A DNA stretch of 44,298 bases from positions 1 to 44,298 of the forward strand of contig JAAFHC010000060.1 in NCBI GenBank assembly GCA_010906935.1, written 5' to 3'. The DNA is from Gelidibacter sp. (GTDB lineage: Bacteria; Bacteroidota; Bacteroidia; Flavobacteriales; Flavobacteriaceae). The notes beneath the pieces were generated by a model, which saw only the letters and a program-made list of their open reading frames with translations, had not been told where the DNA came from and ran no database searches. The position numbers were made by a program, and so were the translations under genes. This document shows, in pieces, positions 1 through 44,298 of this stretch (position 1 is the first letter of the stretch; each line of letters starts with the position of its first letter).

Positions 1-1219
1 TTCTTGTTGATGTATTTGAAGAAGATGATTGTGATGAACTGCTTCTGCTTTCAGTATTTGAGCTTCTGTTTACCGAAGAGTTTTCATTTCCAGAACTTCT
101 AGTGTTATAGGAATTGTTATTTGAATTTGTATTAGATTCTCTTCTAACCGTATTCGTGTTATTTTCTGTCCTAACATTATTGCCCGTGTTTTCTCTTCTA
201 ACAGTATTTGGAGTTCCGCTGGAATTTTGATTCGCCGAGTTGTTCGGATTCACCCTAATTATTGAATTCGGGTTTCTATTAACCGATGTTGCTCTGTTCA
301 TATTTGCTGGTGAAAAATTATATGACGAATTTCTTCTGGTTGATGAAGACCGTTGAATCGTGTTGTTATTTGAGCCTCTTTGAATAGTATTGTTTGAACC
401 TCTTTGAATGGTATTATTTGATCTAGTCGGCTGTCTTTCAGTATTATTATTTCTATTAATGGTATTATTTCTGTTTAAAGTTCCATCTGTAGCTCTTCTG
501 GTAGATGTGTTTACATTTCCTCTGGCCGAATTGTTTTGAATACTGCTTCTCCTGCTTATATTGGTTGAATTCGCATTATCATTTGATCTTAATCCTGTAT
601 TTCGGCTTGTTCTTTTCCCATAACTATCATAGTTGCGTCCATAATAGTATGGATAATTATGATAATAAGAATTGTACGGATTGTAGTAATTACCGTAGTA
701 TCCATAATACTCATATCGGTAAGGATTGTATCCATAAGAATAATACGGATTGTAATAGTTGTAATTCCAAGGATTGTAATAATACGGATAATAATTGTTA
801 TAGTAAGATTGATAAAACGGGTTGTACCAATAATAATTAGGGCTCATATAGCCATAACCACTGTTTACGTTAATTTCAACATCACCATCATACCCCCAAG
901 GCTCATTGTAATTTGTGTATAATTGGTCATCTTGAACCACATTGTCATCATAATAATAATCATCAATCTCCGTAAAAGTATCCTCTTGTTTTAAATTTTG
1001 TAAATCTTCAAGCTGATTGGAAAAATAATTCTGATCAAAATTAGATTGATTTTCAACAAATACCACCTCATTTTTAGGCTGATTATTTGAAGCATAAATG
1101 CCGTCATCGTTACCATTGTATGCACTTTGATAAGTGCCACAAGAATATAAGCCAACAAAAAGCGCCGATAAAAGGCCGATTTGTAAGTTTTTTAGGTTAA
1201 TTATTTTTGAAGCTTTCAT
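1..1219 (-). CDS. Tyr/Asn-rich lipoprotein, partial (runs off left edge)
   Basis: An open frame of about 406 codons starts at the ATG at 1219 and is still open at base 1. Residues 1-25 form a basic N-terminus plus hydrophobic stretch ending in the lipobox LYSCG, so this is a predicted lipoprotein anchored in the outer or inner membrane. After an acidic, Asp/Gln-rich segment comes a region of roughly 90 residues rich in Tyr and Asn (PYYY, NPYY and YGYN units). The rest is low-complexity Asn/Ser/Thr/Arg sequence with near-repeats such as NNTIQRGS and NTVRRE. No catalytic domain is visible. It is divergent from proS. I recall genes in this position next to proS in flavobacteria carrying the uninformative name 'vitellogenin II precursor', which probably reflects composition only. 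The function is unknown; a cell-surface or envelope role is inferred. Confidence 0.8.
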   Translation of the reverse strand, partial: MKASKIINLKNLQIGLLSALFVGLYSCGTYQSAYNGNDDGIYASNNQPKNEVVFVENQSNFDQNYFSNQLEDLQNLKQEDTFTEIDDYYYDDNVVQDDQLYTNYNEPWGYDGDVEINVNSGYGYMSPNYYWYNPFYQSYYNNYYPYYYNPWNYNYYNPYYSYGYNPYRYEYYGYYGNYYNPYNSYYHNYPYYYGRNYDSYGKRTSRNTGLRSNDNANSTNISRRSSIQNNSARGNVNTSTRRATDGTLNRNNTINRNNNTERQPTRSNNTIQRGSNNTIQRGSNNNTIQRSSSTRRNSSYNFSPANMNRATSVNRNPNSIIRVNPNNSANQNSSGTPNTVRRENTGNNVRTENNTNTVRRESNTNSNNNSYNTRSSGNENSSVNRSSNTESRSSSSQSSSSNTSTR

Positions 1220-1240
1220 AATCAGTTGCTGTTTTTATTG

Positions 1241-1268
1241 TTGAACTATTTAAAAAAAACTAATTTTG
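1241..1268 (+). promoter_or_regulatory. Promoter of proS (Bacteroidota type)
   Basis: TTG at 1241-1243 is followed after 17 bp by TAATTTTG at 1261-1268. This fits the Bacteroidota -33 TTG / -7 TAnnTTTG pattern and leaves a leader of about 50 nt before the proS ATG. Confidence 0.55.
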
Positions 1269-1324
1269 CCTAAATTAATAATTTTCATTAAAATAGGCGC
1301 AATATTTATGCCAAACTTTTGAAT

Positions 1325-2803
1325 ATGAGCAAGAATTTAACAAAGAGAGAAACCGACTATTCCAAGTGGTATAATGAACTTGTGGTTAAGGCAAATTTAG
1401 CAGAAAACTCAGCTGTTAGAGGCTGCATGGTCATCAAACCTTACGGCTATGCAATTTGGGAAAAAATGCAAGCAGAATTGGATAGAATGTTTAAGGAAAC
1501 AGGACACGAAAATGCATATTTTCCGCTTTTTGTTCCCAAAAGCATGTTTGAAGCTGAAGAGAAGAATGCAGAAGGTTTCGCTAAAGAATGTGCCGTTGTG
1601 ACGCATTATCGATTAAAAAACGACCCAGACAAGCCAGGTAAATTGATGGTTGACCCAAATGCAAAACTGGAAGAAGAATTAATTGTTCGACCTACAAGTG
1701 AAGCCATTATTTGGAGTACTTATAAAGGATGGATTCAATCTTACCGTGATTTGCCGCTATTAATCAATCAATGGGCGAATGTGGTGCGATGGGAAATGCG
1801 TACCCGTTTATTTTTGCGTACTACCGAATTTTTATGGCAAGAAGGCCATACCGCACACGCTTTGGAAAGAGAAGCCATAAAGGAAGCTGAATTGATTTTA
1901 GATGTTTATGGCAATTTTGCCGAGAATTTTATGGCAATGCCTGTAATAAAAGGTTTAAAAACCGAAAGTGAACGATTCGCCGGCGCTTTGGAAACCTATT
2001 GCATTGAAGGATTAATGCAAGACGGAAAAGCATTACAAGCAGGAACCTCTCACTTTTTAGGTCAAAATTTTGCAAAAGCATTTGATGTTAAATTTACTTC
2101 AAAAGAAGGAAAACAAGAATACGTTTGGGCAACATCTTGGGGTGTTTCCACGCGATTAATAGGCGCTTTAATTATGACACATTCTGACGATTTAGGCTTG
2201 GTGCTTCCTCCAAACCTTGCGCCGATTCAAGTCGTAATTATTCCAATTCATAAAACCGACGAGCAATTAGACGCCATTTCAGACAAAATTAATGAAATTG
2301 TTACCGAATTGCGCAAAAAGGGAATTTCTGTAAAATATGATGACAGAACTGCCTATAAGCCTGGTTGGAAATTTGCCGAATATGAACTAAAAGGCGTGCC
2401 TTTAAGAATCGCTATGGGTCCAAAAGATTTAGAAAATGGCACTTTGGAAATAGCGCGTAGAGACACTCTAGAAAAACAAAATATTTCTCAAGATTCTGTT
2501 GTTGAATACGTTGAAAAAACATTGAAAGAAATTCAAGATAATTTATATCAAAAAGCACTCAATTATAGAGAAACTCATATTACCGAAGTTAATTCATTTG
2601 AGGAATTTAAAGAAGTGCTGGATACCAAAGGCGGATTTATTTCAGCGCATTGGGATGGCACTCCCGAAACCGAAGAAAAAATTAAAGATTTAACTAAAGC
2701 AACGATTAGATGTATTCCTTTAAATAATAAAATTGAGGAAGGAAAGTGCGTATTTACTGGGAAAAAATCGATTCAACGAGTATTATTTGCAAAAGCTTAT
2801 TAA
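1325..2803 (+). CDS. proS: Prolyl-tRNA synthetase
   Basis: Class II aminoacyl-tRNA synthetase that charges tRNA-Pro in the cytoplasm. The 492-residue protein is the shorter, archaeal/eukaryal-like ProRS type usual in Bacteroidota, without the bacterial editing insertion. Motif 2-like sequence (RWEMRTR followed by [14 protein letters not shown]) and the [12 protein letters not shown] segment around residue 115 are plain. The C-terminal part has the anticodon-binding fold ([11 protein letters not shown] onward) and the zinc-domain-like tail ending in KAY. A TTG at 1319 could extend the frame by two codons, but the ATG at 1325 ([20 protein letters not shown]) matches family starts. It has its own promoter and is divergent from the lipoprotein gene. 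Confidence 0.97.
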
Positions 2804-2819
2804 TTTTTTAAAAAAATAT

Positions 2820-2849
2820 TTTGTGGTGTAGAAAATAGTTGTATTTTTG
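2820..2849 (+). promoter_or_regulatory. Promoter of the tRNA-Glu/rpsT unit
   Basis: TTTG at 2820-2823, an 18-bp spacer and TATTTTTG at 2842-2849 match the -33/-7 consensus closely. They lie about 40 bp before the tRNA gene, just after the proS stop codon. Confidence 0.65.
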
Positions 2850-2890
2850 CATCCGCATTGACAAAATAGAATTGTCAATAATTACATAAT

Positions 2891-2962
2891 GGTCCGTTCG
2901 TCTAGGGGTTAGGACGCCAGGTTTTCATCCTGGTAACAGGGGTTCGATTCCCCTACGGACTA
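2891..2962 (+). tRNA. tRNA-Glu (TTC)
   Basis: A 72-nt cloverleaf. The acceptor stem GGTCCGT/ACGGACT is complete, followed by the D arm GTC...GAC. The anticodon arm is CCAGG-TTTTCAT-CCTGG with anticodon TTC, and the T arm is AGGGG-TTCGATT-CCCCT; the discriminator base is A. CCA is not encoded. It is probably cotranscribed with rpsT 23 bp downstream. Confidence 0.97.
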
Positions 2963-2985
2963 CAAAAAAGTTAAAAAAAATAAAA

Positions 2986-3237
2986 ATGGCAAATCACAAG
3001 TCAGCATTAAAGAGAATTAGAAGCAATCGCGCTAAGCAATTAAGAAATAAATATCAGCATAAAACAACTCGTAATGCTGTTAGAAACTTACGTGCTGCGA
3101 CCGAAAAGGAAGAAGCTGTAGCGTTATTTCCAAAAGTAGTATCAATGCTAGATAAATTAGCTAAAAAGAATGTTATCCACAAAAATAAAGCTGGTAACTT
3201 AAAATCTAAATTGGCTAAGCACGTAGCTGCATTATAA
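2986..3237 (+). CDS. rpsT: 30S ribosomal protein S20
   Basis: An 83-residue, very basic protein of the small ribosomal subunit that binds 16S rRNA. The N-terminus [22 protein letters not shown] is the family signature, and the C-terminal [21 protein letters not shown] is also typical. The length is normal. The start is preceded by a purely A-rich leader without a Shine-Dalgarno sequence, as is common in Bacteroidota. It lies directly behind tRNA-Glu, and a terminator follows 20 bp after the stop. Confidence 0.97.
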
Positions 3238-3256
3238 AATTTTTAAACTACAATTT

Positions 3257-3287
3257 AAAAAAGCATCCAAAATATGGATGCTTTTTT
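3257..3287 (+). terminator. Terminator between rpsT and rodA
   Basis: Stem GCATCC/GGATGC with loop AAAATAT is flanked by A-run and T-run on the two sides (AAAAA...TTTTTT). It can therefore end both rpsT (plus strand) and the convergent rodA operon (minus strand). Confidence 0.8.
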
Positions 3288-3321
3288 ATTTGGTATAATT
3301 TGAGTTTATTGATAAAATTGT

Positions 3322-4599
3322 CTACCATTCATAGGTTTTATTAGCATCGAGTCTGATAAAGATAAAAAGCAGTACTGTAAATCCCCAAAGTGCAGATCCT
3401 CCATAGCTAAAAAAGGGCAATGGAATACCAATAGTTGGCACCAAGCCAATAACCATTCCTATATTTATAACAAAATGCATAAAAAATATGGCGACAATGC
3501 TGTACCCATAAATTCGGCTGAATTTGGCTTTTTGCTGTTCCGCCCTACTGATAATTCTCAGTAAAAAGGCAACAAATAAAATAATAACAAGGGAACTGCC
3601 AACAAATCCCCATTCTTCGCCAACAGTCGTAAAAATATAATCTGTTTTTTGTTCTGGCACAAAATTCCCCTGCGTTCGTTCACCTTCTAAAAATCCTTTG
3701 CCAAAAAATCCTCCTGAAGCAATTGTGGTAACCGATTGGTTGGTATTGTACCCAACCCCTTTCATGTCGACAGTTTTACCAAGGATAATGTCAAATCTAT
3801 CTCGGTGATGTTGTTTAAACACATGGTTAAAAACCAAATCTACACTAAAAATAAACATAGCCGACATAAGATATATACCAATTATTTTAATCCATCCTTT
3901 TCTAAAAGCCCTTGGTCTGTAAAAAATAAAATATAGAAGGATACAAATAAATAATACCAGAGAACTTATGAGCGTTACTTCAAAGCCTAAAATAAGGGTA
4001 ATCACAAAAAGAAATAAGGCGATAAAGCCGACTGTTATGTAATAAAATGGCAATCCTTCTCTATACAATACAAAAATAAACGCAGCATAAACCAATGCCG
4101 AACCGGGATCGGGCTGCAAGATTATTAGAATTGCAGGGAAAAACAAGAGCCCCAATGCCTGTACTTGTGTGCTCAACTTTTTTAAGTTAAACATTTTATC
4201 ACTCACCAATTTGGCAATTGCCAATGATGTTGCGGCTTTGGCAAATTCTGAAGGCTGTAGACTAAAACTTCCTATAGCGTACCAAGAGGTTGATCCGTTA
4301 ATGTTTTTGCCTAATACAAAAAGCCCTGCAAGCAATACCAGAAAAATGATATAAATAATTGATGCGTATTTTTCGTAAAATTTTGCTTCAAACATTAAAA
4401 TTAGCAAGATAATAGGAAAGCTCAATCCTATCCAGATAAGTTGTTTACCATACTCGGTTGAAAAATTTAACAAATCAAACTGATTTTCGCTAATTGTTGC
4501 CGCATAGATATTAATCCACCCTAAAAAGATAAAAATGAAATAAAATAAGACCAAGATCCAATCAATTCCATGAAAAATATTGTCTTTTCTGCTTCTCAA
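3322..4599 (-). CDS. rodA: Rod-shape peptidoglycan glycosyltransferase RodA
   Basis: SEDS-family integral membrane glycosyltransferase that polymerises lipid II during elongation together with PBP2. The 425-residue protein has about ten hydrophobic segments. Family signatures are visible: the GSTSWYAIGSFSLQPSEFAK loop at about residue 105, ILQPDPGSALV, a large periplasmic loop with VPEQKTDYIFTTVGEEWGF, and the C-terminal GIPLPFFSYGGSAL. The start is a TTG at 4599, 10 bp after the mrdA stop; no ATG occurs near the expected N-terminus. It is the last gene of the purH-mre-mrdA-rodA unit. Its paralogue in this window is ftsW. Confidence 0.93.
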   Translation of the reverse strand: MRSRKDNIFHGIDWILVLFYFIFIFLGWINIYAATISENQFDLLNFSTEYGKQLIWIGLSFPIILLILMFEAKFYEKYASIIYIIFLVLLAGLFVLGKNINGSTSWYAIGSFSLQPSEFAKAATSLAIAKLVSDKMFNLKKLSTQVQALGLLFFPAILIILQPDPGSALVYAAFIFVLYREGLPFYYITVGFIALFLFVITLILGFEVTLISSLVLFICILLYFIFYRPRAFRKGWIKIIGIYLMSAMFIFSVDLVFNHVFKQHHRDRFDIILGKTVDMKGVGYNTNQSVTTIASGGFFGKGFLEGERTQGNFVPEQKTDYIFTTVGEEWGFVGSSLVIILFVAFLLRIISRAEQQKAKFSRIYGYSIVAIFFMHFVINIGMVIGLVPTIGIPLPFFSYGGSALWGFTVLLFIFIRLDANKTYEW

Positions 4600-4609
4600 C
4601 TTTTATACG

Positions 4610-6445
4610 TTATTTTAACTGTTTGTCATATTCTTCCTGAATACTTCCCTCAAACATTCGTTTTTCAACCAATGGCCTTCCAATTTTACCTGTTAAATAT
4701 TTTTCTATCATTAAAGTTGCAATCGGCCCTGCCCATCTTGCTCCCCAATAGCCGTTTTCAACAAAAACGGCTATGGCTATTTTCGGATTGACTTTAGGCG
4801 CAAAAGCAATAAATATGGAATGGTCTTGTCCATGTGGGTTTTCAGATGTTCCGGTTTTACCGCTTATCTCTAATCCTTCTACCCGAGATCCTCTTGCTGT
4901 TCCTCTCGGATTTTCAAATACGTCAAACAAACCTTCTATCACTGGTTTGAAATGCTTTTTATCTATGGTGGTGTATATGGGTGTGGTAAATTTTTTATCC
5001 AATGGTTTGCCTTTAATTTTTTTTGCAATATGGGGAATATAATAAAAACCCTCATTGGCAATTGCAGCAGTCATATTTGCCAACTGAATAGGCGTGGTTA
5101 ATACTTCTCCTTGCCCAATAGCGTTTGAGATTGTTGCCGTAGATCTCCAACGCCCATTAGGATAAATTTTATTGTACAAATTTCCGTTGGGTATATTTCC
5201 CTTTTGCCCAACAGACAAATCGTTGTCTAAATAATTTCCCAAACCAAAACTTTCTGCGTGTTTGCCCCATACGTTTACCCCCTCTGTTGGTGTTGGGAAC
5301 TTATCAATCGTTTTTCGGTAAGCATTCGCAAAATAACTGTTACAGGAGCGATAAATTGCTACATTTAATGCAACTGGACTTCCTCCGGTTTCACAGTGAC
5401 ATCTCATAAAAGAACTTTTTCCCGATCCATATTTATAGCCTCCAAAACATTGGATGGATGATCCTGTGGTAATTACATTTTCCTGCAAGGCTACCAAAGC
5501 CGATATCACTTTAAAAGGTGAACCTGGTGGATATTGCGCCTGCAAACCCCTATCCAGCAATGGTTTACTAATACTGTCGAGATACAATTTAGTGAAATTT
5601 TTTGAACGATCTCTGCCCACCATTAAATTTGGATCATATGTTGGCATGGAAACCATGGCCAAAATTTCACCTGTTGATGGTTCAATTGCCACAATGCCGC
5701 CTCGTTTATTTGCCATCAAAGCTTCACCATATTGCTGAAGTACGGCATCAATGGTTAAGGTAATGTCATTTCCGGAAATTGGAAGCGTATCATACAATCC
5801 ATTTTTAAAGGAGCCTATTTCTTTATTAAATCTATCGCGTTGAATAAATTTCACACCTTTAGTTCCTCTCAACACCTCTTCATAAGATTTCTCAATGCCT
5901 GCAGTACCAATTAATTCGCCCAAATGGTACTTTGAATTGTTGTTGATCATTGTTTCATTTACTTCACTAATATAGCCGAGCACATTTGCCGCAGAACTTC
6001 TTGGATACTCTCGTAATGAACGTTTTTGAATATAAAATCCTTTAAATTTATACAATATTTCTTGTAGGGATGCATAATCGTCTTTTGAAACTTGTTGTAA
6101 AAATGTAGAAGGTATTCTTGTGGAATAGCGTGATGCCTTTTCAATTTTTTCAATAAATTCTGCTTTTGTAATTTTAAGTAAAGCACAAAACGCAACAGTG
6201 TCCATAGGTTTAACTTCACTTGGAATGACCATAACATCATAGGACAATTGGTTGGCTACCAACAAAATTCCATTTCTGTCGAAAATATACCCTCTTTCTG
6301 GGTAGTCGTACATAACTTTAACTGCGGAATTATTAAGTGTTGATGTGTTAAAAGAATTGTCTAAAACTTGCAAATAAAACAACCGCGCAATGTATATGAC
6401 TCCTATAAAAATAATTAAAAAAGTCAATAAGCCTGTTCTTTTCAT
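4610..6445 (-). CDS. mrdA: Penicillin-binding protein 2 (elongation transpeptidase)
   Basis: Class B PBP, the DD-transpeptidase partner of RodA; single N-terminal membrane anchor (residues 6-28) with the rest periplasmic. The 611-residue protein shows the dimerisation domain (YPERGYIFDRNG), the SxxK motif in YPPGSPFK at about residue 308, the SxN motif in YRSCNSYFAN, and KTG in SGKTGTSENPHG at about residue 528, so the catalytic set is complete. It sits between mreD and rodA, a standard rod-system order. The gap of 89 bp to mreD is the longest inside the operon. Confidence 0.95.
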   Translation of the reverse strand: MKRTGLLTFLIIFIGVIYIARLFYLQVLDNSFNTSTLNNSAVKVMYDYPERGYIFDRNGILLVANQLSYDVMVIPSEVKPMDTVAFCALLKITKAEFIEKIEKASRYSTRIPSTFLQQVSKDDYASLQEILYKFKGFYIQKRSLREYPRSSAANVLGYISEVNETMINNNSKYHLGELIGTAGIEKSYEEVLRGTKGVKFIQRDRFNKEIGSFKNGLYDTLPISGNDITLTIDAVLQQYGEALMANKRGGIVAIEPSTGEILAMVSMPTYDPNLMVGRDRSKNFTKLYLDSISKPLLDRGLQAQYPPGSPFKVISALVALQENVITTGSSIQCFGGYKYGSGKSSFMRCHCETGGSPVALNVAIYRSCNSYFANAYRKTIDKFPTPTEGVNVWGKHAESFGLGNYLDNDLSVGQKGNIPNGNLYNKIYPNGRWRSTATISNAIGQGEVLTTPIQLANMTAAIANEGFYYIPHIAKKIKGKPLDKKFTTPIYTTIDKKHFKPVIEGLFDVFENPRGTARGSRVEGLEISGKTGTSENPHGQDHSIFIAFAPKVNPKIAIAVFVENGYWGARWAGPIATLMIEKYLTGKIGRPLVEKRMFEGSIQEEYDKQLK

Positions 6446-6534
6446 CTGATCTTTTTTATTGATTTTGAAAGATACGACGGAATGCTACTATTCATTCTTC
6501 TAAATGTCAAAATATTTTGTATAAAGTGTTTCAT

Positions 6535-7041
6535 CTATTTCTTTTTGGTAAACAGTGTAATTCCCAAAAAACTAATCAGTATGGTAAAAATACTTGTTAA
6601 AACCGTGCTTGAAATAATGTTTAAGAGTTCATTAAAACTAAAATATTCCAAGCTAAAAACGATGAAATGATGAATAAACGTTAAGATAGAAATAAATAAA
6701 ATAATTTTATTGACCGAAAGTGTTTTTAAGTTGAATTGCCCATAATCAAGATCCGATTTTCTTAAAACAGCCATTAATATTGGAAGTCTAAAATAGGCAA
6801 TAAATGTGATGGCAAAAGCATTGACACCTCCAGAATCGGAGAAAAAATCTATTGAAATACCCAATAAAAAACTTAGTATCAAAAATAAACTCCTTGTTTT
6901 TCGAACGGGAAATAAGAATACCCAAGCAATATAAACCATGGGATTTATATGTCCGAATATATTTACATGGTTCAAAATAAATACCTGCAAAAACAAAAGG
7001 CCTATAAATCGAATGGCGTTATTTAATGCTATATTATTCAT
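6535..7041 (-). CDS. mreD: Rod shape-determining protein MreD
   Basis: Small integral membrane protein of the elongasome. The 168 residues contain about five hydrophobic segments, with LNHVNIFGHINPMVYIAWVFLFP near the N-terminus and LGISIDFFSDSGGVNAFA in the middle, both typical of the Bacteroidota MreD family. The start overlaps the end of mreC by 8 bp, which suggests translational coupling. Assignment rests on these motifs plus position between mreC and mrdA. Confidence 0.9.
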   Translation of the reverse strand: MNNIALNNAIRFIGLLFLQVFILNHVNIFGHINPMVYIAWVFLFPVRKTRSLFLILSFLLGISIDFFSDSGGVNAFAITFIAYFRLPILMAVLRKSDLDYGQFNLKTLSVNKIILFISILTFIHHFIVFSLEYFSFNELLNIISSTVLTSIFTILISFLGITLFTKKK

Positions 7042-7864
7042 TTACAACGCTTTGTTCAAGAGTTATTTGTTCATCCTTATGAAGATTTTTAACAATCTGA
7101 ACTTCACCAATAGCACTCATATCATTAAATAGCACGATATTAATTATTTGATATTTGTTTTGTTCATATTTAAAATCTTTTATAACACCAATGGCTATGC
7201 CTTCAGGAAAAATTGCCGATTTGCCTCCGGTAATAATGGTGTCTCCTGCTTTAACCAACGCTTGCCTTGGAATATCTATTATTTGGGTGATGTTATAATC
7301 TTTCCCATCCCAAACTAAGGTGCCAAAATGATTGCTGTTTTTTAGGCGCACATTAATTTTTGAATTGGTATTTAATATGGAGAGCACATTTGCGTAATTT
7401 GAAGATACATTTTTAATGACGCCAATAATTCCTTTGCTGTTTATAACCCCTAAATCTGGAGCCAATCCATGTTTAGCGCCTTTGTTTATTGTTAAAAAAT
7501 TATTTCTTTTGGTAAAATTATTATTGATGATTTTTGCTAATGAATAGTCATATTTTTGAAAATACTGTGAAGTGTCTTTAACGGTGAAACTATCTAAAAC
7601 AAACTTATTTTCTCTTGCTTCCAATAGGTTTTTTAAACGGGCATTTTCTTCACTTAAAAGTTGATTGTCCTTTTTTAAATGAAAAAATGCACTTACGGAA
7701 TTTACTTTATTATAAACACCGCCTGTAATGAAATTGGCGGAATTGATAAATTTACTTTGATGATAAGAACGCTCTTGAACAATCACAATAAAAGCCAACG
7801 TTTCTAAAACTATAAACAGCAGAAAGTATCTGAATTTTTTAATAAAATAAATGATTTGCCGCAT
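7034..7864 (-). CDS. mreC: Rod shape-determining protein MreC
   Basis: Bitopic elongasome scaffold. A membrane helix lies at residues 12-30, a coiled coil follows around residues 62-85 (KKDNQLLSEENARLKNLLEA), and then the double beta-barrel region with KRNNFLTINKGAKHGLAPDLGVI and the second-barrel motif VKAGDTIITGGKSAIFPEGIAIG. The length of 276 residues is normal. It lies between mreB and mreD. Confidence 0.95.
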   Translation of the reverse strand: MRQIIYFIKKFRYFLLFIVLETLAFIVIVQERSYHQSKFINSANFITGGVYNKVNSVSAFFHLKKDNQLLSEENARLKNLLEARENKFVLDSFTVKDTSQYFQKYDYSLAKIINNNFTKRNNFLTINKGAKHGLAPDLGVINSKGIIGVIKNVSSNYANVLSILNTNSKINVRLKNSNHFGTLVWDGKDYNITQIIDIPRQALVKAGDTIITGGKSAIFPEGIAIGVIKDFKYEQNKYQIINIVLFNDMSAIGEVQIVKNLHKDEQITLEQSVVNE

Positions 7865-7884
7865 ATAAACAATAGAAAATTAAC

Positions 7885-8913
7885 CTATTTCATTAATACA
7901 TTTTTATATTTTTCGAGATCTTTTAATGCAATTCCTGTTCCTCTAACTACGGCTCTTAAAGGGTCTTCAGCAATATATACGGGTAAATCCGTTTTTCTCG
8001 ATAAACGTTTGTCCAACCCGCGAAGCATCGATCCTCCTCCGGCTAAATAAATTCCGGTATTGTAAATGTCGGCTGCTAATTCAGGTGGTGTTTTTGACAA
8101 TGTTTCCATAACGGCATCTTCAATTCTCAAAATGGATTTGTCCAATGCTTTTGAAATTTCTCTATAAGAAACCTGAACTTGTTTTGGTTTTCCGCTCAAT
8201 AAATCACGCCCTTGAACAAGCATGTCTTCCGGCGGAACTTCTAAATCTTCCGTTGCGGCACCAACTTGAATTTTTATTCTTTCAGCAGTGCGTTCCCCAA
8301 CATATAAATTATGTTGTGTTCTCATATAATATGCAATATCATTGGTAAAAACGTCACCCGCAACTTTAATGGATTTGTCACAAACAATACCGCCTAAAGC
8401 TATTACGGCAATTTCGGTTGTTCCGCCTCCTATATCAATAATCATGTTTCCTTTAGGCTGCATAATATCTATGCCAATACCAATTGAAGCTGCCATTGGT
8501 TCATGAATTAAAAAAATTTCTTTGGCATTCATGTGTTCTGCAGAATCAATTACGGCGCGTTTTTCAACTTCAGTAATTCCTGAAGGAATACAAATAACCA
8601 TGCGCAATGAAGGTGCGAAAAAACGTTTTTTAATGCTTGGAATATTTTTTATGAACTCTTTTATCATCTGTTCCGAAGCCTCAAAATCGGCAATTACGCC
8701 ATCTTTTAAAGGTCGGATTGTTTTAATATTTTCATGGGTTTTTCCTTGCATTAAACTGGCTTTTTTTCCAGTCGCAATAATTTTCCCACTACTTCTATCT
8801 CTTGCAACTATTGAAGGTTCATCCACAACCACTTTACCCTCATGGATAATAAGTGTATTGGCAGTGCCTAAATCAATTGCAATGTCCTCAGTCATAAAGT
8901 CGAAAAAACCCAT
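7885..8913 (-). CDS. mreB: Actin-like cell-shape protein MreB
   Basis: Cytoplasmic ATP-binding filament protein that positions the elongation machinery. The 342 residues start MGFFDFMTEDIAIDLGTANTLI (phosphate 1 motif) and include the connecting motif and phosphate 2 motif NMIIDIGGGTTEIAVIALGG around residue 155, and the adenosine motif GIYLAGGGSMLRGLD near residue 290. Length and start agree with the family. A -7 element lies in the 47-bp gap to purH, so mreB may be transcribed both from its own promoter and with purH. Confidence 0.97.
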   Translation of the reverse strand: MGFFDFMTEDIAIDLGTANTLIIHEGKVVVDEPSIVARDRSSGKIIATGKKASLMQGKTHENIKTIRPLKDGVIADFEASEQMIKEFIKNIPSIKKRFFAPSLRMVICIPSGITEVEKRAVIDSAEHMNAKEIFLIHEPMAASIGIGIDIMQPKGNMIIDIGGGTTEIAVIALGGIVCDKSIKVAGDVFTNDIAYYMRTQHNLYVGERTAERIKIQVGAATEDLEVPPEDMLVQGRDLLSGKPKQVQVSYREISKALDKSILRIEDAVMETLSKTPPELAADIYNTGIYLAGGGSMLRGLDKRLSRKTDLPVYIAEDPLRAVVRGTGIALKDLEKYKNVLMK

Positions 8914-8946
8914 ATTGTTTTATTATTTTTTTAATTTGAAATGCTA

Positions 8947-8954
8947 CAAAGTTA
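8947..8954 (-). promoter_or_regulatory. Candidate -7 element of mreB
   Basis: TAACTTTG on the minus strand (8947-8954) matches TAnnTTTG and lies 33 bp before the mreB start. No convincing TTG is seen at -33, so the call rests on the -7 box alone. Confidence 0.4.
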
Positions 8955-8960
8955 CTTAAA

Positions 8961-10499
8961 TTAGTGTTTGAAATGACGTGTGCCCGTAAATATCATCGAC
9001 ATTTTATGTTCATCGCAATAATTAATCGACAATTGGTCCTTAATTGAACCACCAGGCTGAATTACGGAAGTAATTCCTGCTTTATCTGCGATCTCCACAC
9101 AATCGGGAAAAGGAAAAAAAGCATCACTCGCCATCACCGCACCATTTAAGTCAAAATTGAAATGTTTGGCTTTTACAATCGCTTGTTCTAAAGCGTCTAC
9201 CCGACTTGTTTGTCCGGTTCCGCTTGCAAAAAGTTGTTTATTTTTAGCAAATACAATGGTATTTGACTTGGTGTGTTTACAAATTTTTGATGCAAAAAGT
9301 AAATCTTCTATTTCTCTGTCTGTTGGTTTTTCTATCGTTACAAAATCTACAACGTCTATATTATCCGTTTTGTTGTTTTTATCTTGAAAAAGAATGCCAT
9401 TTAATGCAGTTCTATATTGCGTATTTGGCAATTCAATATCTTTTTGAACTAAAATAATTCTGTTTTTTTTGCCTTTTAAAAGTTCTAGCGCTTCTTTATC
9501 GTATCCAGGTGCAATGACAACTTCACAAAAAAGCTGGTGAATTTCCTGTGCAGTGTCCATATCAATCACTTTGTTTGAAATTAAAACGCCGCCAAAAGCT
9601 GAAGTTGGATCAGCAGCTAAAGCATCTAAATAAGCTTGTTTCAAAGTAGCTCTTTGCGCAATTCCGCAAGCATTGTTGTGTTTTAAAATGGCAAATGTTG
9701 GCGCATCATTTTTAAACTCATTCATTAAATTGATGGCTGCATCAACATCCAATAAATTGTTGTAGGAAAGTTCTTTTCCATGAAGTATGTCGAAAAGTTC
9801 CTCTAAATTTCCGAAAAAATAACCTTTTTGGTGCGGATTTTCGCCATAACGCAAAACGGAAGCTTTATCAAAACTTTGTCTGAATGCCAATTCGCCCTCA
9901 TTCAAATACTCATTCAAATAATTAAAAATGGCACTGTCGTAGTGACTGGAAACTGCAAAAGCTTTTGCCGCAAAATTTTTGCGTTGTTCTATTGATGTTT
10001 CTCCATTTGATGCTGAAAGTATTTCTAAAAATTCATCATATTGGTTAAGTGATGAAACGCAAAATACATCGTTAAAGTTTTTTGCTGCAGCTCTAATTAG
10101 TGAAATTCCGCCTATATCAATTTTTTCAATAATATCTTCTTCTGAAGCAGCGCTTGCAACCGTTTTTTCAAACGGATACAAATCCACAATTACAATATCA
10201 ATTTCCGGAATTTCATATTGCGCCAATTGCAAAATATCATTTTCATTTTCTCTTCTTGATAAAATTCCGCCAAAAACTTTTGGATGCAATGTTTTAACCC
10301 TGCCGCCTAAAATTGATGGATACAATGTTAAATCTTCAACAGCTATTGCATTAACGCCCAAATCTTTAATAAATTTTTCGGTCCCTCCCGTAGAATAAAT
10401 TGTAATATTAAGGTCGTTTAATTTTTGAATGATTGGAGCCAAACCGTCTTTGTGAAAAACTGAAATCAGTGCCGATTTTGCTTTTTTTGTAGTACCCAT
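8961..10499 (-). CDS. purH: Bifunctional AICAR transformylase / IMP cyclohydrolase
   Basis: Catalyses the last two steps of de novo IMP synthesis: formylation of AICAR by 10-formyl-THF, then ring closure. The 512 residues contain the N-terminal MGS-like cyclohydrolase domain (KSALISVFHKDGL, YSTGGTEKFIKDLGV, GGRVKTLHPKVFGGIL) and the C-terminal transformylase domain with RYGENPHQKGYF, the catalytic ILKHNNACGIA segment, DPTSAFGGV and the final SDAFFPFPDCVEIA...VIQPGGSIKDQ block. It is complete, with its own promoter, and appears to be the first gene of the mre operon. Confidence 0.97.
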   Translation of the reverse strand: MGTTKKAKSALISVFHKDGLAPIIQKLNDLNITIYSTGGTEKFIKDLGVNAIAVEDLTLYPSILGGRVKTLHPKVFGGILSRRENENDILQLAQYEIPEIDIVIVDLYPFEKTVASAASEEDIIEKIDIGGISLIRAAAKNFNDVFCVSSLNQYDEFLEILSASNGETSIEQRKNFAAKAFAVSSHYDSAIFNYLNEYLNEGELAFRQSFDKASVLRYGENPHQKGYFFGNLEELFDILHGKELSYNNLLDVDAAINLMNEFKNDAPTFAILKHNNACGIAQRATLKQAYLDALAADPTSAFGGVLISNKVIDMDTAQEIHQLFCEVVIAPGYDKEALELLKGKKNRIILVQKDIELPNTQYRTALNGILFQDKNNKTDNIDVVDFVTIEKPTDREIEDLLFASKICKHTKSNTIVFAKNKQLFASGTGQTSRVDALEQAIVKAKHFNFDLNGAVMASDAFFPFPDCVEIADKAGITSVIQPGGSIKDQLSINYCDEHKMSMIFTGTRHFKH

Positions 10500-10886
10500 A
10501 AGTTGTCTTTGTTATTGTTCGGCAAAGCTACTAATTATCAAGAGGCTAAACAACACAAAATAGTCATAAAATTTTATGAATTCTTTTTAATTTTTTGATG
10601 GTATTTTGGGAACGCTTACTTATAATTCTCTGCTTATTTTTTAATTATTTTTCGCTAAAAACGCGTTTAAAAAAGATATTTAACCAAATAAATACAAGCT
10701 TTTGCTGTGGATATTTGGAGTTGGATAAAACTCTTTGATTAAAGTTATCTATTAAAATTGATATTCTCTGCTTTGATTTAAATATATTTTGTATTATATT
10801 CGTATTATCTTTTGGCTGGAATTAATGCCGAAACAGCAACCAAAAATTAATTATTACTCTGAAAGTAGGCACAAAAATTGTATATT
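10500..10886 (+). other. Gene-free A+T-rich spacer upstream of purH
   Basis: 387 bp with no supported gene. It holds the purH promoter (minus strand, 10523-10553). The rest is very A+T-rich. A weak -7-like TATCTTTT around 10807-10814 could serve the lipoprotein gene at 10887, but no good -33 partner is seen. Confidence 0.5.
10523..10553 (-). promoter_or_regulatory. Promoter of purH
   Basis: On the minus strand TTG (10551-10553), a 20-bp spacer and TAGCTTTG (10523-10530) match the Bacteroidota promoter pattern, 23 bp before the purH ATG. Confidence 0.6.
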
Positions 10887-11399
10887 ATGATTAAAAAAAA
10901 CATCCTACAGAAATTATTTTCAATTTTATTTTTTTCAATTATTATTTTGAGTTGTGATGAGCAAAACAAAGATGAAATTCAAAATCTTTCAATTAGTAAA
11001 GAAACTGAAAGTGAAATTATTCAATCAATTGAATTTAAAAATTTTGTTAATTCATTTGACACTTTACAAAAAATCGATAATGAAGTATTTGACAAGTTCA
11101 ATGAGATAAAAATGAATAATAAAAATATCGCTAATAAAACGATTAAAGAAAATGATTTCAATGAATATTTAATGAACTTATCAAATCCAAATAAAAAAGA
11201 TGATTGTATTAATTTTTTAAATAAGATAGAAATCGATAATCCAAATCTCCTTTTTAATAAAAGGCGCCAAATTTTAAATAATTTAATTCCAGAAAAGGCA
11301 ATCAAGTTAGGTGATAAATATCCTGAATTAAAGAATTTATCTTCTGAACAAATGCAAAAATTAATATCAACTTTTAAAAATAAAAGCTATGAAAATTAA
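10887..11399 (+). CDS. Small lipoprotein of unknown function
   Basis: A 170-residue predicted lipoprotein starting at the ATG at 10887 (a TTG three codons upstream is less likely). The signal peptide MIKKNILQKLF...IIIL ends in the lipobox LSC at residues 22-24. The mature part is mostly helical and very rich in Asn, Lys, Ile and Glu, with one further Cys (KKDDCINF), and has no recognisable domain. It overlaps the next gene by 11 bp, so the two are probably translated together. The composition is more A+T-rich than that of flanking core genes, in keeping with an accessory gene. I do not recognise the family. Confidence 0.7.
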   Translation: MIKKNILQKLFSILFFSIIILSCDEQNKDEIQNLSISKETESEIIQSIEFKNFVNSFDTLQKIDNEVFDKFNEIKMNNKNIANKTIKENDFNEYLMNLSNPNKKDDCINFLNKIEIDNPNLLFNKRRQILNNLIPEKAIKLGDKYPELKNLSSEQMQKLISTFKNKSYEN

Positions 11400-11604
11400 G
11401 ATTATTACTTTGTTTGTGGCAATTGTATTCATTTCAGAAATTTCATATTCTAAAACATTAAAAAGAGACCCTGTTTCATATAATGTTTGTATAAATATGG
11501 CAACTGGTGATTATTGGGTGAATTTATGGAATGAAGGTTCAACTTATGCAGGCATAGTTTATAATCAAACTATTAGTTGGTGTGGTACTAATTATAATAT
11601 TTGA
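11389..11604 (+). CDS. Short secreted peptide of unknown function
   Basis: A 71-residue product with a Sec-type signal peptide: MKIKIITLFVAIVFISEISYS, likely cut after about residue 21. The mature chain is about 50 residues and contains two Cys (NVCINMATG and SWCGTNYNI) that could form one disulfide. It is rich in Trp, Tyr, Asn and Gly. It begins inside the end of the upstream lipoprotein gene, which makes the two a coupled pair. A terminator-like hairpin follows about 70 bp later. No family is recognised; a periplasmic or exported effector-like peptide is possible but unproven. Confidence 0.6.
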   Translation: MKIKIITLFVAIVFISEISYSKTLKRDPVSYNVCINMATGDYWVNLWNEGSTYAGIVYNQTISWCGTNYNI

Positions 11605-11672
11605 TTTTACATTAAATAATTTTGATTTCTATAAACATTAGCCAACAATAATGTATATATAAAATAGCCGTT

Positions 11673-11702
11673 AAGTGCTAAATTTAAAGTTAGTGCTTTT
11701 TT
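11673..11702 (+). terminator. Terminator after the lipoprotein/peptide pair
   Basis: AGTGCTAA pairs with TTAGTGCT (8 bp with two G-U wobbles) around an 8-nt loop and is followed by TTTTTT. Confidence 0.5.
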
Positions 11703-11807
11703 GTTATTTTATAGATTAATCGAAATGAGGTGTGTTTAAGTCCGCTACTTTCCATATACAAAACAGGTAAATAAAACTTTTTACAACAACTTCTTAATTA
11801 TAGGAAA

Positions 11808-12257
11808 TTAAAATTGGGCAACTTTTCCACATACAAATTCCAGTAATAACTCATCCTTATCCGTAAAAGGATTTGTGGTGTGAGAATCAATGTCTATTTG
11901 TCCTACATTTTCGCCATTTACAAAAATTGGAATCACAATTTCACTTTTAACTTTAAATCCGCAAGAAATATAATTGTCTTGCGCAGTTACATCCTGAACC
12001 ACAAAATTTTTATTGCTGATTGCCACTTGTCCGCATATTCCTTTTCCAAATGGAATGATGGTATGTTCGGTTGGTTCGCCGGCAAATTCGGCTAGTTTTA
12101 ATTCGGTTTTATCACCGTTTTTAAAATAAAAACCCACCCAATGATAATAGTCAATTTCTTGTTTTAAATAATCGCAAATTGCCTGTCTTTTTTCTGAAAC
12201 CGATTGGTTGCTTTCTGCAATGGCGGTTACCGATTCTTTTATTTGAGGAATATTCAT
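11808..12257 (-). CDS. GAF-domain free methionine-(R)-sulfoxide reductase-like protein
   Basis: A single cytoplasmic GAF domain of 149 residues resembling YebR/MsrC, which reduces free methionine-R-sulfoxide. Family segments are visible: YYHWVGFYF, IPFGKGICGQVA with the Cys of the GxCG motif, NYISCGFKVKSEIVIPI with the second Cys, and VGQIDIDSHT near the end. The extra Cys found before the GxCG motif in E. coli YebR is absent here (EPTEHTIIPFG), so the resolving mechanism may differ. It is divergent from xrtF. TAATTTTG at 12277-12284 (minus strand) is a plausible -7 element. Confidence 0.85.
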   Translation of the reverse strand: MNIPQIKESVTAIAESNQSVSEKRQAICDYLKQEIDYYHWVGFYFKNGDKTELKLAEFAGEPTEHTIIPFGKGICGQVAISNKNFVVQDVTAQDNYISCGFKVKSEIVIPIFVNGENVGQIDIDSHTTNPFTDKDELLLEFVCGKVAQF

Positions 12258-12297
12258 ATTAATTTGTAATTTTATGCAAAATTAAAATTCTTTTTTT

Positions 12298-12834
12298 GTG
12301 AAAGGCAATAAAACAGTAGTATTATTTTTAATAAAATTTTTTGGCACGTATTTACTGTTATTCTTATTGTATTCCTTTTATTTAAATAGAACCCAAAACG
12401 AAATAGCGCCATTTGCCTGCGCACCAATTACCAAAACTGTTGCGGAACAAACAACATATTTATTAAACATTATTGGATATCCGACTGAAATAGCACAAGA
12501 TACCGAAACGGCAGCCATTAAATTATTCATAAACGGAAAATTTACAGCTTTTATAGTGGAAGGTTGCAATGCCATTAGCATCATTATTTTATTTATTGCT
12601 TTTATTGTTGCTTTTGCCGGAAAATTTAAAACGACTGTTTTATATATTTTGTTTGGAAGTTTGCTTATTTATTTCACAAACATTGTACGGATTGTAATTA
12701 TTTCGATGGCACTTTTTGAATATCCGCAATATGAAAAGATATTGCACGAAATTGTATTTCCGTCCATTATCTACGGAATGACATTTTTGCTTTGGTTTAT
12801 TTGGATTCGAAAATTTTCAACCTTAAAAAAATGA
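12298..12834 (+). CDS. xrtF: Exosortase family protein XrtF
   Basis: Integral membrane cysteine transpeptidase-like protein of the exosortase/archaeosortase superfamily; 178 residues with about five membrane segments. The catalytic triad pattern is visible: Cys in IVEGCNAISIII (about residue 90), Arg in FTNIVRIVIIS (about 125) and His in YEKILHEIVFPS (about 147). The GTG start at 12298 gives the expected N-terminal membrane segment. It overlaps the next gene by ATGA. Exosortases process proteins bearing C-terminal sorting signals; the substrates of the XrtF class are not evident here. Confidence 0.88.
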   Translation: MKGNKTVVLFLIKFFGTYLLLFLLYSFYLNRTQNEIAPFACAPITKTVAEQTTYLLNIIGYPTEIAQDTETAAIKLFINGKFTAFIVEGCNAISIIILFIAFIVAFAGKFKTTVLYILFGSLLIYFTNIVRIVIISMALFEYPQYEKILHEIVFPSIIYGMTFLLWFIWIRKFSTLKK

Positions 12835-13274
12835 AAAAACCATTTCGAATAGGATTAATTATGTTGTTGTTTCTTATGCTTATTTTAATTCGCGCATTTG
12901 TACAACCCTATTTTTATGATCCGCTTTTGGACTATTTTAAACATGATTATTTATACACTTCCATTCCCGAACTAAATTTTGGCGCCTATTTTTTAAATAT
13001 ATTTTACAGATACTTTTTAAATACCATTATTTCATTGGCCATTATTTATTTGGTTTTTAATGATGTGAAAGCGCTTTATTTTTCGATCAAATTTTATGTA
13101 CTCGCTTTTGCGGTTCTGAGTTTGATGCTTTTTATCCTCTTAAAATTTAACGTAACTCAAAATTATCTTTTGACTTTTTACGTTCGAAGGTTTTTAATTC
13201 AGCCTTTGTTTGTGTTTATTTTATTGCCCGCTTTTTATTATCAGAAGTTGTTTGAAAAGGAGAATAGGAAATAG
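12831..13274 (+). CDS. Exosortase F system-associated membrane protein
   Basis: A 147-residue protein with about four hydrophobic helices, starting MKKPFRIGLIMLLFLMLILIRAF. The motif YDPLLDYFKHDYLYTSIPELNFGAYFLNIFYRYFLNT followed by LTFYVRRFLIQPLFVFILLPAFYYQ matches the small partner protein that accompanies XrtF in flavobacteria. The start ATG at 12831 overlaps the xrtF stop (ATGA), so they form an operon with coupled translation. The biochemical role is unknown. Confidence 0.85.
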   Translation: MKKPFRIGLIMLLFLMLILIRAFVQPYFYDPLLDYFKHDYLYTSIPELNFGAYFLNIFYRYFLNTIISLAIIYLVFNDVKALYFSIKFYVLAFAVLSLMLFILLKFNVTQNYLLTFYVRRFLIQPLFVFILLPAFYYQKLFEKENRK

Positions 13275-13349
13275 TTTCAAGTTTCATGTTTCAAGTTTCA
13301 TGTTTCAAGTTTCATGTTTCAAGTTTCAAGTTTCAAGTTTCAAGTTTCA
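13273..13349 (+). repeat. Heptamer tandem repeat (AGTTTCA)n
   Basis: Eleven head-to-tail 7-bp units reading AGTTTCA or TGTTTCA begin at the stop codon of the exosortase-associated gene, followed by degenerate units (AGTTTTT, AGTTTTA). Unit variants alternate in the first half and are uniform in the second. A 7-bp unit shifts frame each repeat, so it is noncoding. Confidence 0.9.
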
Positions 13350-13616
13350 AGTTTTTAGTTTTAATTCAAAATTAAAAAATCGTTATTCGTAATTCAACCT
13401 GCGTTAGGGATTGAAGTGGAAAGCCCACAGCGATAGCGAGGACTTGCAACGAAAAGCCCGACCCGCCAGCTGGCGGGGAACGCCCAAAAACACCAATTTT
13501 TACTATTTGTTTTTAGCACTAAAAAAATGTTTGTGATTTATTTTGTAACATTTTAAAGATTCCAACGTATAATACTATAGACCCTATATATTAACAAAAA
13601 AATTATTAGCTACTAC
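13275..13616 (+). other. Repeat-bearing spacer upstream of rpoD
   Basis: 342 bp without a gene. It contains the heptamer array, the dispersed palindromic repeat at 13401-13485 and then A+T-rich leader sequence before rpoD. I could not find a -33/-7 pair with normal spacing for rpoD; TATTTTG at 13539-13545 is the nearest candidate. Confidence 0.6.
13401..13485 (+). repeat. Dispersed palindromic repeat, copy 1
   Basis: Begins GCGTTAGGGATTGAAGTG and ends AAAAGCCCGACC, the perfect palindrome CCCGCCAGCTGGCGGG (13462-13477), then GGGAACGCCC. The outer GCGTT and AACGC are inverted complements, so the element could close into one structured unit. A second copy, opposite in orientation and with a different hairpin, lies at 18238-18332. 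Confidence 0.85.
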
Positions 13617-14480
13617 ATGAGACAACTTAAAATAACGAAACAGGTTACCAACAGAGAAACCGCATCATTAGACAAGTATTTACAGGAAATTGGAAAAGTA
13701 GATTTAATTACCGCTGAGCAAGAAGTGGAATTGGCGCAAAAAATTAGAGCCGGCGACCAAGCGGCTTTAGAAAAATTAACAAAAGCTAACTTGCGTTTTG
13801 TGGTTTCTGTTGCAAAACAATACCAAAATCAGGGATTAACTTTACCCGATTTAATTAATGAAGGGAATTTAGGGTTAATTAAAGCGGCTAAACGTTTTGA
13901 TGAAACTCGTGGATTTAAATTTATTTCTTATGCGGTTTGGTGGATTCGTCAATCTATTTTACAGGCTTTGGCTGAACAATCAAGAATTGTTCGTTTGCCT
14001 TTAAATAAAATTGGCTCGATCAATAAAATTAATAAAATGTATGCGTTTTTAGAGCAGGAAAATGAAAGACCGCCTTCTGCTGAAGAAATTGCAAAAAAAT
14101 TAGATATGACCGTTAATGACGTAAAGGAATCCATGAAAAATTCTGGTCGTCACGTATCAATGGATGCGCCTTTAATTGAAGGTGAAGACTCTAACTTGTA
14201 TGATGTTTTAAATACAGGCGAATCTCCAAATCCGGATAAAGCATTACTTCACGAATCTTTAAAAGTAGAAATTGAGCGCGCATTGGAAACTTTAACGCCA
14301 AGAGAAGCGGATGTTGTTCAATTGTACTTCGGTTTAGGCGACACGCATCCAATGACGCTTGAAGAAATTGGTGAAACTTTTGACTTAACGCGCGAACGTG
14401 TTCGTCAAATTAAAGAAAAAGCAATTAGAAGATTGAAACATACTTCAAGAAGTAAAATTTTAAAAACATATTTAGGATAA
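13617..14480 (+). CDS. rpoD: Primary sigma factor RpoD (SigA)
   Basis: Sigma-70 family protein that directs RNA polymerase to housekeeping promoters. At 287 residues it is the short Bacteroidota form lacking region 1.1. Region 1.2 ([27 protein letters not shown]), region 2 ([17 protein letters not shown]...[18 protein letters not shown]...[29 protein letters not shown]), region 3 and region 4 ([16 protein letters not shown]...[27 protein letters not shown]) are all present. It is the expected reader of the TAnnTTTG promoters seen throughout the window. Monocistronic, with a strong terminator. Confidence 0.97.
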
Positions 14481-14518
14481 AATCCGTTCTGTTTTAAATT
14501 TATGGATTGCATTAAAAA

Positions 14519-14550
14519 GAAAAACGCTTCAAAAATTTGAAGCGTTTTTC
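14519..14550 (+). terminator. Terminator of rpoD
   Basis: A perfect inverted repeat with 15-bp arms GAAAAACGCTTCAAA / TTTGAAGCGTTTTTC and a 2-nt centre, with a T-run on the 3' side that continues CTTTTT. Confidence 0.9.
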
Positions 14551-14570
14551 TTTTTATGCATTATAAACCA

Positions 14571-14578
14571 TACTTTTG
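14571..14578 (+). promoter_or_regulatory. -7 element of rpe
   Basis: TACTTTTG matches TAnnTTTG and lies 21 bp before the rpe ATG; the -33 region is only T-rich. It supports the ATG at 14600 over the upstream TTG at 14576, which would fall inside this element. Confidence 0.5.
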
Positions 14579-14599
14579 CACAAACAACAATCAGAAAAA

Positions 14600-15265
14600 A
14601 TGAACAAATTTATTGCTCCTTCCCTTTTGGCCGCAGATTTTGGCAATTTACAACGCGATATTGAAATGATCAACAAAAGTGAAGCCGACTGGTTTCATAT
14701 TGATGTGATGGACGGCGTTTTTGTGCCTAACATTTCTTTTGGAATGCCCGTGATAAAAGCAATTAAAAAACACGCCAAAAAAACTTTGGACGTTCATTTA
14801 ATGATTGTTGATCCTGATCGTTTTATTGAAGATTTTAAAAATGTTGGCGCCGATATTTTAACGGTGCATTATGAAGCTTGTCCACATTTACACCGCACCA
14901 TACAAGCCATAAAAGCGCAAGGAATGAAAGCCGGCGTTTCTTTAAATCCGCACACACCAATTGCTGTTTTGGAAGATATTATCACCGATTTGGATTTGGT
15001 GTTGTTGATGAGCGTAAATCCGGGTTTTGGCGGACAAAGTTTTATTGAAAATACCTACAAAAAAGTGGAACAGGAACAGTTAAAAGCATTGATTGAATTT
15101 TCAAGTTCAAATGCGCTTATTGAAGTTGATGGCGGTGTAACTGATGAAAACATAGAAAAACTTTCAAAAGTTGGCGTTGATGCTTTTGTGGCCGGAAATT
15201 TTGTTTTCAAAAGCAAAAATCCTTTGAAAACAATAAGCGACCTTAAAAAATTGGCCATAGGATAA
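14600..15265 (+). CDS. rpe: Ribulose-phosphate 3-epimerase
   Basis: Interconverts ribulose-5-phosphate and xylulose-5-phosphate in the pentose phosphate pathway. A 221-residue TIM barrel with the usual metal-site segments: IAPSLLAADFGNL, WFHIDVMDGVFVPNISFG, LDVHLMI, LLMSVNPGFGGQSFI, and IEVDGGVTDENI, followed by the phosphate-binding AFVAGNFVF. The start at 14600 (MNKFIAPSLL) is chosen because it matches the family and lies downstream of a clear -7 box. Confidence 0.97.
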   Translation: MNKFIAPSLLAADFGNLQRDIEMINKSEADWFHIDVMDGVFVPNISFGMPVIKAIKKHAKKTLDVHLMIVDPDRFIEDFKNVGADILTVHYEACPHLHRTIQAIKAQGMKAGVSLNPHTPIAVLEDIITDLDLVLLMSVNPGFGGQSFIENTYKKVEQEQLKALIEFSSSNALIEVDGGVTDENIEKLSKVGVDAFVAGNFVFKSKNPLKTISDLKKLAIG

Positions 15266-15332
15266 TTTTTGGTGTTTTTTTTTCTGACTTTACTTCTTAA
15301 AAAATAAAAACAGAACGTAAGTTAATTTGTTC

Positions 15333-15340
15333 TAATTTTG
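15333..15340 (+). promoter_or_regulatory. Candidate -7 element of ktrB
   Basis: TAATTTTG matches TAnnTTTG directly before the ktrB frame. If real, transcription would begin slightly after the GTG at 15342 and favour a later start codon (see ktrB). Confidence 0.35.
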
Positions 15341-15341
15341 T

Positions 15342-17141
15342 GTGTTAAAATTTTTTCAAAATCTTGTAAAAGTGATCGCTATACTAAAGCAAATTTTAAA
15401 TTTTAGAACACTCTTCAAAATTGCTTTTTTATTAAGTCTTGTAGGCTTATTCATTTTAATTTTCGACTTTGGCTATGACCAAGATAATCCTATTCAAGAA
15501 CTAATCAACGGCTATTATTTTATTGTTTTAATCACGGGCATTATTGCTACGGCAATAAGATATTTAACACTGAAAAAAAATCTACAAGACAAGGTTTTTA
15601 TTTTTGACGCTTTCAGTTTATTGATAATTACATACATCATTTTAATTCATTTTTTTTCGCAGGAAGCACACCGTCACTTATCTTTTTTGTATAATGACAA
15701 TTGGGTGAAATTCGCCATACTTTTAACTTTCATAAGAGAATTTGCAGAACAGAAAATAAATTATAAACGAACTTTATTAAATCCGGCTCAATTATTTATC
15801 GCCAGTTTTTTGGGTATTATATTTTTTGGGACTTTTTTATTGCAACTTCCTAATGCAGCATATACAAAAATTTCTTTTTTAGACGCACTCTTCACTTCAA
15901 CAAGTGCCGTTTGCGTTACCGGACTTATTGTAGTAGATACCGGAAGTTTTTTTACTCAGTTTGGCCAAACCATTATTTTGCTTCTTATTCAGGTGGGCGG
16001 ACTTGGCATTCTTACATTTGCCAGTTATTTCAGCTATTTTTTTAAAGGCGGTTCCAATTATGAAAATCAATTGGTTTTAAGTGATTTGACAAACTCACAA
16101 AAGTTAGGAGATGTTTTTTCAACCCTTAAAAGAATTCTTCTGATTACCTTTTCCATTGAAATCGTTGGCGGATTGTTAATTTACTCAAGCCTAAATAACT
16201 CATTGCTTCCTACTTTTTTTGAACGGGCTTTTTTCGCAGTTTTTCATTCTGTATCCGCTTTTTGCAATGCGGGTTTTTCTACGTTGCCCAACAGCCTTTA
16301 TGAAAGTGGATTTAGATTTAATTATGCGTTGCAGTCTTATATCATTATATTGCTTGTAATAGGCGGACTTGGTTTCCCCATTGTGGTAAACATTCTAAAA
16401 TATTCAAAATATTGGTTTATTAATAATTTTCTGTATTTTTCGAAAAAAGAGATTCAGCATAAACCTTGGGTATTTAGTATAAATAGCAGAATTACATTAA
16501 TTACTACATTTTCTTTAACCATTATTGGAACCATTTCTTTTTACCTTAGCGAATACAATAACACACTTGCAGCGCACACTGGTTTTGGTAAGTTTATTAC
16601 GGCATTGTTTGGAGCGACTACTCCAAGAACTGCAGGTTTTAATACGGTTGATATGACTGCATTAAATTTTTCCACAATAATGATGATTTTTTTATTGATG
16701 TGGATTGGTGCTTCACCAGCATCCACAGGTGGTGGTATAAAAACAAGCACCTTTGCAATAGCTACGCTTAATTTTTGGAGCTTGGCAAGAGGAAAAACCA
16801 GAATTGAAGTGTACAGAAGAGAAATTTCTGACATATCAGTTAGACGCGCATTTGCAGTTATTTCACTGTCATTGCTGGTAATTGGTTCCGGTATTATTGC
16901 GATATCAATTTTTGATAGTGATAAAGACCTAAAAAGCATTGCTTTTGAATGTTTTTCGGCATATAGTACCGTAGGTTTAAGTATTGGTCTTACCGCAAAT
17001 TTAAGTGAAGCCAGCAAATTTGTTCTTATATTAATCATGTTTATAGGAAGGGTAAGTATGCTTTCCATTTTAATAGCAGTGATCAAGAAAGTGAAACATA
17101 AAAATTATCGTTATCCGGCCGAAGAGATAACCATCAACTAA
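15342..17141 (+). CDS. ktrB: Potassium uptake channel protein, TrkH/KtrB family
   Basis: Membrane K+ translocating subunit, 599 residues. Beyond an N-terminal extension with about five hydrophobic segments come the four pore repeats with selectivity-filter sequences TSTSAVCVTGL, FHSVSAFCNAGFST, TTPRTAGFNT and SAYSTVGLSIGL. The gating-loop region MWIGASPASTGGGIKTSTFA is conserved. It is followed 18 bp later by the RCK-domain regulator, making a Ktr-type pair. The longest frame begins at GTG 15342; a GTG at 15372 is an alternative because a -7 box ends at 15340. Confidence 0.92.
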   Translation: MLKFFQNLVKVIAILKQILNFRTLFKIAFLLSLVGLFILIFDFGYDQDNPIQELINGYYFIVLITGIIATAIRYLTLKKNLQDKVFIFDAFSLLIITYIILIHFFSQEAHRHLSFLYNDNWVKFAILLTFIREFAEQKINYKRTLLNPAQLFIASFLGIIFFGTFLLQLPNAAYTKISFLDALFTSTSAVCVTGLIVVDTGSFFTQFGQTIILLLIQVGGLGILTFASYFSYFFKGGSNYENQLVLSDLTNSQKLGDVFSTLKRILLITFSIEIVGGLLIYSSLNNSLLPTFFERAFFAVFHSVSAFCNAGFSTLPNSLYESGFRFNYALQSYIIILLVIGGLGFPIVVNILKYSKYWFINNFLYFSKKEIQHKPWVFSINSRITLITTFSLTIIGTISFYLSEYNNTLAAHTGFGKFITALFGATTPRTAGFNTVDMTALNFSTIMMIFLLMWIGASPASTGGGIKTSTFAIATLNFWSLARGKTRIEVYRREISDISVRRAFAVISLSLLVIGSGIIAISIFDSDKDLKSIAFECFSAYSTVGLSIGLTANLSEASKFVLILIMFIGRVSMLSILIAVIKKVKHKNYRYPAEEITIN

Positions 17142-17159
17142 CTTAAAATTATACGAAAA

Positions 17160-17852
17160 ATGAAATTTATAATCATGGGACTAGGAAATTTTGGAGCTTC
17201 ACTTGCCGAAAAATTAACCATTCAAGGAAATGAAGTTATTGGTATTGATACCCGAATGAATAAAGTTGATGCGCTAAAAGAAAAAATCTCCCATACCATT
17301 TGTATGGATGCCACCGACGAATTTACAGTTTCAGGATTGCCGCTAAAAGATACTGATATTGTTGTGGTTGCCATTGGCGAAGACCAGGGCGCAAATATCA
17401 TGGTAACGGCTTTGTTGAAAAATTTGAATGTAAAAAGATTAATTAGCAGAGCCATAAATCCATTGCATGAAAAAGTATTACAAGCTATTGGCGTTGATGA
17501 AATTGTACATCCTGAAGAAGAAACGGCTGAACGCTGGGCAAAAAAACTTTGCTTGGTAGGCGTTGTGGATTCTTATGAATTGAGTGATGATTTCAGTATT
17601 GTTGAAGTAAATGTTCCCCAGCAATATATAGGAAAAACAATAATGGAGACAAATATCAGGAAAAAATACAACCTTTTAGTTTTAACCACCATAAAAAGTT
17701 CGGAAGTTCTAAGCAGTGTTGGACACAGCAAAAAAATAAGAAACGTTCAAGGTGTCGCCAGTTCAGATCTTCTTCTTGAAAAAGATGATGTTTTGGTAGT
17801 TTATGGTGCAAATAAAGATATTAAAGCGCTGCTTAAGAAAAAATTTAATTAA
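17160..17852 (+). CDS. ktrA: Potassium uptake regulator, TrkA/KtrA (RCK) family
   Basis: Cytoplasmic regulatory ring protein for the preceding channel, 230 residues. The N-terminal RCK domain has the Rossmann motif FIIMGLGNFGASLAEKL, IGIDTRMNKVD and CMDATDE (nucleotide binding). The C-terminal RCK_C domain begins near residue 140 (FSIVEVNVPQQYIGKTIMETNIRKKYNLLVL) and ends with DVLVVYGANKDI. The gene is directly downstream of ktrB and presumably cotranscribed. Confidence 0.93.
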   Translation: MKFIIMGLGNFGASLAEKLTIQGNEVIGIDTRMNKVDALKEKISHTICMDATDEFTVSGLPLKDTDIVVVAIGEDQGANIMVTALLKNLNVKRLISRAINPLHEKVLQAIGVDEIVHPEEETAERWAKKLCLVGVVDSYELSDDFSIVEVNVPQQYIGKTIMETNIRKKYNLLVLTTIKSSEVLSSVGHSKKIRNVQGVASSDLLLEKDDVLVVYGANKDIKALLKKKFN

Positions 17853-17936
17853 ATTCAATTTAACATATTATTTAGCGATTGGCAACTAATACTTTGAGCG
17901 CAACATTTTTAAGCTGTCTCAAAATATTTTCGCCAT

Positions 17937-18179
17937 TTATCCATTCATTAATAATGCTTTTATTTCATCTTTTGAAGGCACGCGTCCTTTTATTTTAATT
18001 TCATTGTTGATCACAACCGCAGGTGTCATCATCACCTTAAATTTCATAATTTCCATAATATCTTCCACTTTTTCAATAGTGGCGTCAATATTATTTTCAT
18101 TGATAACTTCCTGAACTACAGCAGTCGTTTGTTTACATTTCGGACAACCAGTTCCCAGAATTTTTATGTTTATGCTCAT
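17937..18179 (-). CDS. Thioredoxin-like redox-active disulfide protein
   Basis: An 80-residue thioredoxin fold with the CPKC active site at residues 12-15 (LGTGCPKCKQT) and the cis-Pro segment MMTPAVVINNEI. It matches the small 'redox-active disulfide protein 2' family that often accompanies arsenic or permease clusters with ArsR. It is the last gene of the arsenic region here, separated from arsR by about 200 bp that hold a dispersed repeat. Its exact substrate is unknown. Confidence 0.85.
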   Translation of the reverse strand: MSINIKILGTGCPKCKQTTAVVQEVINENNIDATIEKVEDIMEIMKFKVMMTPAVVINNEIKIKGRVPSKDEIKALLMNG

Positions 18180-18237
18180 TATTTATGTTTTACTATTTTG
18201 TAGAATTACCTAATTTACTGGTTAAAATAAATATTTT

Positions 18238-18332
18238 GGGCGTTCCCGCCGAAAAGGCGGTCGGGCTTTGCGCTGCAATCTTTTTTTCGGATAAAAACCT
18301 CAAAAAAGTATTTTCACTTCAATCCCTAACGC
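18238..18332 (-). repeat. Dispersed palindromic repeat, copy 2
   Basis: Read on the minus strand it begins GCGTTAGGGATTGAAGTG and ends AAAGCCCGACCGCC, TTTTC, GGCGGGAACGCCC. Ends are the same as copy 1 (13401-13485), but the internal hairpin is different (CCGCC/GGCGG with loop TTTTC) and the centre has diverged, so paired stem bases changed together. Confidence 0.85.
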
Positions 18333-18381
18333 GGATCGTTATCAAAACGAAAATTAATTTTTAGAACTTAGCTAAAAAATA

Positions 18382-18687
18382 TCATTCAAAAAAATTTTCA
18401 AATAATCCTTTTGCTATTTTCCAGTTTTCTTTATTGATACAGTATTTTATTTTGGGCGGATTTACTTCACCCTGAATCAACCCCGCATTTTTTAATTCCT
18501 TTAAATGTTGCGAAATGGTTGATTGTGCCAATGGAAATATCTCTACCAAATCGCCGGTAAAACAAAAAGATTGATATTCCAAATGTTTTAAAATGGCAAT
18601 TCGTGTTGGATTTCCCAACGCTTTGGCAAAACGAGCCAATTGTTTGGTGTCGTCTTTATAAGTTATGTTTTCTGTGATTTTTTCCAT
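18382..18687 (-). CDS. arsR: ArsR-family transcriptional regulator (1)
   Basis: A 101-residue winged-helix repressor. The recognition region FPLAQSTISQHLKELKNAGLIQGE is clear, preceded by ALGNPTRIAILKHLEYQSFCFTGDL. Candidate metal/metalloid ligands are Cys in SFCF and YCIN; the classical ELCVCDL site is not present. It follows the ACR3 gene with a 54-bp gap that contains an operator overlapping a -7 box, so it is probably autoregulated. It is a paralogue of the arsR at 21950-22255 (same length, similar sequence). Confidence 0.92.
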   Translation of the reverse strand: MEKITENITYKDDTKQLARFAKALGNPTRIAILKHLEYQSFCFTGDLVEIFPLAQSTISQHLKELKNAGLIQGEVNPPKIKYCINKENWKIAKGLFENFFE

Positions 18688-18692
18688 TTCTT

Positions 18693-18708
18693 ATCGCAAA
18701 TGTACGAT
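18693..18708 (-). promoter_or_regulatory. Operator and -7 box of arsR (1)
   Basis: Inverted repeat ATCGCA-AATG-TACGAT overlaps TACATTTG (minus strand, 18697-18704), a perfect TAnnTTTG match, 6 bp before the arsR start. Its half-site TACGA is shared with the operator of the other arsR. Confidence 0.55.
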
Positions 18709-18741
18709 TGGAAATAAGGATTAAATATGACTGATATCATC

Positions 18742-19785
18742 TTAGGCTAATTTTTTCTCGCTGAAATACTTTTTCTTTAGCCAAAAAGAAACACGTACCA
18801 AAAGTATCAATGCGGGCACTTCAACCAAAGGTCCAACAACACCTGCAAATGCTTGTCCGGAGTTCAATCCAAACACCGCAATTGCCACCGCAATCGCCAA
18901 TTCAAAATTGTTTCCTGCAGCCGTAAATGCCACTGCTGCCGTTTTATCGTAAGATGAGCCCATGGCTTTGGTGACAAAAAACCCAATAAGAAACATGACA
19001 GTAAAGTATATTAATAATGGCACCGCAATAATCAATACATCCATTGGTATTTCAACAATCAATTCTCCTTTTAAGGAAAACATCACCACAATGGTAAAAA
19101 GCAACGCAATTAAAGTAAGTGGTGAAATGGTTGGAATGAATTTTTTGTTGTACCAATCTTCTCCTTTTAATTTCACCAAAATTAACCGACTTAAAATTCC
19201 CATAACAAACGGAAGTCCCAAATAAATGGCCACACTTTCAGCAATGGTTGCAATGGAAATATCAACAATAGCGCCTTCAAAACCAAAATAAGGAGGAAGA
19301 ACAGTGATAAACAACCAGGCATAAAAACTATAGGCAAATACTTGGAAAATACTGTTTAAAGCCACCAAACCCGCGCCATATTCACTGCTACCTTCTGCCA
19401 AATCATTCCAAACCAACACCATCGCAATACAACGTGCCAACCCTATTAAAATTAATCCCACCATATATTCAGGATAATCCTGTAAAAAAGTAATTGCCAA
19501 AATAAACATTAAAACGGGACCAATAATCCAGTTTAAAATCAACGAAATGGAAAGAATTTTTACGTTTTTAAATACTTTTGGCAGCAACGCGTAATTTACT
19601 TTTGCCAAGGGCGGATACATCATCACAATCAAGCCAATCGCGATTGGTATATTGGTGGTTCCGCTGCTAAAAGAATCAATTAATGTTGGAAATGATGGAA
19701 CAAAATAACCTATTGCCACACCAATTGCCATCGCAATAAATATCCATAAGGTTAAATAACTGTCGAGGAAGCTTAGTTTTTTCAT
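18742..19785 (-). CDS. arsB: Arsenite efflux transporter, ACR3 family
   Basis: Ten-helix membrane exporter for arsenite, 347 residues. ACR3 signatures are [16 protein letters not shown] near residue 55, [18 protein letters not shown] with the essential Cys (about residue 117), FVMGILSRL and [45 protein letters not shown] at the C-terminus. It lies between the arsenate reductase and arsR, the normal ars arrangement. The ACR3 class is often labelled arsB though unrelated to E. coli ArsB. Confidence 0.95.
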
Positions 19786-19795
19786 AATTTAATGT

Positions 19796-19860
19796 TGAAT
19801 CGTTGAATTGTTTAACTGTGTATTTGTTTATTCGTTTATTTGTTTATTCGTTGAATTCTA
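19796..19860 (+). repeat. Low-complexity T-rich repeat between acr3 and arsenate reductase
   Basis: Degenerate octamer phrases (GTTTATTC, GTTTATTT, GTTTATTC, GTTGAATT) fill part of the 134-bp gap. No promoter or gene is seen in the gap. Confidence 0.5.
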
Positions 19861-19919
19861 TAAACATATAATCAAATTATTAAGTCTTTATTCTCTTTTC
19901 TCTATTCTTAATCAGCCAA

Positions 19920-20550
19920 TTAACTAATTTTTGAAAAAACAAATAACATTTCAGTGGCAATTTGGTTGCTTCTTTCCTTGTATTTTTCTGCCTGTTGGGC
20001 CGTGTTGTCAAAAGCTTTAGGATCATCATACTTTACAGGAATTCGCTTTTCAGCACCTGGAATAAAAGGACAACCGGCATCTGCTTGGGAACAAGTCATG
20101 ATTGCGGCAAATTCACTTTGCGGATTAAAAGCATCATCAAAGGTTTTAGAAAAACCAATGATTGGATGTTCATTTTCAGCAAATTTAATGGCATAAACCG
20201 GATTTTTGCCTTCTGAAAGCGTTAGTATTTCAAAACCTGCCTGTTCCAAAAGTTTTTGCAGCCATTGGAAAAAGCGCCGTTGCTTCTGTGCCGCCAGAAT
20301 AGCAATGAACATTTTTTATATTGTAAAAAAGGGCTGCCGCCTGTGCCCAAACTTGCGACAAATGACTTCTTCGCGAATTGTGGGTGCAAATAAAATTGAG
20401 GTTTGCATTGTTGCTTTCTGAAACCTTAGATTGAATGTATTCAATTAAAGGCTGCAAAACGCTTTTTCTTTCTTCAGAAACAGTTTTTAAATCGAACGTT
20501 TGAAAGGTATCCGCTATTTTTTGGAATACGGTATTTTTAGCTTTAGTCAT
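19920..20550 (-). pseudogene. arsC: Arsenate reductase, low-molecular-weight phosphatase type, frameshifted
   Basis: Two overlapping frames together give one LMW-phosphatase-type arsenate reductase (about 210 residues). The first (20550 downward) holds the catalytic loop FICTHNSRRSHLSQVW with Cys55, then ends prematurely. The second continues with GFEILTLSEGKNPVYAIKF, MTCSQADAGCPFIPGAEKRI and the C-terminus IATEMLFVFSKIS. Removing one A from the A5 run on the minus strand (T5 at 20253-20257) restores AAKLLEQAGFEIL across the junction. It is either a recent one-base mutation or a sequence error. It lies in the ars operon between the permease and ACR3. Confidence 0.88.
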
Positions 20551-20596
20551 TTTTTAGTTAAATTTAGCATTCATAAAATGGTTAACAGCCACTTAA

Positions 20597-20796
20597 TTAA
20601 GCGTTTGAATTATAGTAATCATTTTTGATATTAATAGTTTCTTCACTTCTTTCATTGGTTATATGTCCGGTTTTTAGCAAATACGGTAATTCTAAAAATT
20701 CCAGTGTAAAGAATTTTTCAAATGTTCCAAAACAATTTCTGCATTGCCTATGATCCTTGTTGCTTCGGCATAACTAGTAAATTTTTGTCGTTTCAC
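20597..20796 (-). pseudogene. Short degraded reading frames between permease and arsenate reductase
   Basis: A GTG at 20796 overlaps the permease stop (GTGA) and opens a 34-codon frame, KRQKFTSYAEATRIIGN..., ending at a TAG at 20692. A second frame, shifted and overlapping, reads FFTLEFLELPYLLKTGHITN and stops at 20597. Together they look like one small gene broken by a frameshift. I do not recognise the family; it may also be chance. Confidence 0.3.
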
Positions 20797-21770
20797 AATA
20801 AAATATTAAATAAATAACCTGAAAGAATGATAAATACCGTTATTACTGAAAAGAAAATGGCAACTAACTTCCACGTCATTACTTTTTTCAAAAGAGTCGC
20901 TTCCGGAATTGAAAGTCCGACCGTTGCCATCATAAAGGCAATTGCGGTTCCAATTGGAACGCCCTTTGCCACGAACACCTGAATCACCGGCACAATACCT
21001 GCAGCATTTGCATACATAGGAACGGCTACAATAACGGCCAAAGGAACTGTCCACCAAGCGCCGCTGCCCAAATATTTTGCAAAGAAATTTTCAGGAACAT
21101 AACCGTGCATCGCTGCACCAATGGCAATACCTACAACCACATAAATCAACACGCCTTTTACAATATCCCAAGCGCTTCTGGTGATTTCCGGAAGTCGTTG
21201 TTTAAAGGTTCTGTTCTCTTCTTTATATTCATCAGAGGAAGCCTGCGCTTTGGCCATAATTTGCTTCACCCAATCAGACAAAAGAGGTTCTAAATTAAAT
21301 TTTCCCAACAACCAGCCGCCAATAGCTCCCAATAAAATACCCGAGCCGGCATAAATCAACGTGGTTTTTAGTCCGAACATTCCCAAAAACATCGCAATGG
21401 CAACTTCATTCACTAATGGTGAAGTAATTAGAAAAGCAAAAGTAACTCCCAAAGGTATGCCGCCTTGCACAAAACCAATGAACAATGGAACCGATGAACA
21501 AGAGCAAAACGGGGTAATTGCGCCAAATATGGAAGCAAAAAAGTACTCTAAGCCGTAAAGCTTTTTACGATTAAGATAATTTTTTAATTTTTCAATAGGA
21601 AAATAGGTGTTGACAATTCCCATCAAAAAAACAATAACGAAAAGTAAAATTAAGATCTTCAGGGTATCATAGACGAAGAAATTAAGTGCTGTGCCCAAAT
21701 GGGTTTCGGCGCTAATCCCAAAAACCGAATAAATAAGCCAATCTGCTAAATGTTGAATCCAATCGAACAT
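20793..21770 (-). CDS. arsP: Permease, ArsP_1 (DUF318) family
   Basis: An inner-membrane permease of 325 residues with about eight helices. The family motif FGAITPFCSCSSVPLFIGFVQGGIPLGVTFAFLITSPLVNEVA (starting near residue 85) carries the CSCSS cysteines; a second conserved block is AVPMYANAAGIVPVIQVFVAKGVPIGTAIAFMMATVGLSIPEATLL. Members characterised as ArsP export trivalent organoarsenicals; other members are uncharacterised, so the substrate here is inferred from the ars context. It starts one base after the stop of the small rhodanese-like frame and belongs to the arsR(2) operon. Confidence 0.88.
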   Translation of the reverse strand: MFDWIQHLADWLIYSVFGISAETHLGTALNFFVYDTLKILILLFVIVFLMGIVNTYFPIEKLKNYLNRKKLYGLEYFFASIFGAITPFCSCSSVPLFIGFVQGGIPLGVTFAFLITSPLVNEVAIAMFLGMFGLKTTLIYAGSGILLGAIGGWLLGKFNLEPLLSDWVKQIMAKAQASSDEYKEENRTFKQRLPEITRSAWDIVKGVLIYVVVGIAIGAAMHGYVPENFFAKYLGSGAWWTVPLAVIVAVPMYANAAGIVPVIQVFVAKGVPIGTAIAFMMATVGLSIPEATLLKKVMTWKLVAIFFSVITVFIILSGYLFNILL

Positions 21771-21771
21771 A

Positions 21772-21948
21772 TCAATCTAATTTTTTAATAAATTCCCGAG
21801 CTTTTTCACCCCTAAGTTGTACTACAAAATCCAACAATCCATTTTCAAAGTATTTAACATGAAAACCTTTACGCTGTAAAAACATCATCACCATAATTAC
21901 GCGGTCTTTGAGTGGACAGGCAGTTACAATGAAAATATTTTTATGCAA
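21772..21948 (-). CDS. Rhodanese-like small protein (58 aa)
   Basis: A short frame starting at a TTG at 21948, one base after the arsR(2) stop, and ending one base before the permease ATG. The sequence HKNIFIVTACPLKDRVIMVM...LQRKGFHVKYFENGLLDF resembles the C-terminal half of rhodaneses: active-site loop C-x4-R at Cys11, then L-x3-GF-x-V-x-YF-x-G-L. The tight packing argues that it is translated. The N-terminal half of a normal rhodanese (about 100 residues) is missing, so it is either a minimal domain or a truncated remnant. Confidence 0.55.
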   Translation of the reverse strand: MHKNIFIVTACPLKDRVIMVMMFLQRKGFHVKYFENGLLDFVVQLRGEKAREFIKKLD

Positions 21949-21949
21949 A

Positions 21950-22255
21950 TTATTTCAATACATTGTTTAAAAGTTTTTTCGCCAATTCCCAATTGGCTCT
22001 ATTGACGCAATATTTAGTTGATGGCGGCGTAACATCACCTTGAATAAGACCTGCATCTTTAAGCTCATTTAAGTGTTGGGAAAGGGTAGATTTTGCGATG
22101 GGAAGTTCTTCGGCCATATCGCCGTGAAAACAGCAAGCTTGAGAATTTAGCAATTGCAAAATGGCAATTCTCACAGGATGCCCCAATGCTTTCGCAAATC
22201 GTGCTGTTTGTTCTTGCTCTTTGGTAAAATAAGCTGACTTTGAAATGGTTTTCAT
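21950..22255 (-). CDS. arsR: ArsR-family transcriptional regulator (2)
   Basis: A 101-residue winged-helix repressor starting at the ATG at 22255 (MKTISKSAYF); a longer frame to 22294 would run across the operator and is rejected. It has ALGHPVRIAILQLLNSQACCFHGDMAEELPIAKSTLSQHLNELKDAGLIQGD. Candidate metalloid ligands are the adjacent CysCys in ACCF and Cys in YCVN. It is the first gene of the operon arsR-rhodanese-permease, which likely continues into the arsenate reductase and ACR3. It has a long palindromic operator in front. Confidence 0.92.
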   Translation of the reverse strand: MKTISKSAYFTKEQEQTARFAKALGHPVRIAILQLLNSQACCFHGDMAEELPIAKSTLSQHLNELKDAGLIQGDVTPPSTKYCVNRANWELAKKLLNNVLK

Positions 22256-22266
22256 CCTTATTTCTT

Positions 22267-22300
22267 TAAATATTGTTCGTAAATATACGAACAATATTTA
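22267..22300 (-). promoter_or_regulatory. Palindromic operator of arsR (2)
   Basis: A 34-bp near-perfect palindrome with 15-bp arms (TAAATATTGTTCGTA and its complement) around AATA, ending 12 bp before the arsR ATG. TATATTTA at 22280-22287 on the minus strand is a near -7 box inside it. It is probably the ArsR binding site. Confidence 0.75.
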
Positions 22301-22549
22301 AAAATTAGTCATACTTATTCCGTTTTTTTATTACAAACGATGCTGCATTTCAAAAAATGCTTGAAAACGCCGCTGAATATTCAAGGCCTTTCAAGGGCGA
22401 CAAATTAGTGTGAAGTTTCGGATGTTAAAAAATGAATCAGAAAAAAGATGATTCATGATATTCCAATAAATCTATATTCAAATAGAAATCAAAAATGTCT
22501 AGCAATCTAAGCTGAAATAAACATTTTAGACAAATTAATAGTTAAGCTA
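22301..22549 (+). other. Spacer between arsR (2) and the J-domain gene
   Basis: About 250 bp without a supported gene. Only a weak inverted repeat ATGAATC/GATTCAT around 22431-22456 without a T-run is visible. The J-domain gene ends at one side and the arsR operator begins at the other. Confidence 0.4.
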
Positions 22550-22987
22550 TTAGGCAGCTTTTTTCGACTTTCTGTAAAGGAACGAATTATACAATTTTCT
22601 TTTGGCAAAATTAGATCGCTGACCACTATTTACGAATTTGGTAAAAAGGTTTTGATTCACGCCAAAATATTCATAGGTGGTTCCGCAAGCAAACGTAATT
22701 TCCAAAAGCATACTTTTATGCTGGAAGTTTTCAATTTTTGATTCAGAAGTTAAACTAGCATATTCTTTTAGATTCGACTCTTTAGTTTCTGGAGCTATAC
22801 TCACTAAAAAATGGTAGCCATCGATAATTTTCGTACTTATGATTCCTGCTTCATGCTTTTTTTCTTCGTCCTGAAATTTATCTGGATGCCATTCTTTCAC
22901 CAATCCTCTGTAAGTTGTTTTCAGTTCTTTTAGATTAATTTCTCCTTCTATCTTAAATATTTTTTTGTACTCATTGATACGCTTCAT
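22550..22987 (-). CDS. J-domain and KTSC-domain protein
   Basis: A 145-residue cytoplasmic protein starting MKRINEYKKIF at 22987. Residues 1-60 form a DnaJ-like J domain with helices around the HPDK motif (LVKEWHPDKFQDEEKK). Residues 85-140 form a KTSC domain (TFACGTTYEYFGVNQNLFTKFVNSGQRSNFAKRKLYNSFLYRK). A J domain implies co-operation with Hsp70; the KTSC role is unknown. The frame could extend to 23062, but TATCTTTG at 23011-23018 is a -7 box that puts the transcript start close before 22987. Confidence 0.88.
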   Translation of the reverse strand: MKRINEYKKIFKIEGEINLKELKTTYRGLVKEWHPDKFQDEEKKHEAGIISTKIIDGYHFLVSIAPETKESNLKEYASLTSESKIENFQHKSMLLEITFACGTTYEYFGVNQNLFTKFVNSGQRSNFAKRKLYNSFLYRKSKKAA

Positions 22988-23010
22988 ATGTGCTGTTTTC
23001 AAATTTCGGG

Positions 23011-23018
23011 CAAAGATA
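23011..23018 (-). promoter_or_regulatory. -7 element of the J-domain gene
   Basis: TATCTTTG on the minus strand matches TAnnTTTG, 23 bp before the ATG at 22987. No TTG is found at -33. Confidence 0.45.
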
Positions 23019-23166
23019 TTCATATTATTTGAATTAATTCTTTCATTTTTAAATTTGAACACAACTAGTTAACTCATTCAAATATAGCTATTTATAAATA
23101 GGAAATCTCTGTAAAACATAGAATTCACAAGGATTTAGATATGTAAAATTATCTGAGAAGCTCCTA

Positions 23167-23342
23167 CAAAGCTCCGTTTTGAAAATCAACAAAAGAAAAC
23201 ATCACAGTCTAAAAAATAAAAGCAAGCTTTGTTTTATTCTGAAGGATTATCTTCGATGTTCCTAACAAAGCTCCGCTTTGAAAATCAACAAAAGAAAAAA
23301 CAAAAGAAAACATCGCAGTCTAAAAAATAAAAGCAAGCTTTG
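23167..23342 (+). repeat. Imperfect direct repeat downstream of tRNA-Arg
   Basis: Copy A at 23167-23231 (65 bp) and copy B at 23266-23342 (77 bp) share CAAAGCTCCG..TTTG, AAAATCAACAAAAGAAAA, CAGTCTAAAAAATAAAAGC and end in AAGCTTTG. Copy B carries a 12-bp internal duplication (ACAAAAGAAAAA). Copy B supplies half of the tRNA terminator. The region 22988-23385 holds no other gene. Confidence 0.8.
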
Positions 23343-23357
23343 ATTTTTAGCTTGCTT
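23323..23357 (-). terminator. Terminator of tRNA-Arg
   Basis: On the minus strand, stem AAGCAAGCT/AGCTTGCTT with a 9-nt loop is followed by TTATTTTTTA. It lies 28 bp behind the tRNA. Confidence 0.75.
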
Positions 23358-23385
23358 AGTTTTCAATTTTTTGTTGATTTATTCG

Positions 23386-23459
23386 TGACCCCGGTAGGAT
23401 TCAAACCTACAACCGCTGGAGCCGAAATCCAGTGCGCTATTCAGTTGCGCCACGAGGCC
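23386..23459 (-). tRNA. tRNA-Arg (TCG)
   Basis: A complete 74-nt cloverleaf: acceptor GGCCTCG/CGGGGTC (with G-T pairs), D arm, anticodon arm CTGGA-TTTCGGC-TCCAG with anticodon TCG, T arm GTAGG-TTTGAAT-CCTAC, discriminator A. CCA is not encoded. The stop codon of the upstream GIY-YIG gene falls in its D loop (nt 21-23), so the two are on one transcript. A partial second copy lies at 23736-23834. Confidence 0.96.
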
Positions 23460-23709
23460 TTTTATTTTGCGAAAGTATTAAAGATTTTATAAACTCTCTT
23501 CCTATTCCTGATTTTAAATATTTTTCACTTTCTCTTGCTTCAATCCTTGTATTATATTGTTTCTCAAAAATCACTCTCCAAGGAGCGTATGCTTTAGTTG
23601 AAATATTCTGATTTGAATTATGTTCCCTTAATCTTTTAGCAACATCAATTGTCATACCTGTATAAGTTCTCTTGTAATTATCACTAAAAAGAACATACAC
23701 ATTAAACAT
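23437..23709 (-). CDS. GIY-YIG nuclease domain protein
   Basis: A 90-residue single-domain GIY-YIG protein. The motif pair reads VYVLFSDNYKRTYTG (residues 4-18), followed by the helix with VAKRLREHN carrying the conserved Arg, then PWRVIFEKQY and RIEARESEKYLKSGIGREF with the putative metal-binding Glu. It is in the size class of small UvrC-like/UPF0213 proteins. Its last codons (KRPRGATE) and its TAG stop are encoded by the 5' end of tRNA-Arg. On the other side it is preceded by only 26 bp separating it from a partial tRNA-Arg copy. Being flanked by tRNA sequence suggests a homing-like element. Confidence 0.85.
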   Translation of the reverse strand: MFNVYVLFSDNYKRTYTGMTIDVAKRLREHNSNQNISTKAYAPWRVIFEKQYNTRIEARESEKYLKSGIGREFIKSLILSQNKRPRGATE

Positions 23710-23735
23710 TAGTTATTGCTTAAATCATTTTTTCA

Positions 23736-23834
23736 TCAAACCTACAACCGCTGGAGCCGAAACCTGCCTGCCGGCAATGCAGGTCCAGTGCGCTATTCAG
23801 CCTGACTGCCATCGGCAGTTTGAGCCACGAGGCC
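23736..23834 (-). pseudogene. Partial tRNA-Arg copy interrupted by two palindromes
   Basis: Matches the first 59 nt of the tRNA-Arg at 23386-23459 from its G1 through the T loop, then diverges. Two inserted segments interrupt it: 23801-23823 (23 nt replacing 4 nt of the D arm, containing ACTGCC-ATC-GGCAGT) and 23763-23783 (21 nt at the edge of the anticodon loop, containing CTGCCGGCA). It cannot form a tRNA. Confidence 0.9.
23737..23744 (-). promoter_or_regulatory. Candidate -7 element of the GIY-YIG gene inside the tRNA fragment
   Basis: TAGGTTTG, part of the T-arm sequence of the tRNA fragment, matches TAnnTTTG and lies 27 bp before the GIY-YIG ATG. The fragment ends just after it. The -33 region has no clear TTG at ordinary spacing. 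Confidence 0.35.
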
Positions 23835-23841
23835 TTTTGTT

Positions 23842-24291
23842 TTATCCCAATAATTGTTTTACTGCAGTGGAAATTGATTTTCCGTCTGCTTTTCCTGCCA
23901 GTTCTTTTGACGCAAGCGCCATCACATTTCCCATATCTTTCATGGAAGTGGCACCCACTGATTTTATAATTTCTGCAACCGCATTTTTCACATCCTCGTC
24001 ACTCATTTGAGCAGGCAAAAATTGTGAAATTACTCCCACTTGCGCCAATTCAGGTTCTGCCAAATCTTCTCTTCCTTGTTCTTTATAAATTGCGGCGCTG
24101 TCCTTTCGCTGTTTTACCAATTTTTGAATCAATTTTATTTCATCATCTTGGGTCAATTCCTCCGAAGCGGCACTTTTTGTTTGAATTAATAACAATTCAG
24201 ATTTAATGGCTCTTAACGATTCCAAAGCAACTTTGTCCTTAGTTTTCATCGCCTCTTTCATCTTATCCATTATCTTTTCCTGTAAACTCAT
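23842..24291 (-). CDS. yqeY: GatB/YqeY domain-containing protein
   Basis: A 149-residue cytoplasmic YqeY-family protein: N-terminal helical domain MSLQEKIMDKMKEAMKTKDKVALESLRAIKSELL, then the GatB-like tail (EDLAEPELAQVGVISQFLPAQMSDEDV...VGATSMKDMGNVMALASKELAGKADGKSISTAVKQLL). The tail resembles the tRNA-binding end of amidotransferase subunit B; the physiological role is not settled. It is complete, has its own -7 box and lies behind the ftsZ terminator. Confidence 0.95.
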   Translation of the reverse strand: MSLQEKIMDKMKEAMKTKDKVALESLRAIKSELLLIQTKSAASEELTQDDEIKLIQKLVKQRKDSAAIYKEQGREDLAEPELAQVGVISQFLPAQMSDEDVKNAVAEIIKSVGATSMKDMGNVMALASKELAGKADGKSISTAVKQLLG

Positions 24292-24311
24292 AATCGTTTA
24301 ATTTTATTGAG

Positions 24312-24319
24312 CAAAGATA
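24312..24319 (-). promoter_or_regulatory. -7 element of yqeY
   Basis: TATCTTTG on the minus strand, 20 bp before the yqeY ATG and directly after the T-run of the ftsZ terminator. Confidence 0.45.
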
Positions 24320-24368
24320 AAAAAAAAGAACTCGAAAATCTTCATTATTACAAGAAGATTTTCGAGTT
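24319..24368 (-). terminator. Terminator of the dcw cluster after ftsZ
   Basis: A perfect inverted repeat with 15-bp arms (AACTCGAAAATCTTC / GAAGATTTTCGAGTT) and a 10-nt loop, followed on the minus strand by CTTTTTTTTTT. Confidence 0.88.
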
Positions 24369-24413
24369 AAAAACCTAAAAAAAAAATCTAAGTTTTTGTC
24401 TTTGGGCTACATT

Positions 24414-26324
24414 TTAATCCACATTGTCATGCAGAAAAGAGTTGTTTGAACGAAATTGAATCGCGTCTGTGTCATCAATTTGCAAAGTTGTCCTGGATTG
24501 ATAAAAGTCGGAAGAATGATTAGATTGGTCCAATTCTATTCCCATTCTTTTATAAGCAGGTTCTTTATCCATTTCATCAATATTTTTGCTTAATTTATTG
24601 CTAAACTTATAATTAAAATTTTTCATTTTCTCTCTTCTGTCAGCAGCTCTTTGCTGCAATTCAGCTATGGTTAAATCTAACGGCGAAACCTCTTTGTAAT
24701 CAACCACTTCATACTCTTTTACATCTATTTCAGATTTTGAGCTCAAAGTAAAATTCATTTCATCTTCAATATTTGACTTCACCTCTTTAACAACCGGCTT
24801 GACAGCTTTTGTTAAATTATCTTCCAGCTCCGTATAATCTTCCAAAGTGAAATAAATATCCTCTTCCACCTTTTTTATAACGCTTACATGTTGATGACCG
24901 TTAACTTCAATGGCATTAATATTGGTTTTATGCTCTTCAACTTTAGGTTTATTTTTAAATTCTGAAAGTGGCAAATCGAACGTAAACGAAATTTGTTTTT
25001 CTTCTTCGACCTGAAGAATAGGCTCCTCTATTTGCGGAGTGAATGACGTAATTATAAAATCATTTTCTGTGTGGTGGGCAATTTCTTCATAAACCACTTC
25101 AATGTTTTTGATAAACTCCGTGGTCGAAATAATCTTAAAGTCTTCCTCATTTTCTTCCAATTCTTCGCCTAAATCATAAATTATTTTATCCTCAACTTGC
25201 GGGATATCAATAATTTTACTATTGGTTTGTTTGATTGGATAATCTCCAAATTTATTTTCAAAAAAATCAAACGTAGCCTCTTGTTCATCGTTAAGCGTAT
25301 GAATTATTTTTTTGGCTTCGGTATTTGAAATTTCATGTTGCTGGTCTTTATTAAAACCTGTGGCTACAATAGTTACTGAAATGGCATTTCCCAAAGATTC
25401 ATCTTCACCAACGCCCATAATAATATTAACGTTAGACTTGGCTTCTGCCTGAATATAGTCATTGATTTCGCCTATTTCATCAATCGTAATTTCTTCAGAT
25501 CCTGAAACAATTAACAACAGCACATTTTTTGCGCCGGTAATTTTATTGTCGTTTAACAAGGGTGAATCCAATGCTTTTGAAATTGCAATTTCAGACCTGT
25601 TTTCACCAGAGGCACTTGCAGAGCCCATAATGGCAGTTCCACTATTTGAAAGTACTGTTTTAGCATCTCTTAAATCGATGTTTTGCGTGTAGTGGTGCGT
25701 AATTACTTCGGCAATTCCTCGAGCTGCTGTGGATAACACTTCATCAGCTTTTGAAAAACCAGCTTTAAAACCAAGATTTCCATACACTTCCCTAAGTTTG
25801 TTGTTGTTAATTACCACTAAGGAATCTACATATCCACGTAATTTTTCAATCCCTTTATAAGCCTGGTCGTTACGCATTTTACCTTCAAAACCGAAAGGAA
25901 TAGTCACAATACCAATGGTCAGCAAATCCAATTCCCTTGAAACTCTGGCAATTACCGGCGCAGCACCGGTTCCTGTTCCGCCGCCCATTCCAACCGTGAT
26001 AAACACCATTTTTGAATTGGACGCTAACATTTGTTTAATTTCCTGAATACTTTCCATGGCGGCCTGTTCTCCAACTTCCGGGTTTGCACCTGCGCCCAAT
26101 CCTTCGGTTAATGAAACGCCCAATTGAATTTTAGTGGGTATTGGACTGTTTTGCAATGCCTGTGCGTCGGTATTGCAAATTACGAAATCAACGCCGTCAA
26201 TTCCCTGTAAATACATATGGTTTACGGCGTTGCTGCCTCCGCCGCCAACTCCAATAACTTTTATAACGTTGGACTGATTTTTTGGTAAATCAAATGAAAT
26301 GTTGCTAAAGTCTGAACTGCTCAT
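24414..26324 (-). CDS. ftsZ: Cell division GTPase FtsZ
   Basis: Tubulin-like protein that forms the division ring. The 636-residue protein has the conserved GTPase domain (IKVIGVGGGGSNAVNHM near residue 20; tubulin signature GMGGGTGTGAAPVIA near residue 113; NDQAYKGIEKLRGYVDSLVV) and the C-terminal domain up to about residue 325. It is followed by a C-terminal extension of about 300 acidic and variable residues ending in EPAYKRMGIELD...NNSFLHDNVD. The long tail is usual for flavobacteria, while most bacteria have around 390 residues. It is the last gene of the dcw cluster, with a strong terminator behind it. Confidence 0.97.
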   Translation of the reverse strand: MSSSDFSNISFDLPKNQSNVIKVIGVGGGGSNAVNHMYLQGIDGVDFVICNTDAQALQNSPIPTKIQLGVSLTEGLGAGANPEVGEQAAMESIQEIKQMLASNSKMVFITVGMGGGTGTGAAPVIARVSRELDLLTIGIVTIPFGFEGKMRNDQAYKGIEKLRGYVDSLVVINNNKLREVYGNLGFKAGFSKADEVLSTAARGIAEVITHHYTQNIDLRDAKTVLSNSGTAIMGSASASGENRSEIAISKALDSPLLNDNKITGAKNVLLLIVSGSEEITIDEIGEINDYIQAEAKSNVNIIMGVGEDESLGNAISVTIVATGFNKDQQHEISNTEAKKIIHTLNDEQEATFDFFENKFGDYPIKQTNSKIIDIPQVEDKIIYDLGEELEENEEDFKIISTTEFIKNIEVVYEEIAHHTENDFIITSFTPQIEEPILQVEEEKQISFTFDLPLSEFKNKPKVEEHKTNINAIEVNGHQHVSVIKKVEEDIYFTLEDYTELEDNLTKAVKPVVKEVKSNIEDEMNFTLSSKSEIDVKEYEVVDYKEVSPLDLTIAELQQRAADRREKMKNFNYKFSNKLSKNIDEMDKEPAYKRMGIELDQSNHSSDFYQSRTTLQIDDTDAIQFRSNNSFLHDNVD

Positions 26325-26364
26325 AATATATAATTATTGAATTATTCTAATATTAATTTTTTAA

Positions 26365-27705
26365 TTACTCGGCATTGTCTAAAAAGTCCCTAAATTTATC
26401 TCCCCATTTTTCAAAAATAGATTTTTTAGGTTCTTTGAATTCTTCTACGATAATTGTCTCTTTTTTAGTGTCTTCTTTGGTCTCTTCGGTTTTCGATTTT
26501 TCCTGAAAATGATGTTGGACCATTTTGGCCTTTTTCGCTTTTTCAATTTTATTTAAACCGTTCATCAAAAGCCCAACTGCCGTTGCATATTGCGGGCTCG
26601 ACAAACTTTCGTCTGAATCTCCCGCTAAATTTTCATTTGGATAGCCAATTCTGGTATCCATTCCTGTTACATATTCTACCAGTTGTTTTATGTGTTTTAA
26701 TTCAGCGCCGCCTCCCGTTAGAACAATTCCGGCAATTAATTTTTTCTTTGACTCTTCATGTCCGTAGTTTTTGATTTCCAAGAACACTTGTTCAATAATT
26801 TCAAGAACCCTTGCATTGATAATTTTAGACAGATTTTTAAGGGTAATTTCTTTAGGATCTCTGCCACGCAAACCTGGAATTGAAACAATTTCATTATCCT
26901 TATTGTCACCTGGCCATGCCGATCCAAATTTTACCTTTAACAATTCTGCCTGCTTTTCAATAATAGAACAGCCTTCTTTTATGTCTTCGGTAATTACGTT
27001 TCCTCCAAAAGGAATTACGGCAGTATGACGAATAATTCCGTTTTTAAAAATTGCCAAATCTGTAGTTCCGCCCCCAATATCAATCAATGCCACGCCAGCT
27101 TCCTTTTCCTCTGCGCTTAAAACGGCTTCTGCCGACGCCAAAGGCTCCAAGGTAATGCCTGCCAAATTTAATCCGGCACTTTTAATGCATCTTCCAACAT
27201 TTCTGATGGAAGAAATTTGTCCGACAACTACATGAAAATTAGCTTCTAATCTTCCTCCATACATCCCAACAGGTTGTGTAATTTCACCCTGACCATCAAC
27301 TTTAAATTCCTGCGGAAGCACATGAATAATTTCTTCACCCGGCAGCATCACCAATTTATAAACCTGTTTTTCTAATTTTTCCAAATCCTCCTCACTAATA
27401 ACTTCTTCGGAATTTGGCCTTGTGATGTAATCGCTGTGCTGCAAACTTCTGATATGTTGTCCGGCAATACCAACTACAGCGTCGGTAATTTGAATTCCAG
27501 AAACTGCAATCGCTTCATCCACAGCTTTTTGAATAGATTGTATTGTTTGCGTAATATTATTGACCACACCACGGTGAACGCCCAAACTTTTGGCTTTGCC
27601 AATCCCTAACAACTCAATTTTCCCATACTCATTTCTACGACCAATCATAGCAACAATTTTGGTTGTTCCTATATCCAATCCTACCGAAATATCATCGTTT
27701 TCCAT
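26365..27705 (-). CDS. ftsA: Cell division protein FtsA
   Basis: Actin-family ATPase that tethers FtsZ to the membrane. The 446 residues include ISVGLDIGTTKIVAMIG at the N-terminus, the 1C subdomain (GVHRGVVNNITQTIQSIQKAVDEA), ALIDIGGGTTDLAIFKNG near residue 205 and GIVLTGGGAELKHIKQLVEYV. The C-terminal tail (FEKWGDKFRDFLDN) looks like an amphipathic membrane helix, as in other FtsA proteins. The start overlaps the end of ftsQ by 14 bp. Confidence 0.96.
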   Translation of the reverse strand: MENDDISVGLDIGTTKIVAMIGRRNEYGKIELLGIGKAKSLGVHRGVVNNITQTIQSIQKAVDEAIAVSGIQITDAVVGIAGQHIRSLQHSDYITRPNSEEVISEEDLEKLEKQVYKLVMLPGEEIIHVLPQEFKVDGQGEITQPVGMYGGRLEANFHVVVGQISSIRNVGRCIKSAGLNLAGITLEPLASAEAVLSAEEKEAGVALIDIGGGTTDLAIFKNGIIRHTAVIPFGGNVITEDIKEGCSIIEKQAELLKVKFGSAWPGDNKDNEIVSIPGLRGRDPKEITLKNLSKIINARVLEIIEQVFLEIKNYGHEESKKKLIAGIVLTGGGAELKHIKQLVEYVTGMDTRIGYPNENLAGDSDESLSSPQYATAVGLLMNGLNKIEKAKKAKMVQHHFQEKSKTEETKEDTKKETIIVEEFKEPKKSIFEKWGDKFRDFLDNAE

Positions 27706-28432
27706 AATCTACTTTATTTGTGGCTACAACTTGCATGTTGTATTTTAAATTAATCGAATCGTACTTATAAATTGTACTATCGGCCATTGTTTTTATATAA
27801 AATGCGCTCAGATTTTTAAATTTCTGATCTAAATTTTCAATTTTCCCTAAAATTATTTTCTGATCACCCACTCTTGTGTCCAAAACATACTCGTTTTCCG
27901 TCGTTTTTTCAATCGCTATAATTTGTTCTTTCAAAAATTCATCATTCAAAATTGCGGTTACCAATTCACGTATCTTATCATTATTCTCCTCCTTTATAGC
28001 ACCTGAAATCAGCAAAACCCTGGCTGAAAAATTGTCAGACAAAGGCATGGTTTTTGCCTGTCTGTCAATGTAGTAACTTTCATTATTAATTACCACTCTG
28101 GCTATTGGGGTACGCTGTTTAATTTTAGCTTTAAGAAAACCGTCAACTGTTAAATAAACTGATGCACTTTCTACCATGGGGTGTGAACGCACATTTGCTT
28201 CCAAATTATGTAAATCTATAACAGATTTTGCTAGATTCTTAGCACTTCCGCCATTTTGTATTAACAATTTATTAACCATTTGGTAATCCATAAAAAGGTT
28301 GTCTCCTTGCTCAAATTCGATAGAAATGTCCGCTACTTTTTGAGCGCTGTTTCTGAAATTTGAAAAACCATACAGAAACACAACTAACGACAACAATAAT
28401 ATTCCTATGATGTAATTCCAGTTAATTTTCAT
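27692..28432 (-). CDS. ftsQ: Cell division protein FtsQ/DivIB
   Basis: Bitopic division protein of 246 residues: short cytoplasmic N-terminus, one membrane helix (WNYIIGILLLSLVVFLYGF), then periplasmic POTRA-like and beta domains (NLEANVRSHPMVESASVYLTVDGFLKAKIKQRTPIARVV is the most conserved part). The ATG at 28432 overlaps the murC stop region; a frame start 12 bp further upstream (28444) is less likely. Sequence is divergent, as usual for FtsQ, so position between murC and ftsA supports the call. Confidence 0.9.
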   Translation of the reverse strand: MKINWNYIIGILLLSLVVFLYGFSNFRNSAQKVADISIEFEQGDNLFMDYQMVNKLLIQNGGSAKNLAKSVIDLHNLEANVRSHPMVESASVYLTVDGFLKAKIKQRTPIARVVINNESYYIDRQAKTMPLSDNFSARVLLISGAIKEENNDKIRELVTAILNDEFLKEQIIAIEKTTENEYVLDTRVGDQKIILGKIENLDQKFKNLSAFYIKTMADSTIYKYDSINLKYNMQVVATNKVDYGKR

Positions 28433-29768
28433 GTTCCAATGCATTTTTAATTACTTCCACCAATTCGCCTATATCACCGGCACCAATCATTACAATTACT
28501 TGTGAATCAAGGTTTAAAACCTTTTTAACCAAATTCTCTTTTGAAGAAATTTGTTTGTCTTCAATAGTGATTTTATTTAAAAGCCAAGAGGAAGTCACCC
28601 CTTCAATAGGCAATTCCCTTGCCGGATAAATGTCCAACAAAATCAACGCATCAAAGCGCGATAAACTAGCCGCAAAATCATCTATAAAATCTCTTGTTCT
28701 GCTGTATAAATGCGGTTGAAAAATTCCCGCAATTTTTTTTGTGGGATACATTTCCCTAACTGAATCCACTATTGCATTAATTTCGGTAGGATGGTGTGCA
28801 TAATCGTCAATCAGCACCAAATCAGCTGTTTTAATTTTGTAAGAAAACCTTCTTTCAATTCCTTTAAAAGTTAGTAAAGCTTCAGCAATGACCTGGAGTG
28901 AAACCCCAAAAATATTAGCCATTGCCAAAGCCGCCACCGCATTTAGCACATTGTGTTTACCCGGCAGGTTAATCTTTATGTTTTCAATAGTTTCTGTAGG
29001 TGTCATCACATCAAAAATGTAAGCGCCTTCTTCAACTTTTAAATTTTTTGCATTGTAATCGGCACCTTCTTCAATGCCATATGTTATGCCTTTTAACGGC
29101 AATCCTTTTCTTACAATCAATGTTTGTGATACTTTATCGGCAAAATCCATAAATGATTTTTCCAATTCAGCCTTTTCCCCATAAATATCCAAATGATCGG
29201 CATCCATAGAAGTGATACAAGCAATATTTGGGGATAATTTTAAAAATGAACGGTCAAATTCATCGGCTTCCACCACAGAAATTTCATCACCTCCCAAAAT
29301 TAAATTAGACTTGTAATTTTCTGAAATTCCGCCTAAAAAAGAAGTGGCATTTACTCCGGCTTCTTTTAAAATATGTCCTAAAATAGTGGACGTTGTTGTT
29401 TTTCCATGCGTGCCGGCCACTGCCAAACAAAAAGTGCTTTTGGTAATTAAGCCCAGTATTTCCGAGCGCTTTAAAACAGTAAAATGATTTTCCCACAAAT
29501 AGTTTAATTCCAAATTATTCTTCGGAATTGCAGGCGTATAAACCACAATGGTATCTTGGTTGTTTATAAATGCCGAAGGAATTAAATCAACAGAATCTTC
29601 AAAATGAACGGCAATGCCCATTTGTTGAAGCGACTTGGTAATTTTTGTTGAAACCCTATCATATCCCGCAACGTTTTTGCCATTGCTTTTAAAATAATTT
29701 GCAATAGCGCTCATACCGATGCCTCCGATACCCACAAAATAAACGTTATGTATGCGCTCTAAATTCAA
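28422..29768 (-). CDS. murC: UDP-N-acetylmuramate--L-alanine ligase
   Basis: Cytoplasmic ATP-dependent Mur ligase adding L-Ala to UDP-MurNAc. The 448 residues have the N-terminal UDP-binding motif VYFVGIGGIGMSAIANYF, the ATP loop AVAGTHGKTTTSTILGHIL (about residue 117), VVEADEFDRSF, DADHLDIYG, the central GKHNVLNAVAALA and the C-terminal IDDYAHHPTEI with FQPHLYSRTRDF. It is complete and overlaps ftsQ by 11 bp; the murG stop is 5 bp upstream. Confidence 0.97.
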   Translation of the reverse strand: MNLERIHNVYFVGIGGIGMSAIANYFKSNGKNVAGYDRVSTKITKSLQQMGIAVHFEDSVDLIPSAFINNQDTIVVYTPAIPKNNLELNYLWENHFTVLKRSEILGLITKSTFCLAVAGTHGKTTTSTILGHILKEAGVNATSFLGGISENYKSNLILGGDEISVVEADEFDRSFLKLSPNIACITSMDADHLDIYGEKAELEKSFMDFADKVSQTLIVRKGLPLKGITYGIEEGADYNAKNLKVEEGAYIFDVMTPTETIENIKINLPGKHNVLNAVAALAMANIFGVSLQVIAEALLTFKGIERRFSYKIKTADLVLIDDYAHHPTEINAIVDSVREMYPTKKIAGIFQPHLYSRTRDFIDDFAASLSRFDALILLDIYPARELPIEGVTSSWLLNKITIEDKQISSKENLVKKVLNLDSQVIVMIGAGDIGELVEVIKNALEHEN

Positions 29769-29773
29769 CTTTA

Positions 29774-30865
29774 TTACCTATTTATTAATTTTACAATTTC
29801 TTTAATTATGTCTTTAGTGGCATTTGGCAATGCCAATTTTTTGATGTTTTTACTTAAAACTTGCTGCAATTCTTCGTTCTCCAGCAACGCTTCAATATTT
29901 GATTGAAACATATCCAATTCAGATTCTTTCAACAGCAAAGAGGCGTTGCTGTTCACAACCGCCAAAGCATTTTTAGTTTGATGGTCTTCAGCTACATTTG
30001 GAGAAGGAATAAAAATTACCGGTTTCCCCACAATACACAATTCTGAAATGGAACCTGCACCAGCACGACTTATAATAAAATCGGCAGCGGCATACGTTAA
30101 ATCCATCCTGTTCAAAAAGGCATGTGTTTGAACGCCTTCTAAACTGTCGTATTTTTTAAATTCATCATAATACAATTTTCCCGTTTGCCATATCACCTGC
30201 AAATTTTTGGAAACCAACCAATCAATGTGTTTTTCAATCAAATTATTAATGGCTCTGGCGCCTAAACTTCCGCCAATAATTAAAAGCGTTTTTTTATCAC
30301 CTTAATTGAAATATTTTTTGGCTTCTTCACCTTTGCCTTCTATTTCAAGCAAATCTTGACGTACCGGATTTCCGGTTTTAACAATTTTGTTCAAAGGAAA
30401 AAAACGTTCCAACCCATCATAAGCAACACAAATTTTATCTACTCTTTTTGCCAACAATTTGTTCGTAATTCCCGGATAAGAATTTTGTTCCTGAATCAAT
30501 GTTTTTATTTTTCGCAAACTTGCCACATATAATGTTGGACCGCTGGCAAAACCGCCAGTACCAATAACAATATCAGGTTTAAATTCCTTGATGATTCTGT
30601 ACGCTTTCGACATACTGCTCACCAATTTGAACGGGAATGAGAAATTTTTTAATATAAATTGTCGTTGAATTCCTGAAATCCACAATCCTTTGATGTCATA
30701 TCCCGCTTCTGGGATTTTCTCCATCTCCATTTTATCCTTTGCGCCAACAAACAAAAAATTGGCATTGGGATATATTACGTTTAATTCATTGGCAATAGCG
30801 ATTGCCGGATAAATATGTCCGCCTGTTCCACCTCCACTTAATATGATATTAACCGATTGCTTCAT
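29774..30865 (-). pseudogene. murG: MurG glycosyltransferase interrupted by an in-frame stop
   Basis: Peripheral-membrane enzyme that adds GlcNAc to lipid I to form lipid II. From 30865 the frame gives the N-terminal domain ([60 protein letters not shown]) and stops at TAA 30302-30304. The same frame then continues without shift as [19 protein letters not shown] through [36 protein letters not shown] to 29774, giving about 363 residues, the normal MurG length. The stop lies in the variable linker (KKYFN*GDKK). As murG is normally essential, sequence error, suppression or translation as two pieces are the options. Confidence 0.92.
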
Positions 30866-32039
30866 GTAATACTGTTAAAGGGTTATCTTCACTGGCAATA
30901 TCTGGGTCTATTTCTTTTTCAGCGGTAACGCTTAAAATTATTCCAATCGCAAAACAGGTCATCCATATAGAAGTTCCTCCACTGCTTATTAACGGCAATG
31001 TTTGTCCGGTCACCGGCATCAAATTAACAGCTACTGACATATTTATGAGTGCTTGAAAAATGATGGGCAAACCAACGCCAATAATAATGAGCGTTGCAAA
31101 AATACTTCTCGCTTTTTTTGCCGCAATCACAATGCGAAACAGCAATATAAAATACATAAGAATAACCCCCAAAGCACCCAACAATCCATATTCTTCAACA
31201 ATAATGGCGAAAATAAAATCGGAGGAAGATTGTGGCAAAAAGTTTTTTTGGATGCTTTTTCCCGGACCTCGGCCTTGCAAACCGCCAGTTGCTATCGCAA
31301 TTTTTGCTTTTTCAACCTGATAACCTTCTTCAGCGCTCGGATTTGAAAAATTTTCAACCCTGTTAATCCAAGTATCTACCCGGTTTGGAAAAACTCCAGG
31401 AAGCGCTTTGGCAGTAAATACAAATAAAGCAAGGAACACCACGCCAGCGCCCACAACACCCAATAAATATTTAATTGGATAACCTCCAATAAAGCACAAC
31501 ATTAGTATCATTAGAAATGCGATTGCGGTGGTTGAAAAGTTTGCCGGTAAAATTAATGCCAATGTAATTGCTATTGGCAGCCATAACTGTAAAACACTTT
31601 CCTTAAAAATAATTTTGCTTTCTTTTTTTCGGGCTAAATATCTAGAAACATAAATCATCAACACCAAAACAGCCAATGTAGATGTTTGAAAACCAACACC
31701 AATAAACGGAATTTCAATCCACCTACTGGCGTTTGAACCGCCAATGGTGGTTCCCTGTGAAAGGGTATAAATTAATAACAAAATTACCAAAGGCAACATT
31801 AATACGGAGCCGCCACTAAAATATCTAAACGGAATTTTATGAACGCCGTATATAATTAAGAATCCAAGAAATAACAAAATTACATGCTTAAATAAATAAT
31901 AGAAAGGGGTGCCAATATTGGTTCCATAAACCAAATTGGTGCTTGTGCTGTAAACGGGCATAAACGACAAGATAGCCATAATGGTAACAATGGCCCATAT
32001 CGCTTTATCTCCTTCTATATTTTTAAGAATGTTTTTCAT
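30849..32039 (-). CDS. ftsW: Septal peptidoglycan glycosyltransferase FtsW
   Basis: SEDS-family membrane protein with about ten helices and 396 residues, polymerising lipid II at the septum with FtsI. Signature regions: [40 protein letters not shown] (about residue 100), [49 protein letters not shown] and the C-terminal [20 protein letters not shown]. It overlaps the start of murG by 17 bp. Location in the dcw cluster separates it from its paralogue rodA. Confidence 0.95.
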
Positions 32040-32057
32040 CTGTTTATTATTTATTTT

Positions 32058-32126
32058 TTATTGGTACAGATGCAGTTCGCCATTAATCATTTCTGTGTGT
32101 ATCAAAATTTGCAATGCTCGTTTCAT
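32058..32126 (-). CDS. Possible 22-residue small ORF between murD and ftsW
   Basis: An ATG directly abuts the murD stop (TAAATG) and opens MKRALQILIHTEMINGELHLYQ, ending 18 bp before ftsW. It fills most of the only sizeable gap in the murE-ftsZ part of the cluster. No other evidence supports translation; it may simply be spacer. Confidence 0.25.
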   Translation of the reverse strand: MKRALQILIHTEMINGELHLYQ

Positions 32127-33458
32127 TTACAACCCTCTAACGGCTTCTTTAAATTTATTTCCCCTGTCTTCATAATTTTCAAACAAATCAAAACTGGCAC
32201 AAGCCGGAGACAACAACACCGTATCCCCTTTTTCGGCAATTTTGTAGGCAACTTTTACAGCTTCTTCAGCCCCTGCAGTTTCAACGATTAAATCAACCAC
32301 ATTGCCAAAAGTTTGCATTATTTTTTGATTGTCCATTCCCAAACAAATAATGGCCTTCACTTTTTCCCTAACCATGGGCATTAAATCCAAATAATCATTT
32401 CCTTTATCTACGCCACCCACAATCCATACCGTTGGCGTTTTAACGCAATCCAGTGCATAGAATGTTGCGTTAACATTCGTTGCTTTTGAATCGTTGATGT
32501 ATTGCACTCCGTTAATTTTTAGCACAAATTCCAATCGGTGTTCAGCGCCTTCAAAATCTTCCAAGCTTTCACGAATGGTATGGTTTCGAACTTTTAGCAC
32601 CGACGTGGTCATAGATGCTGCCAATGCATTTTTCAAATTGTGTTTCCCTTTTAAAGCTAAAGTTGAAATGTTCATTAGTGTATCTTCTGTTTTATATTTA
32701 ATTATGATGTTGTCATTTTTCAAATAAACGCCTTGTTCCAGTTCTTTTTCTATTGAAAAAGGCAGTAAAATTGCTTTTGTGTTGTTATTTTTTAACCATT
32801 CTGAAATCACTTTATCATCAGCATCATAAATCAAAAAATCATTTTCGGTCTGATTTTCGGTTATTCTGAATTTTGAATGGATATAATTTTCAAAGTTATA
32901 ATCGTATCTGTCCAAATGATCGGGCGTAATATTTGTGATAATGGCAATGTGAGGCGCAAAATCTACAATGCCGTCCAACTGAAAACTGCTCAATTCCAAT
33001 ACATGGATATCGTACATATTTTCAGCCACCTGTTGCGCAAAACTGTCACCAATATTCCCTCCCATTCCAACATTAAGGTTTGCCTTCTTCAAAATATGAT
33101 TAACCAACATGGTTGTGGTGGTTTTTCCGTTTGATCCGGTGATTCCCACAATAACGCCGTTTGTATATTTTGAAGCAAACTCAATTTCAGAAATCACAGG
33201 AATTCCTTTGCTTTTCAATTGTTTTACCAAGGAAACCTTCTCTGGAATTCCAGGACTTTTCATCACCAAATCAGCCTCCATTATTTTAGATTCGGTATGG
33301 TTACCCTCTTCAAATAAAATGTCATTATTTAAAAGAACTTTTTTATATTTTTCAGCAATTATTCCTTGATCTGAAACAAAAACCTCAAAACCTTTTTGTT
33401 TTCCCAAAATCGCGGTTCCAACACCGCTTTCTCCTGCACCTAGAATTGCTAATTTCAT
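32127..33458 (-). CDS. murD: UDP-N-acetylmuramoylalanine--D-glutamate ligase
   Basis: Adds D-Glu to UDP-MurNAc-L-Ala. The 443 residues contain LAILGAGESGVGTAILGKQKG, the ATP-binding GITGSNGKTTTTMLVNHIL (about residue 110), ELSSFQLDGI, NITPDHLDRY, LKGKHNLKNALAA, YINDSKATNVNAT and the C-terminal SPACASFDLFENYEDRGNKFKEAV. All standard Mur-ligase motifs are intact. It directly abuts mraY. Confidence 0.97.
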   Translation of the reverse strand: MKLAILGAGESGVGTAILGKQKGFEVFVSDQGIIAEKYKKVLLNNDILFEEGNHTESKIMEADLVMKSPGIPEKVSLVKQLKSKGIPVISEIEFASKYTNGVIVGITGSNGKTTTTMLVNHILKKANLNVGMGGNIGDSFAQQVAENMYDIHVLELSSFQLDGIVDFAPHIAIITNITPDHLDRYDYNFENYIHSKFRITENQTENDFLIYDADDKVISEWLKNNNTKAILLPFSIEKELEQGVYLKNDNIIIKYKTEDTLMNISTLALKGKHNLKNALAASMTTSVLKVRNHTIRESLEDFEGAEHRLEFVLKINGVQYINDSKATNVNATFYALDCVKTPTVWIVGGVDKGNDYLDLMPMVREKVKAIICLGMDNQKIMQTFGNVVDLIVETAGAEEAVKVAYKIAEKGDTVLLSPACASFDLFENYEDRGNKFKEAVRGL

Positions 33459-34685
33459 TTACCTCAATTTTAAAGTAACTATGGCCAATACCGCCAACAT
33501 AATTCCTACAATCCAAAATCTTGTCACAATTTTGCTTTCGTGATAACCTATTTTTTGATAATGATGGTGCAATGGTGCCATTTTAAATATGCGTTTTCCT
33601 TCTCCAAATCTCTTTTTGGTGTATTTAAAATAACTTACCTGAAGAACCACCGATAAATTCTCCACTAAAAAGATGCCCGCTAAAATAGGAATGAGCAATT
33701 CTTTACGTACGGCAATAGCCAAAACAGCAATTACGGCACCTATGGTTAAACTTCCTGTGTCACCCATAAAAACTTGCGCCGGATAGGTGTTGTACCATAA
33801 AAATCCGATTAAAGCCCCCACAAAAGCGGCGATAAAAATGGTCATTTCTCCGGAATCCGGAATGTACATCACATCCAAATAATTAGCGAAAATGATATTT
33901 CCTGAAACCCAGGCAAAAATCCCGAGTGTCAACACAATGATGGCCGACGAACCTGCTGCCAATCCGTCAATTCCATCCGTTAAATTGGCTCCGTTGGAAA
34001 CTGCTGTGATAATAAATATGACGATTGGAATAAAAATTAACCAAGCATATTTTTTATATCCGGTTCCTAAAAAAGCAAAGGCCGAAGCATAATCCAATTC
34101 ATTATTCTTCACAAATGGAATGGTTGTTTTTGTTGATTTTTTGGAATCGGCAAACAATATTTGGGTTCCCGCTTCTGTAACATATTGAAACTTTGTTGGC
34201 AATTTTTCTTTCATCGTAACGCTTGGATGGAAATAAAGCATCGCGCCCACAAAAACTCCCAAGGTAATTTGTCCTAAAATTTTGAACCTGCCTTTTAACC
34301 CAGCTTTATTTTGTTTGAAAATTTTTATATAATCATCCAAAAAGCCAATAGTTCCCATCCACAAAGTGGTAACCACCAACAAAACGATATATACATTGTC
34401 TATTTGGGCAAATAGCAATACAGGAATGAGTGTTGCAAAAATAATGATGATTCCACCCATTGTTGGCGTGCCCGCCTTTTCAACTTGCCCTTCCAATCCC
34501 AAATCTCTAACCGATTCGCCCACTTGCTTTAACTGCAAATAATTGATGATTTTTTTTCCGTAAATCATAGAAAACAGCAAGGAAATGATAAACGATATTG
34601 CTGAACGAAACGAGATATATTTAAATAATCCTGCGCCGGTTAAATCGTAATATTTATCTAAATATTCAAACAAATAATATAACAT
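33459..34685 (-). CDS. mraY: Phospho-N-acetylmuramoyl-pentapeptide transferase
   Basis: Integral membrane enzyme making lipid I from UDP-MurNAc-pentapeptide and undecaprenyl phosphate. At 408 residues it is the longer Bacteroidota form. Visible signatures are [35 protein letters not shown] with the Asp pair, [23 protein letters not shown], and [29 protein letters not shown] at the C-terminus. An insertion of about 40 residues lies between the second and third cytoplasmic motifs ([14 protein letters not shown]...[13 protein letters not shown]). It abuts murD and follows murE by 4 bp. Confidence 0.96.
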
Positions 34686-34689
34686 AATA

Positions 34690-36153
34690 TTAGTTTTCTA
34701 CGAGGTTTAACTGTTTTGTAATTTGCTCATAATCATCAAAATGCGAGCGTTTTCCGTTTATTTCCTGATACGTTTCATGGCCTTTTCCGGCAATTAATAT
34801 GATATCGCCTTTTTTAGCCAGTTTTGAAGCTGCTTTTATGGCTTGTGCCCTATCCAAAATCGACAGTGATTTTCTCAAATTATGAGCTTCAATGCCTGCT
34901 TCAATTTCTTCTATGATTGTTTGAGGATCTTCATTCCTCGGATTGTCGGAAGTAACTACTACCTGCGAGCTTAATTGAGAGGCGATTCGCCCCATAACAG
35001 GGCGTTTCGCTTTGTCTCTATTGCCACCGCATCCCACAACGGTAATTACTTGTTCGTTTCCGGTTCTTATTTCATTGATGGTTTCCAACACATTTTTTAA
35101 GGCGTCGGGCGTATGTGCATAATCCACAATGGCAGTTACGCCGCCTTTAGAAATGAAATATTGGAACCTGCCTGTTACGTTTTCCAACTCGCTTAAATGT
35201 CGCAAAGCTTCCGCCGAATCCAATCCCAAAAGGACAGAAACACCATATACTGCCAGCAAATTATAAGCATTAAATCGGCCAATTAATTTTGTATAAACTT
35301 CATTGTTGTTGATATTGAGCACCAAGCCCGAAAACTGGTTTTCAATTATTTTAGCCTTGAAATCGGCCATTGTTTTTAATGCATATGACTGTTTTTTCGA
35401 TTCAGTATTTTGAAACATCACCGGTCCATTTTTATCATCGATATTTACCAACGCGAAAGCTGTTTTCGGTAATCGATCAAAAAATAATTTTTTTACGTCC
35501 CTGTATTCCGCAAATGTTTTATGATAATCTAAATGGTCATGGGTTAAATTTGTAAATACGCCGCCGGCAAATTGGAGTCCTTCCGTTCTTTTTTGATGAA
35601 TTCCATGAGAACTTACTTCCATAAAACAATAATCTACGCCCAATTCAACCATTTCATTCAAATAAGAATTTATGGCCACTGAATTTGGCGTGGTATGCGT
35701 GGCTTCATATTGCTTGGTATCCACCAAAATTTTTACGGTTGACAACAATCCAGCTTTGTAACCGGCATTCTGAAATAATTTATACAACAACGTGGCTACG
35801 GTGGTTTTTCCGTTTGTGCCTGTAATTCCTATTAATTTTAATTTTGAAGACGGATTGCCATAAAAATTTGAAGCGATTAAAGCCAATGCTCTATTTGAAT
35901 TTTCAACTTGAATATAAGTGATGTTTTTAACTAAATTCGCGGGCAATTTTTCACAAAGTATTGCAACAGCACCCAATTCTATGGCTTTATCAATAAATTG
36001 ATGGCCATCAAACAGCAAGCCTTTTTGCGCTGCGAACAAGCAATTTTTTTGCACATTTCTAGAATCGAACACAATGGCGTTTACCCTTATATCGGTATTG
36101 CCTTGTATTGCGTTTACCACAACTTTATCTAATATGTCTTTGACTGATTTCAA
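34690..36153 (-). CDS. murE: UDP-N-acetylmuramoyl-tripeptide synthetase MurE
   Basis: Adds the third residue of the stem peptide. The 487 residues include the N-terminal UDP-binding domain ([18 protein letters not shown]), ATP loop [18 protein letters not shown] (about residue 108), [46 protein letters not shown] and [17 protein letters not shown]. The DNPR motif at about residue 410 is the one associated with meso-diaminopimelate as substrate, consistent with a Gram-negative wall. Confidence 0.97.
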
Positions 36154-36158
36154 ATAAT

Positions 36159-38144
36159 TTAATTTAGAATGATGGTTGATCCTTTGATTATTTTTCCGCC
36201 GGCAATCAACGATTGCTCAGCAACTTTTCCTTTTCCCAAATAGCTCACTTTTAACCCTAAATTTTCAAGAATGGAAATTGCGTCCATACCTGCCATGCCT
36301 TTTACATTTGGAATTGTGTCAATTTCTTTGTTGGCGATGGTAAAATAAGTGTTATAGTCATTTTCTATACTTTCAAAATTTGGTGTTTTATTCTCTATGT
36401 TATTAATTTCCGACTTTGATAGGTAAATTTTTTGGGCGATATCCTTAAAAACCGGTCCGGAAACATCAGCACCGTAATAGCCTGTTTGCGCTTTTGGTTT
36501 ATGAATGACCACGATGCATGAATACTTCGGGTTCTCTGCAGGAAAATATCCCGTAAAGGAGGAAATATAACGCCTGTTGGTTTCCCAATCTGTTTCCCAA
36601 TATTCGGTTCTGGCGGTTCCTGTTTTACCGGCCATAGAAAAATTATCGGCATATAATTTTCTTCCGGTTCCATGTACCACCACATTTTTAAGCATTTCCT
36701 GCATTTTATCTATCGTCTCCTTTGAACAAATTGCCGGATCAATAACTTCTTTATCAAATGATTCTAAATGTTGTTTGTCCCAAGAACGAATTTCTTTTAT
36801 AAACCTTGGTTTCACCATTTCGCCGTTATTTGCAATGGCATTGTAAAATGTCAATATTTGTAATGGCGTAAGGCTAATGTTATAACCATAAGCGATTGAA
36901 GGCAAAGCATTCTTGCTCCATTTTTTATCGCCTGGCCCAGGAATCTCAGGAGTTCCTTCCCCTTTTATAGGCAGTCCTAACTTGGTATTTAAATGCATTG
37001 CTCTTAAAGAATTGATAAATTTCTCGGGATTTTTACCAAAATTTTCTTCTATTAATCTTGCAAACCCAATATTTGAAGAGACCTCAAGTGCACGAGCAGC
37101 TGATATTTTGCCATAACCACCTTTTCTTGAGTCGTTTATTGCCCTTCCATGAATTATATATCTCCCGCCTCCTGTATCTACCACTGTGCTCGTATCAATC
37201 ACTTTCGACTCCAATGCAACCACCATCGCCATCACTTTAAAAGCTGAGCCTGGTTCGTTAGATTCTCCAACAGCATAATTCAACCTTTCATAATAAGTGC
37301 CATTTGCGTTTTTGCCCAAATTGGAAATTGCTTTAATTTCTCCGGTTTTGGTTTCCATAACCACCACACAACCGTGATCGGCTTCATAAAACTCTAACTG
37401 TCTCAATAAAGAATGGTGCGCAATATCTTGTATATTTATGTCAATGGTGGTGACAATATCTTTTCCGTCAACCGGTTCCTTTTCATTAGCGTCATTAATT
37501 GGTTTCCATTGGCCTTTGGCTATTTTCTGCTTCAAACGCCATCCGAATTTTCCATTTAAATAATCCCGATAAGCACCTTCAATTCCTGGTGCACCTCTGT
37601 AATCATCATAACCTATGGTTCGTTCAGCAACTTTTCCAAGAGGATGCGCCCTAACGGTTGATTGCTCTGCAATAAAACCACCTTTATACATTCCCAATTT
37701 AAAAATTGGAAAACTTTTGATTTTCATGTATTCGGTATACCCTATTTTTCGGGTAATAAATAGGTACCTATTTTTGTTTGTTCTCGCCTTTCTTATTTTA
37801 TTTTCCCATTCTCTTGCCGGCTTTCCCAACATTTTTGAAAGCGCTATAGAAAGACTTCTGATATTTGCTTCAAATTCTTCAGCCTCAACCGTATAAGCAT
37901 CCATTCTAATTTCATACTGCGACATGGAAGTTGCCAACAAACTGCCATCCGCAGAAAAAACATTGCCACGATTTGCGAAAATAGTGTCGTTTTTTATCGT
38001 AAGATGCTCCGACATTTCTCTATACTTTTCACCATCGGCAAATTGAATATCGGTTAACTTCAAAATAATAGCCGCCAAAAAAAATGTGATAAACACAAAC
38101 ACAACATAGAGTTTATTTAATATGCCTTTTTTTGTTGCAGCCAA
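36159..38144 (-). CDS. ftsI: Penicillin-binding protein FtsI (PBP3) with PASTA domain
   Basis: Class B PBP for septal crosslinking. The 661-residue protein has a membrane anchor at residues 11-29, the dimerisation domain (FANRGNVFSADGSLLA, RTIGYDDYRGAPGIEGAYRDYLNGKFG), and the transpeptidase domain with SxxK in NEPGSAFKVM (about residue 300), SxN in EVSSNIGFARL and KTG in MAGKTGTARTEYW. It ends in one C-terminal PASTA domain (DTIPNVKGMAGMDAISILENLGLKV...STIIL), a common Bacteroidota feature. It is between ftsL and murE. Confidence 0.96.
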   Translation of the reverse strand: MAATKKGILNKLYVVFVFITFFLAAIILKLTDIQFADGEKYREMSEHLTIKNDTIFANRGNVFSADGSLLATSMSQYEIRMDAYTVEAEEFEANIRSLSIALSKMLGKPAREWENKIRKARTNKNRYLFITRKIGYTEYMKIKSFPIFKLGMYKGGFIAEQSTVRAHPLGKVAERTIGYDDYRGAPGIEGAYRDYLNGKFGWRLKQKIAKGQWKPINDANEKEPVDGKDIVTTIDINIQDIAHHSLLRQLEFYEADHGCVVVMETKTGEIKAISNLGKNANGTYYERLNYAVGESNEPGSAFKVMAMVVALESKVIDTSTVVDTGGGRYIIHGRAINDSRKGGYGKISAARALEVSSNIGFARLIEENFGKNPEKFINSLRAMHLNTKLGLPIKGEGTPEIPGPGDKKWSKNALPSIAYGYNISLTPLQILTFYNAIANNGEMVKPRFIKEIRSWDKQHLESFDKEVIDPAICSKETIDKMQEMLKNVVVHGTGRKLYADNFSMAGKTGTARTEYWETDWETNRRYISSFTGYFPAENPKYSCIVVIHKPKAQTGYYGADVSGPVFKDIAQKIYLSKSEINNIENKTPNFESIENDYNTYFTIANKEIDTIPNVKGMAGMDAISILENLGLKVSYLGKGKVAEQSLIAGGKIIKGSTIILN

Positions 38145-38146
38145 TT

Positions 38147-38479
38147 TTAATTTGATTTTTTTGAGGTTACTTTAATTACTTGTGGCGGATTTTCACTTGG
38201 TTTTAATCCAAATCCCTCCACTTTATTTTTTATTGTTGATTCCAGTTTCATTTTCATTGAAATTGATCGTGTATCAACAAATTCAGCTCTTAATTCCTTA
38301 ATATCTTTATTAAGTTGCGCAATTTCCATGACTTTTTTATCTGAACTGTGTCCGCTTGCAATCATCAAAAGCACCAAGGCAACAATAAAAAAAATGAAGC
38401 GCCAATTTTTAAGGGAATCCTCTTGTATTAAAAATTTTCCTTTTAATAAATCGTAAACGCTATTTGTGATTTTTGCCAT
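38147..38479 (-). CDS. ftsL: FtsL-like division protein
   Basis: A 110-residue bitopic protein: cytoplasmic N-terminus, one membrane helix (FIFFIVALVLLMIASGH, about residues 28-45), then a periplasmic helix predicted as coiled coil (VMEIAQLNKDIKELRAEFVDTRSISMKMKLESTIKNKVEGFGLKPSENPP). This matches the Bacteroidota FtsL-like family in length and in the conserved 'VDTRS' and 'GLKPSENPP' segments. It abuts rsmH and precedes ftsI by 2 bp. It presumably scaffolds the FtsQLB complex. Confidence 0.88.
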   Translation of the reverse strand: MAKITNSVYDLLKGKFLIQEDSLKNWRFIFFIVALVLLMIASGHSSDKKVMEIAQLNKDIKELRAEFVDTRSISMKMKLESTIKNKVEGFGLKPSENPPQVIKVTSKKSN

Positions 38480-39388
38480 TTATGCTAAAGTTGCGATTCT
38501 TAATTTTGCGCTTCTTGCCCTACTGTTCTTTTTAATTTCCTGAAATGAAGGAACTGCCATTTGCCCCACTTTTTTTAAAGGAACCGTAACATTACCGTAA
38601 TAATCTTTAACCGGCTCACCTTCAAAAAGACCGCTTCTGATAAACCTTTTTACCAACCTGTCTTCCAAAGAATGGTAAGAAAGCACGCTCATTCTTCCGT
38701 CTTCATTCAGTAATTCAGGCACCTGCATTAAAAATTCTTTTAACGCTTCAATTTCCTGATTCACCTCAATTCTAATTCCTTGAAAAATTCGAGCCAACAC
38801 TTTATGTTCCTGTGATTTTGGCACAAATGCCGCCAACACTTCTTTTAGCTGAAAGCTTGTTTTAATTTTTTCTTCGGAACGCTTTTCAACAATTCTTCTT
38901 GAAATATCTTTCGCATTGCGCAATTCGCTATAATTGAAAAGCACGTTGGCCAATTTTTCCTCATCATATTTATTGATGACGTCAAAAGCCGACAATGCGC
39001 CAGATTGGTTCATTCTCATATCTAAATCGGCATCAAACCGGGTTGAAAATCCGCGTTCCGCTTCATCAAATTGGTGAGATGACACGCCTAAATCCGCCAA
39101 AATACCATCCACTTTTTTAATGCTGTAAAAACGCAAATACCTTTTTATAAATCTGAAATTCTGCGGAATCAACGTAAATCTCGGATCATCAATCACATTG
39201 CGTTGCGCATCTTCATCTTGGTCAAAAGCATAAAGTTTCCCATTCTCATTCAGCCTGCTCAATATCTCTTTTGAATGGCCTCCGCCACCAAACGTAACAT
39301 CAACGTATATGCCATCTGGCTTGATATTTAAACCCTCAACACTTTCTTTTAACAAAACCGGATTATGATATTCCATCTTCATTTTCAT
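38480..39388 (-). CDS. rsmH: 16S rRNA (cytosine1402-N4)-methyltransferase
   Basis: SAM-dependent methyltransferase (MraW) of 298-302 residues. Motif I is YVDVTFGGGGHSKEIL, followed by YAFDQDEDAQRN, GILADLGVSSHQFDEAERGFS, DLDMRMNQ, QGIRIEVNQEIEALKEFL, SYHSLEDRLVKRFI and the tail KKNSRARSAKLRIA. Three in-frame ATGs (39388, 39382, 39376) lie at the start, all overlapping the end of mraZ; MEYHNPVLL at 39376 gives the most typical N-terminus. Overlap implies coupling to mraZ. Confidence 0.96.
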   Translation of the reverse strand: MKMKMEYHNPVLLKESVEGLNIKPDGIYVDVTFGGGGHSKEILSRLNENGKLYAFDQDEDAQRNVIDDPRFTLIPQNFRFIKRYLRFYSIKKVDGILADLGVSSHQFDEAERGFSTRFDADLDMRMNQSGALSAFDVINKYDEEKLANVLFNYSELRNAKDISRRIVEKRSEEKIKTSFQLKEVLAAFVPKSQEHKVLARIFQGIRIEVNQEIEALKEFLMQVPELLNEDGRMSVLSYHSLEDRLVKRFIRSGLFEGEPVKDYYGNVTVPLKKVGQMAVPSFQEIKKNSRARSAKLRIATLA

Positions 39389-39839
39389 TTACGTTACCCA
39401 TCACACTTTCAGCCAAATCCGCAAAATCTACCGTTGCATCATCAATCGCTTTTTCGTACTTGTCTTTGTCCCAGATTTCAATAATGTTCACAGCAGAAGA
39501 TAGCACCACATTTTTGTCGATTTCTGCGAAAATCTGCAAATCCTTCGGAATCAATAATCTTCCCAAACTGTCTAACTCCACAATTTTTACGCCCGCAGTA
39601 AAACGACGGATGAAATCATTGTTTTTTTTCACAAACCTGTTTAAAGTATTCACTTTTGCCATCATCGCATTCCACTCAGACATCGGATACAACTCTAAAC
39701 AAGGCTGAAAAACGGATCGTTTTATCACAAAACCTTCCTGCAACATTGGCATAAGCTGTTTCTTTAATGCGTTGGAAAGCAGCAACCTCCCTTTCGCATC
39801 AGCCTTAGCTTCGTATGTTCCAATTAAATTTATCATCAT
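39363..39839 (-). CDS. mraZ: Transcriptional regulator MraZ
   Basis: AbrB-fold (double SpoVT/AbrB-like repeat) DNA-binding protein, 158 residues. The first repeat is LIGTYEAKADAKGRLLLSNALKKQL and the second GVKIVELDSLGRLLIPKDLQIFAEIDKNVVLSS. MraZ proteins repress the dcw promoter in the organisms studied. The start MMINLIGTYEA at 39839 (or the next ATG at 39836) fits the family; the longer frame to 39887 would run through the -7 box. Candidate binding sites lie directly upstream. Confidence 0.95.
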   Translation of the reverse strand: MMINLIGTYEAKADAKGRLLLSNALKKQLMPMLQEGFVIKRSVFQPCLELYPMSEWNAMMAKVNTLNRFVKKNNDFIRRFTAGVKIVELDSLGRLLIPKDLQIFAEIDKNVVLSSAVNIIEIWDKDKYEKAIDDATVDFADLAESVMGNVNENEDGIS

Positions 39840-39854
39840 GAATTTGAGTGTATT

Positions 39855-39862
39855 CAAAAATA
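39855..39862 (-). promoter_or_regulatory. -7 element of the dcw cluster promoter
   Basis: TATTTTTG on the minus strand matches TAnnTTTG, 15 bp before the mraZ ATG. TTG occurs 14 and 24 bp upstream, both somewhat outside normal spacing. Confidence 0.5.
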
Positions 39863-39872
39863 TAAATTTTTT

Positions 39873-39927
39873 CCCACAATCTACCACAATTCTCCACTTT
39901 GTTGATAACTTTTACCACTTTCACCCA
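39873..39927 (-). promoter_or_regulatory. Candidate MraZ boxes upstream of mraZ
   Basis: Read on the minus strand, TGG-containing units recur on one face of the helix: GTGGAGAATT, GTGGTAGATT and GTGGGAAAAA at 10-bp steps, with two more (AAATGGGTGA, AAGTGGTAAA) one empty turn upstream. CCA on the plus strand falls at 39874, 39884, 39894, 39915 and 39925. E. coli MraZ binds TGGGN direct repeats with 10-bp period in the same place. Confidence 0.65.
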
Positions 39928-40011
39928 TTTACTAGCTGATTTTTTGGAATCCAGGTGATTGCTTTTTTAAATGCAAGTCTTTAAAATAAACTGTATTTTC
40001 GAAAAATAAGT

Positions 40012-40019
40012 TACCTTTG
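40012..40019 (+). promoter_or_regulatory. -7 element of the hydrolase-engB unit
   Basis: TACCTTTG matches TAnnTTTG and lies 27 bp before the hydrolase ATG; the -33 region has only T-rich sequence. Confidence 0.45.
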
Positions 40020-40046
40020 CAATAAGGTATAAAAATGAATATTTAA

Positions 40047-40811
40047 ATGAGCAGTAAACTTATCACAGATGGCAAGTATAGCTATGTTGAGGCCGGTGAA
40101 GGGCAACCTATAATTGTGCTTCACGGACTTATGGGCGCGTTAAGTAATTTTGATGGTGTTTTGAATTATTTTTCAGAAAAAGGATATAAGGTAATTATAC
40201 CTGAATTGCCAATTTATAAATTACCGCTTTTAAAAACGAATGTTAAAAACTTATCGAAGTTTTTAAAAGATTTTATGGCGTATAAAAAAATTGACAAAGC
40301 CATATTGCTTGGGAACTCTTTAGGCGGACATATTGCATTGTATTTCACAAAGTTAAACCTTAATAACGTTGCCGGACTTGTTTTGGCCGGAAGTTCGGGT
40401 TTGTACGAAAAATCTATGGGTGATTCCTATCCAAAAAGAGGAAATTACCAATACATTGAGGCAAAAACTCAAGAAGTATTTTACGACCCTGCAATTGCCA
40501 CAAAAGAAGTTGTTGATGAAATATTTGCTTCAGTAAATGATCGCCTTAGAGTTATAAAAACTTTGGCCATCGCAAAAAGCGCCATTCGACATAATATGGC
40601 AAAAGATTTACCTAAAATGAATATTCCCGCCTGTATTATTTGGGGCAAAAACGATACTGTCACTCCGCCGGAAGTAGCCATAGATTTTCAGAAATTATTG
40701 CCAGATGCCAACTTGTTTTGGATTGATAAATGTGGCCATGCGCCTATGATGGAACACCCAGACGAGTTTAATAAAATTCTTGAAAACTGGCTAAAAGAAA
40801 GGAACCTGTAA
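40047..40811 (+). CDS. Alpha/beta-fold hydrolase
   Basis: A 254-residue cytoplasmic alpha/beta hydrolase. It has the oxyanion segment IIVLHGLMGALSNFD, the nucleophile elbow LLGNSLGGHIALYF with Ser in GNSLG (about residue 94), the acid in IIWGKNDTVTPPEVA (Asp about 209) and the catalytic His in DKCGHAPMMEHPDEF (about 237), so the triad is complete. The substrate cannot be told from sequence. It is the first gene of a plus-strand unit with engB (3 bp apart) and the pseudouridine synthase, divergent from mraZ. Confidence 0.9.
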   Translation: MSSKLITDGKYSYVEAGEGQPIIVLHGLMGALSNFDGVLNYFSEKGYKVIIPELPIYKLPLLKTNVKNLSKFLKDFMAYKKIDKAILLGNSLGGHIALYFTKLNLNNVAGLVLAGSSGLYEKSMGDSYPKRGNYQYIEAKTQEVFYDPAIATKEVVDEIFASVNDRLRVIKTLAIAKSAIRHNMAKDLPKMNIPACIIWGKNDTVTPPEVAIDFQKLLPDANLFWIDKCGHAPMMEHPDEFNKILENWLKERNL

Positions 40812-40814
40812 CCC

Positions 40815-41426
40815 ATGAAAATTAAAACTGCCGATTTTGTAACCAGCAATACCGACGTCTCCAAATGCCCAAAAGAGCAACTTCCTGAGTATGCTTTTAT
40901 AGGACGCTCAAACGTTGGGAAATCTTCTTTGATCAATATGATTACTGGCAGAAGCAAGTTGGCAAAAACATCGGGCAAACCTGGGAAAACGCAACTTATC
41001 AACCATTTTAAAATTAACGAAGATTGGTTTTTGGTAGATTTACCGGGCTATGGTTATGCACAGGTTTCAAAATCGAAAAGACTAACATTTCAAGAATTTA
41101 TAAAAGATTATTTATTGCTTCGCCAACAATTGATTTGCACTTTTGTATTGATTGATTCAAGGTTAGAGCCTCAAAAAATAGATTTGGATTTTATGGAATT
41201 CTTGGGTGAAAACAGCATTCCTTTTTACATTGTTTTCACCAAAGCTGATAAGCTGAAACTTTCTGAATTGAACAGAAACATTCAGGTTTACAGCAAAGTA
41301 ATGACCAAATCCAATTGGGAAAGCATGCCTCCACATTTTGTGACTTCTGCAGTAGACACTACCGGAAAAGATGAATTGCTGAATTTTATAGACGAACTAA
41401 ATCAGCAAGTAGCCTCACAATCTTAA
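40815..41426 (+). CDS. engB: Ribosome biogenesis GTPase EngB (YihA/YsxC)
   Basis: A TrmE-Era-EngA family GTPase needed for large-subunit maturation, 203 residues. G1 is FIGRSNVGKSSLI, G2 region SGKPGKTQLINHF, G3 DLPGYGYAQV, G4 FTKADKL (TKxD), G5 TSAVDTTGKDEL. The GKPGKT motif is diagnostic of EngB. It is tightly linked with the hydrolase gene before it and with the RluA-type gene 2 bp behind. Confidence 0.96.
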   Translation: MKIKTADFVTSNTDVSKCPKEQLPEYAFIGRSNVGKSSLINMITGRSKLAKTSGKPGKTQLINHFKINEDWFLVDLPGYGYAQVSKSKRLTFQEFIKDYLLLRQQLICTFVLIDSRLEPQKIDLDFMEFLGENSIPFYIVFTKADKLKLSELNRNIQVYSKVMTKSNWESMPPHFVTSAVDTTGKDELLNFIDELNQQVASQS

Positions 41427-41428
41427 AA

Positions 41429-42115
41429 ATGGCTTCAACCAAAAATAACCTGCAAATGCTGTTTGAAGACAACCACTTTATCATTGTCAACAAACGATCG
41501 GGCGACATTGTTCAGGGAGATAAAACTGGAGACGAGCCTTTAAGTGATGTTGTAAAATCATTTATCAAGGAAAAATATAACAAACCGGGTGCTGTTTTTT
41601 TGGGAACGGTTCATCGCCTCGACAGGCCAACCACAGGCATCGTTGTTTTTGCCAAAACATCCAAAGCATTAGAACGTTTCAATAAAATGCTTCGCGATAA
41701 AAAAGTAAATAAAACCTATTGGGCGGTGGTTAAAAATAAACCGGAAAAAGAAACGGATACGATTATAAGTTACTTGATAAAAAATCCGAAAAACAACAAA
41801 TCAACTTCCTACAACACCGAAATTGAAGGTAGCAAAAAAGCTGTTCTTCATTATAAATTACTGAAATCACTGGACAATTATCATTTGCTGGAAGTCGATT
41901 TGGAAACGGGTCGTCACCACCAAATCAGATGTCAGCTATCTGCTATCGGTTCGCCCATAAAAGGCGACTTAAAATATGGTTTCGACCGAAGCAATAAAGA
42001 TGCAAGCATCCATTTACACGCCCATAAAATTGAGTTTGTTCACCCGGTTTCCAATGAACTTATTTCAATTATTGCCCATCCTCCAAAAGATCCGATTTGG
42101 GATGCCTGCAATTAA
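41429..42115 (+). CDS. RluA-family RNA pseudouridine synthase
   Basis: A 228-residue RluA/YciL-type pseudouridine synthase without an S4 domain. The catalytic motif is VHRLDRPTTGIVVFAKT with Asp at about residue 64. The conserved VDLETGRHHQIRCQLSAIGSPIKGDLKYG follows, then HLHAHKIEFVHPV. The family modifies uridines in rRNA or tRNA; the target is not predictable here. It ends the plus-strand unit and is convergent with argH, 27 bp apart, with no clear terminator. Confidence 0.93.
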   Translation: MASTKNNLQMLFEDNHFIIVNKRSGDIVQGDKTGDEPLSDVVKSFIKEKYNKPGAVFLGTVHRLDRPTTGIVVFAKTSKALERFNKMLRDKKVNKTYWAVVKNKPEKETDTIISYLIKNPKNNKSTSYNTEIEGSKKAVLHYKLLKSLDNYHLLEVDLETGRHHQIRCQLSAIGSPIKGDLKYGFDRSNKDASIHLHAHKIEFVHPVSNELISIIAHPPKDPIWDACN

Positions 42116-42142
42116 TTAATAATGAATAATTAAAAATTGTAT

Positions 42143-43420
42143 CTAAGCCTTATTTTTCTTGTTTACAATTTCATCCAAACATAAATTACCCAAACTTCCT
42201 TTGTGTGTATGCACTACTTTTTTATCCGGATTAAAAGTGCCCTCATCAATACTTTTTCCAACAATTTTATAGGCGTCCCTAAACGGAACTCCGCTTTGAA
42301 CGAGTTTGTTAACTTCATCAACACTAAATAAATAAAGATATTTTTCGTCATCAATAATATTCGGTTTTACCTGAATATTTTTTAATGAATACGTAAGCAT
42401 TTCTAAACACGATTTTAAGGTTGAAAACGAAGGAATCAAACCTTCTTTCAACAATTGTAAATCACGGTGATAACCGCTTGGCAAATTGTTGGTGATGAGC
42501 GTAAACTCATAAGGCAATGCTTGTAATTTGTTGCATTTACCTCGAATGAGTTCAAAAACATCTGGATTTTTTTTGTGCGGCATAATGCTCGATCCTGTTG
42601 TTAATTCATCTGGAAAAGAAATAAAACTAAAATTCTGGCTCATATACAAGCAAATGTCCATGCTCATTTTTGATAAAGTTCCCGCCACTGAACTCATCGC
42701 AAAAGCCGTTGATTTTTCCAATTTTCCCCGGCCCATTTGTGCGGCAACCGAATTGTATTTCAACGTTTCAAAATGCAATAATTTTGTGGTATAATCTCTG
42801 TCGATAGGAAAAGAACTTCCATAACCTGCTGCGGAACCCAGCGGATTTTGATCGGCCACTTTATATGCTGCTTTCAAAAAATAAATATCGTCAATCAGTG
42901 TTTCGGCATAGGCTGAAAACCACAATCCGAACGAGGAAGGCATGGCGATTTGTAAATGCGTATAGCCCGGCAACAACACATTTTTGTGCTGTTCCGCCAG
43001 CGAAATTAACAATTCAAAAAGTTCATTGACACTTTCATTTATTTCCTTTAATGCATCTTTTACAAATAAATGAACATCCACCAAAACCTGGTCGTTTCTT
43101 GAACGTGCCGTATGAATTTTTTTTCCGGTATCACCCAATTTTTCAGTCAGCAAAAATTCTATTTTAGAATGTACATCTTCAAAAGAATTTTCAATGGTGA
43201 AATTTCCTTCTTCAATAGTTTTTAAAATTGCTGCCAATTCCGTTTCCAATAAATTGATTTCTTCGGCAGTTAACAATCCGATTTTGTGCAACATTTTTGC
43301 GTGGGCCATATTCCCAATCACATCATATTTTGCCAAAATTAAATCGAGTTCCCTATCGTTTCCCACAGTGAACAAATCTATTTTTTTATCGGTTGAAAAT
43401 CCTTTATCCCAAAGTTTCAT
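42143..43420 (-). CDS. argH: Argininosuccinate lyase
   Basis: Last step of arginine synthesis: argininosuccinate to arginine plus fumarate. The 425 residues show the fumarase/aspartase-superfamily regions: HSKIEFLLTEKLGDTGKKIHTARSRNDQVLVDVHLF, LLPGYTHLQIAMPSSFGLW, ADQNPLGSAAGYGSSFPIDRD and the signature TTGSSIMPHKKNPDVFELIRGK. It is slightly shorter than the usual 450-460 residues because of a short C-terminus. It is located 101 bp behind argE in an arg unit. Confidence 0.96.
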   Translation of the reverse strand: MKLWDKGFSTDKKIDLFTVGNDRELDLILAKYDVIGNMAHAKMLHKIGLLTAEEINLLETELAAILKTIEEGNFTIENSFEDVHSKIEFLLTEKLGDTGKKIHTARSRNDQVLVDVHLFVKDALKEINESVNELFELLISLAEQHKNVLLPGYTHLQIAMPSSFGLWFSAYAETLIDDIYFLKAAYKVADQNPLGSAAGYGSSFPIDRDYTTKLLHFETLKYNSVAAQMGRGKLEKSTAFAMSSVAGTLSKMSMDICLYMSQNFSFISFPDELTTGSSIMPHKKNPDVFELIRGKCNKLQALPYEFTLITNNLPSGYHRDLQLLKEGLIPSFSTLKSCLEMLTYSLKNIQVKPNIIDDEKYLYLFSVDEVNKLVQSGVPFRDAYKIVGKSIDEGTFNPDKKVVHTHKGSLGNLCLDEIVNKKNKA

Positions 43421-43435
43421 TTCTTTATTATTTAT

Positions 43436-43500
43436 TTGTTAAAAATTTGAAAATTTGAAAGTTGAAAAATGCTTATTCCTTTTGAACTTTTCCCTTTTCG
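43436..43500 (+). repeat. A+T-rich phrase repeat between argE and argH
   Basis: The 101-bp gap contains repeated phrases (AAATTTGAAAATTTGAAAG, then TTTTGAACTTTTCCCTTTTCGC). Similar in style to the array at 13273-13349; no gene or clear promoter seen. Confidence 0.4.
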
Positions 43501-43521
43501 CATTTCACTATTCGCTTTTGC

Positions 43522-44298
43522 CTAATCAACTAAAATTTCATTTAATATTTTGATATACAACCCAATCCCTTCTTCAATTTCATTCACATAAATAAATTCA
43601 TCTGCGGTATGTGAACGAAAACTGTCTCCCGGACCTAATTTCAAAGATGGACAACTTAATACTGCCTGATCCGATAATGTTGGTGATCCATAGGTTTTTT
43701 TTTTTGCCCAATTTAATTCCTGCCACAACAATTGGATGGTCTTTTGGAATTGAGGATGAATTCAACCGCAAAGATCTGGCTTTAACCTCTGATTTCACAT
43801 TCGATTGCACAATTTCCAACACTTCCAGGTTGCTGTAAGCATCGGTAACCCGCACATCAACCACAAAATTACATGTCGCCGGAATTACATTGTGCTGATT
43901 TCCGGCATTGATTTGAGTCACGGTCATTTTTACCTTTCCCAACATTTCCGATTCCTTCGGAAATTCAAAATTTTGAAACCAATGAATGTCTTCAATTGCT
44001 TTATAAATGGCATTGTCTCCAATTCCGTGCGCTGCATGCCCAGAAGTTCCTTTCGCCTCACAATCGAGGACCAACAATCCTTTTTCGGCAATAGCCAACT
44101 GCATTAAGGTTGGTTCGCCAATAATGGCAAAATCTATTGGTGGAATGATTTTCAGCATACTGTTCAATCCGTTCAATCCTGAGCTTTCTTCTTCCGCAGA
44201 AGCCACCATCACCACATTGTAATTCAAATCATTTCTGTCATAAAAATAGGTGAATGTTGCCAACAAGGAAACCAAACTGCCGCCGGCATCATTGCTTC
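43522..44298 (-). pseudogene. argE: Acetylornithine deacetylase-type M20 peptidase, partial and frameshifted
   Basis: C-terminal part of an M20-family amidohydrolase; the start lies beyond the right edge. From the edge the frame reads SNDAGGSLVSLLATF, ASAEEESSGLNGLNSML (metal-site Glu-Glu), IIGEPTLMQLAIAEKGLLVLDCEAKGTSGHAAHG, and the dimerisation domain with NAGNQHNVIPATCNFVVDVRVTD. At an A11 run (T11 on the plus strand, 43695-43705) the frame is lost; taking one A away restores LGKKKTYGSPTLSDQAVLSCPSLKLGPGDSFRSHTADEF with the last metal ligand His, ending at 43522. Followed by argH, so an arginine-pathway role (N-acetylornithine to ornithine) is likely. Other M20 enzymes remain possible. Confidence 0.88.

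Follow-up and report, generated by a model that had tools for sequence, protein, structure and literature searches.

A GIY-YIG nuclease gene between an intact tRNA-Arg and its palindrome-bearing partial copy in Gelidibacter: a probable tRNA-resident selfish element of a large family

How does a small nuclease gene come to stand between an intact tRNA gene and a broken copy of the same tRNA, and does it move? The question is raised by a locus of Gelidibacter sp. (Flavobacteriaceae) in a stretch of 44,298 nucleotides (contig JAAFHC010000060.1 of assembly GCA_010906935.1, hereafter the window), part of a draft genome of 3.3 Mb in 296 contigs. On the minus strand, yqeY is followed by a partial tRNA-Arg, a spacer of 26 bp, a GIY-YIG gene and an intact tRNA-Arg(TCG) (Table 1). 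This order, including the spacer before the nuclease ATG, had been described in an original prediction made from the sequence alone, and it is borne out by the coordinates, by the match to PF01541 and by the 58 identical positions out of 59 in the partial copy.

The nuclease gene had also been thought to take its stop codon from the intact tRNA, and its TAG does coincide with tRNA positions 21–23. The overlap of the protein tail with the tRNA stands as well, but with seven residues (RPRGATE) and not eight (KRPRGATE) read from or into it, because the first tRNA nucleotide falls within the codon for the seventh residue from the end. The partial copy was rightly called interrupted; it had been missed that the breaks are two palindromic insertions of 19 and 21 nt. 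The proposal that TAGGTTTG in the partial tRNA serves as the promoter of the nuclease gene found no support: TAGGTTTG belongs to the T-arm of the tRNA, the partial copy of the nearest relative found (genome G023) has lost it, and in most loci with a downstream tRNA the partial copy stops short of the T-arm. The earlier reading was thus incomplete, as it overlooked both the palindromes and the membership of the gene in a very large, often tandem-arrayed family.

Table 1. Features of the yqeY–tRNA-Arg locus in the window.
Feature	Position	Strand	Evidence
yqeY, host gene upstream of the original tRNA-Arg site	23842..24291	-	Pfam PF09424, E 7.8e-44
Pseudo-tRNA-Arg, positions 1–59 of the intact tRNA	23736..23834	-	58/59 identical, two insertions set aside
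Palindromic insertion 1, 19 nt, after tRNA position 15 (D loop)	23801..23819	-	
Palindromic insertion 2, 21 nt, after tRNA position 32 (start of anticodon loop)	23763..23783	-	
Spacer, 26 bp, before the nuclease ATG	23710..23735	-	
Single-domain GIY-YIG nuclease gene, 90 aa	23437..23709	-	Pfam PF01541, 48.8 bits vs cut-off 22.6
Intact tRNA-Arg(TCG)	23385..23459	-	Rfam 58.5 bits

Comparison with empty loci of the genus shows that the pseudo-tRNA-Arg occupies the place held there by the tRNA. According to a similarity search, the intact gene is the sole full-length copy with the TCG anticodon in the draft genome; one other full-length match is 87% identical and carries ACG. The direct repeats at the locus (27 nt exact, 17 nt exact and 24 nt at 92% identity), together with the recurrence of the layout in other genomes, exclude chance as the source of the arrangement of tRNA-Arg and partial copy. 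A group I intron does not fit, since an Rfam scan of positions 22800–24600 (E up to 1) found no intron family and a complete tRNA lies beside the half. None of the other six GIY-YIG loci of this genome has a tRNA within about 3.2 kb.

Further repeats were noted in the surroundings. Directly downstream of the tRNA-Arg, at 23166–23346 of the window, there are pairs of 48-nt and 34-nt repeats (96–97% identical), with similar copies downstream of the same tRNA in loci L049 and L053, and an ORF of 170 aa at 22550–23062 matches the KTSC, DnaJ (below cut-off) and dUTPase_2 families. Elsewhere in the same genome, a GIY-YIG gene away from tRNA genes (L002, 1182–1919) is flanked by direct repeats of 58–60 nt and by shorter inverted repeats.

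We compared 30 yqeY–tRNA-Arg loci out of 34 genomes of the genus with a yqeY match. The site is empty in 26 of them, with tRNA-Arg within about 26 nt after yqeY, in agreement with the idea that a small GIY-YIG unit sits at this locus. The remaining four are the window itself, G023, which is occupied, G034, where the hairpin-bearing tRNA half is kept and the nuclease is absent (a scar), and G032, where another spacer, about 130 nt long, stands instead. In G023 the arrangement and the locus are the same as in the window, the nuclease is 60% identical, and the insertions differ in sequence and lie at the same two tRNA positions; G023 and G034, which belong to different subclades, carry nearly the same insertions. 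The three occupied or scarred genomes do not form one group on the locus tree, and 3 changes, by gain or by loss, are needed. Alleles with and without the insertion at one site, as homing demands, are found (two occupied, one scar, 26 empty, one other spacer; n = 30), and the GIY-YIG unit may have moved. The intact tRNA is identical in the two occupied and in seven empty loci, which counts against the element reading, where the nuclease would have to spare its own locus, and means that self-protection cannot reside in the tRNA body. Downstream of this tRNA-Arg in G023, beyond the unit, lies a gene of the phage integrase family (PF13102, PF00589; L038, 2450–3268); an integrative element may therefore use the site as well.

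Within the genus, relatives of the protein (E 1e-8 or better) are present in 8 of 38 genomes, the window's own included. Those at other sites lie with a hairpin-bearing partial copy at tRNA-Leu (L039), tRNA-Met (L040, L041) and tRNA-Pro (L043, L046); L042 has tRNA debris and no intact tRNA, L045 has tRNA-Met debris plus other tRNAs on the opposite strand, and at L044 no tRNA was found.

For a wider census, a profile of eight relatives (A1) was searched against 299 genomes of the same family, of which 153 gave matches at E 1e-12 or better. The census itself comprises the best 118 locus clusters (E 5.1e-23 or better), weaker matches down to 1e-12 being left out. An intact tRNA on the same strand lies within 150 bp in 101 of the 118 loci, downstream of the nuclease gene in 85 and upstream in 16. 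These tRNAs span nine amino acids and eleven anticodons: Arg(TCG) 25, Leu(CAA) 21, Met(CAT) 17, Pro(TGG) 10, Ala(GGC) 9, Arg(ACG) 7, Pro(GGG) 7, Asp 2 and one each of Ser, Val and His. L080, the one locus at Ser, may belong to the adjacent tRNA-Pro instead, since its nuclease is placed in the Pro clade. It is thus common for a GIY-YIG gene to end at or within a tRNA gene: of the 85 loci with a downstream tRNA, 51 have the nuclease stop codon within it, at position 10 (30 loci), 23 (19) or 19 (2).

The 17 census loci without a same-strand tRNA within 150 bp were counted against the element reading. Nine of them, read by eye, have a more distant intact tRNA, halves of a tRNA or tRNA debris with hairpins; seven are at contig ends, and in one (L108) a tRNA is present and the nuclease frame has a stop. 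At three loci (L188, L194, L166) the sequence before the nuclease gene contains no more of a tRNA than its 3' half, as would be seen if the integration of an island had cut the element off from its intact tRNA, and upstream of the nuclease gene at L162 there are tandem short repeats of tRNA-Pro 3' debris in which a hairpin replaces the T-arm.

The association extends beyond the family. A phylum-wide search found matches at E 1e-15 or better in 163 of 392 genomes, and among the 27 new best loci, to which the tRNA check was confined, 24 have a same-strand tRNA within 150 bp. A second query alignment (A2), made of nine members of the census or of the genus family that lie beside tRNA-Leu, gave a Leu set of 80 loci from named genomes, among 300 confirmed relatives found by protein sequence alone and partly overlapping the census. 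A same-strand tRNA lies within 150 bp in 73 of the 80, and 71 of these tRNAs are tRNA-Leu (CAA 65, TAA 5, GAG 1), the other two being Ser(GGA). The records of two Leu-set loci, L322 and L375, are metagenome bins labelled Rhodobacteraceae and Neomarinimicrobiota, i.e., outside Bacteroidota.

As a control, a Pfam-family search of 60 genomes of the same bacterial family gave 29 new best loci, which we split at 80 bits on the profile. Below 80 bits, 0 of 25 GIY-YIG genes have a tRNA within 150 bp (a single one has it at 156 bp), unlike the present elements. Only two of the four loci at or above 80 bits are within 150 bp of a tRNA, which was counted against the element reading; the other two are census loci, L178 at a contig end and L151 with tRNA debris.

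On the other side of the nuclease gene, 90 of the 101 loci repeat 12 nt or more of the same tRNA in colinear order, and 81 repeat 20 nt or more; the mean recurring length is 27.1 nt, compared with 1.87 nt for tRNAs of other amino acids. The 11 loci without a clear partial copy of the same tRNA were counted against the element reading. Insertions of at least 17 nt interrupt the partial copy in 74 of the 101 loci (96 insertions) and are absent in 27, which likewise counted against it. Half of them (50) follow tRNA positions 22–24, 24 follow positions 8–12, six follow position 32 and 16 lie elsewhere. A stem of at least 6 pairs is present in 65 of the 96 insertions and missing in 31, again a point against the element reading; the mean stem is 6.41 pairs, compared with 3.83 after shuffling. 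In the Leu set, insertions were found in 67 of the 80 loci, 50 at positions 23–24, 21 at 8–10 and 12 at 60–67, the last in a mirrored form. The structure line of tRNA-Arg places these insertion points at the edges of the D stem and the anticodon loop. Parts of the cloverleaf survive in the pseudo-tRNA, and at tRNA-Pro hairpins stand in for whole arms.

The protein has the features of a GIY-YIG nuclease. Residues Y5, Y16, G18, R26, H30, E62 and K66, which we take to be the GIY-YIG catalytic residues, are invariant in an alignment (A3) of 41 of 52 rows, from which 11 were left out, one of them with a stop codon; with these residues invariant and a Pfam score well above the cut-off (Table 1), the protein belongs to the GIY-YIG superfamily. 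By profile, its nearest solved relatives are of the UPF0213/SLX1 kind (1zg2, E 4e-12; 1ywl, 1.3e-10; SLX1 7cq2, 6.8e-7), whereas I-TevI lies further away (1mk0, E 0.0012). Carriage by a phage or plasmid found no support: one family member, L101, has no match in phage or plasmid records at E 1e-6, and matches to phage family models are weak, the best being E 8.3e-5 (L101) and 0.0098 (window protein).

Nuclease clades and tRNA types go together. In a nuclease tree built from 86 columns for 113 of the 118 loci, with many unresolved forks and with loci lacking a tRNA treated as a class of their own, the tRNA label needs 31 changes as against a shuffled mean of 77.1, with 0 of 200 shuffles as low, although related rows alone account for some of this clustering; all 21 Leu(CAA) rows form one group. 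The Leu clade is under purifying selection, with a median dN/dS of 0.22 over 388 non-independent pairs (75 of 80 loci). At least two near-complete nuclease domains stand in tandem in 25 of 117 loci, in units mostly of 298–471 bp and mostly 95–100% identical; another bacterial family contributes a five-unit array of 450 bp (L281). In 10 of the 117 loci the nuclease domain is split or shortened.

The palindrome type follows the nuclease sequence. Across the 59 loci with an insertion at the main site, the rank correlation is −0.37, with 0 of 500 permutations as low; restricting the permutations to loci of one tRNA type gave 3 of 500 as low, and among the 20 tRNA-Arg(TCG) loci alone it was 0 of 1000. 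At the same tRNA and the same site, some nucleases go with CCTGCCTGCCGGCAGGCAGG-like and others with CCCGCCCG...CGGGCGGG-like palindromes, and elements of one genome may carry different palindromes (e.g., G229, G281). In the Leu set, a 20-nt palindrome is exact in 42 of the 77 loci counted (out of 80), where the proteins are mostly 60–75% identical to the query.

Palindromes are also dispersed over genomes. With at most one mismatch, CCTGCCTGCCGGCAGGCAGG is present in 84 of the 299 genomes and its reversed control in none; it occurs in 68 of the 153 genomes with the nuclease as against 16 of the 146 without, and at five or more copies in 24 of the 153 as against 0 of the 146, both comparisons ignoring kinship and including the elements' own copies. 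In the window's own genome, the core palindrome of insertion 2 gives 29 strand matches (1 mismatch) at about 21 places, the reversed control giving 0. Many of the stray copies viewed lie outside tRNA genes, and some lie in T-arm-like tRNA debris. A general insertion into hairpin loops was not supported at 75 stray sites, where the mean enclosing stem is 4.84 as against 4.52 at random points; an enclosing stem of at least 7 was found at 11 of the 75 sites and at 5.6% of the control points.

Some stray copies have surroundings of their own. Most of the exact copies in the window's own genome (L008–L036) lie inside a recurring leader-like sequence, AGCGGTAACAG... palindrome ...GGTTCGCC, beside different genes, and three such loci (L010, L015, L018) have no Rfam match; a Flavo-1 RNA (L031, 1746–1891) lies about 250 nt from one palindrome copy of this genome. 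In G174 (L240–L248), many palindromes fall within a recurring GGGCG/TTACCAC sequence, perhaps another dispersed repeat.

What has to be explained, then, is the layout, the clades tied to tRNA types, the empty and occupied alleles, the arrays, the constraint on the protein and the matching palindromes. We read the gene as the nuclease of a tRNA-resident, target-restoring selfish element with homing-like spread and array growth, the palindromes being its cognate sites, and give this reading a probability of roughly two in three. One unit of about 300–470 bp would comprise a palindrome-bearing half of the target tRNA and a single-domain GIY-YIG nuclease gene, and would abut an intact copy of the same tRNA. 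Judging from the alignments, the commonest form is probably an insertion at 22|23, in which native tRNA 1–22 would be followed by the palindrome, the nuclease gene, a fresh tRNA 1–22 and native 23–75. The palindrome would be the element end that faces the native tRNA, and the opposite end would be the copy of tRNA 1–22 that rebuilds the gene; in the mirrored form, the 3' half would be restored instead. With the tRNA restored, little cost to the host is expected.

The nuclease may break DNA within or close to tRNA genes of the isotype it is tied to, or at the palindrome; by analogy with SegB, considered below, recombinational repair through the tRNA halves would then copy the unit into empty tRNA genes. 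The same repair could add tandem units; the arrays themselves are observed. The palindromes would be both the cognate DNA sites of the nuclease and the element ends, as their site, clade specificity and conservation suggest, with stray copies spread over the genome. A wider proposal, which we put forward as possible rather than probable, is that Bacteroidota harbour a tRNA-addressed, target-restoring element made of one single-domain GIY-YIG nuclease, a tRNA half that acts as address and repair arm, and a clade-specific palindrome as the cognate DNA end, whose REP-like palindromes are also seeded genome-wide, so that it would be a non-transposase counterpart of RAYTs.

The dispersed palindromes also lend themselves to a RAYT-like explanation, in which the GIY-YIG protein mainly binds and moves short palindromes and tRNA halves are merely stable homes for gene and palindromes. 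The match of palindrome type to nuclease sequence and the greater number of palindromes in genomes with the nuclease speak for it; the alignments show no evident target duplication at the insertions, some site-8 palindromes at tRNA-Leu are the reverse complement of site-23 ones, and SLX1, among the nearest solved relatives, is structure-specific. We nevertheless consider it unlikely, as it leaves unexplained the tight tie of the gene to one tRNA type per clade, stray palindromes have no general preference for hairpin loops, and an exact reverse-complement pair occurs in only 2 of 77 Leu loci.

An old local tandem duplication, after which one tRNA copy decayed with the GIY-YIG gene trapped between the two and inherited vertically, would account for the two flanking tRNA-derived sequences that are typical of the gene, for the same layout at the same locus in the window's genome (G000) and G023, and for a Leu clade that stays at tRNA-Leu across many genera. 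This explanation, against which the original prediction had weighed its mobile unit, is largely refuted and very improbable: the empty sites and the many GIY-YIG genes ending in or at tRNA genes speak against it, as do the spread of one family over the tRNAs of nine amino acids (101 of 118 loci), the patchy distribution, the near-identical arrays, the palindromes at recurrent sites and the absence of the pattern from lower-scoring GIY-YIG genes. Equally hard to credit is a service to the host, with nuclease and hairpin-bearing tRNA half acting for the cell (e.g., the pseudo-tRNA RNA as decoy or antitoxin to a tRNA-acting nuclease): it would suit the shared strand, the purifying selection and the cloverleaf parts kept in the pseudo-tRNA, such as the arms replaced by hairpins at tRNA-Pro, but not the patchy presence, the 10 of 117 loci with a split or shortened domain, or the palindrome stems, in which a role at the RNA level predicts an excess of G-U over A-C cells that was not found (25 vs 30).

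The reading of the unit as a target-restoring selfish element invites comparison with known systems. RAYTs (TnpA-REP) are tyrosine transposases linked to REP palindromes, and RAYT and palindrome types go together. The present elements resemble them in the short dispersed palindromes, the linked gene and the matching types of palindrome and protein. They differ in the linked protein, a GIY-YIG nuclease and no tyrosine transposase (the window protein matches nothing else in Pfam), and in the embedding of the gene in tRNA genes. Integrative elements with tRNA attachment sites insert into a tRNA gene that an element-borne part restores. This likeness, insertion into a tRNA with restoration, is accompanied by differences: the present unit holds a GIY-YIG nuclease, hairpins fill the leftover half, and in most loci (85 of 101) it is the 5' half that is restored; no site-specific recombinase was found within the unit, GIY-YIG being the sole ORF in the window unit and in seven viewed loci. 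Hairpin-forming mobile elements of mitochondria and palindromic elements of rickettsiae are likewise small palindromes inserted in genes, including RNA genes; for these we know of no linked nuclease clade or tRNA half.

The closest parallel is offered by SegB, a free-standing GIY-YIG homing endonuclease of T-even phages whose gene often lies beside tRNA genes (PMC13096335). SegB cuts within tRNA genes and is required for the tandem amplification of a segment of tRNA and nuclease, for which recombination of the tRNA 5' region with the 3' region of the gene is the likely route, and in the part of the source consulted no favoured tRNA isotype is reported (PMC13096335). By its description, SegB shares the tRNA linkage and the tandem copies with the present elements. 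These differ from the phage gene in their place on bacterial chromosomes and their length of about 80–90 residues, nearly filled by the GIY-YIG domain, and in the tRNA types specific to clades, the pseudo-tRNA half and the palindromes.

Among the matches listed in the open-access literature, the scope of our search, we found no description of such an element. To our knowledge, no described kind unites a tRNA half that restores the target, nuclease clades specific for an isotype and palindromes specific for a clade; if homing is proved, the element could be classed with the free-standing homing genes.

If our reading is true, a selfish nuclease gene can inhabit tRNA genes phylum-wide without destroying them. 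The element would be a chromosomal counterpart to phage SegB, would tie GIY-YIG nucleases to dispersed palindromes and would supply DNA-cutting proteins of about 80 residues that are naturally specific for one tRNA isotype. The GIY-YIG genes, the hairpin-filled tRNA debris and the tandem repeats that lie beside these tRNA genes would be explained as well.
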